A stretch of 64,000 bases of DNA, taken from NCBI GenBank assembly GCA_009760885.1, contig CM019721.1, positions 18,488,381 to 18,552,380 of the forward strand, given 5' to 3'. The position numbers and the translations under genes were made by a program. The stretch's first letter is position 1. Each line of letters starts with the position of its first letter. This DNA comes from Achatina immaculata (taxonomy: Eukaryota; Mollusca; Gastropoda; Stylommatophora; Achatinidae). Shown here piece by piece: positions 1-64,000 of this stretch. A model generated the notes under the pieces. The model saw only the letters and a program-made list of their open reading frames with translations. It was not told where the DNA came from and searched no databases.

Positions 1-1100
1 GCACGCATCTCGGTCCTTGACATTTCTAAATAACTCTGTTGCTGATTTCTTTTCGGGCTACAGTGTCAGAACTTCTAACATTTGTTCCCTTTGTCGTCCT
101 CTGCTTCTCCTGTCTTCTGGTTTGTCCACTGTGTTACGATGTTTTCCAGTATCTCTCTTCTCATCACAAGCTCACATGCCCCAAGAATGATGATTGCTTG
201 TTCTTTATTTTGTTATTGTACTATTGTACTATATCTTCCATTAGCTGGTCTGCTCATTAGCTATATTGTCTGCTCATTAGTTATATCGTGTCTGCTCATT
301 TGTTATCTTGTCTGTTCATTAGTTATATTGTCTGCTCATTAGTTATCTTGTCTGCTAATTAGTTATATTGTCTGGTAATTAGATATCTTGTCTGTCCATT
401 ATCTATATTGTCTGCTAATTATTTATCTTGTCTGGTCATTAGTTATCTTGTCTGCTCATTATTTATCTTGTCTGTTCATTAGTTATCTTGTCTGTTCATT
501 AGTTATCTTGTCTGCTCATTAGTTATCTTGTCTGCTCATTAGTTATCTTCTCTGATAATTAGTTATATTGTCTTGTCATTAGTTATCTTGTCTGGTCATT
601 AGTTAGAATTGTCTGGTCATTAGTTAGAATTGTCTGGTCATTAGTTAGAATTGTTTGGTCATTAGTTATCTTGACTGGTCATTAGTTATCGTGTCTGCTC
701 ATTAGTTAGCTTGCCTGCTCAATAGTTATATTGCCTGCTAATTAGTTAGCTTGTCTACTGTTTAGTTAGCTTATCTGCTAATTATTTATCTTGTCTGCTA
801 ATTAGTTAGCTTGTCTGCTAATTAGATATTTTGTCTGCTAATTAGTTATCTTGTCTGCTAATTAGTTATCTTGTCTGCTAATTAGTTATCTTGTCTGCTC
901 ATTAGCTAGCTTGTCTGCTCATGAGTTAGCTGTCTGCTCATAAGTTAGCTTGTCTGCTCATGTGATCCTCAACATTCTTCTCAAGAACCACATCTCTGTA
1001 AGACACACCGATAGGTGTTCCGATCTCTTGGTCAACTTCTCCTTTAGCTTGCAGATAAATGACTCTACCCTTTTTTTGTTGATTGATCAACTTCTGGAGC
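1..1100 (-). mobile_element. LINE-E fragment (RT C-terminal region), split by an array
   Basis: Decayed 3' part of a non-LTR retrotransposon, running off the left edge. Minus-strand translation near 960-1080 gives TEMWFLRRMLRIT followed by a stop and ADKL. Near 1-230 it gives FLGHV and VMRREILENIVTQW in shifted frames. In this LINE group these blocks follow one another directly after the reverse transcriptase domain (known for the family). Here they are separated by the 20-bp array at 240-960. No intact frame remains. Confidence 0.7.
240..960. repeat. 20-bp minisatellite, about 36 copies
   Basis: Unit close to ATTAGTTATCTTGTCTGCTC, with single-base variants and a few 21-22 bp units. Read on the minus strand, the unit is GAGCAGACAAGATAACTAAT and encodes ADKITNE, the block expected at this point of the surrounding LINE. 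The array is therefore probably an amplified piece of that LINE. Confidence 0.9.
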
Positions 1101-1370
1101 ATTAGATTAAGTGTTCAGTTTTTTTGGTTTTTTTTGCCACATCAAGTTTCAACCCCGGCTCCTTTATTCTTGACGACGCTGGTTCACAGTTGCCAGTCAA
1201 GTCTTTGGTTGGACAAGTTTCTCTCACAGCACAGCTGATGCCTGCTCCATCTGTTGCCTACGCTTTCTTAACGATAGCCGAGCCCCCTTTCCGTTTAAAC
1301 ACCCGTTACCAGCGTGACCTGGTACAAAAGCATGAATGTCAGGCGATGGATCTGTGACATCTGCAAGGAT
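1100..1370. other. Unassigned unique-looking sequence
   Basis: A short open frame (1124-1357, plus) exists, but I see no domain, convincing splice sites or codon signal. It could be the body of an unrecognised repeat. Confidence 0.3.
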
Positions 1371-1387
1371 TCAGGTCACTGTTGTCT

Positions 1388-1388
1388 T

Positions 1389-1419
<31 letters not shown>

Positions 1420-1420
1420 T
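1388..1420. repeat. GA microsatellite
   Basis: A run of GA dinucleotides followed by a short GT-rich stretch. Confidence 0.9.
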
Positions 1421-1456
1421 GTGTGTATGTGTGTGAATTTTATTTAGCATGTTCAT

Positions 1457-1619
1457 CTCTCTCTCTCTCTCTCTGAACCTTAAGTGCCCAGGGCACATGG
1501 GGCTTCCGCAAGGGTTTTCCACAAATGCCTGTCCTTTGCCTTTTTTTCTGCTCTTGCCCAGGTGAGCCCTCTATTGCTCAACATCCTCTCTGTTGTTCCT
1601 CTCCATGTCTCTTTTGGTG
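1457..1619 (-). mobile_element. LINE-B, 5'-truncated copy
   Basis: Minus strand ends with the family's C-terminus (KAKDRHLWKTL...PCALGT), a CTTAAGGTTCAG tail and a GA repeat. The copy is about 163 bp and is flanked by ATGTTCAT at 1449-1456 and 1620-1627, a likely 8-bp target site duplication. Confidence 0.75.
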
Positions 1620-1794
1620 ATGTTCATGATGTCACTCAAAATGCCGTGCTAGCCTGTAGCCGTGTGGCGTGAGCAAGGTCAATTTTACATGTCTAAGCAC
1701 TCACGCCTTGGAGATTATGATACTTTAGCGTTCTTTGAAGGAGTCTGGACTGGGGGATCATTTTAATACCATGAATGTGACATTTGTAACACTG

Positions 1795-2130
1795 GAATAT
1801 CATCCAATAGTTTATGTCCTCGTAACATCATTTAATAATTTATGTCCTCGTAACATCATTTAGTAATTTATGTCCTCGTAACATCATTTAGTACTCTGTC
1901 CTTGTAACATCATCTAATAGTTTATGTCCTCGTAACATCGTTTAATGGTTTATGTCCTCGTAACATCATTTAATAATTTATGTCCTCGTAACATCATCTA
2001 ATAGTTTATGCCCTCGTAACATCATTTAATAATTTATGTCCTCGTAACATCATCTAATAGTTTATGCCCTCGTAACATCATCTAATAGTTTGTGTCCTCG
2101 TAACATCATCTTATAGTTCATTCCCTCTTA
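1795..2130. repeat. 28-bp minisatellite, about 12 copies
   Basis: Unit resembles TTTATGTCCTCGTAACATCA plus TTTAATAA. One unit is shortened near 1890. No coding sense. Confidence 0.9.
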
Positions 2131-2334
2131 ACAAGCCACTACTAACTGTTGACCACGTGCTAACAGACAGCTTATGTGCAAGCCACTATCTGGTCTAGAT
2201 ATGGGCTACACTAGGTTCGGTTCACGAAAAGTTCACTTTAAAATCTAATAGTAGTTTCCTATCTAAAACCGGGTTAACCATGTAAAAAAAAAAAAACAAT
2301 GCACAGAAGAAGGAGGTTGCAGGGTAACATTTCA

Positions 2335-2492
2335 TAGACTCTATACTACAGAGAGGATGTTGGGCAACAGAGAGCTCATCTGGGCAAGAGCGGGAGAAAA
2401 AGGGGAAAGGACGGGCGTGAGAGGAAAAGCCTTGCGGAAGCTCCTTTGGGCACTTAAGATTCAGAAAGATTGATTGATTGATTGATTGATCT
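2335..2492 (+). mobile_element. LINE-B, diverged 3' fragment
   Basis: Plus-strand match to the LINE-B C-terminal region (AGAGGATGTTGGGCAACAGA to GGGCACTTAAGATTCAGA), older than the other copies. Its tail is a GATT repeat rather than GA. Confidence 0.65.
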
Positions 2493-2558
2493 TATTTCAA
2501 AAGGGTTGAGAATTGGGCACGCAGGCCTGTCTGACATTCTGCCCTTTATCATACATCT

Positions 2559-2562
<4 letters not shown>

Positions 2563-2594
<32 letters not shown>
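2563..2594. repeat. GA microsatellite
   Basis: About 16 GA repeats. Confidence 0.9.
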
Positions 2595-2598
<4 letters not shown>

Positions 2599-2723
2599 CA
2601 GTATTATCTTAAATTCTTCAAATGAGAAGCAATGATGTCTCCTCAGAGTAAACGACTTAGCAGAATGTTGTATGGTTAACATTTGAAACATAGTAAACAA
2701 AGACGCGTGAGGAAAGAAAAATG

Positions 2724-2783
2724 ACAAGATTGCTACCTGGGAGTCGAACCGTGGACTCTGGTAAAGTGGACAACCGCTTGGCC
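2724..2783 (-). other. tRNA-like sequence (SINE head or tRNA pseudogene)
   Basis: Minus strand has an A-box-like TGGCCAAGCGG and, about 35 bases on, a B-box-like GGTTCGACTCC. A full cloverleaf is not obvious, so a SINE head or pseudogene is more likely than a working tRNA. The surrounding 2490-3085 holds nothing else I recognise. Confidence 0.5.
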
Positions 2784-3084
2784 AGGACAAACAGGGTGCC
2801 ATCTACTCAAACTTTTTTTCTAACACCTCTATTAAAAAAAAAAAGAAAAGGTGACTGGGCAGAAAAGTCTTTCACGCGGGTGAAGTCGTGCCACCCGGAA
2901 AGAAAAAAACTAGGTCACGACATAGAAATTTAGTCCGTGTTGCAAGTCTTAAAGTTGATTCTTTGTTTACAATTTTTCGACTGCTAGCACTGTGCTAAAT
3001 CTATCAAGTTCTCAGCGCGGGTAACCAGAGAAGCTGAAAGCGAGAAATGAAAGAAACAAAACAAAACAAAAAATCAGAACTTAC

Positions 3085-3181
3085 TATCCTGAGAAGAAAC
3101 ACTCCAGTTTTGCTGTTCCAAACCTCTTAACCAGAACCTCACTGTTGCTGTACCTCAGCTGAGGTTTGATTGTACCAACGT
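3085..3181 (-). CDS. Ig cell adhesion gene, exon 6 (start of Ig3)
   Basis: Last exon of the gene seen in this window. It has an acceptor ATTTCAG just above 3181 and a donor GTAAGT at 3079-3084. It carries 31 whole codons with 2-base overhangs at both ends. The upstream A from exon 5 plus AC makes the joining codon. The translation opens an Ig domain: IKPQLRYSNSEVLV, then a B-strand Cys in KLECFFSG. Ig3 of L1-type proteins starts in the same way (linker, Y/S-rich strand, LEC..AG). The second half of Ig3, with its Trp and second Cys, was not found at 1-3084; it may lie to the left of the window. Confidence 0.85.
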
Positions 3182-3284
3182 CTGAAATGAAGAGACCACA
3201 CTTTACCACAGGTAAAGCGTGTAAAGTCTGGAGACTTAGAACGATATCTTTCAAACTTATCGCTGAATGTAAACAGCGATGTTA

Positions 3285-3660
3285 CATCTTACATCCTTCC
3301 AGTGCCGTTAAACGTCGCATATTGCTCGCATGCTAGTTCGCCAAGTTTTCGGCGCGCTTTCAGCCTCATCAAGGGATTTTATGTCTATTAATGTATCCTC
3401 TCTTAACAATGTCATTTTAAGAGCTTCCTGTGGTCGGCCTCCTTTTCTTCGGCCTGTTGTGTTCCACTTGATAGCTTGTTTTGGGGGTTCCTGATCGTTT
3501 CTTCTCATAACATGAATGTCCATCTCGTTTTCTAATCACACATAAGACAGGTTGTTGTTCGTTCATCTGTCTTATCTCTACATTGTTCTTGAATTCGTTC
3601 CTCTTTATACCGAGTATTTTCCTTAGGCATATTTTTTCAAAAGAGTCTAATTTATTGCCT
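3285..3660 (-). mobile_element. LINE-C 3' fragment
   Basis: Minus-strand translation includes MRRNDQEPPKQAIKWNTTGR and a run ending RAICDV, the C-terminus of LINE-C, next to the conserved CCGTTAAACGTC end. It sits in the intron below exon 5 of the Ig gene. Confidence 0.8.
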
Positions 3661-4600
3661 ATTTCTTGGTTCTAAGGACTGTTATAACCGGAAGTGGGGT
3701 GGGAGATACGCTATCCACTCCAATGGTGTGCGTCTCAAATAGCCTCTGACAGTCAAGTCCAGCTCCTGGCCTTCTCGTGGCAGAACTGCTCAAACTGACA
3801 GGAAAAGGGGCGAAAGCGGATATCTGGCGCCTGAAAACCAGACGCTTCGGGTAGATGAGAGTCATGTTTGGTAGCTCATCTACCGCTGCTGGCGAGATTT
3901 TTCAGCTGCCGTGCGTGAAGTGGGGCTCCTCCCGGCCAGTGAAGAAAGGTGCGAATGGGGTTGCCGCGCAGCACCACTATGGAAAGGTGAAAGAAAGGAT
4001 TAAGCGAAGTAAACAGTAGTCAAATACGGCACCTTCTGATCTGGAGGTCGGCCCGTCCTATGTGCACTCATATCGGACGAAATGCCTGAATCGGCTTAAC
4101 CCGGTTTAGACACTGCTGGTGAGAACCTTCGGACGCCGCGCGTGGAGTGAAACTTCTCCCGGCCAATAAAGAAAATGCGAAAAAGAAATTAGAGTTGACG
4201 TGCGGCGCCGATGTGAAAAGGTGATGGAAAGGATATAATGAAGCTTAGTCGGTATGTCCAGTGGTCTCGTGGCGATAGCTACTCATACCACGGCACCTCT
4301 GCTCTAGAGACCGGCCACGTCCGATGCACACCCATACTGGTGAAATATGCCTAAACCGGCTTACACCAGGAGTGAAACTTGATGGCTACGCATGTCACGG
4401 TGCCTCCGCTCTATAGGCCGGTCAAGTCCTCAACACGCCTATACTGGGATAATATGCCTAAACTGGCTCAACCCAGGGGTGAAACTTACTAGTGGCGAGG
4501 ATTCGTTCTCTGGGACAAAAGCTCCATCCTGATCACAACTAGGAAGGGTAGCGGCCACGACCACAAAATGCTGAAGTCGGAGACACTGGACACTTCTAAG
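3660..4600. other. Unassigned; diverged internal repeats
   Basis: No gene seen. Three related blocks (about 3880-4090, 4110-4360, 4370-4490) share phrases such as CTCCCGGCCA, GAAAATGCG, TGGAAAGGAT and ATGCCTAAACCGGCTTA. This suggests an old interspersed repeat in tandem. It is intronic to the Ig gene. Confidence 0.4.
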
Positions 4601-4935
4601 TTATTAGAATATGTTAAATTGCATTGGAATATTAAGTTCTTAGAATATGTTAGAATACACTGGAATATTAAATTCTTATAATATGTTAAAAACACTGGAA
4701 TATTAAGTTCTTAGAATATGTTCAAATACACTGGAATATTAAGTTCTTAGAATATGTTCAAATACACTGGAATATTAAGTTCTTAGAATATGTTCAAATA
4801 CACTGGAATATTAAGTTCTTAGAATATGTTCAAATACACTGGAATATTAAGTTCTTAGAATATGTTCAAATACACTGGAATATTAAGTTCTTAGAATATG
4901 TTCAAATACACTGGAATATTAAGTTCTTAGAATAC
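4600..4935. repeat. 36-bp minisatellite, about 9 copies
   Basis: Unit contains TTCTTAGAATATGTTCAAAT followed by ACACTGGAATATTAAG. The last units are nearly identical and the first three more diverged. Confidence 0.9.
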
Positions 4936-5020
4936 CATGAGCCCTATTAGCAGATTTTAAATTTCTAAAAAATGAGTCCCAATAGGAGCCAGAATAATTT
5001 GCTACTATGGCTGGTTATAT

Positions 5021-5128
5021 TTTCTTCTTCTTCTTCTTCTTCTTCTTCTTCTTCTTCTTCTTCTTCTTCTTCTTCTTCTTCTTCTTCTTCTCATCCTCCT
5101 TCTTCTTCTTCTTCTGCTTCTTCTTCTT
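5021..5128. repeat. TTC microsatellite (GAA on minus)
   Basis: About 23 perfect TTC repeats, then a degenerate continuation. It lies at the 3' end of the minus-strand LINE that follows and may have grown from that element's tail. Confidence 0.85.
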
Positions 5129-5800
5129 CATCCATTCTCAGACGTCCACTTATATACTTGTCAAGTAGTTCGTGGTCAGATGGAGTTGGTGTACATCCCC
5201 ATAAAGCTTCTCTTGGACTGATACAAGCGTTGACCACACGTGTTCTCTGTGCTCTTTGTATGTTGGGTACTTGCAGAATGTGTTCTTCTGCCAACCTACC
5301 CGCAGGAGAAGTATTTCAGGTTTCTAATTTTTATGGTACTTGCGAGGCAGTTGTCTGCAACATCTAATCCCATCATTATCTTTCTATTTAATGTTCGTTC
5401 TATCCATGATATTCTAAGATCTCTTCTGTAACATTTTGTTTCAGATGCTGTTATTCTCTTTTCTAGTGATTTGTTAAGTGTCCATGTTAAGTGTCCATCC
5501 GTATGTTGCCTCTGGGAATATGTAAGCTCTTAATAAACATAGCTTTGTTTTCTTGTTGGTACCTTGCCACATACTCTTCATTTGCGCTAGTTTCTGTGAT
5601 GCAACTGCTAGTCTTCTTCTGATTTCCACTGCACAGTCGCCATTGCTGGTGATGACTGGACCTAGATATTTATGTTTTCAAGCTCTTGATGGCCCAGTGT
5701 AATTTGTTGGTTTGCTTCTCATTTTGTCAGTTATCATCACTTTGGTTTTGTTGGTATTTAAAAAGAGGTTCTGAGCTTCGCTGTGTCTTTTAGGAAAAGT
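5129..5800 (-). mobile_element. LINE fragment (RT C-terminal region)
   Basis: Minus-strand frames include NTNKTKVMITDKM (5700-5765), then EIRRRLAVASQKLAQMKSMW and an LRAYIFPEATYG-like block (5530-5640). These follow the YADD motif in LINE reverse transcriptases. Stops and frameshifts are frequent. Confidence 0.7.
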
Positions 5801-5811
5801 CAAAATTCCCG

Positions 5812-5930
5812 CTGTTATGCCATTAAGGCCATGTTGATGATACTGTGTTAGGGGCGCATTTCCACGACCTTCGGCACATGAAAGTGTGATATGGTCAGTA
5901 TCAGGCCTGGCCGCTTTGTGTCTTTTGGTT
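5812..5930 (-). mobile_element. SINE-1 body fragment
   Basis: Matches the antisense of the SINE-1 core, including GACCTTCGGCACATGAAAGT and GGTCAGTATCAGGCCTGG, as seen also at 10184, 49570 and (complete, plus) 51000. Confidence 0.65.
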
Positions 5931-5944
5931 GAGACAATCAGCAT

Positions 5945-6292
5945 GATACTACTTACGGTTTGTTTAGGTGACTTCCAAGTGATACTACTTATGGTTTGTT
6001 TAGGTGACTTCCAAGTGATACTACTTATGGTTTGTTTAGGTGACTTCCAAGTGATACTACTTATGGTTTGTTTAGGTGACTTCCAAGTGATACTACTTAT
6101 GGTTTGTTTAGGTGACTTCCAAGTGATACTACTTATGGTTTGTTTAGGTGACTTCCAAGTGATACTACTTATGGTTTGTTTAGGTGACTTCCAAGTGATA
6201 CTACTTATGGTTTGTTTAGGTGACTTCCAAGTGATACTACTTACTATTTGTTTAGGTGACTTCCAAGTGATACTACTTACTATTTGTTTAGG
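5945..6292. repeat. 36-bp minisatellite, block 1 (about 10 copies)
   Basis: Unit reads TTTGTTTAGGTGACTTCCAA then GTGATACTACTTATGG. Both strands stay open only because 36 is a multiple of 3; it is not a gene. In most units here the minus-strand GTAAGT motif is changed to ATAAGT. See the finding on its origin from an exon junction. Confidence 0.95.
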
Positions 6293-6824
6293 GCCAGCAA
6301 CCCTATCTGGTAAAAAAACTATCAGACTGCTACAGAAACGGAAGCAAGGGAAAAAGCAAATGCAGGTGGAAGGAGAATTGCGTATCAGTACTCTATGGAA
6401 GCGAATGCTGGAAAATCACCAAAACCATAGAAAACAAGTTGAATTCTTTCCAGACTAAATGTTTACGAAGAATTAGGAAAATATTTTGGCCAAACACTAT
6501 AAGAAATAACATCTTATTAGCAGAAATGCAGATGAAACCACTGACAACAATTATTGAGGAAAGACGCTGGCGATGGTTGGGACATGTGCTCCGAATGACT
6601 GACAACTCACTACCAAAAATAGCACTAAGATGGACACCACAGGGGAGCAGAAGTAAGGGTAGACCAAAAGAGACATGGAGAAGAACAACAGAAAGGATGT
6701 TGAGCAATAGAGGGCTCACCTGGTCAAGAGCAGAAAAAAAGGCGAAGGACAGGCATTTGTGGAAAACCCTTGTGGAAGCCCCATGTGCCCTGGGCACTTA
6801 AGGTTCAGAGAGAGAGAGAGAGAG
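6293..6824 (+). mobile_element. LINE-B copy inserted in the 36-bp array
   Basis: About 530 bp and the longest LINE-B copy here. The plus frame carries NSFQTKCLRRIRKIFWPNTI, then RRWRWLGHVLRM, KGRPKETWRR and the C-terminus APCALGT, then the CTTAAGGTTCAG end and a GA tail. The array unit ATTTGTTTAGG at 6282-6292 recurs as ATTTATTTAGG at 6825-6835, a probable 11-bp target duplication. It encodes no RT motif and is a 5'-truncated dead copy. Confidence 0.85.
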
Positions 6825-7452
6825 ATTTATTTAGGTGACTTCCAAGTGATAATACTTACTATTTGTTTACGTGACTTCCAAGTGATACTACTTATGGTTT
6901 GTTTACGTGACTTCCAAGTGATACTACTTACTATTTGTTTACGTGACTTCCAAGTGATACTACTTACTATCTGTTTAGGTGACTTCCAAGTGATACTACT
7001 TACGGTTTGTTTACGTGACTTCCAAGTGATACTACTTACGGTTTGTTTACGTGACTTCCAAGTGATACTACTTACTATTCGTTTACGTGACTTCCAAGTG
7101 ATACTACTTACTATTTGTTTACGTGACTTCCAAGTGATACTACTTACTATTTGTTTACGTGACTTCCAAGTGATACTACTTACGGTTTGTTTACGTGACT
7201 TCCAAGTGATACTACTTACTATTTGTTTACGTGACTTCCAAGTGATACTACTTACGGTTTGTTTACGTGACTTCCAAGTGATACTACTTACTATTTGTTT
7301 AGGTGACTTCCAAGTGATACTACTTACTATTTGTTTAGGTGACTTCCAAGTGATACTACTTACTATTTGTTTAGGTGACATACAAGTGATACTACTTATG
7401 GTTTGTTTAGGTGACTTCCAAGTGATAATACATACTATATGTTTAGGTGACA
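6825..7452. repeat. 36-bp minisatellite, block 2 (about 17 copies)
   Basis: Continuation of the array beyond the LINE-B insertion. Units are mostly ...TACTTACTATTTG or ...TACTTACGGTTTG, keeping GTAAGT on the minus strand. Confidence 0.95.
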
Positions 7453-7878
7453 TCCAAATATGTCTACTTACTACTTGCTCGTGTGATTTTTCAAATGTTA
7501 CTACTTACTACTTGCTCGTGTGATTTTTCAAATGTTACTACTTACTACTTGCTCGTGTGATTTTTCAAATGTTACTACTTACTACCTGCTCGTGTGATTT
7601 TTCAAATGTTACTACTTACTACCTGCTCGTGTGATTTTTCAAATGTTACTACTTACTACCTGCTCGTGTGATTTTTCAAATGTTACTACTTACTACCTGC
7701 TCGTGTGATTTTTCAAATGTTACTACTTACTACCTGCTCGTGTGATTTTTCAAATGTTACTACTTACTACCTGCTCGTGTGATTTTTCAAATGTTACTAC
7801 TTACTACCTGCTCGTGTGATTTTTCAAATGTTACTACTTACTACCTGCTCGTGTGATTTTTCAAATGTTACTACTTAC
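7453..7878. repeat. 37-bp minisatellite, about 11 copies
   Basis: Unit CTGCTCGTGTGATTTTTCAA then ATGTTACTACTTACTAC. This is a diverged sister of the 36-bp unit, sharing the ACTACTTACTA core, and is much more homogeneous. It touches the donor site of the Ig gene exon at 7879. Confidence 0.95.
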
Positions 7879-7998
7879 TACTTGTTTGTGTAACTTCCAG
7901 GCGGTGGTCTCGTCCTAGTCGAACGAATGAAGAATTCTTAATGCCGCATGTATACGTGAAAGCATCCTTCGCCAACACATAGGAAAAGTGAAGGTTTC
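7879..7998 (-). CDS. Ig cell adhesion gene, exon 5 (second half of Ig2)
   Basis: 120-nt exon. It has an acceptor ATATATCAG just above 7998 and a donor GTAAGT at 7873-7878. It carries 39 whole codons between a 2-base and a 1-base overhang, matching exons 4 and 6. The translation begins NLHFSYVLAKD and has the F-strand Cys in FTYTCGIKN (with a possible N-glycosylation site NSS), then a G strand ending LEVTQTS. In L1-family Ig2 domains the phrase GNLxFSNV...D...Y.C occupies the same place. The donor is the first of a long series of copies of itself: the intron immediately downstream is the 37/36-bp array. Confidence 0.9.
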
Positions 7999-8483
7999 CT
8001 GATATATGTAAATACAATAGTCATGAAGTTTTACATAAAGACATATTATTTTTAATTGTAAAATAAAAGATATAAGAAACAGAATGAACTTACGTGGTTT
8101 CTAAATGACTGACGGATTATTAGAAATACAGGCAAATAGGATGGGCAGATGAATTCTTGGACGCACAGTTATATATTCAGCAGCCACCTTTATATTCTGT
8201 TATAAACCACTTTTGTCACATTTGTGACACAGGTGGATGACAGCTGTTTGTGGAAATTACACAGCATCGTTTTACTAAGCAAATTCTCTCATTCTTGATT
8301 CTGACCAATATATATATATATAAGTATAATCAAGAGCTTGGCCAGGAAATACAGTGTGTAGCTGCTATGTTGAACGTCTATGAGTGTGCTTATAATCTTC
8401 CAAATCTGACCCTAGTTCTAAATAATGCAGCACATCAAAGGAAGGTCACTTCTTATGTCAGTCAGTCTTTGCCAGTTCTTCTT
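7999..8483. other. Intronic, unassigned
   Basis: AT-rich, with a short TA run near 8310. No exon or repeat family recognised. Confidence 0.4.
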
Positions 8484-8745
8484 CAGATCTCCGGGCTTAG
8501 GGTAGAATTCTGTGCCAATTAATTGCAGATCTCGCGGTTTAAGGTAGAATTCTTTGCCAATTAATTGCAGATCTCGCGGTTTAAGGTAGAATTCTTTGCC
8601 AAGTAATTGCAGATCTCGCGGTTTAAGGTAGAATTCTTTGCCAATTAATTGCAGATCTCGCGGTTTAAGGTAGAAGTCTTTGCCAATTAACTGCAGATCT
8701 CGCGGTTTAACTAAGAATTCTTTGCCGATTTATTTGCAGATCTCT
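8484..8745. repeat. 42-bp minisatellite, about 6 copies
   Basis: Unit contains GCAGATCTCGCGGTTTAAGG then TAGAATTCTTTGCCAATTAA. Intronic. Confidence 0.9.
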
Positions 8746-9093
8746 GCCAGTTCTTCCCAAAACCTCGTGGCTTAAGGAAGAGATCTTAAACTTGCCCAAA
8801 CAAACATCCTTGTTCAAGTGTTGGTCAGTGTCATTCCCTCAGTACGTTCATAATACTGTGCTTGTTAGGTCACTATTGCGTCATCCACTTGTGGGAAAAG
8901 TCCACGCATTTTAATCTATTACTGCTAAACGCTGCTATTACGTGAGAACGTTTATAATGCCACGTCATCTTACACTTTTAAGAAAGAACAGACGAGGAAG
9001 GCTTTACTACACAAGCAGAAAGAATGTAGAGAAAGTTGTGAGATTCGTGAAGACATACTTTCTAATATGTAACGTAATTTGTCCGTCACTTAC

Positions 9094-9276
9094 CTTGTAT
9101 GTCTAGGTAGAGACGACCGTCATCTGTGCTGACGTGAGCCAATGTGTGAGCATTATACCACATGTATGTAAGACTGGCCCCGACGGTCGCCCCTTTCTTG
9201 TCACATTTTAGCTCGGTGTAGTCAAATTCTGTTACTTTCTTTGTGACAGGGCTGTTGTCTGTGAATCTGTCTATCC
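9094..9276 (-). CDS. Ig cell adhesion gene, exon 4 (first half of Ig2)
   Basis: 183-nt exon. It has an acceptor CTCTATTCAG above 9276 and a donor GTAAGT at 9088-9093. It carries 60 codons between a 2-base and a 1-base overhang. The translation runs from a linker (DRFTDNSPV) through the B-strand Cys (YTELKCDKKG) and the C-strand Trp (SLTYMWYN) to STDDGRLYLDIQ. The joining codon with exon 5 is Gly, giving DIQ-G-NLHFS. It lies in phase after exon 3 if the donor ending at 10870 is used. Confidence 0.9.
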
Positions 9277-10029
9277 CTGAATAGAGATTTAATTATAAAC
9301 ACAAAAAAAAAAAAACAAAGAAGAGAAACAGGTTGCTGTTTTTCGAATACCTTTTAGGTTTCTTATCGAGGTATGAGCATACTTTTCTAGAGCCATGCAG
9401 GAATTTCTGCAGCCAGAAAATAAGACAAAGATGTAAGTGAGAAACGCAGTTCATAAAGAAATAATGGAAAACACTAGAAACAGTCACTCCCCCCCCCTCC
9501 CCCACAAAAAAAGAAGAGAAATGTTTTTTGCCTTATCAGCACATCTAACAAACAACGTCTGTTTTAATATCAAGGCTGACAACCCCTTTCCTGTTAAAGA
9601 CGTGACAACCAGTTTCTGACTGAGTTCCTGTTTAAAGGCAACATTTCCTGATCAAGATTCAAGAACTGACAACTCGTTGCTGATCAAGGGCTGACAACCC
9701 CTTTCCTGATCAAGGGCTGACATCGCCTTCCTTGTCAAGGGCTGACAACTCGTTCTTGACTAGGACTGACAACTCTTTCCTTGTCAAGGGCTGACAACCC
9801 TTTCCTGATCAGGGAGTGCCGTACCACATTTGTTTAACACTGTTTCCGACTTGCTCGCCCTGACAGACAGCGGTGACAGAAGAGCTACAGAAAGAACATG
9901 TCGTAAGAACACATAACGCTTTTCTTTTAGTTCGTTACCAAAAGCAGGTGCCCAACTCAATGCCAACCATAAATATAGTTCTTTCCGGGCTGATTTTTAC
10001 AATGAGAATATAATATAATAATATAATAT
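9277..10029. other. Intronic; degenerate 26-bp repeats at 9640-9815
   Basis: The stretch 9640-9815 holds about six imperfect copies of AAGGGCTGACAACCCCTTTC plus TGATC. The rest shows an A-run near 9302 and no recognisable feature. Confidence 0.6.
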
Positions 10030-10182
10030 ATGGCTGCAAGACATCGTTGATGATCTGCAAATGGATGCATCAGCGGTAGGCCATCTTGCTCACAACCGAG
10101 AGGCCTACAGGAGTGCTGTTAGGGAGGCAAATTTCCCCAAGGGATATGCAAATGAATGAATATAATATAATATAATATAATC
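10030..10182 (+). mobile_element. LINE-A 3' end fragment
   Basis: Matches the extreme C-terminus of LINE-A (LQDIVDDLQMDASAVGHLAH, then the HNREAYRSAV block) followed by ATGAATGA and a TAATA-repeat tail to 10182. Confidence 0.8.
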
Positions 10183-10183
10183 C

Positions 10184-10340
10184 CCGTTTCCATGCCGTTA
10201 AGACATATTGGGAGATACGGTGTTAGGCCGGTATTTTCTACAACCTTCGGCACGTGAAAGTGTGGCTGGTATCACACCTGGCCGCATTTACCTTCCCAGA
10301 TTTCTCTTGTACCATTTTCAAACGCTGGGTCCACCCCTAT
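10184..10340 (-). mobile_element. SINE-1 body copy
   Basis: Antisense to the SINE-1 body: begins CCCCGTTTCCATGCCGTTAA, then CAACCTTCGGCACGTGAAAG, and ends CTGGGTCCACCCC. A TA microsatellite (10340-10361) follows. Confidence 0.75.
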
Positions 10341-10456
10341 ATATATATATATATATATATGGCACATAGCATACTCGGGCCAGGGTTGGCTAATCGTAGA
10401 TGGCCAAGATCCCCCCCCCCCCATCTCTCCTTTGGTACCTGCAGTAACATACTTAC

Positions 10457-10505
10457 CTGGATATACGTGCAAGGATCGTTGGTCTCAACATTTTCACCAA
10501 ATCGC
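10457..10505 (-). other. Candidate 49-nt cassette exon of the Ig gene
   Basis: Strong splice-site shapes on the minus strand: acceptor TATTTTTTGCAG above 10505 and donor CAG|GTAAGT (10451-10456). Including it between exons 3 and 4 would break the reading frame (49 is not a multiple of 3 and exon 4 would be read into a stop). It is therefore a cryptic site pair, a frame-shifting (poison) cassette, or part of a combination I did not find. Confidence 0.35.
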
Positions 10506-10540
10506 CTGCAAAAAATATCAAGCTCACAATTCCAGGGAGG

Positions 10541-10840
10541 TTAAAGAAGAAGAAGAAGAAGAAGTAGAAGAAATAGTAGTAGTAGTAGAAGAAGAAGAAG
10601 AAGTAGTAGTAGTAGAAGAAGAAGAATAAGAGAAGAAGAAGAAGAAGAAGAAGAAGTAGAAGAAGTAGTAGTAGTAGTAGAAGAAGAAGAAGAAGTAGTA
10701 GAAGAAGAAGAATAAGAGAAGAAGAAGAAGTAGTAGTAGAAGAAGAATAAGAGAAGAAGAAGAAGAAGATGAAGAAGAATAAGAGAAGAAGAAGAAGAAG
10801 ATGAAGAAGAAGAAGAAGAAGATGAAGAAGATAGCATAGA
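10541..10840. repeat. GAA/TAG compound microsatellite
   Basis: About 300 bp of GAAGAA runs interspersed with TAGTAG and AATAAGA blocks. The long Leu/Ser frames on the minus strand are artefacts of the triplet repeat. It ends only 30 bp from the donor of exon 3. Confidence 0.9.
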
Positions 10841-10869
10841 GTATGTTTAAAAAAACCCACATAACGTAC

Positions 10870-11075
10870 TTGACATATACACGGTAACTTCTGGAGAAAA
10901 ACCTGAAGGTGTGATTCTTCCACCTCGACCATCATCAAAGGCGTTGCTAGCGACACACCTGTACACGCCCTCATCATAAACACGGAGGTTTGATACGTTC
11001 AAGGTCCCAGTGACACCGTCGAATGTAACCCTTTCATGTGGAATAATTTCTGTCCCGTTTTTTGTCCATGTATAT
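10870..11075 (-). CDS. Ig cell adhesion gene, exon 3 (second half of Ig1)
   Basis: 206-nt exon. It has an acceptor TTTTCGCAG above 11075 and a donor GTACGT (10864-10869). It carries 68 codons between 1-base overhangs. It completes Ig1: the C-strand Trp in YTWTKNGTEI, TGTLNVSNL, and the classic DEGVYRCVASNAF with the second Cys, then SPEVTVYMS. It has N-glycosylation motifs NGT and NVS. An insert of about 11 Gly/Arg/Ser-rich residues sits between SNAF and SPEV, where related proteins have only a few residues. The chosen donor keeps phase with exon 4; inclusion of the 49-nt candidate would not. Confidence 0.9.
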
Positions 11076-11084
11076 CTGCGAAAA

Positions 11085-11285
11085 GGCCGAAGAAAAAGAG
11101 GTCGACCACGTGAAACTCTAAAGAGAACATTCATATAGAAACTCTAAAGAGGCCAACTTAATAGGCATAAAATCCCTTGATGAGGTTGAAAAGCTCGCCG
11201 AAAACAGGAAGAAAACTTGGCGAACTACCATGAGAGCCCTATGTGACGTTTAACGGCTACAGGAAGGATACAGACATAGATATCT
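11085..11285 (+). mobile_element. LINE-C 3' fragment, antisense to the Ig gene
   Basis: Plus strand matches LINE-C from GGCCGAAGAAAAAGAGGTCG to the ALCDV end and TTTAACGGC, with an internal deletion. Its left end lies about 10 bp from the exon 3 acceptor, so its antisense forms the polypyrimidine tract of that intron. Confidence 0.8.
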
Positions 11286-11604
11286 GGAAAATATAGTTAA
11301 AACAAAGCAGACGTAGGCACGGGATATGTCCCCGGGAATGATATATGTAATAGTAGGTCTTATTTGTTTATCATTTGTGGGCAAAGATGGCCGTGCTGGA
11401 GAGACCGTGGACAGTTATCTCAACAAGAACCTGCAGCTGGACAAGAAAGGTTGGCTACTTCTTTGTGGCACAGTTCTCATGTGGTCCTCTCGGGGACCAC
11501 AGGAGGACCACAGGACCGCTTGTGAGTCCTATCAAGGAGCACAGGAGTAAATTCAGTAGGATCACGGGGCGGTCTTGGTGGTAGAAGTGAACGAAGAAGA
11601 AGAA

Positions 11605-11975
11605 GAAGTGGCACAGTGAAAAAGGTTGGCTACTTCTTAGTGGCAGAGAGAAAGAGGTTGGGTACTTCTTAGTGGCACAGTGAAAGAGGTTGGCTACCTC
11701 GTAGTGGCACAGAGAAAGAGTTTGGCTACTTCTTAGTGGCACAGATAAAGAGATTGGCTACTTTTTAGTGGCACAGATAAAGAGATTGGCTACTTCTTAG
11801 TGGCACAGTGAAAGAGATTGGCTACTTCTTAGTGGCACAGTGAAAGAGATTGGCTACTTCTTAGTGGCACAGTGAAAGAGATTGGCTACTTCTTAGTGGC
11901 ACAGTGAAAGAGATTGGCTACTTCTTAGTGGCAGAGAGAAAGAGTTTGGCTATTTCTTAGTGGCACAGAGAAATT
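11605..11975. repeat. 32-bp minisatellite, about 11 copies
   Basis: Unit GAAAGAGATTGGCTACTTCT then TAGTGGCACAGT. A single diverged copy of the core (GGTTGGCTACTTCTTTGTGG) lies apart at 11448-11468 and looks like the progenitor or an outlier. Confidence 0.9.
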
Positions 11976-12232
11976 TTAAGATCATCTGCAGCCACCCTTT
12001 TCAGGAAAGCTGATTTTCTTGAAATATAATTTTGTCATTTTTCATCTCAGAAGACACTTTTTATTCTGTCTGCTTATTATAATCGCGTATTTTAATTCAT
12101 TATTATTATTTTTATCACGCATTATTATCATACATCTTGCATTAATGTTATTATTGTTGTTATTATTATCAAACATTCTACATTATTATTATCATCATCA
12201 CATATACCACTTTATTATTATCACATAATCTT

Positions 12233-12355
12233 CTTACGTCTTACATCCTTCCCGTGCCGTTAAACGTCACATAGGGCTCGCATAGCTGTTTGCAAAGTTT
12301 TCGTATTCTCGGCGAGTCTTTCAACTTCATCAAGGGATGTTATGCCCACTAAAGT
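12233..12355 (-). mobile_element. LINE-C 3' end fragment
   Basis: Antisense of the LINE-C end: CTTACATCCTTCCCGTGCCG, TTAAACGTCACATAGGGCTC, then the SLDEVE-encoding block. Upstream, 11975-12233 is AT-rich with imperfect ATT/ATC triplets. Confidence 0.8.
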
Positions 12356-12371
12356 GTCTTTGCACAATCTG

Positions 12372-12710
12372 CACTACATTCATTCATTCATTTATTCATT
12401 TGCATGACCCATGCGGAACTTTGCCTCCCAAACAGCACTCCTGTAGGCCTCTCGGTTGTGAGCAAGATGGCCTGCTGCTGATGCATCCATTTGCAGATCA
12501 TCAACGATGTCTTGCAGCCATCTTCGCCTTTGTCTTCCTCTCTTTCTTTTTTCCATTATGTATCCTTCCAAGACGGTCTTCTCTAGATTATCATGACATT
12601 TAATGTGTCCAAAATATTTAAGTTTTCTCTCTTTAATCCTCTTTACTAGCCAGCCTTCTTCAATATTAATTTCTTATAGTAAAGATATATTTGTTCTTTG
12701 TTGTGTCCAA

Positions 12711-12712
<2 letters not shown>
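12372..12712 (-). mobile_element. LINE-A 3' fragment
   Basis: Minus strand encodes the LINE-A end (KLKYFGHIK, then RRWLQDIVDDLQMDAS, AKFR). It starts with a CATTCATTCATTTATTCATT tail on the plus strand and stops in an ATT microsatellite (12712-12742). Confidence 0.85.
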
Positions 12713-12742
<30 letters not shown>

Positions 12743-12744
<2 letters not shown>

Positions 12745-13204
12745 CACTGTTAATGAAGTGTGGCGGGTTTTAAATTGAGAGAGAAAAGAGAGGAGAGTGT
12801 TGCTGCTGGTGCTGAGTGGAGGTAGGCTTTTGTAGATAGAGGAGGGCCAGGACCGGCGACCTCTTTAAGAAGCTGACGATTTTTTAACTTACTCTATCGT
12901 CCGTTGCCTAACATTTCCAAGGAAACTGAAGTGATTGACATTTTTGTCCCTATCCGTGAGGTAGCCAAAACGAGACTCACTCTCCATTCTGCTCTCCATT
13001 CCACCACAAAAATAATAATAATAATAAACACAAGAAAGATATGAGATATAAACAATCGTTGCCAGGGGCAGCAAGATTTAGTGTCGCTAGGACAGGCATG
13101 ACAATCACTGAAAATCTCAGCAAAAAAAAATAAATAAATAAATGGAGAGAGAGAAATATAACTGAAATGGTTGACCACGTGGCACCTGAAAAGAAGAGCA
13201 CGCC
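12743..13204. other. Intronic, unassigned
   Basis: Contains short GA and ATAA runs and no supported exon. Minus-strand frames here are Tyr/Phe/Ile-rich and show no domain. Confidence 0.4.
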
Positions 13205-13302
13205 ATTTATGGAAACACCAAAGACAGCACACGTATGAGTAGGAAACACCAAGGGGAGCACACGTGTGACTAGGAAACACCTAAAGAAGCACACGTGTGA
13301 CT
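13205..13302. repeat. 31-bp minisatellite, left part (3 copies)
   Basis: First units of the array continued at 13649, separated from it by a LINE-B insertion. The last 12 bases, ACACGTGTGACT (13291-13302), form the left target duplication. Confidence 0.9.
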
Positions 13303-13648
13303 CTCTCTCTCTCTCTGAACCTTAAGTGCCCAGGGCACATGGGGCTTCCGCAAGGGTTTTCCACAAATGCCTGTCCTTCGCCTTTTTTTCTGCTCTTGCC
13401 CAGGTGAGCCCTCTATTGCTCAACATCCTTTCTGTTGTTCTTCTCCATGTCTCTTTTGGTCTACCCTTACTTCTGCTCCCCTGTGGTGTCCATCTTAGTG
13501 CTATTTTTGGTAGTGAGTTGTCAGTCATTCGGAGCACATGTCCCAACCATTGCCAGCGTCTTTCTTCAATAATTGTTGTCAGTGGTTTCATCCGCATTTC
13601 TGCTAATAAGATGTTATTTCTTATAGTGTTTGGCCAAAATATTTTTCT
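13303..13648 (-). mobile_element. LINE-B copy inserted in the 31-bp array
   Basis: 346-bp 5'-truncated copy. The minus frame is open from RKIFWPNTIRNNILLAE through RRWQWLGHVLRM and KGRPKETWRR to APCALGT, with a CT (GA) tail. It is flanked by identical 12-bp ACACGTGTGACT at 13291-13302 and 13649-13660, so the insertion is clean and relatively recent. No RT domain is present. Confidence 0.92.
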
Positions 13649-14030
13649 ACACGTGTGACTAGGAAACACCTAAAGAAACACACATGTGACTAGGAAACAC
13701 CTAAAGGAGCACACGTGTGACTAGGAAACACCTAAAGGAGCACACGTGTGACTAGGAAACACCTAAAGGAGCACACGTGTGACTAGGAAACACCTAAAGG
13801 AGCACACGTGTGACTAGGAAACACCTAAAGGAGCACACGTGTGACTAGGAAACACCTAAAGGAGCACACGTGTGACTAGGAAACACCTAAAGGAGCACAC
13901 GTGTGACTAGGAAACACCTAAAGGAGCACACGTGTGACTAGGAAACACCTAAAAGAGCACGCGTGTGACTAGGAAACACCTAAAGGAGCACGCGTGTGAC
14001 TAGGAAACACCTAAAGGAGCACGCGTGATA
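13649..14030. repeat. 31-bp minisatellite, right part (about 12 copies)
   Basis: Unit CCTAAAGGAGCACACGTGTG then ACTAGGAAACA. Each unit holds the palindrome CACACGTGTG, with an E-box CACGTG. The last three units have CACGCGTG instead. Confidence 0.95.
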
Positions 14031-14064
14031 GTAACGTGATCGTGAACTCTGTTCAGTACAGGAA

Positions 14065-14155
14065 CCTGGACGACTGAATGACTGAACAACTGAATGACTG
14101 AATGACTGAACAAATGAATGACTGAGCAACTAAATGACTGAATGAATGAATGACT
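14065..14155. repeat. Degenerate GAATGACT repeat
   Basis: Short tandem of GAATGACT/GAACAACT variants. Confidence 0.8.
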
Positions 14156-14157
14156 GA

Positions 14158-14432
14158 CAGTAAAGATGTCTCACAAAAACAGAAAGATGTCCAACAAAAA
14201 CAGAGAGATGTCCCACAGGAACAGAGAGTTGTCCCACAAAAACAGAGAGTTGTCCTACAAAAACAGAGAGGTGTCCCACAAAAACAGAGAGTTGTCCTAC
14301 AAAAACAGAGAGGTGTCCCACAAAAACAGAGAGATGTCCCACAGAAACAGAGAGATGTCTCACAAAAACAGAGAGTTGTCCTACAAAAAACAGAGAGGTG
14401 TCCAACAAAAACAGAGAGATGTCCCAGAGCTA
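14158..14432. repeat. 21-bp minisatellite, about 13 copies
   Basis: Unit CCCACAAAAACAGAGAGATGT, length 21, so all frames without stops look coding (KNREMSH repeats). It is intronic and begins about 4 bases inside the intron from the exon 2 donor. Confidence 0.92.
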
Positions 14433-14441
14433 CAGACTTAC

Positions 14442-14550
14442 GTTGGTGGTGGGTCTCCGTTGGCCCGACAAGGAAGAACAGCATGGCCACCTTCTGTAAA
14501 GTACAGAATTTTGGGTCTGTCTGGGTCCAAGATATGAGGTGGTCTGTATG
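14442..14550 (-). CDS. Ig cell adhesion gene, exon 2 (first half of Ig1)
   Basis: 109-nt exon. It has an acceptor TGTGCCTGCAG above 14550 and a donor GTAAGT (14436-14441). It carries 35 codons between 2-base overhangs. The translation starts YRPPHILDPDRPKILYF and reaches the first Ig Cys in AVLPCRANGDPPP. That is the usual opening of Ig1 in L1/contactin-type proteins (PP.I......, then LxCxAxGxPxPT). The joining codon with exon 3 is Thr, giving PPP-T-YTWTKNG across the splice. Confidence 0.9.
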
Positions 14551-14639
14551 CTGCAGGCACACAAAGTCTTCATTTAGAATTTGTACTTTTTTTTTTTAAA
14601 TGCAAAAAAACGAAGAGGTCAAGAGAATTCCACCCTCGT

Positions 14640-14990
14640 ACTTGTACTATCTCCCTGTAACTGTGAGCTGGTGTTCTTTGCAGCCGATGCTGTAGAAGTG
14701 TTGAGGCACAGCATCGTGTCGGCGTGGGGGCGGGTTACGGCAGCTACTTTTCCAGTCCCGGAGTACAGCTAAAAAGCAGGGAGTGTGCAATGCTTCTTTA
14801 GCAGGCTCCACCACCATGGGGACTGGCGATCCCCGCCCCGTTAGCCAGGCTAGGTCTGTTACTGGGGGTACCACGGGGTGGTGGGACAGGGTCTTGGTCA
14901 GCTATGGTTCGCTAACCCTGACGCTGGCATATCGGCTATAGGTCGCTGACTGCCTCATCGGACAAGCATCTTCACCCCCGGAGAATTCAA
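14640..14990 (+). mobile_element. Element X, copy 1 (interspersed repeat)
   Basis: About 350 bp that recurs in inverse orientation at 62495-62760. Shared blocks include GTTCTTTGCAGCCGATGCTG, GGAGTACAGCTAAAAAGC, TCCACCACCATGGGGACTGG and GACAGGGTCTTGGTCAGCTA. It holds one copy of the segment GGTTCGCTAACCCTGACGCT that is amplified about 19 times in copy 2. I see no coding capacity; it may be a SINE or a non-autonomous element. Confidence 0.7.
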
Positions 14991-15257
14991 CTCAAGAGTG
15001 AACTGTAATCTAATGCGGAGGTATACGGGGTTGAAGATCCGTTCTTCGATCAGCCATAAAAAATTGCCTGACAAATTTTTGTTAGAATAGCCTAATATGA
15101 ATAATGAAAGTAACTGTCTAATGGTGAGGAACACAAGAGAACGTTATGTATTATGTTGTCAGTACAAGTACTAGAAAACTAACCTATTTCAAATATAAAT
15201 TAATGGAGCTACTTTTCGACTAACTTTTATTCACAACTGCTGAAGATGAAAAAGCAT

Positions 15258-15625
15258 TCGCCATAGTTGGCATCAAGTGGAACGAATTCAAGAACAATGC
15301 AGAAATAATACAGATGACTGAACAACAACCAGTTTCATGGGTGATCAGGAGAAGGAGATGGACATATGTTGGTCACTTGATGAGAAGAAATAATCAGAGA
15401 ATCCCAAAACAAGCTATCAAGTGGAACACAACAGGCCAAAGAAAAAGAGGCAGACCGCGTGAAACTCTAAAGAGGACGTTGTTAAGAGAGGCCAAATTAA
15501 CAGGCATAAAATCCCTTGATGAGGTTGAAAGACTCGCCGAAGACAGGAAAAATTGGCGACCTACTTTGCGAGCCCTATGTGACGTTTAACGGCACGGGAA
15601 GGATATAAGATATAAGATAAGACAG
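15258..15625 (+). mobile_element. LINE-C 3' copy
   Basis: Open plus frame from about 15314: EQQPVSWVIRRRRWTYVGHL, then KQAIKWNTTGQRKRGRPRET and SLDEVERLAEDRK, ending RALCDV with a stop. It is followed by TTTAACGGCACGGGAAGGAT and a TAAGATATAAGATAAGA tail. This is the C-terminal, post-RT region of a LINE; the 5' part is missing. Confidence 0.88.
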
Positions 15626-15829
15626 CTCGCCACGAGATGCAGAATGTAGCCAACTATGCCCTGGTTTTGTATACTTCTGCCTTCTCATTACACGACTGAC
15701 TTTGACTGACTTTTTCTTATCATTTTAACAAGTTTTTTTTTCTTCTGAGACTTCGATGAAAAGTTCTTTGTTTTTCGTTTTCTTTTTTCTGTCTGTCCAG
15801 GATGTTTGTTGCATCTTTATCCGAAAGCT

Positions 15830-16370
15830 GTATCTCTGTTTTCAGCCGTACCTTTATCTACAAGCCATGTCTCTGTTGCTTTCAGTTGTATCTTTATCTA
15901 CAAGCCGTGTTTCTGTTGCTTTCAGTTGTATCTTTATCTACAAGCCATGTCTCTGTTGCTTTCAGTTGTATCTTTATCTGCAAGCCGTGTCTCTGTTGCT
16001 TTCAGTTGTATCTTTATCTACAAGCCATGTCTCTGTTGCTTTCAGTTGTATCTTTATCTATAAGCCATGTCTCTGTTGCTTTCAGTTGTATCTTTATCTA
16101 TAAGCCATGTCTCTGTTGCTTTCAGTTGTAATCTTTATCCACAAGCCATATCTCTGTTCCTTTCAATTGAATCTTTGTCCGAAAGCTATATCTTTGATCC
16201 TTTCAGCTGCATCTTTATCCACAAGCCATATCTCTGTTCCTTTCAATTGGATCTTTGTCCGAAAGCTATATCTCTGATCCTTTCAGCTGCATCTTTATCC
16301 GAAAGCGATATCTCCGTTCCTTTCAGTTGGATCTTTATCCACAAGCTATATCTCTGTTGCTTTCATCATT
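15830..16370. repeat. 40-bp minisatellite, about 13 copies, two subfamilies
   Basis: Unit TTTCAGTTGTATCTTTATCT then ACAAGCCATGTCTCTGTTGC for the first 8 copies. Later copies switch to GAAAGCTATATCTCTGATCC-type units, which alternate with ACAAGCCATATCTCTGTTCC units. Confidence 0.92.
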
Positions 16371-16494
16371 AAGCTGGAAGCAGACTCAAGGTTTTGTCTT
16401 CTGGTCCTGCTTTGGCTGCCGCTTACAGGCACTGGGTTATCGGCGTTTTCAGGCAGTACTTGCGCGATGCTGATGAGTATGAAACACAAAAGAT

Positions 16495-16855
16495 AGCACG
16501 CGTGTCTACTTCAACTCGGTATCAAGTTGAACAAATTCAAAAACAACGCAGAGATAAGACAGATGACCAAACAACAACCAGTCTCATGGGTGATCAGAAA
16601 AAGGAGATGGACATATGTTGGTCACGGGGTGAAAAGAATCCCAAAACAAGCTATCAAGTGGAACACAACAGGCCAAAGAAAAAAGAGGTCGATCACGTGA
16701 AACTCTAAAGAGGACGTTGTTAAGAGAGGCCAAATTAGCGGGCAGAAAATCCCTTGATGAGGTTGAAAAACTCGCCGAAGACAGGAAATCTTGGCGAACT
16801 ACCATGCGAGACCTACGTGACGTTTAACGGCACGGGAAAGATGTAAGATGCTGAT
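16495..16855 (+). mobile_element. LINE-C 3' copy
   Basis: Matches LINE-C from the EQIQKQRRDKTDD region (frameshifted) to CGTTTAACGGCACGGGAAAG. A deletion removes part of the GHLMRRN block. It lies in the Ig gene's first intron. Confidence 0.82.
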
Positions 16856-17514
16856 GTTTTTCTGCATAGTAAGAGACTGACCCACCGCTGACGTGACTTG
16901 TGTGCATTGATGGTAGCTCTTTAATATTGTAGCATTCTAGCTAGTATAAATATTGTGCATGGAAACTATGTTTAGTACACAGCACTGTAAGAGTTGTTAG
17001 GAGCGTCACAGCTGTTCTGGTCTTACTACAGCAAGTACTTAGGCAAGTGTCGATATGAACGTGACGTGAAATGTTGCATTGTTGGAGGCGTACGATCTAT
17101 CGAAGGCAACGATTCACTTAGTAGAATACTATCTTTGTTTCACTAGTGTGCGACTGTGTTGAATTGGCATTCTTGTATTCCAGGTACGGCCAGGTTGAAG
17201 GAGAGTGTAATTGTTATTGTCTGTAGATTATATTTGTGAAATTTTTCTACATGTATTGTGCTAATTTTTTTTTGTAACACTGTTAGCTTCGATGACCTCC
17301 ACATATTCTCCCGTCAAGTGACGTGAGTTTTGATGTAATTTTTATATGTAGTCTTTGTTCAGTAACGTAACTTTGTAAGTGAAGTCTTGTGAACTGTCTT
17401 AAATGTTTAAGAAGGCTGGTGTAAGTTGAGGTAGACTAGTGTCAGTTGAAGTAGACTAGTGTAGGTCACTGTTTCTAGTTGTGGGTCATTAAATGTCATG
17501 CATTGTTTGTCTTT
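16856..17514. other. Intronic, unassigned
   Basis: AT-rich, with a short GTAGACTAGTGTCAGTTGAA duplication near 17430-17470. No exon or repeat family recognised. Confidence 0.4.
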
Positions 17515-17790
17515 TGACATTTCTTTTGAAAACAAATGCCCAAGGAAAATACTCGGTATAAAGTGGGACGAATTTAAGAACAAGGCAGAGATAAGGCAGG
17601 TGAGTGAACAACAACCCGTCCCATGGGTGATCAGAAAGATGAGATGGACATATGTCGGTCATGTGATGATAAGAAAGTCAGATAATCCTAAAACAAGCTG
17701 TCAAGCGGAATATAATAGGCCCAACAAAAACAAAAAAAAAAAATAAATAAAATGGTAGATTAGGCAAAACTCTAATTGTTAAGAGAGGCC
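17515..17790 (+). mobile_element. LINE-C fragment, plus arm
   Basis: Encodes FENKCPRKILGIKWDEFKNK and EQQPVPWVIRKMRWTYVGHV, then decays in an A-rich stretch. It abuts an opposite copy at 17795. Confidence 0.8.
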
Positions 17791-17794
17791 AATG

Positions 17795-18215
17795 TCTTAC
17801 ATCTTACATCCTTCCCGTGCCGTTAAACGTCACACAGGGCCCGCATGGTAGTTTGCCAAGTTGTCCTGTTCTTAGCAAGCTATTCAACCTCATCAAGGGA
17901 TGTTATGCCCATTAAACTGGTCTCTCTTAAAAATGTCCTCTTTAAAGTTGAACGTGGTCGACCTTTTTCTCTTCGGTCTGTCGTGTTCCACTTGATAGCT
18001 TGTTTTGGGGTTCTCTGACTGTTTCTTCTCATCACGTGACCAACATATGTCCATCTCCTTTTTTTCTGATCACCCATGAGACAGGTTGTTGTTTGCTCAT
18101 CTGTCTTATCTCTGCGTTGTTCTTGAATTTATTCCACTTTATACCGAATATTTTCCTTAGGCATTTGTTTTCAAAAGTGTTTAATTTTTTTGTGTCTATT
18201 TTTTTAGTTGTTTTC
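17795..18215 (-). mobile_element. LINE-C fragment, minus arm
   Basis: Minus frames include NTFENKCLRKIFGIKWNKFK, KQQPVSWVIRKK, GHVMRRN and KQAIKWNTTDRR, ending at CCGTTAAACGTC. With the plus arm at 17515 it forms an inverted pair of about 270 bp of matching sequence. Confidence 0.85.
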
Positions 18216-18274
18216 ATTTTTCACACGCATAAATGAGAGTAGATATTACATTTGAAATGAATAAATTTAACATA

Positions 18275-18400
18275 AAGCCAAGTAAATAGGCATAAAATCC
18301 CTTGATGAGATTTAAAAGCTCGCCGAAAACAGGAAAACTTGGCGAGCTAGATTCGAGCCCTATGTGACGTTTACACATCACGGGACGGGTGTGACATATT
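18275..18400 (+). mobile_element. LINE-C 3' end fragment
   Basis: GGCATAAAATCCCTTGATGA through GAGCCCTATGTGACGTTTAC, diverged. Confidence 0.7.
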
Positions 18401-18689
18401 AATGTTTATGTGGATTTTTTTTTTGCATTGGTGATTTTTTTTTTACATGCAATGAATCGTTCATTTGATTATCATATTATGATGTTTTGTGTGATTTTAT
18501 GTGTTGATTGCTTGTATTTTCAGTTGTGCTTGTCTGCCATATGAAAATTATGCTTGACGTTATGAAGTATTAATTCCGAACGTTTCATTGAATGAATATT
18601 TTCAGTCCTGAGGGAGAAATACTTGAATGCTGAGTTGTTATGCAATAAATTTTCACTAGTAACGCCCTTGAAACATTAATGGCTGCCAG

Positions 18690-18948
18690 AGATTGGTTAT
18701 ATATGCAGGAAACTCTCTACCGTAGAGAGCGGAACAACAAGACAACTCCTTCAGATCATCAGAGGAAGTACCCCCCCTCAGACAAGTGTTTCGGCCCTTT
18801 AAACTCCTGACACTCTAAGGGGGGTGGGCCCCTCTGGATCATGACTCCCAGAGGTCTTGTGAGTTGTTGCTTTTTTCCGGGATCGAACCCATGATCTTCC
18901 AGTTGCCACGCGTCTTTAGCAATTTAGCTATGGAGGACTGGTATTGGT
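18690..18948 (-). mobile_element. tRNA-headed SINE-like repeat
   Basis: The minus strand starts with an A-box-like TAGCTAAATTGC (near 18935) and a B-box-like GGTTCGATCCC (near 18888), followed by a GC-rich body to about 18690. Only one copy is seen in the window, so the body could also be unique sequence next to a tRNA relic. Confidence 0.5.
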
Positions 18949-19239
18949 TGTGGCAAATGAAATTACTTATGTTCCCAGTGCTTGTTTCGCATACTCCACA
19001 GCCAGCATGAGGTTATGTGTTTCTAGTAGCTGTCAAGTGTTAGGACACTGAGGACCAGTTTGTGTAATGCTTTACTGTAGAGGTCCCTGAGATTTGTTTT
19101 GGATATATTATATCATTTATCATTAATGAGTCATTGTTCATGCTCACTGTCATACTATCGTTTATTTGTACTGCTCATGTTCATTTTTCGTACTTCATTC
19201 TACCTTGCCAGTCATATTCTTTTTGATGTATTTTGATGT

Positions 19240-19470
19240 ATGTCACGGACAGTGTCTGCACGTGTATGTCATGGACGGTTTTCTAAATGTGTATGTCATG
19301 GACAGTGTCTACACGATTATGTCATTGACAGTGACTACACGCTTATGTCATGGACGGTGTCTACACTCGTATGTAATAGACAGTGTCTACCGCGTATGTC
19401 ATGGACAGTGTCTACATGCTTACGTCATGGACAGTGTCTACACGCGTATATAATGGATAGTGTCCGTCAT
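19240..19470. repeat. 26-bp minisatellite, about 8 diverged copies
   Basis: Unit GTCATGGACAGTGTCTACAC then GCGTAT, with frequent substitutions. Flanks 18950-19240 and 19470-19955 show only GA runs (19535-19600). Confidence 0.85.
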
Positions 19471-19955
19471 GAGTAATAAAGCTTGAGGTGATGTAACCTG
19501 AATATGGAACTCTTGACTGATGTTGATGTCACGTTAGAGAGAGAGAGACAGAGAGAGAGAGAATGTCATGTTGGAGAGAGAGAACTGAGAGAATGAACTG
19601 TTAGCTTTATCATATCTCATTTATCATACTAAACCGACCACGAGGAACCTAGGTCACCATAGTTTTGATGTTATTTTCTCTAAGTACGGTTGCACATTAA
19701 ATACTGAGAAAACTGCTTCCTAACTTCCTTAATTTCTCTTATTTCCATAGACTTCAATTCCCCCTTACCTAAAACTTGCACCACCCACCAAGTTTACAGT
19801 GGTCACATGTCAGTTGTTATTGAACTTAGTCACTAGAGCAGTTTTTTGGCGGGATTTCTGGGAGAGAGGACAGCTATGAGGAAGTTAGAGAATGGAGGTA
19901 GAGAAATATGCAAGGTTTTTCTTTTTTTAATGTGTCTACGTGAGTGCTTACGACT

Positions 19956-20020
19956 AGGAGAGCTGTTAGAGAGGCAAAGTTCAGAAAGGGATATGCAAAT
20001 GACTGACTGACTGACTGAGT
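19956..20020 (+). mobile_element. LINE-A extreme 3' end
   Basis: GAGAGGCAAAGTTCAGAAAG then GGATATGCAAATGACTGACTG, the LINE-A end with its GACT repeat tail. Confidence 0.65.
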
Positions 20021-20239
20021 GCTACGGAAGTGATTCAACATGGAGATCTTGGAGATGGATGCTTGGACCTGTTCTTCAATGTAGAGGTCCTTTCTGAGTC
20101 GCGGTCAAAGCTATTGTGAAGTGCTTCGTTTCTTTGGATGTTCTTGAGCGGTGATCTGTAACTACTTACAACGTGAGTCATCGCACATGCACTCATCCAC
20201 CACAGAACATGCAATACACGTACGCAAAAGTGTACTCTT

Positions 20240-22140
20240 TTTTCTACTTCTTCTTCTTCTTCTTCAGCTTTCGTAGCCATTAAGACTCATTGCTGCAGGC
20301 AAAAATTTTGCCTCCATTCCTCTCTCTTTCTAATCTTCTCTCTCCAGTTGGTAACATCAATTTTTTTTATATCCTCTTCTATGTTGTCTTTCCATCTCTG
20401 TCTTGGTCTACCCCTTGGTCTTGTTTCCTACATCTCTTGTGCATACATCATTTTCGTTTGTCTGTTCTCTTCCATTCTTTCTACATGTCCCAGGCAGCTT
20501 AGTCTGTTCAGTTTCAAGACATTTATAATTTGTTGGGATTTAAATAAGCTTTTCAGTTCAGTGTTCTTTCTAGCTCTCCATTCTCCACTGTTGGTATCCT
20601 TTATCAGCGCAAAGATTCTTCTTATGATATTGTTCTCAAAGATCTGCAATTATTGTTTGCTGTACTCCACGTTTCTGATCCATACGTGACGGCTGGTCTT
20701 ATTATAGTTTTGTAGAATGTTATTTTGGTATTACGGGACAGGATTTTGGATTTTAACAAGTGTTGCAAAGCAAAGTATATTTTATTCTCTATCTGTACTC
20801 CGATTTTAATTTACTCGATTATTGTGTTGCTTATGTTGAAGATTGTGCCTAGATATTTGTATTTCTACTTTCCTAATATCTCCAGCATTTATATAATCTG
20901 GATCATTCTGCCTATGGTCTCTTGATATCTTCATATACTATGCCTTATATTGGCTAATGGTCAAGCCCACTTTTAATGCTACATCTCTCAGGTGTATGCA
21001 GGTATTGATGACTTCTTGCATAGTTTCCCCCACCAGGTCGATGTCATCAGAGTATCCTAGTACTTTAGCTTGTTTTTCTGTACTGCTTTCTTCTTTCACT
21101 TTTCTGATGACCTTTTCTAGTACTAGGTTGAATAGTAACGGAGATAATGTAACATCTTGTTTTAAACCAGTTCTTTTACTTAAGGATTCTGACTTTCTTC
21201 CTTTATATATTACTATATTTTGTGTATCCTCCATACATATTCTGGTCAGATTGATTAATTTATTAGGTATCGCAAATTCTTTCATAGTTTTCCGTAAGCT
21301 GCTCCTGTCTATGCTGTCACAGGGTTTCTTGAAGTCAATGAAGATATTATGTACTTATTTTCCATATTCCCAGTACTTTTATACAATTTGACGTAGATAA
21401 AATATTTGGTCTATGGTTGATCTATTCTTCCTAAAACCTGCTTGATAGTCTCCCAGTATGTTCTCGCTGTATGGTTTTAATCTGTTTAAAAGTATAATAG
21501 ATAGTATCGCCTTTTGTGAATACTGGTATCAGTAATGATTCTCTCCATTCACTAGGGAGTTTTTCTTCTCTCCATATTTGTTATATTAGTGCACATATCT
21601 GTTCATGTAGATTTAGACCTCCTTCCCTAATCAGTTCTGCAGTTATTCCATCTGAACCAGTTGCTTTGTTGTTTCATAGAAACATGACACTGTAGATAAC
21701 TTCTTCTAAGTCTGGTTCCTCCATTTCAGGTTCACAAGTCTGTATTTCTTAGCATGGTAACGTGCTTATAGGCTTTTCACAGTTTAGTAGTTTTTCAAAA
21801 TATTCTTTCCATCTGGTACAGATTTTCTCTTCATTATATACCATGTTTCATTTACCCTCCTTCAAGCTCTGCAGAGGCTGTTTATACCCTTGCTTTACTG
21901 TTCGCAGTTCTTTATAGAATTCCCTGCTTTTCTTATTCAGATGGCATGTCTGCATCTCGCTCACCATATCTTTCATATATTGTCGTTTTTGTTGGCGAAT
22001 AACTTTTTGAGTTTCTTTACATTGTGTGTGGTACTTCTCTTGATTTATTTTGTTGTTCATGTCAGTCAACCATATCTGTCTTGCTGTTCTTTTATTTATG
22101 ACTGCCTCTCTGCAGACTTCATCGAATCAGTTCTTTTTTT
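20240..22140 (-). mobile_element. LINE-D, degenerate reverse transcriptase copy
   Basis: A roughly 1.9-kb LINE remnant with a TTC (GAA) tail at 20247-20265. Reading down the minus strand: a coiled, Lys-rich block (22069-21848, KEYH... QKRQYMKDMVSEMQ), then the RT core (21285-20938). That core includes TGLKQDVTLSPLLFNLVLEK and LGYSDDIDLVGETM. The C-terminal tail (20649-20428) has RLSCLGHVERMEENRQTKMM. The usual YADD box reads YSDD and GLKQGD is altered, with frameshifts between blocks, so this copy is inactive. It lies inside the first intron of the Ig gene. Confidence 0.85.
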
Positions 22141-22286
22141 TATTTATGGTCTTGATTCACAGGCATTCTTTCACTGTGTTCTTTATAATGATTGTTATAA
22201 AAAAAATGTGTACACATGCATAAAATAAAAGAAATGAATGGACACCACAAACACTGCAAAAACAAGTACAATCATAAAATACATAC

Positions 22287-22482
22287 CAGCCACAGAAGGG
22301 TAGAAAGTTATAAAATTCCCCACGATCAGTAGAACTGTATTAACTACTGGCTCCATTTTGATATTTGCACACGAACTTTGCAGTCTCGGTTGGAGTATGT
22401 TCATTTCTCTCTGAACTCTCTGGTTCGTGGATACTGACTACTTGGATTCACAGGCAATATCCTTCCCCAGATTCACTTCAAG
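22287..22482 (-). CDS. Ig cell adhesion gene, exon 1 (signal peptide)
   Basis: 196-nt exon. It has an acceptor CTTTTTTCCAG above 22482 (so a non-coding exon lies further up) and a donor GTATGT (22281-22286). The start chosen is the ATG at 22356, giving MEPVVNTVLLIVGNFITF and a small-residue cleavage region near YPSVA. This is a good signal peptide for a secreted or membrane adhesion protein. An in-frame ATG at 22404 would add 16 residues before it. The exon ends with one base after 23 codons. That base joins the CA of exon 2 as Ala, so the phase agrees with exon 2 some 7.7 kb away. The assignment to this gene is inferred from phase, strand and the need for a signal peptide directly before Ig1. 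Confidence 0.75.
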
Positions 22483-22639
22483 CTGGAAAAAAGGAAACAC
22501 AGGAAATCCTGTTCACGTCTAGGGTGTGTCACTTCTGAGAAAAAACAGACAAATAATACATGCCGGTTTTTTTGTGTGAATAATACAAGGAAGTAACCCG
22601 TCATGGACTGGTTGGATCAATCATAAATTTTACCAAAAT

Positions 22640-23740
22640 CATTCATTCACTCATTCATTTCCATGTCCTTGCGGAACTTTGCCTACCTAACAGCACTCCT
22701 ATAGGCCTCTCGGTTGTGAGCAAGATGGCCTGCTGCTGATGCATCCATTTGCAGATCGTCAACGATGTCTTGCAGCCATCTTCGTTTTGGTCTTCCTCTT
22801 TTTCTTTTTCCCCATTATGTATCCTTCCAAGACGGTCTTCTCTAAATTATCATGACGTTTAATGTGTCCAAAATATTTAAGTTTTCTCTCTTTAATCCTC
22901 TTTACTAGCCAACCTTCTTCAATATTAAGCTCTTGTAGTATAGATATATTTATATATATTTATATCTATACTACAGTACAAAGATAGTTGAGTAATCTAT
23001 AAAGGATAAATATAGATTCACATTAAACTCTCTGTATTTCTCTATTATTAATCTTATATTGAATATATGATCTCTTGATCCTCTTCCTTGCCTGAAACCA
23101 GCTTGGACCATATTGACTTCTTCTTCTATTTTCTTTCGATGTCTACCCATTATGATTTTAAAAAAAATTTTACTGGCATGACTAATCAGGGCAACAGTTC
23201 TGTAGTTTGTGCATAATTTCAGGTTACCCTTTTTTATCAGTAGTATGAATACAGTTCCTTTCCATTCTTTTGGCCAAATTCCTGAATGCCATATCTTTTT
23301 ACATAGTGCATGATAGATTGTTGCACATTACTTTGCTCCTGCTTTAATAAATTCAGCTGTTATCTCATCACATTCTGGTGATTTGCCGTTTTTCAGATTC
23401 TTTATTGCCCATAAAACTTCTTCTATTGTCGGTTCGGGTTCTTTCTCCTCCAATAATAATTCACACTGTTGATTTCTGCTTCCACAGTCGGTTGTTTCAT
23501 ACATTCCTTTGCAATATTTCTTCCATCTTTCTAGAATTTCCTCTGTCTCTGTCAAGGTAATCCCTATCTCATCATTAGCTTAGGTGTGACATTTCTCGTC
23601 AATGTCTTCATTTCTTTAAACATTTCACAATCTCTTCCACACTTCTGATGTTCTTCTATTCTTTCACAACAATCTTGTATGTATTGTTTTTCGTCTTTTT
23701 TGTTTCTTCGTACTTCTTTTCTTCGTACCAAAATCACGAA
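22640..23740 (-). mobile_element. LINE-A copy with internal deletion
   Basis: The C-terminal 300 bp (22650-22960) join directly to RT-core sequence (22990-23330, the RQGRGSRDHI/IRLIIENCRE region). Then comes the pre-RT block (23555-23328: TETEEILERWKKYCKGMYET, IEEVLWAIKNLKNGKSP). The middle of the RT, including the YADD box, is missing. Confidence 0.85.
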
Positions 23741-23869
23741 TTCATAAATTCAATGAGAAATTAACAGTAATAGCTAGCACCGTGGAAATGAAGCAGACAG
23801 TTATATGTGTTGCCACATACAGTCTTTGTTATGGTGATATGGGTCCACATATACCTTTGATCTATAGCA

Positions 23870-24012
23870 CTGAGGTCTTTAGTAGCTCAGGGTTAAAACA
23901 CCTGCCTGTAGTGACAAAGGTCAGTGGTTCGAGTCTGGACGAAGGTTCCCTAGAAACCCAGTTGTAGAAACGGGGAAGAGGGTCCGTTTGGGCTCTGGGA
24001 TAGGGAAGAATA
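23870..24012 (+). other. tRNA-like SINE head
   Basis: A-box-like TAGTAGCTCAGGG at 23879-23891 and B-box-like GGTTCGAGTCT at 23926-23936. About 75 bp of body leads straight into the 51-bp array. Confidence 0.55.
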
Positions 24013-24840
24013 CTAAGCAAGACGCTAACAGCAAACACTCTAGTGTGCCACCAGGTTGAGAGACTAGATGAGACGCTAACAGCAAACACTTTAGTGTGCC
24101 ACCAGGTTGAGAGACTAGATGAGACGCTAACAGCAAACACTCTAGTGTGCCACCAGGTTGAGAGACTAGATGAGACGCTAACAGCAAACATTCTAGTGTG
24201 CCACCAGGTTGAGAGACTAGATGAGACGCTAACAGCAAACGCTCTAGTGTGCCACCAGGTTGAGAGACTAGATGAGACGCTAACAGCAAACACTCTAGTG
24301 TGCCACCAGGTTGAGAGACTAGTTGAGACGCTAATAGCAAACGCTCTAGTGTGCCACCAGGTTGAGAGACTAGATGAGACGCTAACAGCAAGCACTCTAG
24401 TGTGCCACCAGGTTGAGAGACTAGATGAGACGCTAACAGCAAGCACTCTAGTGTGCCACCAGGTTGAGAGACTAGATGAGACGCTAACAGTAAACGCTCT
24501 AGTGTGCCACCAGGTTGAGAGACTAGATGAGACGCTAACAGCAAGCACTCTAGTATGCCACCAGGTTGAGAGACTAGATGAGACGCTAACAGCAAACGCT
24601 CTAGTGTGCCTCCAGGTTAAGAGACATAGCTCATACGCTAAAAGCAAACGCTCTAGTGTGCCAACAGGTTGAGAGACTAGCTGATACGCTAACAGCAAAC
24701 GCTCTAGTGTGCCTCCAGGTTAAGAGACATAGCTCATACGCTAAAAGCAAACGCTCTAGTGTGCCAACAGGTTGAGAGACTAGATGATACGCTAACAGCA
24801 AACGCTCTAGTGTGCCTCCAGGTTAAGAGACTAGATGATA
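24012..24840. repeat. 51-bp minisatellite, about 16 copies
   Basis: Unit GAGACTAGATGAGACGCTAA, CAGCAAACACTCTAGTGTGC, CACCAGGTTGA. The 51-bp length (17 codons) keeps long frames open on both strands (up to 278 residues), which are not genes. The last 230 bp switch to a 102-bp two-unit pattern (ACAGGTTGAGAGACTAG alternating with TCCAGGTTAAGAGACATAG). Confidence 0.95.
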
Positions 24841-25085
24841 CATCATCATCATCATCAGGTGCCGTGCCGGCTGGCGTTGGCTATTATGCTTCTCCAGAGT
24901 ATCCGATCCTTCATGCAGGCCATCAGTTCAGTTGGTGATCTCCTCTCACACCATCCCGTCAGACTGTCCAGTATCATTTCTCTTGGTCTTCCTCTTGATC
25001 TTCTTCCTTCTATTTTTCCTGTTGTTATAATATTTTCAATGCCCCCTCTTCTCATTGCATCCTGAAGCCTGTAAGAACTCCATCC
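24841..25085 (-). mobile_element. LINE-E-type 3' fragment
   Basis: The minus frame is open: MGWSSYRLQDAMRRGGIENI, then TGKIEGRRSRGRPREM and LDSLTGWCE, with a TGA-repeat tail (24837-24858). It contains the GKIEGxRxRGR motif of this LINE group. Confidence 0.8.
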
Positions 25086-25860
25086 CATACTCCCAACTCC
25101 TCCGTCTTCGCCGCATATGTCAGGATAATTTGGACATTATAGATCAGTCAAACAAGTTATTAGAATTTTTCCGTCATCGCAACTACCTAGAAAATGTCCT
25201 TAGTGAAGCCTTCAACTGTATCCAACTACTGAGCCGCAAAGAAGCATTCAGAAAAAAGCCTGTTACTTCATCTGACAGAGTTAAGTTAATACTGCCTTTC
25301 CACCCGCATGGTCAGATGGTTAAGAAAATTCTTTACCGACATCTGCTACTAATACAACTCGACGCCAACACTCGCGACATTTTCTCTGATCCACCCCTAT
25401 TAGCATACAAACGTGAGGCAAACTTTTAGGACATCCTCGTCCACAGCCACTTGAAGCACAGCTTTACATATGTTGGTACCAAAAAATGTAACCGCCCTCG
25501 CTGTGTTACCTGCCCTGTAGTTTGGGAAATGAAAACTGTGATGATTCACATGCGAGTCCCGTGATGTAATATATGTCATGGTATACAAAAGATGCAGGAT
25601 AACGTATATTGGTGAAACTAGCCTCTGATTAGGGGAACGCATGCAGAAACATCTGTACGACATCGCCCAGCATGCTTGGAAATCGGTCCTGAATCATTTT
25701 TTTGGCCCCAACCACAGAGGCAAATCTGATTTTCTGGTAACAGCCATCAAACAATGTCACGCAGATGACACAAGCCGTCTGGCGCTTAAGAACCGCCATA
25801 TTCAGGACTGTGGGACGCTGGAACCACACGGTTTGAACTCGTTATTCAGCTAAACATAAC
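25070..25860 (+). mobile_element. Penelope-like element, 3' fragment with GIY-YIG region
   Basis: The first frame (25070-25429) has SIPYSQLLRLRRICQDN and FHPHGQMVKKILYRHL, as in the region after the RT core of Penelope-like elements. It is followed in shifted frames by the Cys-containing linker and CRITYIGETSL, then RMQKHLYDIA (25590-25850). That is the YIG half and downstream part of the GIY-YIG endonuclease. Stops and frameshifts make it inactive. It abuts the LINE-E fragment head to head near 25070. Confidence 0.75.
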
Positions 25861-26284
25861 ATTCTCATCTTCCACAATCATAATCCCTCTCCACTAAGTT
25901 TTCATGTAGATAGTTTCAGTTATCCCACGTCACAAGTCTCTGTTTAAACATTCTCTATGCTTCAGCATGCGCATTTCTGTACATTTTCAACGAGCATATT
26001 TTGAAAGTAGCGACGGGCGCATTTCTGTACCTATGTAGGATAAGTTCCGTATGTTTTCAAAGTAATTCTAAATTAACGTCAGACAATCTATAGATTCTTT
26101 CAAGCTAAGTCCTCTTTAATTTATTATTTTAGCATAATATTCATATGAATCTATACTTTATCTCTTCTCTCTAATTCTTCGTTCTGTATGTTTTTGCATG
26201 CTTAAGGCCAACGCTGAAACGTCATAACTTTGTGATCGTTAAATAACACAGCTGTTCCTACATTTTTCCTACTTTATACAAGCT

Positions 26285-26455
26285 TGGTGTGGTTTTCTCT
26301 GATTGTTTTTTTTTTCTCATCACGTGATCGACATGTGCTCATCTCCTTTTTCTGATCATCCATGAGACAGGTTGTTGTTCGCTCATCTGTCTTATCTCTG
26401 CGTTGTCCTTGAATTCTTTCCATTTGTGTACCGAGTATTTTCCTTCGGCATACCT
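26285..26455 (-). mobile_element. LINE-C fragment
   Basis: Antisense of the EQQPVSWMIRKRR/GHVMRR block: TCATCACGTGATCGACATGT, ATGAGACAGGTTGTTGTTCG. The preceding 25860-26285 is unassigned, AT-rich. Confidence 0.75.
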
Positions 26456-26559
26456 CCTTATGTTACATTAATCACTGCGAATATGTAATACACACTTTTA
26501 TAACGCAAGCTCTTCAATCTGCTAAAACTGATACACAAAACTGTGAACTGGGGCACACT

Positions 26560-28085
26560 GGATTGTCATTTATTCATTTGCATGTCCCTTGCGGAACTTT
26601 GCCTACCTAACATCACTCCTGTAGGCCTCTCGGTTGTGGGCAAGACGGCCTACTGCTGGTGCATACATCTGCAGATCATCAATGATGTCTTGCAGTCATC
26701 TTCGCCTTGGTCTTCCTCTCTTTCTTTGTCCCATTATGTACCCTTCCAAGACGGTCTTCTCTAAGTTATCATGACGTTTAATGTGTCCAAAATATTTAAG
26801 TTTTCTCTGTTTAATCCTCTTTACTAGCCAGCCTTCTTCAATATTAAGTTCTTGTAGTATGGATATATTTGTTCTTTTTTGTGTCCATGATATTTGAAGA
26901 CCTATTCTGTAGCATTTACATTCAAAGGCATTTATGTGTTTCTCACCTGTTATGTTAAGTGTCCAGGTCTCACAGGCATATGTTGTGATGGGAAAGATTC
27001 ATGACCTTAAAAATCTCATTTTTGTAGTTCTGTATGTTACTCTCCACAGATTCTTTATTTATTTTACTTTCTGAAGAGCAACAGATGTCCTCCTTTTAAT
27101 TTCCCTCATTGTATCTCCATTATTAGTTAGCATTGATCCAAGATATTCAAAACTCTCCACTTCTTCCAGTTTTTGCTCATTGATACATATATCAGCTGCC
27201 TTGTTTGTTTTGTCAGTTGTCATCAGTTTAGTTTTCTTCGCATTAAAATAGAGATTTTGCTCTTCGTTATTCTTACGGACTGACATAATTAGTTTTTCCA
27301 TTCCTTTTTGTGTTGTGGACAGTAACACTGTGTCATCAGCATATCTAATCTCTGGTATTTCATAACCTCTAATTGTTATGGTATCGTAATATTCTTTGTC
27401 TGCATTTTCTCTGACATTCCTCATCATATTTTCAGTATACAAGTTAAATAAGTAAGGCGACAATATGCACCCCTTGTTTTATATTAAACTAAGTTGTTGT
27501 TTCACCATTTATTCTTACTGCTGCATGTTGGTCTAGATACATCAGTGATGTTAATTGCATCAAGTGTGTTAGAAATCCCATTTTTTCCAATATTTCCCAA
27601 AGTTTCTGGTGTTGTACACAATCAAATGCCTTTGAGTAGTCTATAAAGGATAAATATAGATTTACATTAAACTCTCTGCAATTCTCTATTATTAACCTTA
27701 TATTGACAATATGATCTCTTGATCCTCTTCCTTGCCTGAAACCAGCTTGGACATAATTGACTTCCTCTTCTATTTTCTTACGAAGTTTACCCATTATGAT
27801 TTTTAACAGAATTTTACTGGCATGACTAATCAGGGCAACAGTTCTGTAGTTTGTGCATAATTTCAGGTTACCCTTTTTTGGCAGTGGTATGAATGCAGTT
27901 CTTTTCTATTGTTTTGGCCAAATACCTGAATGCCATATCTTTTTACATAGTGCATGATAGATTGTATCATATTCCTTTCCTCGTGCTTTAATAAATTCAA
28001 CTGTTATCTCATCACATCCTGGAGATTTAACATTTTCAGATTCTTTATTGCCCATAAAACTTCTTCTACAGTCTGTTAGGGTTCT
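26560..28085 (-). mobile_element. LINE-A, longest RT-bearing copy on this strand
   Basis: About 1.5 kb. Reading down the minus strand: pre-RT linker (near 28050), the RT part 27794-27489 with VQAGFRQGRGSRDHIVNIRL and the first catalytic Asp in LYLSFIDYSKAFDCVQH. Then, after a frameshift, 27463-27059 has SPYLFNLYTENMMRN and the intact YADDTVLLST box. The post-RT tail follows, ending near AKFRKG. It is 5'-truncated (no endonuclease seen) and frameshifted, so not active. Confidence 0.9.
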
Positions 28086-28349
28086 TTCTCCACTGGACTG
28101 TAATGCATAAAATAAAACTTCCCCTATTGCTATAAAAAGCTATGACCTTCTTGAATCTCAGGCTCTAAGCAGGTCATACGCTGAAGTGGGTAAAGAACTT
28201 CTCTCACTTGAAGTTTCGTTTATATGAGTCATAATCACTTTCTATGTGCTAGTTTCTTAAAGTTTTTATCTTTAAATTGTGTATTAGAGTTTTGAAGTAG
28301 TTATTAGTTGTGTTAGTGCAATCATGAGAGCCCTTACTGTAGCGTTCAT

Positions 28350-28880
28350 TTTGGCTAAAACATAGCAGACATCGTTGTAGTGTTATTCTTAGTTAAAATA
28401 TACCACTCACTATTTGTAGTGTTCTTCTTAGTCAAAATATAACAGTCATCATTGTAGTGTTATTCTTAGTCAAAATATAACAATCATCATTGTAGTGTTA
28501 TTCTTAGTCAAAATATAACAATCTTCATTGTAGTGTTATTCTTAGTCAAAATATAACAACCATCATTGTAGTGTTATTCTTAGTCAAAATATAACAATCA
28601 TCATTGTAGTGTTCTTCCTAGTCAGTCAAAATGTATTAATCGTCATTGTAGTACTCATTTTAGTCAAAATATAACAGTCGTCATTGTAGTACTCATGTAA
28701 GGTCAAAATATAATAATCGTCATTGTAGTGTTCTTCTTAGCTGAAACGTAACAGGCCTCACTGTAGTGTTCTGTGTGGTGTTTTTCTTATTCAAATCATA
28801 ACAAACATCATAATCATAACATACATCTTTGTAGCGTTCTTCATAATTAAATTATAACATACATCATTGTGGCGATCTCG
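28350..28880. repeat. 38-bp minisatellite, about 14 copies
   Basis: Unit TAGTGTTATTCTTAGTCAAA then ATATAACAATCATCATTG. The edges are diverged and the centre homogeneous. Confidence 0.92.
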
Positions 28881-28924
28881 TTAGTTCATTTCTAAGATAT
28901 GTATTTCTACTGTAGGATGTTATT

Positions 28925-29490
28925 CAGTCAGTCACTTGCATGCCCCTTTCGGAACTTTGCCTCCCTAACATCACTCCTGTAGGTTTCTCCTTTGTAAGCA
29001 AGATGCCCTGCTGCTGATGCGTGCATTCGCAAATCATTAAGGAAGTCTTGCAGCCATCTTTGCCTTAGTCTTCCTCTCTTTCTTTTCCCCATTTTGTATC
29101 CTTCCAGTACGGTCTTCTCTAAATTATCATATGTCCAAAATATTTACGTTTTCTCTGTTTTATCTTCCTTACTAGCCATCCCTCTTCAATATTAAGCTCT
29201 TGTAGTATGGATATTTTTTTTTGGATGTCCAAGGTATTCGAAGGACTCTTTTGTAGCATTTACATTCAAAGGCATTTATGTGTTTCTCAGCTGTTTTGCT
29301 AAGTGTCCAGGTCTCACAGGCATATGTTGCGATGGGAAAGATGCATGCCCTTAAAAATCTTATTTTTGTAGTTCTGTCTGTTCCTCTCCACAGATTCTTT
29401 AGTTCTTTTACTTTTTGAAGAGCGATAAATGTCCTCCTTTTAATAACCCTCATTGTATCTCCATTATTAATTAGTAGCATATCAGACACT
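28925..29490 (-). mobile_element. LINE-A 3' fragment
   Basis: Minus frame 29489-29172: NNGDTMRVIKRRTFIALQKV, LRACIFPIATYACETWTLSK, NAFECKCYKRVLRIPW, then the decayed C-terminus to 28925. Confidence 0.88.
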
Positions 29491-29799
29491 AGATATTGTT
29501 ATGTTCTATGAGAGAACGAACATACTTTATTTTCAAAGAGTTAAGAACTGGCCAGGCGGACTCGTCCAACATTCTGCCCTCATCGTACAACCTTCACCTC
29601 AGTCACAGTCATTCAGCATTTATTAATGAGCATGATAATCGTGAAGAAACAGTTAAATGATTACATAAATAAATAACAACCTTATCTCTTGTCCATACAC
29701 TCCAGGCTCTGATTTATGTAACTACGTGAAATAAACTTAATTACATTCTCACATTCATTCTTCTTCTTATATACCTAAACTTTTCATATACGCAAGCAC

Positions 29800-30050
29800 A
29801 ATGCAGATACATATATTCACACAAAACTGCAAGTACATATCACAAATATACAAACACATACTCATAAATAAACACTTTTACGTAAGTATACACATAAACA
29901 TATGCTGTCAGGTACACAAACTCACATGTATATATATATATATATATATACATATGTGTATATACACACATACACATCCATATATATATACGTATTTGAA
30001 ATACACATAGATGCACAATACACATACATACACGCATATACGCATATACA
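29800..30050. repeat. CA/TA-rich low-complexity
   Basis: ACATA/CACAT/TATATA mixture with a pure TA run at 29932-29950. 29490-29800 is unassigned. Confidence 0.8.
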
Positions 30051-30134
30051 GAGAAACTGAGAAAAATTTGTGGAACTGTAAATCTCGCAGAGTCCGAAAT
30101 TTAAAAACAGAACAAAACAAAACGAAACAGAAAG

Positions 30135-30592
30135 AACAGCAACCTAAACATAAAATATCTCACAAAGTCCAGCCTAAACAATAAATACCTCACAAAGTCC
30201 AGCCTAAACAATAAATACCTCACAAAGTCCAACCTAAACATAAGATACCTCACAAAGTCCAACCTAAACATAAGATAACTCACAAAGTTCAACCTAAACA
30301 TAAAATACCTCACAAATTCCAATCTAAACATAAAATAACTGACACAAAGTCCAATTTAAAAATAAAATAACTCAAAGCCCAACCTAAACATAAAATAACT
30401 GACACAAAGTCCAATTTAAAAATAAAATAACTCAAAGCCCAACCTAAACATAAAATAACTGACACAAAGTCCAATTTAAAAATAAAATAACTCAAAGCCC
30501 AACCTAAACATAAAATAACTGACACAAAGTCCAATTTAAAAATAAAATAACTCAAAGCCCAACCTAAACATAAAATAACTCACAACGTCCGT
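30135..30592. repeat. 30-bp minisatellite converting to a 60-bp higher-order unit
   Basis: 30135-30340 holds about 6 units of AACCTAAACATAAAATACCT plus CACAAAGTCC. 30340-30592 holds about 4 near-identical 60-bp units. Each is made of one such unit plus a diverged partner with AATTTAAAAATAAAATAACT. Confidence 0.93.
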
Positions 30593-31190
30593 CGCTGGTG
30601 TAGCTCAATCGCTAGATGAGTTTCTACCGGAAGAAAGAACCAGGTCAGGTGTCTGCACAGTGCTGAAAAACCCCGGAGTTTAACAGTCAAACATTCCCTC
30701 TCAACAGTCCACGTGACTAGTAAGATCAGAACTGTCACTTAACAACCGTAGCTAGTGTTTTCTAAAAGTTAAGTTTCACTTCCAGTCCACTCTCCTTTTT
30801 TCCCTTATCACTTTCAATGTGGACAGAATTGGAAGGAGATAAACAAAACTCCTTTGTGAGAGTAATAATTAACATTCACATACAAGACAATTTCTTTCCC
30901 CTCACTCTCATACCTTCTTCTTCTTCTTCTTCTGCTTCTTCTTTTTCTTCTTCTTCTTCTGCTTCTTCTCTTTCTTCTTGAACATAGTTCTAAAACGTAA
31001 CTTCTTAGATCTTGTTAGAAATTGTTCTAGTAAATGTGCAAGAGTGGAATGTCCGAAGACCGTCATGAAATGTATTGTGTGTGTGTGTATGTGTGCTCGT
31101 GGGGTCTTTATCTCTCTATCTTTCTAAATGTTCAATGTCTTCACATCCTTGTTCTCAGTGTCTGTCGTTCCCGTCGGTCCGTCTATTTGA
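30593..31190. other. Unassigned; CTT-rich tract at 30910-30980
   Basis: A TTC/CTT microsatellite and a short GT run (31078-31095). A tRNA A-box-like TGGTGTAGCTCAATCG lies near 30598 but I see no B box. Confidence 0.4.
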
Positions 31191-31204
31191 TCCGTTCGTC
31201 CGTC

Positions 31205-31418
31205 GGTCAGTCTGTCTATTGGTCCGGTCCGTCAGGTCCTTCAAAATGTCGGGCGGTCGGTCTGTCCTTCTGTTTGTCGGTCGGTCTATTGGTCCGGTCC
31301 GTCAGGTCCTTCAAAATGTCGGGCGGTCGGTCTGTCCTTCTGTCTGTCGGTCGGTCTATTGGTCCGGTCCGTCAGGTCCTTCAAAATGTCGGGCGGTCGC
31401 TCTGTCCTTCTGTCTGTC
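31205..31418. repeat. 70-bp tandem repeat, 3 copies
   Basis: Unit GGTCGGTCTATTGGTCCGGT, CCGTCAGGTCCTTCAAAATG, TCGGGCGGTCGGTCTGTCCT, TCTGTCTGTC. Confidence 0.92.
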
Positions 31419-31624
31419 GACCGGACCGGACCTAACCTGACCAGACCGGATTGGACCAGACCCGACCCCGACGTTGACCCGAACCGACACCGAACAGACC
31501 CGACACGATCTCTACCTGATCCTGACCCTGACCCGACCCAAACTGAGCCCGATCCGACCGCGACACGACCCGAGCCCGACCACGACCCTGACCCCGATCC
31601 GTCTCGAATCAACACCGACCCCGA
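31419..31624. repeat. Degenerate GACC-rich repeat
   Basis: About 200 bp of GACCCGACCC-like pentamers and hexamers. This is the reverse complement flavour of the GGTC-rich array to its left. Confidence 0.85.
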
Positions 31625-31858
31625 TTCATTCATTCATTTACATGTCCCTTGCAGAACTTTGCCTCCCAAACAGCACTCCTGTAGGCCTCTCGGTTGTGAG
31701 CAAGATGGCCTGCCGCTGCTGCATCCATTTGCAGATCGTCAACAATTTCTTGCAGCCATCTTCGTTTTGGGTCTCCCTCTTCTTTTTCCAATTATGTACC
31801 CTTCCAATAGGGTCTTCTCTAAATTATCATGACGTTTAATGTGTCCAAAATATTTAAA
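31625..31858 (-). mobile_element. LINE-A 3' fragment
   Basis: CATTCATTCATTTACATGTC tail then antisense of the LINE-A end (NREAYRSA, DLQMDAA, GHIKRHDN). It sits directly next to the GACC repeat. Confidence 0.85.
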
Positions 31859-32106
31859 AAGGGTTATTACCACTGCAAAAAAAAAAGGGGGGGGGGAGAG
31901 GGTGGTCCATAAATACCCCGACCCCTGTGAAGGAAGATCTCAGAATGAACAATGCACGTACTCCGCTGTGCCGACGAGATCCTTGCTGATCCAGTGTGTA
32001 TGTGTGTGTGTGAAGTGCTTGTGTCTTTGTGTGTAATAGAGGGAGAGAACGAGGGAAGGAGGGAGGGAGAGATATAGTTAGGATAGAACTAGCTTTAAAC
32101 TTCATT

Positions 32107-32145
<39 letters not shown>
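32107..32145. repeat. CA microsatellite
   Basis: About 19 AC repeats. 31860-32107 holds A/G homopolymers and no gene. Confidence 0.95.
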
Positions 32146-32146
<1 letters not shown>

Positions 32147-32149
32147 TGC

Positions 32150-32430
32150 ATACGATGGCAAATCTTGTTTGTACTGATGGCAAATCTTGTTTGTACTGAT
32201 GGCAAATCTTGTTTGTACTGATGGCAAATCTTGTTTGTACTAATGGCAAATCTTGTTTGTACTGATGGCAAATATTGTTTGTACTGATGGCAAATATTGT
32301 TTGTACTGATGGCAAATCTTGTTTGTACTGATGGCAAATCTTGTTTGTACTGATGGCAAATATTGTTTGTACTGATGGCAAATCTTGTTTGTACTGATGG
32401 CAAATCTTGTTTGTACTGATGGCATATAGC
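32150..32430. repeat. 22-bp minisatellite, about 12 copies
   Basis: Unit TGATGGCAAATCTTGTTTGT plus AC, with two variants (CTT or ATT in the middle). It sits directly after the CA run. Confidence 0.93.
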
Positions 32431-32930
32431 AAACACATCTGACATACTGTGTAAGTGCGCCATCACCTGACATATGCACTGTTATCAAACAGAATGTCAC
32501 AATCGTGCCTCCCCTTCCCCCCCCCCCCCTCCTCTTTTCACAAAGAGGCTCATGTCAACAACTTCTGAGAAAGTTCGTCTTTGGGACTAGTTTTCCCAAG
32601 AGCTGATAACTGCGGCGATCTCGTATATACCACAAACTCCCTTGAAACAAATTGTATCACAATATATCCTAATCATAAAATAGTGAAGGTGTCAAACATA
32701 TTTATACCGTTGTAATGTGTTTTCTTATATTTAAGTATTAGTTTCTGCTTTTTTTTTTCTTATTCTAACTGCTATTCGAAGTTTATACACGATAATGTTA
32801 CACTTGAGCTGATTATTATCCCGATTGAATCATCTTTCAATAAATGTGAGTGATGAGTTATTCTGTGTACGAACTGGGCTTTTCTGACTGATAAAACATC
32901 TCTGAAACGTCACAATTAATTCATATATAT
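32431..32930. other. Unassigned
   Basis: AT-rich, a C-run at 32518-32529. No gene seen. Confidence 0.4.
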
Positions 32931-32931
32931 G

Positions 32932-32995
32932 TGTGTATGTATGTATGAATGTATGTATGTATGCATGTATGTATGTATGTATGTATGTATGTATG

Positions 32996-33026
<31 letters not shown>

Positions 33027-33050
33027 GTATGTATGTATGTATGTATATGA
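32932..33050. repeat. GTAT tetranucleotide microsatellite
   Basis: About 28 ATGT/GTAT repeats with a few interruptions. Confidence 0.95.
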
Positions 33051-34204
33051 GAGAATAATGATCTAATGATCTAAACACAATGTATGACAATATACATTTG
33101 GTTTTAATAGTTGCTATGATCAATATCAATCAACCCAACCTTGAATTCTGGGCATAACAAGCCAATCTAGACCAATGGTTCTCAACCCATGGGCAGCGGC
33201 CCAAAGGTGGGCCGTGATAGGAAGTATTGTGGGCCGCGCTGAAGTCTCAAAGCAACGAAAAAAAAAAGAGAGAAAAAAGTAGATATAATAAAAATTATTT
33301 CTCATTTTTCACGCAGTGCATAGGGGCAGACTGCACAGATGCAAGCCGCAGAATTGTAGGTCGCTTTATTAGTATGTCCTCAGTGCGGGTACTGGAGAAA
33401 GGATGGTCCAGGCAGCGTTTCTTCCAGCATCAAACAGAAAGGATGGTCCAGGCAGCGTTTCTTCCAGCGTCAAACAGAAATGTGACGGACATAACAAGAC
33501 CATATCGCTTTTGAAGTGCGACATCGGCGCCTTTCAGACCATGTTGCTGAAACGTACAGTTTTACAATTTAATTTTAGAGAACAGTCCATGTATATTTTG
33601 TGAGAGTGCAAAAGTGAAATATAATTCTCGGCAATTGTGTTTTAGTTTAAAAATCATATTTCGTTGCCTTGAGAGCCGCTATTTGATCTTGGTGCTGTGT
33701 GTAATTCGTATTGGATTAATCAACGGATTTCAGGTACCCACGTAGTGATAGTGGAGACTTTCTGGATACCCTTTCTTTATTGTGTAAACCTTAAAACTTT
33801 AGGCGATAAAAAGAATCGATTTGTGAAACGTAAGCCTTCGACTTAGCACAAACAAACTGATAGTAGTGGCAGCGAAAGAGATTGTGATCAAGACGACTTT
33901 AACGCTGATACTCGTAAGAAAACTAAATACGTTGGCTAATATGATGTGGAGTATATTAAGTACCGTTTAGTTCCATCAACAAATGACCAAAATTCTACCA
34001 TAGTGTGTTATTTGTTTGCAAATCCTCTCTAATGAGGCAATGAAGTCAAAGAAATTGCGTCGTCATCTAACTGCAAGACATCCAGACCTACAGAATAAAA
34101 CCAAAGAATTTTTCGAACGTAAAACCGAGGAATATAGTAAATAGAAGACAGTGTTAAAAAAAAGCCACTCTCAACGAAAAGCTCTCACAGCATCGTAGCT
34201 GATT

Positions 34205-34209
34205 GCCTA

Positions 34210-34240
<31 letters not shown>

Positions 34241-34462
34241 GAACCTTAAGTGCCCAGGGCACATGGGGCTTCCGCAAGGGTTTTCCACAAATGCCTGTCC
34301 TTCGCCTTTTTTTCTGCTCTTGCCCAGGTGAGCCCTCTATTGCTCAACATCCTTTCTGTTGTTCTTCTCCATGTCTCTTTTGGTCTACACTTACTTCTGC
34401 TCCCCTGTGGTGTCCATCTTAGTGCTATTTTTGGTAGTGAGTTGTCAGTCATTTGGAGCACA
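34205..34462 (-). mobile_element. LINE-B copy inserted in the hAT element
   Basis: Antisense LINE-B from the CT (GA) tail through APCALGT to the LRMTDN block (near 34460). It interrupts the transposase just before HTVGEDLIKPATVEI. No target duplication is visible; some hAT sequence seems lost at the junction. Confidence 0.85.
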
Positions 34463-34590
34463 CAGTTGGAGAAGATCTTATCAAGCCAGCCACTGTTGAG
34501 ATTTGTGACGTAATGTTCGGCTAAGAATATGGTACAAAACTGAAAAGCATTCCCATCTCGAACGATACTGTCCGCACAAGAATATCTGAT

Positions 34591-34983
34591 ATGTCCGAAG
34601 ACATTGTCGCGCACCTAAAAGAACGATTACAATCTACTAAGTTTGCTATTCAGTTAGATGAGTCAACTGACATCTCTGGCGAGTCACAGCTACTTGTTTA
34701 TGTTCGGTGTTGTTGGCAAAATAGTATACAAAAGGAATTTCTTTTTTGCAAGTCGCTGCCAGCGAAAACGACGGTCGATGAAATAGTTCGTGTTTTAAAC
34801 GATTTTTTTATAACTTTTGGACTGCACTGGACACATTGCACCGGTGTTTGCACTGACGATGCTGCCACAATGACTGGTCGCAACAGTGGTGTTGTAACTC
34901 GCATAAAACAATTGTCACCCGAGATTGTAGGCACCCATTTCATGATCCATCGTGAAGCACTCGCTTCAAAGAAGTTGAATTGA
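34591..34983 (+). pseudogene. hAT transposase fragment
   Basis: 131-codon open frame that is one piece of the broken transposase. It shows AIQLDESTDISGESQLLVYV, the first catalytic Asp region of hAT enzymes, and GVCTDDAATMTGRNSG with the second conserved Asp. It ends in HREALASKKLN. The homologous frame continues past the stop (SDAEHKNLLLHSAVRWLSRR near 35085, KVAAFKKKLRLWRMTLENKS near 35340). It is part of the element at 33173-36084, not a host gene. Confidence 0.88.
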
Positions 34984-36094
34984 AACTCTGGGACCTGCAC
35001 TCGAAGACTGTGTTCGGATTGTAAACTTCATAAAAACTAGAACAGTGAACGGTGGATTATTTCCTCAACTTTGTATTGAGTCAGATGCAGAACACAAGAA
35101 TCTCCTATTGCACTCGGCTGTGCGTTGGCTGTCCAGAAGAAGAGTCCCTGCAAGGGTGTTTGAGCATCGTTTATAATTGTTGCAGTTTTTGACAGAACAC
35201 ACTCTCGACCTGACAGGTAAAGTCGCTGACATTGAATGGCTTGTCATAGTGGCATACTTTTCTGACATTTTCTGCCTTTAGACCCGTTTGAACATATCAC
35301 TGCAGGGTAAAGATGTCAGTATACTCAAGACATACGACAAAGTTGCAGCCTTTAAGAAGAAACTACGACTTTGGCGCATGACACTCGAGAACAAATCACA
35401 AGACATGTTTCACTTGTTCTGTGAATTTATAGAGAGAACGGCGAGGTTCTGAAAGGGGTCACTGGTGTAATAAAAGGCCATCTGACATCTCTTGTTGAAT
35501 ATTTTGACACATACTTCACGCCCGAAGACATTAAAACGTACGATTGGATTCGTAATCCTTTTCAGTGTGTATTCTCTGAATTAACCGGTCGTGCACAAGA
35601 AGAATTAGCGGAACTATCTTGCGACCGCACATTACAATCAAATTTAACTACAGCGTCATATTTTGTCTCTTCTTCTTGCTGCACTGTTTCGCTGGAATAT
35701 CCGTTTTTGTCAGCCCTGGCGATGAAAGTTTTTCTACATTTTTCAACAACTTATTTATGCGAAGTTTCATTTGCTGCACTGACTGCCATGAAAACCAAAT
35801 ATCATTCAAGAATAAACGTGAAGGATGATCTTTGAGTGTGTTTGTCACAAATTCCAGCCAGAATATACATGTTATCCAACCGGAAACATTGCCATCTTTA
35901 AGTTAAATGAAAAGAACCCTTCTGTAGCAATGAATATGCAGTTAAACGTGCAGAGAAAATGTTACATAATACTTCATAAAATTAGATTTGTACCTTGCAA
36001 ATATAAATCACTTTATTAGTCGGCCGCAAAAATGTTCGACTTTTAAATGTGAGCCGTGCAGCAAAAAGAGTCTGAGATCCGCTGGTCTAGAGCA

Positions 36095-36520
36095 AGGCGA
36101 AAGGCCTGGGTAGCTGTCATGTTATGTTTCCTCAGTGTGTCCATATATCCATGTTTCCCTAGGTCTTCCTCGCGCCTTGTACCCAGATGTTTTCGGGTTG
36201 TATGCACCTGCCGCTGGTTGTTCTGGGGTCATGCGTACCAAATGCCCGAACCACTTAACTCTCTTGTTTTTTTTATGTAGTTTTTGACAGGTGGTGTTCC
36301 CACCAGTTGCCGGACTATTTCATTTCACATTTGACCCGTTCTTGTCTTGTTTATTATTTTTTATTATGCGCTTTATCTGGCGTGATGTTATCTTTCTGTC
36401 ATGGTATTTGGTGAGTGTCCATGTTTGGCATTGATAGCACAGAACTGAGTGAATATTGTTTGAAAGAGCTGAGTTTTTTTTTTAATGGCGTCCATCGAGA
36501 TATTTGGATGTTTGAGGTAG
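36095..36520 (-). mobile_element. LINE 3' fragment with RGRPRETW motif
   Basis: Minus translation includes PAAGAYNPKTSGYKARGRPR followed by ETW, typical of the LINE post-RT tail. The rest is decayed. It borders the right end of the hAT element. Confidence 0.6.
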
Positions 36521-36839
36521 GTGTCACTAAATTAAAAGAATCGGAACGCATTTAGAGAACTGACGGCAGGAACGCGTATATTATAATGTATATAGTTTAT
36601 TCTCTCGTTCTTTACTCCCTTTAACGTTCACACCATTGCATGCCTCTTTCCTGTTCTGCTCCTCTAACATTTGCTTCTTCCTGGTATGAATGTTCTTTAG
36701 TAAATGCAGTTATAATGTTCTGATTTTGTGGAACAGTTAAGAATGTTCTTTATTTTTGTTTTTGCTGAAGTTGAGGTTTTTAAGTTAGATACTTCGAGTG
36801 CGTTCTTTCTGTACCTTAGTGCAGATTCTCCGCCAGATC

Positions 36840-37550
36840 TCTCTCTATATCACTCTACACTCTCTTCCCTCCCTCCTTGCTCTCTCTCTCTCTTTCTCGC
36901 TTACTCTCTCCTCTTACTCCTTTATTATTTTCTCCCCGTCCCTACCTTCACAAACTCCTCATTCCTCCTTACTCTCTAACCCTCCCATCTACTCCCGTTT
37001 TCCCCCCCTTTCCTACTCGCTCCATACTTCCTCCCCCTCTCTAATCATCCCTTCCCACTCTCTCCCCGTCCCTCCTAACTCTATAACCCTCCCTTCTAAA
37101 CCCTCCGTCCCACTTCATCCCTACTTCATCCCCACTCTCTAGTCCCCCTCCTCACTCTCTAATCTTCCCTCCCCGCTGAACAACCCTCACTTCCCAATTT
37201 ATCCCCCTTCTTTCCCTCCTCACTTTCCATTCTTTTCCTGTCCCTCCCAACTATGTACCCTCCCTCACACTCTCCGTTCTCCCTCACTATTCTCTACTTC
37301 CACCCCACTCTCCCAACTTCCCTCTCTCCTCGCTTTCTCTCGCTCTCACTTACCATCTTCTCTCACCACTCTCTCTCTCTCTTCCCTCCCTCCCCACTAT
37401 TTCCCCGTCCTTCCCCACTTCTAACCCTCCCTTCCCACTATACCCCCTAATCCCTCATACTCCCCACTATTTCCCCGTCCTTCCCCACTTCTAACCCTCC
37501 CTTCCCACTATACCCCCTAATCCCCCATACTCCCCACCGCGCACTCTTTG
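36840..37550. repeat. Pyrimidine-rich tract with a 70-bp duplication
   Basis: About 700 bp that is overwhelmingly C and T on the plus strand. A 70-bp block starting TCCCCACTATTTCCCCGTCC is tandemly duplicated (37391-37460 and 37461-37530, almost identical). Open frames here are compositional. Confidence 0.85.
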
Positions 37551-37789
37551 AACAAAAGCTAAGTACTCCCTGTATATGCTCTTCTCCGCTTAAGCTATTA
37601 ACAAATGCACGGCATGCTGGGAAGGAATGAGGAAGATTTAGAATAATGAGAGGGCGGAAGGGAGGGGAGGTGAGGGAGTTCGGAAAGGGAAAGAGGGCGG
37701 ATTCAAGGGGGGGGGGCATAATGTAGATTTTCTCCTTTTATCTATTCTCTACTATCTGGTTAGTTGAGAACACAGGAATAGACGAGCAT

Positions 37790-38480
37790 ACATACACAAA
37801 CGTACATAAAAATATACACAAGCAGACACAAACATGCAACACACGCAGACATACAAACAGGCACATACACAGTTAGACGCACAAATATCCCCAAACTTGC
37901 ATAAACGTGCACAGAGCACAAACACATATTACGCAATCATATATATTACATATATTACATATTACACATAATACACATATTACTGATAATACACATATTA
38001 CATATTTATACATATTACACATATTATTGTATATATATATATATATATTCAATCATGAACACACAAACATGTACACATAAATATAGACAAACAAACATAT
38101 AAAGACAAACATATAAAGACAAAAGTGTACACAAAATATGGACAAGATGAACATAAAAACACAAACATGTACACAAACATATGGGCAAACAAACATATAA
38201 ACACAAACATTTACGCATAAATATGGGCAAACAAACATATAAACACAAACATACACATATAAACATACACACAAAATATAGACAGATAACTACGCACACA
38301 AACATGGACACATAAACATACACAAACATTCACAAAAGCATACACACATAACGCATACACGCACAAATACGGACACACAAACATACGGACACAAACTTGG
38401 ACACATAAGCATATGCACACAACTTAAACACATAAATACACACACACACATAATCATAGACACTCAACACTGCACTTCCT
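37790..38480. repeat. ACAAACATA-type low-complexity block
   Basis: ACACAAACATGTACACAAAT-like degenerate repeats with a TA run at 38030-38048. No coding signal. Confidence 0.85.
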
Positions 38481-38814
38481 TGCCCTCTTGTCCTAAATGT
38501 CAATTTGACACACTTCTATCTCCCTCTCTCTACTCTCCGCCTCTCTCCACACATTTCTACTTCCGGTTCACTGGTCTTAGATCTTGCAAGTGTCTCTTGC
38601 TGTGTACCGGAGTATCGTGTCCATGTGGCCCAGACGACAGCAGAAAAACCAAGAAGACATTAAAGACCAGATGTCCCTGAAACGTTTAACGGTTACCTGT
38701 TACCTGATTGTGCGTAAGTAGAGCAAGAAAGATTATTTATTTTCGAGGAAAACAAAACTATAGTGAAACTTGTGACATCGTTTCTGTTAGCTTATTGTTT
38801 TGGGGCCACTGCGT
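38481..38814. other. Unassigned
   Basis: A short plus frame with Cys residues (TGVSCPCGPDDS, near 38610) ends before 38690. It may be a LINE zinc-knuckle remnant, but I could not tie it to a family. Confidence 0.3.
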
Positions 38815-39035
38815 GCATTTTTAAAGTCCCATTGTCCCGTGTAGATAATTTTTTTTAAAGTCCCATTGTCCCGTGTTGATAATTTTTAAAGTCCCATTGT
38901 CTCGTGTAGATAATTTTTTTAAAGTCCCATTGTCCCGTGTTGTTAATTTTTAAAGTCCCATTGTCCCGTGTAGATCATTTTTAAAGTCCCATTGTCCCGT
39001 GTAGATAATTTTTAAAGTCTCATTGTCAAGGCTAG
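38815..39035. repeat. About 31-bp minisatellite, 7 copies
   Basis: Unit TTTTTAAAGTCCCATTGTCC then CGTGTAGATAA, with length variation in the T run. Confidence 0.92.
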
Positions 39036-39164
39036 ATGATTTTTTGTAAAAACCTCACAAACCCAGTGTAGTCATTTATATATGTATGTAGTTACTTTCT
39101 GTACTGAGTGTATAGGTAAGAGAGAAACGTAAATGTTATATTTTATTTCATTTTATGTCTCTCA

Positions 39165-39820
39165 GCTTCCATATTGACATTAAGATTATTATTGATGGCA
39201 ACTGACAAAACAAATAAGGCAGATGAAATATGAGGAAAAATTGAACGAGGTAGAGAGTTTTGAAAATATTTGGATCATTACTAACTAATAATGGAGATAC
39301 AATGAAGGAAATTAAAAGAAGGCCATCCATCGCTCTTCAGAAAATAAAACAACTAAAGACGCTGTGGAGAGGAACAGACAGAACTACAAAAATACGAATT
39401 TTAAGAGCATGCATATTTCCCAAGGCAACATATGCATGTGAGACCTGGACACTTAACAAAACAGGTGAGAAACACATAAATGCCCTTGAATGTAAATGCT
39501 ACAGAAAAGTTCTTCAGATATCATGGACACACAAAAGACCAAAAATATCCATACTACAAGAACTTAATATTGAAGAAGGCTGGCTAGTAAAGAGGATTAA
39601 ACAGAGAAAACTTAAATATTTTGTACACTTTAAACGAATTTAGAGAAGGCCGTCTTGGAAGGTTACATAATGGGGAAAAGAAAGAGAGAAAGACCAAGGC
39701 GAAGATGGCTGCAAACATCTTTGATGATCTACATATGGATGCATCAGCAACCAAGAAGCCACCAGCAGAGTTGAAAGGGAGGCAAAGTTCCGCAAGGGAC
39801 ATGGAAATGACTGACTGTTC
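39165..39820 (+). mobile_element. LINE-A 3' fragment
   Basis: The plus frame opens at 39260: LTNNGDTMKEIKRRPSIALQ, LRACIFPKATYACETWTLNK, NALECKCYRKVLQISW, then KRIKQRKLKYF. After a frameshift it continues to the AKFRKGHG end and ACTGACTG. Confidence 0.9.
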
Positions 39821-39997
39821 AGTTTTAGCGTTCTATAAACAAACTTATGATGTGTCAGAGCAGAGAGAATACAAGCGAGATAATCTGTGACATACACTAA
39901 CCTGTTTCCTTATATCCATACAGCAGAACTGGCATGCTTGTATAGAGCGGTCGAACTGACTCCAGTAACGGCAAATAGGTTCTATCTATGACTTCTT

Positions 39998-40690
39998 TCC
40001 ATTTACTCTTTCTTATGGAACTTTGCCTCCCTAACAGCTCTGATGTAGGCCTCTCTGTTGTAAGCAAGATGCCCTGCTGCTGATGCATCCATTAGCAAAT
40101 CATCAACGATGTTTTGTAGCCATCTTCGCCTTGGTCTCTTTCTTTTTCCCATATGTACCCTTCCAAGACTGTCTTCTCTAAATTCTCATGACGTTTAATG
40201 TGTCCAAAATATTTAAGTTTTCTCTCTTTAATCTTCCTTACTAACAAAACTTCTTCAATATTAAGTTCTTGTAGTATGGATGTATTTGTTCTTTTTTGTG
40301 TCCGTGATATTCGAAGTGCTCTTCTGTAGCATTTACATTCAAAGGCATTTATGTGTTTCTCACCTGTTTTGTTAAGTGTCCAGGTCTCACAGGCATATGT
40401 TGCGATGGGAAAGATGCATGCCATTAAAATCTTATTTTCATAGTTCTGTCTTTTCCTCTCCACAGCTTCTTTAGTTGTTTTATTTTTTGAAGAGCGATAG
40501 ATGTCCTCCTTTTACTTTCCCTCATCGTATCTCCAAATGAGTTAGTAATGATCCAAGATATTCAAAACTCTCCCCCTCTTCAATTTCTTCTCATTTCTGC
40601 TGCCTTATTTGTTTTGTCAGGTGTCATCCATTTAGTTTTCTTGTCATTAACATAAAGGTTTTTGCTCTTCATTATTCTTACGGACTGACA
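39998..40690 (-). mobile_element. LINE-A 3' fragment
   Basis: Minus frames: KILMACIFPIATYACETWTL, INAFECKCYRRALRISRTQK, IKERKLKYFGHIKRHENLEK. It also reaches upstream to the TTDKTNKAAE block and ends near AKFH. Confidence 0.88.
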
Positions 40691-40905
40691 TAATTAGCTT
40701 TTTTTTTCATTCCTTGCTACAGGTGGCATATTCGTAAAAGTGGCTTTACCGTATCAGATACTATATTTGACAGATTCATGTTTTTACAAGTTTGGATAAA
40801 TGACTAACTCACAAAGAGGTAGCTTTACATTGAAAATAAATTTTCTAGAAATTCTAATCGTAGGGGGTGGGGGGGGGGGAAGTTATCAAGGCTAGAGGTT
40901 ATCAC

Positions 40906-41086
40906 TCTCTCTCTCTCTCTCTGAACCTTAAGTGCCCAGGGCACATGGGGCTTACACAAGGGTTTTCTACAAATGCCTGTCCTTCGCCTTTTTTTCTGCT
41001 CTTGCCCAGGTGAGCCCTCTATTGCTCAACATACTTTCTGTTATTCTTCTCCATGTCTATTTTGGTCTACCCTTACTTCTAACCAG
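40906..41086 (-). mobile_element. LINE-B copy, shortest clean insertion
   Basis: 181-bp copy with CT (GA) tail. It is flanked by identical 13-bp TAGAGGTTATCAC at 40893-40905 and 41087-41099. Confidence 0.92.
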
Positions 41087-41099
41087 TAGAGGTTATCAC

Positions 41100-41842
41100 G
41101 GAGATAATAATAATGGAGACTGAGGTTGACTGTGTTCTGTTCCTAAAAAGTGTAACATAGCTATAAGAGGTGATCAGAAAGACAAACACGTCCGGTGTAA
41201 GAAGACTAGGTAGATTATCGGAATTTTGTAACAGAAAATAACACTTTCTTCGGTTCTTTCCCCTAGTTGTTCGGATTTCAGGGGTTGATTCCCTTGGGTT
41301 TTTTCAGATTTAAAGTTATGGAGCTTATCTCCCCTGAGTCGAGAAGCTTGTATAAGTCCTGAGTATGACCTCTTGCATGAGACGCGTATGTTTACTCAGA
41401 CTCACGGGAATTTATAGAAAGTTTTTGGATTGTGGTTTTGTTTGAAAGTATGGAAGTCTGAATTTTGCTGTGTGTGCTAACCATTATTTAAAGAGGAGTC
41501 AAACAAGAAACGAGATAATGTCTTCTCTTTCATGTATTTATGATGAAACAACTAGCCTAAGTTGTTTGTTTCCAGTTTATTCACATTCTCTTGGGTTCAA
41601 CAGTTATTTTGAAGTATTGAATGCCGTCATCATCAGCTGCACTTGTACAGATGTATCATCATAATGTTTCACCACTCAACATTGTTTTAAATGTCCAGGG
41701 TGTGGCGGAGGGGTTTGCATGTAATATCGCCGATGGGCTTGTAGCAAAACTTGGGTTTAGCCCATCGGAGTATATCTTACAAACGCTGTGTTTGTCTGTG
41801 CGTAAATGTAGTTAGCAACACAACCACCAGATGTCTTCATAA
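41100..41842. other. Unassigned; one strong inverted repeat
   Basis: No gene or repeat family seen. A perfect 10-bp inverted repeat CCGATGGGCT/AGCCCATCGG (41730-41739 and 41759-41768) encloses a 19-nt loop. Confidence 0.5.
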
Positions 41843-42038
41843 TGTCTCGTCTTGGCGCCTTATTACAAGCTGTGCCATGTTTGTGTGTGAGTCCAGTCAG
41901 AAATATTACATTTGATGCACTCATACTCTCTCATCTTGTCGCCGTCTACAAGCTGTGCCATGTTTGTGTGTGAGCACAGTCAGAAATATTACATCTGATG
42001 CACTCATACTCTCTCATCTTGTCGCCGTCTACAAGCTG
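41843..42038. repeat. About 82-bp tandem repeat, 2.4 copies
   Basis: Unit includes CGTCTACAAGCTGTGCCATG, TTTGTGTGTGAGCACAGTCA, GAAATATTACATCTGATGCA. Confidence 0.9.
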
Positions 42039-42192
42039 TGAAGATCTAAACGTGGCCTATTTAATACACAAAGAACCAGTGAGAAGTGTTCAAAGCAAGG
42101 ACAATTAGACACGACTGCAACAAAGGAGTTTTTATTACCATCTCGTGCGTCGTCACATTTGCTTTTTTGCTAACGACGCCCACAAACTTTTT

Positions 42193-42246
42193 GATGATGA
42201 TGATGATGATGACGATGATGATGGTAATAGTGATGACGATGATGAA
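42193..42246. repeat. GAT microsatellite
   Basis: GATGATGAT with interruptions. Confidence 0.9.
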
Positions 42247-42394
42247 ATATAAATATCAAATAGATAACTGATTGCTATTTCAATACGATTTAAAAATAAA
42301 GTCAAGAATTAAAATTCTTCTATGTCGGTATGTTTTGACAGTGACGATGAACAAATGTGACTCTAAAACTCTCTGTTAACTGTACTTGTTACTG

Positions 42395-42490
42395 ACGACC
42401 CTCGATTTACCGGACTGATGAGGAGGAACATTTTTCATGAAAAGTCCACGAGTCCGGATTTTCCCAGCGAATAATTAAGAAAACATTAAC
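42395..42490. other. Possible pogo/Tigger-type terminal fragment
   Basis: CGACCCTCGATTTACCGGAC and, inverted, CACGAGTCCGGATTTTCCC resemble the terminal sequences of pogo/Tigger transposons (known ends contain CCTCG.TTA.CCGGA). No transposase is nearby. Weak. Confidence 0.3.
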
Positions 42491-42769
42491 CACACAGCAG
42501 CCAAGAGTAAACATGGAGAGGTTGTGTATATATGTTGTCACATAATGTACGTGCAACCAGTTTAAGAAGTCCCTGTGTCCCGTAGCACCTGTATGACGTA
42601 TGGGTGCGAAGTGTTAGTGTCCTAGGCCTCTACAGCATTTGGAACTAGAGGTGCCAGCACCTGTCCTTGCTGCCTTTGTTTTCCTAGGGAACCCCAGGTA
42701 TTCACTTTTTAAGACTGGGTTGACCCCGGCGCCGTTAGGTCTGAACAACTCCCCACCCCCCCCCCCACC

Positions 42770-43118
42770 CCCCAGAGGGAAGTCGAACCAAACACCTTCT
42801 GACTGGCAGGCCAATGCACTGACCACTGCATCACCGCGGCACCAGTTTAAGAAGTAAGGCAAAGGCAAAGCTAACCCTGTCCGTATCTTAGAGGCACGTT
42901 TGGCGCTAGTGCCCATGTTTTCCTTGACCTGCCAACACACCAGAGGATGATTTTGTCAGCACGCGCGCCTGATCGTCTTTCCTTTCCCAACCCCATAAGA
43001 AATCGGGTACCCTTTTCTACAGCTTGGCGATTGGGGGAGGGGGGGGGGCGACCGGATTCGAACCCCCGACCTTCGCCATGAGAGACCAGTGCATTAACCA
43101 TTCCACCACTCAGACGCT
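42770..43118 (-). mobile_element. Two tRNA-like SINE heads in tandem
   Basis: Two minus-strand tRNA-like segments. One at about 42775-42843 (CCGCGGTGATGCAGTGGTCA, B-box-like GGTTCGACTTC). One at about 43045-43116 (GAGTGGTGGAATGGTTAATG, B box GGTTCGAATCC). Both are followed (on plus) by a shared phrase TTTAAGAAGT, also present at 42559, suggesting insertion-related duplications. Confidence 0.6.
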
Positions 43119-43254
43119 CAATTTAAGAAGTACAGTATATAAAAATAAATGTACTAGAACATAATATAAATGAACAAATGAACTACCGGGTTCTGGATAA
43201 TGGCGGTACAGTGAAATTTTGATCGTCTAGAATTTTGTCAACGGAAAAAAAAAT

Positions 43255-43420
43255 CAGTATTAGGTCCAGCAAAAGCAGGGTCATCAATATTAGGCCAACC
43301 AAAAAACAGGGTCATCGATATTAGGTCAACCAAAAGCAGTGTAATCAATATGAGGCCAACCAAAAATCAAAGTCATCAGTATAAGGTCAACCAAAACAAG
43401 GGTCATCAGTATTTAATATT
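43255..43420. repeat. About 28-bp minisatellite, 6 diverged copies
   Basis: Unit GGTCATCAATATTAGGTCAA plus CCAAAAGC. Confidence 0.88.
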
Positions 43421-43794
43421 AGGAATGTTCGCATAAAAATATATCACAGATTTTGTTGTATGTTCTCTCTGACCGCATATACGTCGGTCGCTCTGTAATG
43501 TTACAACAGAATTTTTAAATTCCGATAGAGAAACTGGACGTTGGGAGCGTAACCGGTCATGGTGAACTCAAAAGCTTCCCAGACGTAACAAATATATCTT
43601 ATTTCTCGTGTAAAAAACTGACTGAGCTGCCGGACGTAAAATTATACAGTAAATAATTAATACACGTAAATTGGATATAGTTTTGCTAAGTATATAATAC
43701 GATACTTGCACAACGTCTAAATCACATAACGTCCTATTTTTACACAATGTATAGGGGATAGTTACGCAACACAAAACTGTGTATCTGTACATTT

Positions 43795-45010
43795 TGTCTC
43801 TCTCAAGTGCCCGTCGGCAGGCGTAGGATATCATGTCCTTCCATAACCTCCGATCCCTTGTGCATCTCAGCAGGCTTATCACTGAGCATCTCCCGTGCCA
43901 AGACGTCAAACCATCGAACATCTTTTCTTTCAGTCTACTTCTGTCTCTTCCACCTTCTATCTTCCACTTTTCTTTCTGTCTACTTCTGTCTCTTCCACCT
44001 TCTATCTTCCACTTTTCTTTCAGTCTACTTCTGTCTCTTCCACCTTCTATCTTCCACTTTTCTTTCAGTCTACTTCTGCCTCTTCCACCTTCTATCTTCC
44101 ACTTTTCTTTCTGTCTACTTCTGTCTCTTCCACTTTTCTTTCAGTCTACTTCTGTCTCTTCCACTTTTCTTTCAGTCTACTTCTGTCTCTTCCACCTTCT
44201 ATCTTCCACTTTTCTTTCAGTCTACTTCTGCCTCTTCCACCTTCTATCTTCCACTTTTCTTTCTGCCTACTTCTGTCTCGTCCACTTTTCTTTCAGTCTG
44301 CTTCTGTCTCTTCCAATTTCTATCTTCCACTTTTCTTTCAGTCTACTTCTGTCTCTTCCACCTTCTATCTTCCACTTTTCTTTCAGTCTACTTCTGTCTC
44401 TTCCACTTTCTATCTTCCACTTTTCTTTCAGTCTACATCTGTCTCTTCCACTTTTCTTTCAGTCTACTTCTGTCTCTTCCACTTTCTATCTTCCACTTTT
44501 CTTTCAGTCTACTTCTGTCTCTTCCACCTTCTATCTTCGACTTTTCTTTCAGTCTACTTCTGTCTCTTCCACTTTCTATCTTCCACTTTTCTTTCAGTCT
44601 ACCTCTGTCTCTTCCACCTTCTATCTTCCATGTTACCTTTAATGCTCTAGCTCACCTCTCCTCCAGACACGCCCCACAAATCTGGATTGTCGTTTTCTGA
44701 TCTTTTATTTTTATAAATTTCTTTGTTTCTTAGTGCCTGTTTTAGAACTGTCGAGTTTGATTTTCTCGCTGACCGTGATGCCTTAAGCATTCGTCTTAAT
44801 AATCATATTTAAGATGATTCCAGCCTTCTTTGCATGTCTTTACTGACCCCTAGGTTTCACATTCACAGAACAGGATTGGTTCAACGTAACACTGTAGCAC
44901 TCTCTTCCTGACTCTCATAGACAGTGGCTTACCGCAAAGGGTGGACTTCAGCTTTCGAAGGGAGGTTTTGACTTCGCTGTTCTGTTGTTTACTTCGGTGA
45001 TACATGTTCC
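43795..45010 (-). mobile_element. LINE-E copy carrying two internal arrays
   Basis: Reading down the minus strand: YLGTMLTS block (amplified, 45540-45000), then SEVKTSLRKLKSTLCGKPLS and VRKRVLQCYVEPILFC (44985-44850), then a decayed segment. The GKIEG...KEK block follows (amplified, 44640-43917), then MFDGLTSWHGRCSVISLLRC and RDRRLWKDMISYACRRALER with a stop (43920-43800). The order matches the post-YADD part of this LINE group. It is dead. Confidence 0.85.
43917..44640. repeat. 45/31-bp minisatellite inside LINE-E
   Basis: About 18 units of TTTTCTTTCAGTCTACTTCT, GTCTCTTCCACCTTCTATCT, TCCAC, mixed with shortened 31-bp units. The minus strand encodes KIEGGRDRSRLKEK, the LINE-E motif, in the final unit that runs into the LINE frame. 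Long plus-strand frames (up to 297 residues) are shadows. Confidence 0.93.
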
Positions 45011-45540
45011 AACTGATGTTAACATGGTGCCTAAGTACTTAAAATCTTCCAACTGATGTTAACATGGTGCCTAAGTACTTAAAATCGTCCAACTGATGTT
45101 AACATGGTGCCTAAGTACTTAAAATCTTCCAACTGATGTTAACATGGTGCCCAAGTACTTAAAATCTTCCAACTGATGTTAACATGGTGCCTAAGTACTT
45201 AAAATCTTCCAATTGATGTTAACATGGTGCCTAAGTACTTAAAATCTTCCAACTGATGTTAACGTGGTGCCCAAGTACTTAAAATCTTCCAACTGATGTT
45301 AACGTGGTGCCTAAGTCCTTAAAATCTCCCAGCTGATGTTAACATGGTGCCTAAGTCCTTAAAATCTTCCAACTGATGTTAACATGGTGCCTAAGTCCTT
45401 AAAATCTTCCAACTGATGTTAACATGGTGCCCAAGTCCTTAAAATCTTCCAACTGATGTTAACATGGTGCCCAAGTCCTTAAAATCTTCCAACTGATGTT
45501 AACATGGTGCCTAAGTACTTAAAATCTTATGATGTTAACA
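45000..45540. repeat. 40-bp minisatellite inside LINE-E, about 13 copies
   Basis: Unit TTCCAACTGATGTTAACATG then GTGCCTAAGTACTTAAAATC. On the minus strand it encodes DFKYLGTMLTSVG, a LINE post-YADD motif. Confidence 0.95.
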
Positions 45541-45710
45541 TGGTGCCTGAATGCTTGTACATTTTACCTTTCTCTAATCATGCGCGGAGCCAGTAACTTT
45601 GCCATCAATCTTCTCTCTCAGGTGAGTTCTCTAGTGTAACCACTAATATGACCTTTCTTTGTTTCCCAGTGCCACTTGGTCAGCTCATTCATATATTTTT
45701 CTCTTGATTT

Positions 45711-45711
<1 letters not shown>

Positions 45712-45767
<56 letters not shown>

Positions 45768-45772
45768 ACTCT
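45712..45772. repeat. CT microsatellite
   Basis: TCTG then CT repeats. The surrounding 45540-45960 is unassigned. Confidence 0.9.
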
Positions 45773-45967
45773 ACTCTGAGTTTTCCTGTGGTTTGTAACG
45801 TTTTGTATTATTTTGGAGAGTACACAGAAATTTGATCGTCTTGTTGTTGTGAATTAATTTATTTTGATTTTGCTCTGCAACTTTCCTTAGACCTTATATA
45901 CCCAGCGTCTTTAACTAACTGAAGCCTAAAGAAATCTGTATTACAAGTTAATTAGTTGTGTAGCATT

Positions 45968-46235
45968 TCTTCTTCTTCTTCTTCTTATTATTATTATTAT
46001 TCCTCTTCTTCTCCTTCAGCTTTCCCAGCCATTAAGCCTCACTGCTCCAAACGTTCGCCTCCATTCCTCCCTATTCCTAATCTTCTCTCTCCAGTTGGCG
46101 ACACAAATTTCTTTTATATTTTTTTCTATTTTGTCTCTCCACCTCTCTATGTTGGTCTTCCTTTACTCTTTTGACCCGCAGATGTTGTTCATCTTTCTTT
46201 GTTGTACTTCAAGATTCTGGTCCATACATAACAAA
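45968..46235 (-). mobile_element. LINE-D 3' fragment
   Basis: Shares AGCC/CATTAAG, CCTCCATTCCTC, AATCTTCTCTCTCCAGTTGG and the following block with the 3' end of the LINE-D copy at 20260-20420. It has a similar TTC/TTA tail (45968-46010). Confidence 0.78.
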
Positions 46236-46349
46236 TACGTTAATTAGTTGTATATTACAAAGGAATTAAGAAGTTATAAAATACATTTTCCGTTACTTCG
46301 TCTTACAGACTTCTTGTGTTCCGTGCCTCCAATAATGTGCCAGTCATTT

Positions 46350-46900
46350 GAATCTCCCTTGCGGAACTTTGCCTCTCTAACAGCTCTCCTGAAGGCCTCT
46401 CGGTTTATAAGCAAGATGCCCTGCTGCTGATGCATCCATTGAAATAAAGATCAATCAGTCAATCAATCAATCCATTCGCAGATCATCAACGATGTCTTGC
46501 GGCCATCTTCCTCCAAGACGGTCTTCTCTAAATTATCATGACGTTTAATATGTCCAAAATACTTAAATTTTCTCTTTTTAATCTCCTTTACTAGCCAACC
46601 TTCTTCAATACTGAGTTCTTGTAGTATGTATGTACTTGTTGTTGTTGTTGTTGTTTTTTGTATCAATGATATATGAATGACTCTTCTATAACATTTACAT
46701 TCAAAGGTATTTACGTGTTTCTCGGCTGTTGTGCTAAGTGTCCAGGTCTCGCAGGGAGATGTTGTGCTGGGAAAGATGCATGACCTTAAAAATCTTGTTT
46801 TCTTTAGTTTGCTGAAATACTGGATTGTTTTCGCTTGGTAACGTTTCTCTCCCCCCCCCCCCCTAAAAAAAAATAAAAATAAAACAAACACCCCCCCCCC
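46350..46900 (-). mobile_element. LINE-A 3' fragment with small insertion
   Basis: The LINE-A end is interrupted near 46440-46475 by an AATCAGTCAATCAATCAATC repeat. Minus frame 46891-46463 includes RSCIFPSTTSPCETWTLSTT and NTFECKCYRRVIHISL, then LQELSIEEGWLVKEI. It ends among C and T homopolymers (46850-46910). Confidence 0.85.
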
Positions 46901-47164
46901 TTTTTTTTTTGTTCTTAGAGATCTAAGAATGTGCTTTCATCTACTTATACACATTTTCCCTAGTTTCACTAATGTTATCGTTATACTTATCCGTTTTTTG
47001 TCTTGAAAATGTAGGAAGCTTTAATTCTTTTCCGTAGCTCATTATCAACCTGGAATGTATCCTTACACACATCTGCACTATTTCTACGCGAGCGTATATT
47101 TCCTGTTTATGTTAGTAATATGGCTTTATGCATTTCTTAAGTATTTCCTGTTTCTAGAAGCCGG

Positions 47165-47258
47165 GTATTGCATGACATCTTGCTTACAACCGAGAGTCCT
47201 ACAGGAGAACTGTTAGGGAGGCAAAGTTCTGTAAGGGACATGCACATGACTGACTGAG
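47165..47258 (+). mobile_element. LINE-A extreme 3' end
   Basis: CATCTTGCTTACAACCGAGA to GGCAAAGTTCTGTAAGGGAC and a TGACTGACTGA tail. Confidence 0.75.
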
Positions 47259-47321
47259 AAGCGGGTGTCTGACTATATAGGAGAGGTCTTGACGCTATTT
47301 AGAAAGTCACAGGTCATGAGA

Positions 47322-47396
47322 ACAATCCTGCTCCTAGTAGGATTCGAACTCACATCTCTCTTATATTTGAGGCATGCATTTTACTCACGCAGGTGT
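47322..47396 (-). other. tRNA-like relic
   Basis: B-box-like AGTTCGAATCC on the minus strand near 47345, with a weak A box about 40 bases before it. The rest of 47260-47790 is unassigned. Confidence 0.4.
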
Positions 47397-47791
47397 TGAT
47401 ATCCACTCTGCTGAAAACTGATACAAATTTACGAAAAATGTCAGATGACTGACAGGAGATTTGTCACATTTGTGACAGGAGATTAACAGTTAACGTCTTT
47501 TTGTGACTGAAAATACTGTAAAGTGAATGTTAATTAGAAATACGAAAAAAAATATCTCCAAAATATTTTGGCCAAATGTTTCCTTTAAAAAAAAACAAAA
47601 AACACATCTTTCTTTGATCAACAGTTCAGTAAAAACTTCTGTTATTAGGTTTGGGGTGTTTTGACAAAACCATCACAAGGTGACATCACAGTTTGCAACA
47701 GGCGTCTTATGGGGCATCATCTTCTGTGAAAGAATCTAACTAATCTCATATGTTGATTCTTTATCTGTTATAGCTGATCATTTTAGTCCAG

Positions 47792-47797
47792 TTTATT
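47792..47797 (-). terminator. Poly(A) signal of the 499-residue gene
   Basis: AATAAA on the minus strand, about 62 bases past the stop codon at 47859, implying a very short 3' UTR. Confidence 0.6.
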
Positions 47798-47858
47798 TCG
47801 ACTCTAAACTCCTCTGTGGTCGATATGGGGCGTCCAACGATTGTGTTAGGAGCTGTGT

Positions 47859-49358
47859 TCACTGAATTTCCCGGGATCCACTTGATTTTCTAGAATACTG
47901 ACGGTTCTTAAAATATCTCTGTCCCTCTCTTAGTCCGGACCGATCGCTTTCGTCCGTAACCCGTGTTCCGCCGTTATAGTTTCCAGAACGTACATCGCGG
48001 CCGAAGCCCCGTGCATCATGACCTGTCCTGATGCCGTTTTTATCTTTGCTGAGCTGAGCTGTATGCCCAGATTTGCTAAAGCTTAGCACATCAGGGTATC
48101 CTGAACTTCCGACTGTCCAAGATAGTGGAGGCATCGGTAAAGGAATTCTCTCCTGACAATTCTGGACGGGCTGTTGGTAAGATCTCAGCTTCCACTGATG
48201 GTTCTGTTGCTGCGATTTTTGCATGTAATATCCCTGGCTGTTGTTTCTCCGTTCGTCTGCAGTGTGCCTGTGATGTAACTGGTTTTGAAATCCTCTTTGA
48301 TAGTTCGTGCTTGGTCTAATATTTTCCTGGTGCCCCGTCTTCCAGTTTTGTTGCCTGCTTTGTAGACTTCCGCTTCCTGTTTCCTTGTGAGCGCCATTTT
48401 GGTGCCGTTGCCGGACATTTGAAGGCTGCTGCTTTTGTTTGTTTACAGTTTTCTCTCCGGTATCCACAACTTCCTTGTAATTCCCTGAGCGGAAAGCAGT
48501 TTGTTCACCCCGAAGCTCAGTTCCCAGTTTATGAACTTTTGTTTCTCCCTGCTGAATCACAGTTTGATCTTCCGTATTTTCAGCTTCTTCCTCTTCAGTC
48601 ACAGTGTGATTCATGGTTTGTTCTTCCAGAGTGTTTGTTTGTTTTCTTTCACCCACCGTTCCGCTGTCTTGATCAACGACAGGCCGGTGTGGGAGTTCTG
48701 AAAAGTGCGTCCGATCTGTTGGCTTCTGCAGTAGTCCTTGCTGCTGATGTTGATGCTCTCCCCCTTGTTGTGTCTGCGCTTTGACGTCCGTATAGTCTGT
48801 CAAGGAGACGGTTTCGGCAAATCTGTTCGTATAATCAGTTTCTAGGTTATGTCCTTCGCCTATACTTTCAGTTTCCTGTACAGGTTGATTTTCATCACTT
48901 TGTCCTACCTGCGTCTGATGAGGTTGAGTGCTAGACCACGCGTGCCAGGGCTGGTAGTTAGAAATATCTGGCGGTATAAACATCGCTGAGGGTGGTAGAA
49001 CTAAAGGCGACTGACCTTGAACTAGCGGAAACCGGCTAGGAGCATACACTGGCATCCTGGGAATTGAAGGTCCAGTCATCCAATAATCAGAGGCGGTGCT
49101 TGCTGTTGGTATAAATGGAGGTGGGAACGAGAAATTACTCTGAAAGGGGTCTGCTGGCAGAAACATTGGCATCGTTGGGATCACGAACGGGGCTCTGATC
49201 CTGGGGTGGAAGTGTAAACCAGGTGGAGATAACCATGGGGATGTCGGTTCTTGCAGCACTGCCCGCGGGTCATCTGGCCTCAGCGAGTCCTGGCTCCAGC
49301 TACTCTGAGGCGGACTTGGCAGACTGTCATGAAAGCTGACGTACATGTTCTGGCTCAT
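47859..49358 (-). CDS. Pro/Gln/Arg-rich low-complexity protein, 499 residues, function unknown
   Basis: Uninterrupted frame of 500 codons in a window where random frames of this size occur only in tandem arrays; this one is non-repetitive, so it is very probably real. The start ATG at 49358 has an in-frame stop about 24 nt upstream. A long-pyrimidine splice acceptor (TTTTTTTTTCAG) at 49413-49424 means a 5' UTR intron. Residues 1-150 are rich in Pro, Phe, Trp, Tyr and Met (PMFLPADPF, FSFPPPFIPT, MFIPPDI). Residues 150-330 are polar and Gln/Glu-rich with an acidic run (EEEEAEN). Residues 330-499 are Gln/Asn/Arg/Ser/Gly-rich and end basic (RYFKNRQYSRKSSGSR). There is no signal peptide, membrane segment or fold I recognise. 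The composition resembles disordered RNA-binding or RNP-granule proteins (inference only). No clear homologue comes to mind. Confidence 0.8.
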   Translation of the reverse strand: MSQNMYVSFHDSLPSPPQSSWSQDSLRPDDPRAVLQEPTSPWLSPPGLHFHPRIRAPFVIPTMPMFLPADPFQSNFSFPPPFIPTASTASDYWMTGPSIPRMPVYAPSRFPLVQGQSPLVLPPSAMFIPPDISNYQPWHAWSSTQPHQTQVGQSDENQPVQETESIGEGHNLETDYTNRFAETVSLTDYTDVKAQTQQGGEHQHQQQGLLQKPTDRTHFSELPHRPVVDQDSGTVGERKQTNTLEEQTMNHTVTEEEEAENTEDQTVIQQGETKVHKLGTELRGEQTAFRSGNYKEVVDTGEKTVNKQKQQPSNVRQRHQNGAHKETGSGSLQSRQQNWKTGHQENIRPSTNYQRGFQNQLHHRHTADERRNNSQGYYMQKSQQQNHQWKLRSYQQPVQNCQERIPLPMPPLSWTVGSSGYPDVLSFSKSGHTAQLSKDKNGIRTGHDARGFGRDVRSGNYNGGTRVTDESDRSGLREGQRYFKNRQYSRKSSGSREIQ

Positions 49359-49412
49359 GTTAGAAGCTTGACCTGGCAGTCAATTAAGCTGGCCACGCCT
49401 CTCTCCTCCAAA
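49359..49412 (-). other. 5' UTR part of the coding exon
   Basis: Bounded above by the acceptor CAG at 49413-49415. It contains an in-frame stop before the ATG. Confidence 0.65.
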
Positions 49413-49569
49413 CTGAAAAAAAAACCAGCATAAAACTTTGATATAAAGAGAGCAAAGAGCTGAAAGATAAAACAGATTCATTAGGTCTGTGATAATTATG
49501 ACATAAATCATAATTTTCTTTTCACATAATTATAAATCTTTTGGACACATAAATAGGAAACAAACTCCC

Positions 49570-49745
49570 CGTTTCCATGCCATTAAGTCATATTGGGGAT
49601 AAGGTATCAGGCCCGTATTTCCAAGACTTTCGGCACATGAAAGTGTGATGTGGTCGGTATCACGCCTGGCTGCATTTATCCTCCCAGATTTCTCTGGTAC
49701 CCATTTCTAGAGGCTGGGTAGACCCCGGGATCTTTTCTAGTGTTT
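49570..49745 (-). mobile_element. SINE-1 body copy
   Basis: Antisense SINE-1 body: CCCCGTTTCCATGCCATTAA, GACTTTCGGCACATGAAAGT, CTCCCAGATTTCTCTGGTAC, GAGGCTGGGTAGACCCC. Confidence 0.85.
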
Positions 49746-50039
49746 TCTTTGGGCACGGGCATACAGTAAAAAAATAAGTTTAGATATTAATTAGGCTGAG
49801 TGTAGTAAAATGGCTTTTCACAGTATGTGAGACTTTTACTAAACGTAATAACATAATACTCATTTTACAGGTGTAACTGTATGTACAGTATGTGGTCTTT
49901 ATGTGAGATTGTAAGTGTTTGTATTGTAGGGGGAAAAACGTTTGTATATCATAATCCACTTTCGGCTTGCTGTTATTTTGTGTCTCCATGGAACTTCGAG
50001 CTACTGGCAGAACGTTATCACTGTGGAGATTTAGGACAC

Positions 50040-50730
50040 AGAGTACCTTGCCAGACACAGAGCACCATGCCTGACACAGAGCACCATGCCAGACACAGAG
50101 CACCATGCCAGACACAGAGCACCTTGCCAGACACAGAGCACCATGCCAGACGCAGAGCACCATATCAGACACAGAGCACCTTGCCAGACACAGAGCACCA
50201 TGCCAGACGCAGAGCACCATATCAGACACAGAGCACCATATCAGACACAGAGCACCATGCCAGACACAAAGCACCATGCCAGACACAGAGCACCATATCA
50301 GACACAGAGCACCTTGCCAGACACAGAGCACCATGCCAGACGCAGAGCACCATATCAGACACAGAGCACCATATCAGACACAGAGCACCATATCAGACAC
50401 AGAGCACCATATCAGACACAGAGCACCTTGCCAGACACAGAGCACCATGCCAGACACAGAGCACCATGCCAGACACAGAGCACCATGCCAGACGCAGAGC
50501 ACCATATCAGACACAGAGCACCATATCAGACACAGAGCACCATATCAGACACAGAGCACCATAACAGACACAGAGCACCATATCAGACACAGAACACCAT
50601 ATCAAACACAGAGCACCATATCAGACACAGAGCACCATATCAGACACAGAGCACCATGTCAGACACAGAGCACCATGTCAGACATAGAGCACCATATCAG
50701 ACACAGAGCACCATGTAGGACACAGAGTAG
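50040..50730. repeat. 19-bp minisatellite, about 36 copies
   Basis: Unit CAGAGCACCATATCAGACA with variants at two spots (CTTGC, CATGC or CATAT; GACAC or GACGC). Minus and plus frames are open artefacts (DTEHHIRHRAPYQTQ-like). Confidence 0.95.
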
Positions 50731-50999
50731 GCTAAAGTAGTTGTCTTTCAATTCCCTGAGCAGACTTTATAAGAAAGCTACTTAGTAGGCTCCACCACAC
50801 CGAACACTGATCTCAGTCCTACTCAGGGCGTAGTGGTATAACAGCCTGATTACTGAGAACACTAGCCAGACGCTGGTTATTGATCATAGGTGTAATGATA
50901 GTGTCATGTCTTCTATACAGTTTTCTTACAACCTCCAGTTAGCTCACAAATCATCTACCCACAGTATACGCTGTACGTATTTGTAGCACGCCTTGTGTT
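50731..50999. other. Unassigned
   Basis: Contains GTAGGCTCCACCAC, which recalls element X, but the rest does not match. No gene seen. Confidence 0.3.
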
Positions 51000-51298
51000 A
51001 TGTACAGCCTGGTTAGCTGCATGGTTAGGCCTCGGTTTGCTAATCCCGTGGTTTCAGGTTCAAGTCCCAGCAATGGGGATTTTTTTTTTCTGGTACACAC
51101 CAAAAAAGGTCCTCGGGGTCCACCCAGCCTCTAAAAATGGGTACCAGAGAAATCTGGGAAGGTAAATGCAGCCAGGTGTGATACTGACCACATCAGACTT
51201 TCATGTGGCCGAAGGTCGTGGAAAATACGAGACTAACACTGTATTCCCCAATATGCCTACAAGAAATGGAAACAGGGATTTTACCTTTTTACCTCTTA
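51000..51298 (+). mobile_element. SINE-1, most complete copy
   Basis: About 300 bp. The tRNA-like head (51006-51070) has an A-box-like TGGTTAGCTGCATGG and a B-box-like GGTTCAAGTCC. A T-run follows, then the body CCTCGGGGTCCACCCAGCCT, GGTACCAGAGAAATCTGGGA, TCATGTGGCCGAAGGTCGTG, ending AATGGAAACAGGGATT. The head marks it as a pol III-transcribed SINE (known for such structures). Confidence 0.82.
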
Positions 51299-51749
51299 TC
51301 GTGTGTATACGTGACACATACTACATAACCCGTCCACACGCACGCAAGATACACTCTATGTAATAACAAAATCATTAAAAATGAGAAACAACGATGTTTT
51401 CACACACAGTAAAGTAATATTATATGTAATTCTATATGTTATGCCAGGAAACATATAGAAAAAGCCACTCTCGTGGTTAGACGATTGCTAGTCCTAGATA
51501 ATTCTCTTGTCATTTTTCTTTCTCTCACATATAAGGTTTTATGTATGATTTTCTTTTTGACACAGCCATACAACCCCGAGTTCTATTATTTACTGTCATA
51601 AGAAATTACCACACATATTATGCCATGCAATAATCTGCACGCATGATGCGCTCCATACAGTAAGAAAGTAGCATACTTAATATGACATAATACATGCAGT
51701 CTGCACACATGGTACGTTCTATGTAATACACACACACATATATATATGA
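51299..51749. other. Unassigned
   Basis: AT-rich with short CA/TA runs. No gene seen. Confidence 0.4.
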
Positions 51750-51862
51750 TTTCCTCTATGTGATACACTTATCATTTTCTCTATGTGGAACATATATGAT
51801 TTCCTCTATTTGGAACATATATGATTTCTTCTATGTGGAACAGATATGATTTCTTCTATGTG

Positions 51863-51905
<43 letters not shown>

Positions 51906-52015
51906 ATTTCCTCTATGTAGAACATATATGATTTCTTCTATGTGGACCATATATGATTTCCTCTATGTGATACATATATGATTTCCTCTATGTGATACAT
52001 ATATGATCTCATCTA
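51750..52015. repeat. 25-bp minisatellite, about 10 copies
   Basis: Unit ATATGATTTCCTCTATGTGG plus AACAT, interrupted by a TA/GT microsatellite (51866-51904). Confidence 0.9.
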
Positions 52016-52600
52016 CGTAACATAGTTAAGCACGCATAACACTCCACATACCAGGCGATGTACACACATGTACAGACATGTTGGTACATATTTGTCCTCT
52101 CACGTACACACTTGGCGCGGTTTTACAGGAAAAAAAGTAACAAACCCGTGAACCCGTTTACGTGACGAACATAACACGGCGTATTCTACATAGATTTGTT
52201 GTTTGTATCAAGGCCAACATCAACACAGATCGCAACATAGATGCGCCCTCACATTTATCTTACACACAAAGACTATAGGAAAGCACTGGAGTGTTTCGTC
52301 ATGATATTCCGTGTTCAGACATAGACGAACATAAGTTTGGCTTATATCAAGGCATTTGTGGAATATTTGCCAGGTGAACTCTTTCAATACCACCTGTGAT
52401 CATCTGACAACAGGGAAGGTGATCAGTGTAAACAGGTCGATATTTACGTGTCGGCGGGGGGTAGGTCTTTGGAGAGCCAGATTTGGATCCGAGGTCAGGT
52501 ACTATCGCGGCACCCACCTCCCACCCCCAGTCCAAGCATATAAATTTAACTCTCACATACTAGCTTTTAGAAGAGGGGGTGAAAAACAGGGTCAGTGGGC
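52016..52600. other. Unassigned
   Basis: No gene or recognised repeat. Contains GC-rich stretches near 52440-52540. Confidence 0.4.
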
Positions 52601-52604
52601 CACC

Positions 52605-53245
52605 GAGAAGCCCCGGGCCCCTAGGAGTAACTCATCATTCTTCCCCCCCCCCTCCTATCCATCCAAGCACAGGAATCACTCCTCTAAGTACTCCTAGAAT
52701 AGGAGGGAAAAACACATCCAACGGGGCCCTTTTAAACAACCCGAAGCTCCGATGTTTAACTCTCTCTCTCTCTCTGATATTCTAACACAGGAATGAATTC
52801 TCCCATAAGTACTCCTAGAAAAGAAGGGAAAACGCAGCTGACGGAGGCCCTCTAAGCAGTCTGAGGCCCCAAGGAGTAACTCCTCATTCTCTTCCCCCCC
52901 CCCCCCTTTCTGCCCTCCAAACACAGAAACGAATTCTCCCATAATTACTCATAAAAGAGAGAGAGGAAAAAACACAGCAGACGGGGGCCCTCTAAACAGT
53001 CTGCGGCCCCAAGGATTAACTCCTCATTCTCTTCCCACCCCTCCTCCGCCCTCCAAACACAGAAACGAATTCTCCCATAAGTACTCGTAGAAGAGAGGGG
53101 ATAAAACACAGCAGACGGGGGCCCCTCTAAACAGTCTGAGGCCCCGAGGTTTCACTCTCCAAACACAGAAATTAAATCTCACTTAAGAGAAGAAAAAAGA
53201 AAAGACAGGTTCGACGGGCCCTCACCAGCCCCGACCCCGAGGTAT
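52605..53245. repeat. About 150-bp degenerate tandem repeat, 4 copies
   Basis: Shared order in each unit: GGGCCCCTCTAAACAGTCTG, AGGCCCCAAGGAGTAACTCC, C-run, CCTCCAAACACAGAAACGAA, TTCTCCCATAAGTACTC, A-rich end with AACACAGCAGACG. Confidence 0.85.
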
Positions 53246-53449
53246 AATCCCCCCACCCCCATCTATCGAACTGGAACGATGATAAACATAGGCATATAGC
53301 GCAATAGGTCAGGCATAATGACCGAAATAAATAATGTTCCACAATAATCTATCTATCTATATAATTTTGTAACTGTTCTACTGTCAGGTTATACCGCTTT
53401 ATGGCCAAGCTGAGATAGCCGCTAATCGACCGTACTAAATATTCTTTTT

Positions 53450-53795
53450 ATTTTAACTAAACGTACACTGACATTCCAGATAACTATGTCATGACATTCA
53501 ATTTATAGGAAACGCTTCTTGACAATCCGATATTTATTTTAACTAAACGTGTCTTGACAATCCGACATTTATTTTAACTAAAGGTGTCTTGACAATCCGA
53601 CATTTATTTTAACTAAACGTGTCTTGACAATCCGACATTTATTTTAACTAAACGTGTCTTGACATTCTAACATTTATTTTAATTAGAGATGTCTTGATGC
53701 TCTATTCGATCATGACTTGGCATTCAAACCATATTTGTTTAAACTAAACATGTCTTGACATTTTGACATATTTATTTTAACTAAACGAGTCATAA
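53450..53795. repeat. 37-bp minisatellite, left part (about 9 copies)
   Basis: Unit TTAACTAAACGTGTCTTGAC then AATCCGACATTTATTTT. It resumes at 56053 beyond the LINE-A insertion. Confidence 0.93.
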
Positions 53796-54283
53796 AGAAG
53801 TACAAAGAAACATAAGAAAAGAAAAAAAAACAATACATACAAGATTGTTGTGAAAGAATAGAAGAACATCAGAAGTGTGGAAGAGATGGTGAAATGTTTA
53901 AAGAAATGAAGACATTGACGAGAAATGTCACACCTAAGCTAAATGTAATTTGTGACGAGATGGGGAATACCTTGACAGAGACAGAGGAAATTCTAGAAAG
54001 ATGGAAGGAATATTGCAAAGGAATGTATGAAACAACTGACTGTGAAAGCAGAAATCAACAGTGTGAATTATTATTGGAGGAGAAATAACCCGAACCGACA
54101 ATAGAAGAAGTTTTATGGGCAATAAAGAATCTGAAAAATGGTAAATCACCAGGATGGGATGAGATAACAGCTGAATTTATTAAAAAGCAGGAGGAAAGGA
54201 ATGTGCAACAATCTATCATGCACTATGTAAAAAGATATCGCATTCAGGCATTTGGCCAAAAGAATGGAAAAAAACTGTATTCA

Positions 54284-54354
<71 letters not shown>

Positions 54355-55397
54355 GAACCTTAAGTGCCCAGGGCACATGGGGCTTCCGCAAGGGTTTTCC
54401 ACAAATGCCTGTCCTTCGCCTTTTTTTCTGCTCTTGCCCAGGTGAGTCCTCTATTGTTCAACATCCTTTCTGTTGTTCTTCTCCATGTCTCTTTTGGTCT
54501 ATCCTTACTTCTGTTCCCCTGTGGTGTCCATCTTAGTGCTATTTTTGGTAGTGAGTTGTCAGTCATTCGGAGCACATGTCCCACCCATCGCCAGCGTCTT
54601 TCCTCAATAATTGTTGTCAGTGGCTTCATCTGTATTTCTGCCAATAAGATGTTATTTCTTATGGTGTTTGGCCAGAATATTTTTCTAATTCTTCGTAACT
54701 GTATTCATGCCACTGCCAAAAAAGGGTAACCTGAAATTATGCACAAACTACAGAACTGTTGCCCTGATTAGTCATGCCAGTAAAATTCTGTTAAAAATCA
54801 TAATGGATAGACTTCTTAAGAAAATAGAAGAAGTCAATATAGTCCAAGCTGGTTTCAGGCAAGGAAGAGGATCAAGAGATCATATATTCAATATAAGATT
54901 AATAATAGAGAAATGCAGAGAGTTTAACGTAAATCTATATTAACCTTTATATACTACTCAAAGGCATTTGATTGTGTACAACACCAGAAACTTTGGAAAA
55001 TAATGAAAAAAATGGAATTTCCAATACATTTGATACAATTAACATCACTGCTGTATCTAGACCAAGAGGCAGCATTAAGAATAAATGGTGAAACAACAAC
55101 TTGGGTTGACATAAAACAGGGGGTGCATATTGTTGCCGTACCTATTTAACTCGTATACTGAAAATATAATGAGGAATGTTAGAGAAGATGTAGACAAAGA
55201 ATATTACGATGCCATAACAATTGGAGGCTATGAACTACCAGAAATTAGATATGCTGATGGCACAGTATTACTGTCCACAACACAAAAAGGAATGGAAGAA
55301 CTAATTATGTCAGTCCATACGAACAGCGAAGAGCAAAACCTCTATCTTAATGCAAAGAAAACTAAATTGATGACAACTGACAAAACAACCAAGGCAG

Positions 55398-55437
<40 letters not shown>

Positions 55438-56052
55438 GAAAAACTGGAAGAGGTGGAGAGTTTTGAATATCTTGGATCACTACTAACTAATAATGGAGAT
55501 ACAATGAGGGAAATTAAAAGGAGAACATCTATTGCTCTTCAGAAAGTAAAACAAATAAATAATCTGTGGAGAGGAGCAGACAGAACTACAAAAATAAGAT
55601 TTTTAAGGGCATGCATCTTTCCCATCGCAACATATGCCTATGAGACCTGGACACTTAACAAAACAGCTGAGAAACACATAAATGCCTTTGAATGTAAATG
55701 CTACAGAAGAGTTCTTCAAATATCATGGACACAAAAAAGAACAAATATATCCATACTACAAGAACTTAATATTGAAGAAGGCTGGGTAGTAAAGAGGATT
55801 AAAGAGAGAAAACTTAAATATTTTGGACACATTAAACGTCATGATAATTTAGACAAGATCGTCTTGGAAGGGTACATAATGGGAAAAGAAAGAGGAAGAC
55901 CAAGGCGAAGATGGCTGCAAGACATCGTTGATGATCTGCAGATGAATGCATCAGCAGTAGGCCATCTTGCTCACAACCGAGAGGCCTACAGGAGTGCTGT
56001 TTGGGAGGCAAAGTTCCGCAAGGGACATTCAAATGAATGAATGAATGAATGA
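53796..56052 (+). mobile_element. LINE-A, longest copy, inserted in the 37-bp array
   Basis: About 1.85 kb excluding a nested LINE-B. Plus-strand blocks: pre-RT (53894-54190: TETEEILERWKEYCKGMYET, IEEVLWAIKNLKNGKSPGWD), then after the insertion RT motifs (54707-54943: KILLKIIMDRLLKKIEEVNI, VQAGFRQGRGSRDHIFNIRL). The first catalytic Asp position reads YYSKAFDCV, and the YADD box reads YADG (55250). A TA microsatellite (55404-55434) splits the next block. The C-terminal frame 55453-56040 is intact and ends EAKFRKGHSNE with an ATGA tail. Frameshifts and the altered YADG show it is dead. Confidence 0.92.
54285..54696 (-). mobile_element. LINE-B nested inside LINE-A
   Basis: 412-bp copy with a CT then TA microsatellite as tail (54285-54352). 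The minus frame is open from about RRIRKIFWPN to APCALGT. Identical 12-bp duplications AACTGTATTCAT flank it (54273-54284 and 54697-54708), and joining the flanks restores LINE-A. Confidence 0.95.
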
Positions 56053-56245
56053 AATGCGTCTTGACATTTTGACATATTTATTTTGACTAAATGTGTCTTG
56101 ACATTCTATCATTTATTTGAACTAAACATGGCTCGACGTTGTAAGTGACCATTTCTTGACATTCAGACAATAGTTACATTAATTAAACGTGTCTTGACAT
56201 TGTGTGTATTCTAACTGACCATGTTTTGACATTCGGTTATAGTTG
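56053..56245. repeat. 37-bp minisatellite, right part
   Basis: Diverged units (GCGTCTTGACATTTTGACAT, ATTTATTTTGACTAAATGTG) continuing the array at 53450. Confidence 0.85.
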
Positions 56246-56454
56246 TCACTGGCACTGAACCAGAAGAAGCAGTTACATACAGAACACAACACATAAGAAG
56301 TTTCTGTGATGTAACGAGGCTTTGTATAGGAATTTGGGAGCAACATGGACACACCAACGTTCTAAAAAAGCTACACGCCATTTCTAAAACGACATCACAG
56401 CTGCAACACCTTGGTATCAACATGCAGACAGAAGAAACAGAGAACTGAGTGCAA
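56246..56454. other. Unassigned
   Basis: No gene or repeat family recognised. Confidence 0.3.
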
Positions 56455-56735
56455 TGTAATATTCACAACGTATCACTCAAATTGTATCATTCACAACGAG
56501 TCATTCACAATGTATCATTCACAACGTATCATTCAAATTATATCATTGAAAATTAATATTCATAATACATCATTTCACAACGCATCATTCACAGTGTGTC
56601 ATTCACAACACATCACTCAAGTCCCATCATTCACAATGTGTTATTCACAATTTTCCGCTGAAATTGTATCATTCAAAAGCATCATTCTCAATGTGTCACC
56701 TATAGAGTATTATTCACAATGTACCATTCACAATT
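56455..56735. repeat. Degenerate TCATTCACAA repeat
   Basis: About 20 imperfect 12-14 bp units (TATCATTCACAACG). Confidence 0.88.
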
Positions 56736-56754
56736 CACCTGTATTTACGTCTAG

Positions 56755-57012
56755 TACAACATTTAAATATTTTGGACATATTAAACGTCATGAGAATTTA
56801 GAGAAGACCGTCTTGGAAAGGTACATAACAGGAAAGAAGAAAGAGAGGAAGACCAAGGCGAAGATGGCTACAAGGCATCGTTGATAATCCGCAAATGGAT
56901 TCATCAGCAGCAGGGCATCTTGCTTACAACCGAGAGGCCTACAGGAGAGCTATAAGGGAGGCAAAGTTCCGGAAAGGACATGCAAATAAATGACTGACTG
57001 ACTGGCTGACTG
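56755..57012 (+). mobile_element. LINE-A 3' end fragment
   Basis: KYFGHIKRHENLEKTVLERY, KERKTKAKMATR, NREAYRRAIREAKFRKGH in shifted frames, ending with a GACTGACTGACTGGCTGACT tail. Confidence 0.85.
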
Positions 57013-57715
57013 ATAATATTAAATCGAGCAATCAATAAATGAAATATTTGCTGTTTTGAAAATTAAACTTTAAATGAAATATTTGCTGTTTTGAAAATTA
57101 AACTTTGTTAGTAAAATGTGTAAAATAATTATGTGAGGCATAGAAAAGAAATCCTTCCACTTTGACGAAATACACTTAATGGAACATCAGTAACACAACT
57201 ACAATACAAACCGATAATCGTACCTTCTTATGTAGAATTTCACTCGTTTATTTATTTTTGTTGTTGTTGTTCTGGTTATATTAGCTTTCTACTTCATGAC
57301 AGTTTTAAACATTATTCAATAAGTATTAAACGCTGCGATATTTCTGTAGGTAAACATACCACACTGGACAGGCTCATGAAGACTGAGCTATTAAGTTGTG
57401 TTGTGTTGTAGTTTTATCACTGTATGTGCTGATGTCATCTCTGTTGCAGTAACACGCAGGTAATGATAGGTAATACATGAGCCGCTGAGATATACACAGC
57501 ATGTCGAATACTGGCGCTGTACACATATCTCAAGCTTCGTCGTTTTCAGTTTCAATTTTGTTTACGCAAGTCGAACACTGTCCCGGTACATTACATGTCA
57601 TGGCCGGTCGTTTTCAGTTTCAGTGCTGTCCTTATCTTGTGAAATCCTAGAAGCTTTAGCCGTTTTCCAGGAACGTTTTTATGATTTCCTTGATTAAGCA
57701 GGGCGTGGCAGCCAG
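57013..57715. other. Unassigned
   Basis: A 35-bp direct duplication (AAATGAAATATTTGCTGTTT twice, 57036-57105). No gene recognised. Confidence 0.4.
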
Positions 57716-57716
57716 T

Positions 57717-57806
<90 letters not shown>
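57716..57806. repeat. GATA microsatellite
   Basis: About 22 perfect GATA repeats. Confidence 0.98.
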
Positions 57807-58049
57807 TCCAATAACCGAATGATTTTTTAACGGTTTCTTGTTAGAGAGATTAATTATCCGTTCTTTCGCTGGATCACAGCTTTCCAGGCGAGATGGCCAG
57901 AGTTCGAGCTTCGGATTTTAGTACGGGACTTAAACGTGGTAGAGAGCTCATGGAAGAAAGGAAATGGTAAAAGGAGGGGGGCGGGAATTTATGATTAAAT
58001 GTAAAAAAAGCGCCCTTGTCTGGTAGAACCGATCCCTTTTTCTAGTTCG

Positions 58050-58640
58050 ACAAGCGCCTTCCTACACAACAGACACTTTCTTACACAACAGACACCTTCT
58101 TACACAACAGACATCTTCTTACACAACAGACGCTTTCTTACACAACAGACACTTTCTTACACAATAGACACCTTCTTACACAACAGACACTTTCTTACAC
58201 AACAGACGCCTTCTTACACAACAGACATTTTCTTACACAACAGACACCTTCTTACACAACAGACATCTTCTTACACAACAGACACTTTCTTACACAACAG
58301 ACATCTTCTTACACAACAGACATCTTCTTACACAACAGACATCTTCTTACACAACAGACACTTTCTTACACAACAGACACCTTCTTATACAACAGACACT
58401 TTCTTACACAACAGACACCTTCTTACACAACAGACATTTTCTTACACAACAGACATTTTCTTACACAACAGACACTTTCTTACACAACAGACACCTTCTT
58501 ACACACAGACACTTTCTTACACAACAGACACTTTCTTACACAACAGACATCTTCTTACACAACATACACCTTTTTATACAACAGACATCTTCCTACACAA
58601 CAGACATCTTCTTACACAACAGACAATTTCTTCCACAGCA
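58050..58640. repeat. 19-bp minisatellite, about 31 copies
   Basis: Unit CTTCTTACACAACAGACAC, with CAT, CGC and TTT variants. Confidence 0.95.
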
Positions 58641-58659
58641 GACACTTTCTAGTGAAAAA

Positions 58660-60290
58660 GATTACTTCTTATAATACGACAGAAGTCATCTTGTAGTACA
58701 ACAGATGGTTAGACAGCTTCTTGTAATAGAATAGACAGCTTCTTTTAGTAGAATAGACGACTTCGTATAGTAGAAAAGACGATTTCTAGTAGTAAAATAG
58801 ACAATTTCTTAAATAGAATGGACGACTTCTTGTAGTAGAATAGACGATTTCTTATATTAGAATAGACCGTTTCTTGTAGTAGAATAGACCGCTTCTTGTA
58901 GTGGAATAGACGTCTTCTTGTAGTAGAATAGACGTCTTCTTGTAGTAGAATAGACGACTTCTTGTAGTAGAATAGACGATTTCTTATATTAGAATAAACC
59001 TTTTTTTGTACTAGAATAGACCGCTTCTTGTCGTGGAATAGACCACTTCTTGTAGTAGAATAGACGATTTCTTATATTAGAATAGACCTTTTCTTGTAGT
59101 AGAATAGACCGCTTCTTGTCGTGGAATAGACCACTTCTTGTAGTAGAATAGACGATTTCTTATATTAGAATAGACCTTTTCTTGTAGTAGAATAGACCGC
59201 TTCTTGTCGTGGAATAGACCGCTTCTTGTAGTAGAATAGACCACTTTGTAGCAGAATAGACGTCTTCTTGTAGTAAAATAGACCGTTTCTTGTAGTAGAA
59301 TAGACGATTTCTTATATTAGAATAGACCACTTCTTGTAGCAGAATAAACCGCTTCTTGTAGTAGAATAGACCGTTTCTTGTAGTAGAATAGACCATTTCT
59401 TGTAGTAGAATAGACCATTTCTTGTAGTAGAATAGACTATTTCTTATATTAGAATAGACCGTTTCTTGTAGTAGAATAGACTATTTCTTATATTAGAATA
59501 GACCGCTTCTTGTTGTGGAATAGACTACTTTTTGTAGTAGAATAGACGATTTCTTATATTAGAATAGATCACTTCTTGTAGTAGAATAGACGATTTCTTA
59601 TATTAGAATAGACCATTTCTTGTAGTAGGATAGACCGCTTCTTGTCGTGGAATAGACCACTTCTTGTAGCAGAATAGACGTCTGCTTCTAGTAGAATAGA
59701 CGATTTCTTATATTAGAATAAACCTTTTTTTGTACTAGAATAGACCACTTCTGGTCGTGGAATAGACCACTTCTTGTAGTAGAATAGACGATTTCTTATA
59801 GTAGAATAGACCGTTTCTTGTAGTAGAATAGACCGCTTCTTGTCGTGGAATAGACCACTTGTTGTAGTAGAATAGACGTCTTCTTGTAGTAGAATAGACG
59901 ATTTATTATATTAGAATAGACCGTTTCTTGTAGTAGAATAGACGATTTCTTATTTTAGAATAGACCGTTTCTTGTAGTAGAATAGACGATTTCTTATACT
60001 AGAATAGACCACTTCTTGTAGTAGAATAGACGATTTCTTATATTAGAATAGACCTTTTCTTGTAGTAGAATAGACCGCTTCTTGTCGTGGAATAGACCAC
60101 TTCTTGTAGTAGAATAGACGTCTTCTTGTAGTAGAATGGACGTCTTCTTGTAATAAAATAGACACATTATTGTAATAGAATAGACGGCGTCTTGTAGAAA
60201 AATAGACCGCTTCTTGTGATAAAATAGACGGCTTCGTGTAGTAGTATAGACAGCTTCTTTAGAATGGACGGCTTCCTGTAGTAGACGGCC
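58660..60290. repeat. 22-bp minisatellite, about 74 copies
   Basis: Unit CTTCTTGTAGTAGAATAGAC plus GA/CC. A frequent alternation is TTGTAGTAGAATAGAC with TTATATTAGAATAGAC and TTGTCGTGGAATAGAC units, giving 44-66 bp periodicity. It is the longest array in the window. Open frames inside it are artefacts. Confidence 0.95.
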
Positions 60291-60925
60291 ACAAGATAGT
60301 TGTTCAATGAATAGTGAGTGTTGTTTTTATATATAAATGTAATTAGGTTCCCTTCTATATTTGTATTAGACATTCACTGTTTGTCATTTTAGCTGTTAAG
60401 TATTCCTTGTCTGCCATCTTAGCTGTTAGGCATTCTTTTTTGTGTCATCTTAGCTGTTAGGTATTCCTTGTTTGTCATCTTTATCTGGTAGGCATTCCTT
60501 GTTTGTAGAATATACGACTTCTTGTAGTACGAGTAGAATAGACGACTTCTTGTAGTAGAATAGACGGCTTCTTTTGGTAGAATAGACAACTTCTTGTAAT
60601 AGAATAGACGCCTTCTGTTAGTAGAATAGACGGCTTCTTGTAGTAGAGTACATGGCTTCTTGTAGCAGAATAGGCGGCTTCTTGTAGTAGAATAGACAAT
60701 TTATTTATTTTAGTTGAATAGTCGACGTCTTGTAGAAAAATAGACCGCTTCATGCAGTGGAATAGACGGCTTCGTGTAGTAGTATAGACGGCCTGTTGTA
60801 GTAGAAGAGACGGTCACAAAATGGTTGTTCAGTGAATAGTGAGTGTTGTTTTTATATATAAATATAATTAGGTTCCTTTCTATATTTGTATTAGGTATTC
60901 ACTGTTTGTTATTTTAGCTGTTAGG
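60290..60925. repeat. About 520-bp direct duplication
   Basis: The 105-bp segment starting CAAGATAGTTGTTCAATGAA (60294) and running through ATAGTGAGTGTTGTTTTTAT to ATTCACTGTTTGTC recurs at 60817-60915 with few changes. Between them lie more 22-bp units (60505-60800) and the 30-bp units. Confidence 0.9.
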
Positions 60926-61400
60926 TTCCTTGTATGTCATCTTAGCTGTTAGACATTCCATGTCTGTCATCTTAGCTGTAAGGCATTCCATGTATGTCAT
61001 ATTAGCTGTTAGGTATTCTTTCTTCATTATATTAACTGTTAGAATTCCTTGTTTGAAATCTTAGCTGTTAGTCATTCCTTTCTGTCATCTTAGCTGTTAG
61101 GCATTCAGTGTTTGTCATCTTAGCTGTTAGACATTCAGTGTTTGTCATCTTAGCTGTTAGACATTCAGTGTTTGTCATCTTAGCTGTTAGACATTCCTTG
61201 TATGTCATCTTAGCTGTTAGACATTCCTTGTATGTCATTTTAGCTGTTAGACACTCTTTGTTTGTCATCTTAGCTGTTAGACATTCCTTGTATGTCATCT
61301 TAGCTGTTAGACATTCCTTGTATGTCATTTTATCTGTTATAATTCTTTGTTTATCATCTTAGCTGTTATAATTCTTTGTTTGTCATCTTAGCTGTTAATG
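60905..61400. repeat. 30-bp minisatellite, about 16 copies
   Basis: Unit TCATCTTAGCTGTTAGACAT then TCCTTGTATG. A few units also lie at 60385-60505 in the first duplicate. Confidence 0.95.
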
Positions 61401-61794
61401 GTACTCTTAACCATCCTTCTAAGAAATCACTTCTCAGTTGCCTCTTGTGATCTTTTCATCGATCTGCCGATTCTCCATGGCTCATTTCCATAGGTAATCT
61501 CAGATAACTATGTCAGAACACAGAGGTGATATAGATACATTCCACACGATTTTGTTTCTCCTTTATCTGAAAGCTGCTTTGGGTTGGCATATTCTATTCT
61601 TGATTTGAGAAGGGCGTTTCTCATCTGATGTTACTCGATTGCCCAGATATTGAATGTGTGCACCTGTCTCAAGGTTGTTCTTTGTACCGTAACATTGTGT
61701 TTATGTGGGTTCTTCTTTTGTGATATGGCCGCTGTCTCTGTTTTCTTACTATTTGGTATGAGTCCTTTACCCTGCCATCACTATATCTAATAAT
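61400..61794 (-). mobile_element. LINE RT fragment, downstream part
   Basis: Minus translation near 61640-61770 gives LIPNSKKTETAAISQKK and TLRQVHTFNIWAIE-like blocks, the segment after YADD. It continues the RT fragment at 62775-62900, from which it is separated by element X. Confidence 0.65.
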
Positions 61795-62770
61795 GTGGGG
61801 GGGGGGGGGGGGTGAAGTCGCTGTCCTATTATGCAAACAGCGACCTATAGCTGATATGCCAGCGTCAGGTTTAGCGACCCATAGCTGATATGCTAGCGTC
61901 AGGTTTAGCGACCCATAGCTGATATGCTAGCGTCAGGGTTAGCGACCCATAGCTGATATGCCAGCGTCAGGGTTAGCGACCCATAGCTGATATGCCAGCG
62001 TCAGGGTTAGCGACCCATAGCTGATATGCCAGCGTCAGGGTTAGCGACCCATAGCTGATATGCCAGCGTCAGGGTTAGTGAACCATAGCTGATATGCTAG
62101 CGTCAGGGTTAGCGAACCATAGCTGATATGCTAGCGTCAGGGTTAGTGAACCATAGCTGATATGCCAGGGTCAGGGTTAGTGAACCATAGCTGATATGCC
62201 AGGGTCAGGGTTAGTGAACCATAGCTGATATGCCAGGGTCAGGGTTAGTGAACCATAGCTGATATGCCAGGGTCAGGGTTAGTGAACCATAGCTGATATG
62301 CCAGGGTCAGGGTTAGTGAACCATAGCTGATATGCCAGGGTCAGGGTTAGTGAACCATAGCTGATATGCCAGGGTCAGGGTTAGTGAACCATAGCTGATA
62401 TGCCAGGGTCAGGGTTAGCGAACCATAGCTGATATGCCAGGGTCAGGGTTAGTGAACCATAGCTGATATGCTAGCGTCAGGGTTAGAGAACCAAAGCTGA
62501 CCAAGACCCTGTTCCAGCTCTCCGCTGGCACCCCCAGTAACAGACCTAGACTGGCTAACAAGGCAGGGATCGCCATAGTCCCCATGGTGGTGGAGTCTGC
62601 TAAATACGTATTGCACACTCCTCGCTTTTTAGCTGTACTCCGGGACTGAAAAAAAAAATAGCCGCCATAACCCGCTCCCACGCCGATACGATGCTGTACC
62701 TCAACACCTTCACAGCATCGGCTGCGAAGAACATCAGTTCGCAGTTACAGGGAAATAACACAAGACAAGA
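61795..62770 (-). mobile_element. Element X, copy 2, expanded
   Basis: Antisense relative to copy 1 (14640). The left part is the 34-bp array; 62495-62760 matches copy 1 (CCTAGACTGGCTAACAAGGC, GTCCCCATGGTGGTGGAGTC, GTACTCCGGGACTG, CAGCATCGGCTGCGAAGAAC). It sits between two halves of a LINE RT, so it is probably an insertion. Confidence 0.75.
61840..62490. repeat. 34-bp minisatellite, about 19 copies
   Basis: Unit GTTAGCGACCCATAGCTGAT then ATGCCAGCGTCAGG. Left copies have GCGACCC, middle copies GTGAACC with CAGGGTCAGG. A G-run (61797-61812) lies at its left edge. Confidence 0.95.
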
Positions 62771-62774
62771 CAAG

Positions 62775-62900
62775 AAAAGACGATCTGATAACTTCTGTAT
62801 GCTCTCTTCATTTTTGGCTGTTAGTCCTGTATCATCTGCATAGCGTATGTTCTTCAGATTGCAGCCTTCAATTCAAATTCCTGGCTTATTTTTGATTTGG
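62775..62900 (-). mobile_element. LINE RT fragment with YADD box
   Basis: Minus strand reads NLKNIRYADDTGLTAKNEES, the catalytic YADD motif of LINE reverse transcriptases with its usual context. Confidence 0.8.
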
Positions 62901-63260
62901 CTGAGGCTATTCGCACATTGTGTGACCTACATTTCCGCGACCTTTGACCCCATGCTACTAACAGTGTCAACAAATAACACCTTCTTTTGGGGAAGGTACT
63001 TCAAGCGATTTTCTTTAGCTTTTTTCCCTAATCCCTGCTCCAAAGTCGAGCCAGGACGGACAGTGGGGGGGGGGGGGGGGGGGGGGGGGGGGCGCAGGGT
63101 CCTAACCGAATTCAGGTTGGAATATTTACTTCGTCCGGGACAAACGGTCAATGGACACTTTCTAAAAGTTCAAAGTATAGTTGTTCATATTAAAGACAAA
63201 CAAATAGTGTCATAATCTAAAGTATAACTTTAAAACATAAAATAAAAATTTTAAAAAAAC
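62901..63260. other. Unassigned; G-run of about 25
   Basis: A poly-G tract at 63067-63092 (a C-run on minus). No gene recognised. Confidence 0.6.
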
Positions 63261-63261
63261 T

Positions 63262-63337
63262 TCGCCACTAGTGAGGCTCGAACCCATAACCCCATGTCCC
63301 ATAACCACTAATGCTCTACCGACTGAGCTAGCCGAAC
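63262..63337 (-). tRNA. tRNA-like gene or pseudogene
   Basis: Minus strand has A box TAGCTCAGTCGG, a clean D stem GCTC/GAGC, and B box GGTTCGAGCCT at the right distance for a tRNA of about 75 nt. The acceptor and T stems have mismatches and I could not settle the anticodon. A tRNA pseudogene or SINE head is at least as likely as a working tRNA. Confidence 0.45.
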
Positions 63338-63452
63338 AGTTGAAAGCATTTTCATTTTGTAGCATATACTTCTAGTATTGATTCGTGGTAGTGCAAAGGT
63401 CTTTATTCTTCCTCTTCTTCTGTTCTTCTTCTTCTTCGTTCGCATTGTCTGT

Positions 63453-64000
63453 CTATACCTGCAGTCCTGTCTCTTGGATAAATTTCACTGTTTTTTGTAA
63501 TTCATGTATGGAACCGTAGAGCTTATCTTCTTTAGTGGTTTCACTGGGCCAGTAATTATTTCTCAGTGTCTCATAGTTGGTGCAGTTCTGGAGGATATGT
63601 TCCACATTTTGGGGCACCTGGGCACATGTACATAGATTAGTAGTACCAACCTTAAACTTTGTATACATATGACTTCGGAGTCGGGTGTGTCCTGTTCGGA
63701 GACGGAAGATGGTGACTTGTTCCTTTCTGTTTAGCATGTGATAGTCATCATGTGGTGGTGTTTGTGGCTTCCTGTAGGTTTTTATCATGCTTTTCTTCTG
63801 ATTATAGGTGATTGGTATGTCTGGTTGCTCCATTTCAGTGCCCTCTTTGGCCAGATGGTTAGCTTTCTCATTGCCTGGTATCCCACAGTGGGAGGGAATC
63901 CATTGCAAAGTGACTCCATGTTGTAAGCCAATTTTTGACAAGGCATCCTTAAGGTTTGGTAGTTTGTTGCATTGAAGAGCTTCCAGTACTGATCTTGCAT
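63453..64000 (-). CDS. LINE ORF2 C-terminus: RNase H domain and Cys motif (partial)
   Basis: An open frame of 181 residues that runs off the right edge (it is open to 64000 and enters as a partial codon). It belongs to a jockey/I-type non-LTR element. It begins inside an RNase H domain: RSVLEALQCNKLPNLKD, then LQWIPSHCGIPGNEKANHLA with the conserved HCGIPGNE.AD-like box, in which the usual final Asp is Asn. Then comes RLRTGHTRLRSHM and a C-terminal Cys cluster (CTCAQVPQNVEHILQNC). Such clusters close ORF2 in these elements. No stop interrupts it here, so this copy could be young, but most of it lies outside the window. Confidence 0.88.
   Translation of the reverse strand, partial: ARSVLEALQCNKLPNLKDALSKIGLQHGVTLQWIPSHCGIPGNEKANHLAKEGTEMEQPDIPITYNQKKSMIKTYRKPQTPPHDDYHMLNRKEQVTIFRLRTGHTRLRSHMYTKFKVGTTNLCTCAQVPQNVEHILQNCTNYETLRNNYWPSETTKEDKLYGSIHELQKTVKFIQETGLQV

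Follow-up and report, generated by a model that had tools for sequence, protein, structure and literature searches.

An immunoglobulin-receptor-like gene on the minus strand

The window, as the whole stretch of 64,000 nucleotides analysed here is called (G000:C9:18488381-18552380, from a searched assembly of 1.65 Gb on 145 contigs), contains an immunoglobulin-receptor-like gene on the minus strand, which hosts a long minisatellite array in one of its introns (7878-3182). The hemocyanin beta-sandwich family PF14830 has 69 matches in this genome, which suggests a mollusc. Six minus-strand exons, all bordered by AG and GT, were joined in phase to a single open frame of 236 residues, the other two frames containing many stops (Table 1). 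In a Pfam search of the joined protein, Ig domains were detected, Ig domain 2 by itself lying below the cut-off (17.3 bits vs 30). Contactin-4, -6, -3 and -5 align weakly with a stretch that begins in Ig2, spans the array intron and reaches Ig3, with E = 0.00018 to 0.0075 for the whole chain (best 0.00018) and, for the Ig2-Ig3 stretch itself, E = 0.051 in contactin-4 and 0.00085 in contactin-6. Contactins consist of Ig and FN3 repeats with a GPI anchor; Ig domains resembling contactin Ig2-Ig3 are present here, weakly matching contactin-3, -4, -5 and -6, and in place of the FN3 repeats and anchor the candidate last exon, as read by eye, would give a hydrophobic segment and a tail. Exon 9276-9094 is further supported by P0001, with 92% identity over 61% of the query.

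Exon 7998-7879 has the acceptor ...ATATCAG and the donor GTAAGT at 7878. This exon, given to an Ig gene in the earlier note, looks real in view of the six exons in phase and the weak contactin-like similarity; a homologue search with the frame of this exon found none. Phase is preserved by GTAAGT and by the alternative donor GTAGTA alike. An exon/intron split after ...CAA, before GTAGTAAG, had also been given in the earlier note; it clashes with that note's own exon end at 7879, and the ends of three paralogue exons favour 7879.

Table 1. Features of the array and of its host gene, in window coordinates
Feature	Position	Strand	Basis
Likely exon, first half of Ig domain 1	14442..14550	-	read by eye
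Exon, second half of Ig domain 1	10870..11075	-	splice sites, frame, Pfam
Small exon, 49 nt	10457..10505	-	splice sites and frame alone
Small exon, 56 nt	9351..9406	-	splice sites and frame alone
Exon, first half of Ig domain 2	9094..9276	-	frame and paralogue matches
Exon coding for the second half of Ig domain 2, in phase 1 at each end	7879..7998	-	frame, weak contactin-like alignment, three paralogues
First array unit (exon end, donor and intron start)	7866..7901	-	
5' splice site GTAAGT	7873..7878	-	phase, paralogue exon ends, donor scores
Alternative in-phase donor GTAGTA	7876..7881	-	
37-bp subfamily, 10 full copies and a shortened transition copy	7470..7865	-	
36-bp subfamily, block 2, 17 copies	6827..7469	-	
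Dispersed-repeat fragment with (GA)n tail	6303..6826 (approx.)	+	sequence, open frame 6292-6801
36-bp subfamily, block 1, 10 copies	5945..6302	-	
Next exon found, first half of Ig domain 3	3085..3181	-	

To the left of the window, further exons, read by eye, would encode the second half of Ig domain 3 (Ig3b), a fourth Ig-like domain and a hydrophobic segment with tail; the last of these, with YEN motifs in the tail, is the candidate last exon. An exon joining the first half of Ig domain 3 (Ig3a) to Ig3b was looked for and not found; their phases, 2 and 1, do not join. The window as a whole (1-64000) is very dense in minisatellites, with 101 TRF rows, many of them overlapping, and dense examples at 50035-50727, 58057-58650, 58710-60259 and 61847-62500. 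One 21-bp array (14164-14426) begins 15 nt into the intron that follows exon 14550-14442 and does not include the donor.

A split array of two subfamilies

In-register copies number 38 (1 at the junction, 10 of 37 bp and 27 of 36 bp), and a shortened copy lies near 7480; the earlier figure of about 39 copies is adjusted accordingly, and the 36- and 37-bp subfamilies it described are upheld. The ten 37-bp copies are 99% alike and the 27 36-bp copies 91%. The array, described before as extending about 1.9 kb into the intron, is interrupted at about 6303-6826 by a repeat fragment, which cuts the adjoining copy of block 1. A DNA search of the genome with 7400-8000 (4 matches, in a search that skips common words) matched the array itself alone, a search with the array reading frame found no homologue at E ≤ 10 among 7502 candidates, and Rfam and tRNA scans found nothing.

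The inserted fragment, which we take from its coding pattern to be the end of a LINE, matched no Pfam family and is flanked by a possible short target-site duplication (ATTTGTTTAG / ATTTATTTAG). A further copy lies in the window at 13300-13690 and agrees with it at 98.3% of 349 aligned nt, so the fragment was probably inserted recently, after the array had formed.

The exon end within the repeat unit

The array begins about 23 nt inside the exon, at 7901, slightly before the donor at which it had been said to start exactly: array unit 1 (7901-7866) is made up of the last 23 nt of exon 7998-7879 and the first 13 nt of the intron. It is identical to the 36-bp unit at 30/36 positions, and the exon end itself agrees with that unit at 18 of 23. 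For the 20 exonic nt before GTA, compared in register, 16 are identical (binomial tail 4.4e-6 at a random-match probability of 0.295), a value reached by none of 123,948 20-mers of the window (both strands, outside 5900-7905), the best of which gave 14. The proposed alignment of exon end and intron start with the 36-bp unit is thereby borne out.

Similarity was also assessed against 5000 dinucleotide shuffles for each unit, a check that the earlier note had suggested. With exon and intron start together, 0/5000 shuffles reached the observed score for all three units. With the exon alone, the score was reached by 8/5000 against the main 36-bp unit and by 37/5000 against its CCGTAAGT variant; against the 37-bp unit, 4427/5000 shuffles reached it, which is no better than chance. 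According to these counts, the exonic part can be recognised only in comparison with the 36-bp family, and, as read from the alignments, the link of the exon end to the 37-bp unit rests on the intronic half and on the intermediate copy 1.

It could be asked whether a minisatellite merely came to abut an exon in a repeat-full genome, the resemblance being coincidental, as tandem repeats account for 25.7% of the 94 kb surrounding the locus, 14.7% of a 200-kb sample from the same contig and 32% of the gene span. Such a coincidence is extremely improbable, since no 20-mer of the window outside the array reaches the in-register identity of 16/20, and the gene has another exon that stands in the same relation to an array.

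Paralogues and the order of events

Protein searches of the genome yielded three paralogues of exon 9276-9094 (on C2, on C9 at 16.17 Mb and on C19; 37-41% identical), and the same three loci also match exon 7998-7879 and the Ig3b exon, with order and strand conserved. The gene family thus comprises at least four Ig genes; the C2 and C9 (16.1 Mb) members look like a recent pair with near-identical exons. Exon 7998-7879 is 57%, 57% and 47% identical to its three paralogues over the exon, and these have the acceptor at the same place and a phase-1 end, followed by GTATGT. The exon-end residues are LEVTQTS here and LTVTPAA, LTVTPAA and LTVTAST in the paralogues, whose exon ends agree with the 36-bp unit at 10-11 of 23 positions. 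No such array was found at the donors of the three paralogues or in the about 0.8 kb of intron examined; TRF at low threshold returned from these introns only a 2.4-copy 7-mer and (ATG)n, both in the C2 copy, and the best local scores of the paralogue introns to the two array units were 16-22, vs 72 for a full unit.

As the three paralogues keep the exon without copies, the exon is most likely older than the array, and the simplest history to be read from these sequences would run from the exon to junction duplication, expansion and divergence. Loss of the array in all three distant paralogues is a formal possibility.

Copy 1 is nearly central between the 36-bp and 37-bp subfamilies, with identities of 0.76 and 0.78 to the two, which are 0.66 identical to each other. 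By hand alignment, its site patterns comprise 24 shared positions, 7 shared with the 36-bp and 4 with the 37-bp subfamily, and 2 unique ones, the only 2 of 37 aligned consensus positions at which both subfamilies jointly differ from it. The states that copy 1 shares with both subfamilies could also result from mosaic conversion, if the array had existed first and had then been copied onto the exon end by conversion or by array-driven replacement of the last codons. This reverse order is improbable, considering that the unique states of copy 1 are few, that three paralogues match the exon in end and phase and lack such an array, and that the contactin-4 alignment passes the end of exon 7998-7879 without a gap there. 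The birth of the minisatellite from an exon/5' splice-site junction, as put forward in the earlier note, is strengthened by the array-free paralogues and by the site patterns of copy 1.

Donor motifs within the array

The minus strand of 5940-7905 contains 29 GTAAGT motifs, the true donor included, and none in the inserted fragment, in line with the many intact copies reported before. The motif is intact in 10/10 of the 37-bp copies, 14/17 copies of block 2 and 3/10 copies of block 1; in the remaining 7/10 of block 1 it is replaced by CCATAAGT, so that most copies of this block have indeed lost it. Donor scores were computed from general splice-site frequencies. The true donor scores 6.7, is equalled by 11 identical 9-mers and is outscored by 12 copies of ATAGTAAGT (7.5).

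The reading frame past the donor meets TAG at once, the immediate stop that had been noted for read-through from the exon. Because read-through meets this stop directly after the exon, donor choice is plausibly important, and it is a reasonable prediction from the sequence that choosing the correct donor matters.

These motifs could be thought functional, the 28 extra GTAAGT either recruiting U1 near a middling donor, with exon definition enhanced as a result, or serving regulated unproductive splicing, in which passing the first donor meets TAG. Sites with a donor score of at least 5 number 39 in 5930-7890 (a count that takes in the true donor, sites that overlap one another and 2 sites within the inserted fragment), compared with 5 in the next 2.7 kb of intron. 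U1 bound downstream of a donor is reported to enhance an exon (PMC5933811), and the C. elegans minisatellite CeRep25B is described as over-represented near alternative splicing regions (PMC4039745). A function of the array nevertheless appears unlikely, given its absence from the paralogues, the loss of the motif from 7/10 copies of block 1 and the lack of a clear donor-motif enrichment in sampled minisatellite units.

The sampled units, 181 in number, came from 294 kb (the 94 kb surrounding the locus and 200 kb from C9) and led to rejection of the donor motif as a general minisatellite seed. GTAAGT occurs in 6/181 units, two of them from the array of exon 7998-7879; the background mean was 2.4 units, with 8/200 background draws reaching 6, and the shuffle mean was 5.8 units, with 29/50 shuffles reaching 6. 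AGGTRAG (1/181 units) and a 3' splice-site pattern (14/181) were not enriched.

Other arrays at donors of the gene

The Ig3b exon lies about 16 kb further along the gene and has the end ...AACGTTATAT, followed by GTTAGTATTA at the intron start. A second array lies here (L005:1639-2070, minus strand, exon end near L005:2065), with a unit of exon end and donor (GTTATAT followed by GTTAGTATTACA); the repeat is largely GTTATATGTTAGTATTACA, that is, the last 7 exon nt, the donor and the intron start, and contains GTTAGT 19 times. The three Ig3b paralogues read ...GTCATCT followed by GTAAGTAT and show no array next to the donor in the roughly 0.5 kb of intron covered; the C19 paralogue has a short (TCA)n further into the intron. 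A third array (L006:7831-8017, minus strand, 46 bp, 4.1 copies) begins at the donor of the Ig4b exon, overlaps about 5 nt of that exon and contains four GTAAGA.

Arrays of exon end and donor are thus carried by 2 of the 10 donors found (exon 7998-7879 and Ig3b). Touched by an array are 3/9 donors, or 3/10 with exon 14550-14442 added, and 0/10 acceptors. At 32% repeat coverage, at least 3/9 touched donors are expected by chance with P = 0.58, and 0/10 touched acceptors with P = 0.02; donors and acceptors compared directly gave a Fisher value of 0.087 for being touched and a Mann-Whitney value of 0.065 (one-sided; two-sided 0.13) for the distance to the nearest array. Some exon ends left of the window are 1-2 bases off (both ends of Ig4a, the acceptors of Ig4b and of the last exon), which leaves the touched counts unchanged, because the nearest arrays there are at least 57 nt away.

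As a control, 20 of 150 listed I-set matches were used (150 of 887 candidates scored), 10 of the 20 lying close together on C29 and hence not being independent; 13 of the control donors were located by pattern and 7 judged by the end of the open frame. None of the 20 was touched by an array. In two of them (L034, L045), an array begins close by, about 20 and 17 nt beyond the donor. The gene's 3/10 donors differ from the 0/20 controls with a Fisher value of 0.030, and from 0/26, with six paralogue donors added, with 0.017, both comparisons having been picked after seeing the data. Elsewhere among the controls, a 56-bp array (170-708) reaches the domain start of I-set exon L038, perhaps an acceptor-side case, and in L030 the open frame contains an array ahead of the I-set domain.

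That minisatellites were seeded repeatedly at 5' splice sites here, the transcribed locus promoting or tolerating the duplication of donors and not of acceptors, is a tentative idea about which we are rather doubtful.

Proposed origin and significance

Judged from the sequence, the minisatellite very probably grew from the exon/5' splice-site junction, expanded, diverged and was later split by an insertion. In this history, about 36 nt reaching from the last part of an Ig-domain exon across the 5' splice site would have been duplicated in tandem in one member of the family and expanded to about 38 intronic copies, presumably by slippage or unequal exchange. The 36- and 37-bp subfamilies would then have diverged, each being homogenised separately, before the dispersed-repeat fragment split the 36-bp part. 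The exon-proximal copy would have been kept under coding and splicing constraint and would act as the real exon end, the remaining copies being intronic and the donor sequences of some of them decaying. The first donor is presumably the one used, because later donors would leave an in-frame TAG in the message, and the decoy copies may be near neutral. Duplications of the donor were probably tolerated, because the first copy is still a complete exon end.

The locus would thus hold an unusually clear record of the birth of a minisatellite, with the parent sequence still in the exon beside its copies and with array-free paralogues to show what the ancestral state probably was. The locus is also a natural setting in which to study how the spliceosome chooses one of some thirty similar donors, given a stop past the first. 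If general, repeated arrays at the donors of one gene would mean that tandem repeats can originate from splice junctions, and, if repeated seeding is true, introns would come to start with a field of decoy donors.

Comparison with known systems

The earlier note knew of no described example of this kind; precedents are the VNTR of the human CBS gene (PMC2630376, PMC5188458) and boundary repeats in human duplicated genes (PMC2812944). A literature search of open-licence papers, by titles and the starts of abstracts, gave no mollusc case among the matches listed.

Intron gain by tandem duplication is a known process (PMC4974935, PMC2891723) and likewise involves duplication around a splice-competent site, but it was rejected as a description of this locus: no new intron arose here, the donor side alone was multiplied, and exon end and phase are common to three paralogues. 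Human genes in segmental duplications are reported to contain minisatellites with units averaging 30 bp, some at exon-intron boundaries (PMC2812944, which also cites a survey, published in 2007, of human introns that arose from tandem arrays). The present array resembles these in a unit near 30 bp, in its place at an exon-intron boundary and in belonging to a group of paralogues; those repeats are reported to create novel introns, whereas the intron position here is common to three paralogues.

The 31-bp VNTR of human CBS, given as c.1444_1467+7(16_21), has 16-21 copies with substitutions between them (PMC2630376) and lies at the exon 13/intron 13 boundary, more repeats going with lower CBS activity (PMC5188458). 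By our reading of the notation, its unit consists of 24 exonic and 7 intronic nt, the donor included (PMC2630376). The repeat unit described here likewise holds exon end, donor and intron start, and three paralogues of one genome suggest that the boundary predates the repeat. The two differ in that the array here has units of 36/37 bp, about 38 copies and two diverged subfamilies split by an insertion, belongs to another gene and phylum, and is known from one assembly. The array is therefore an exon-intron boundary repeat of the same kind as the CBS VNTR, a kind already known; new here is that a second array of the same gene repeats exon end and donor, and is absent beside the paralogue exons.
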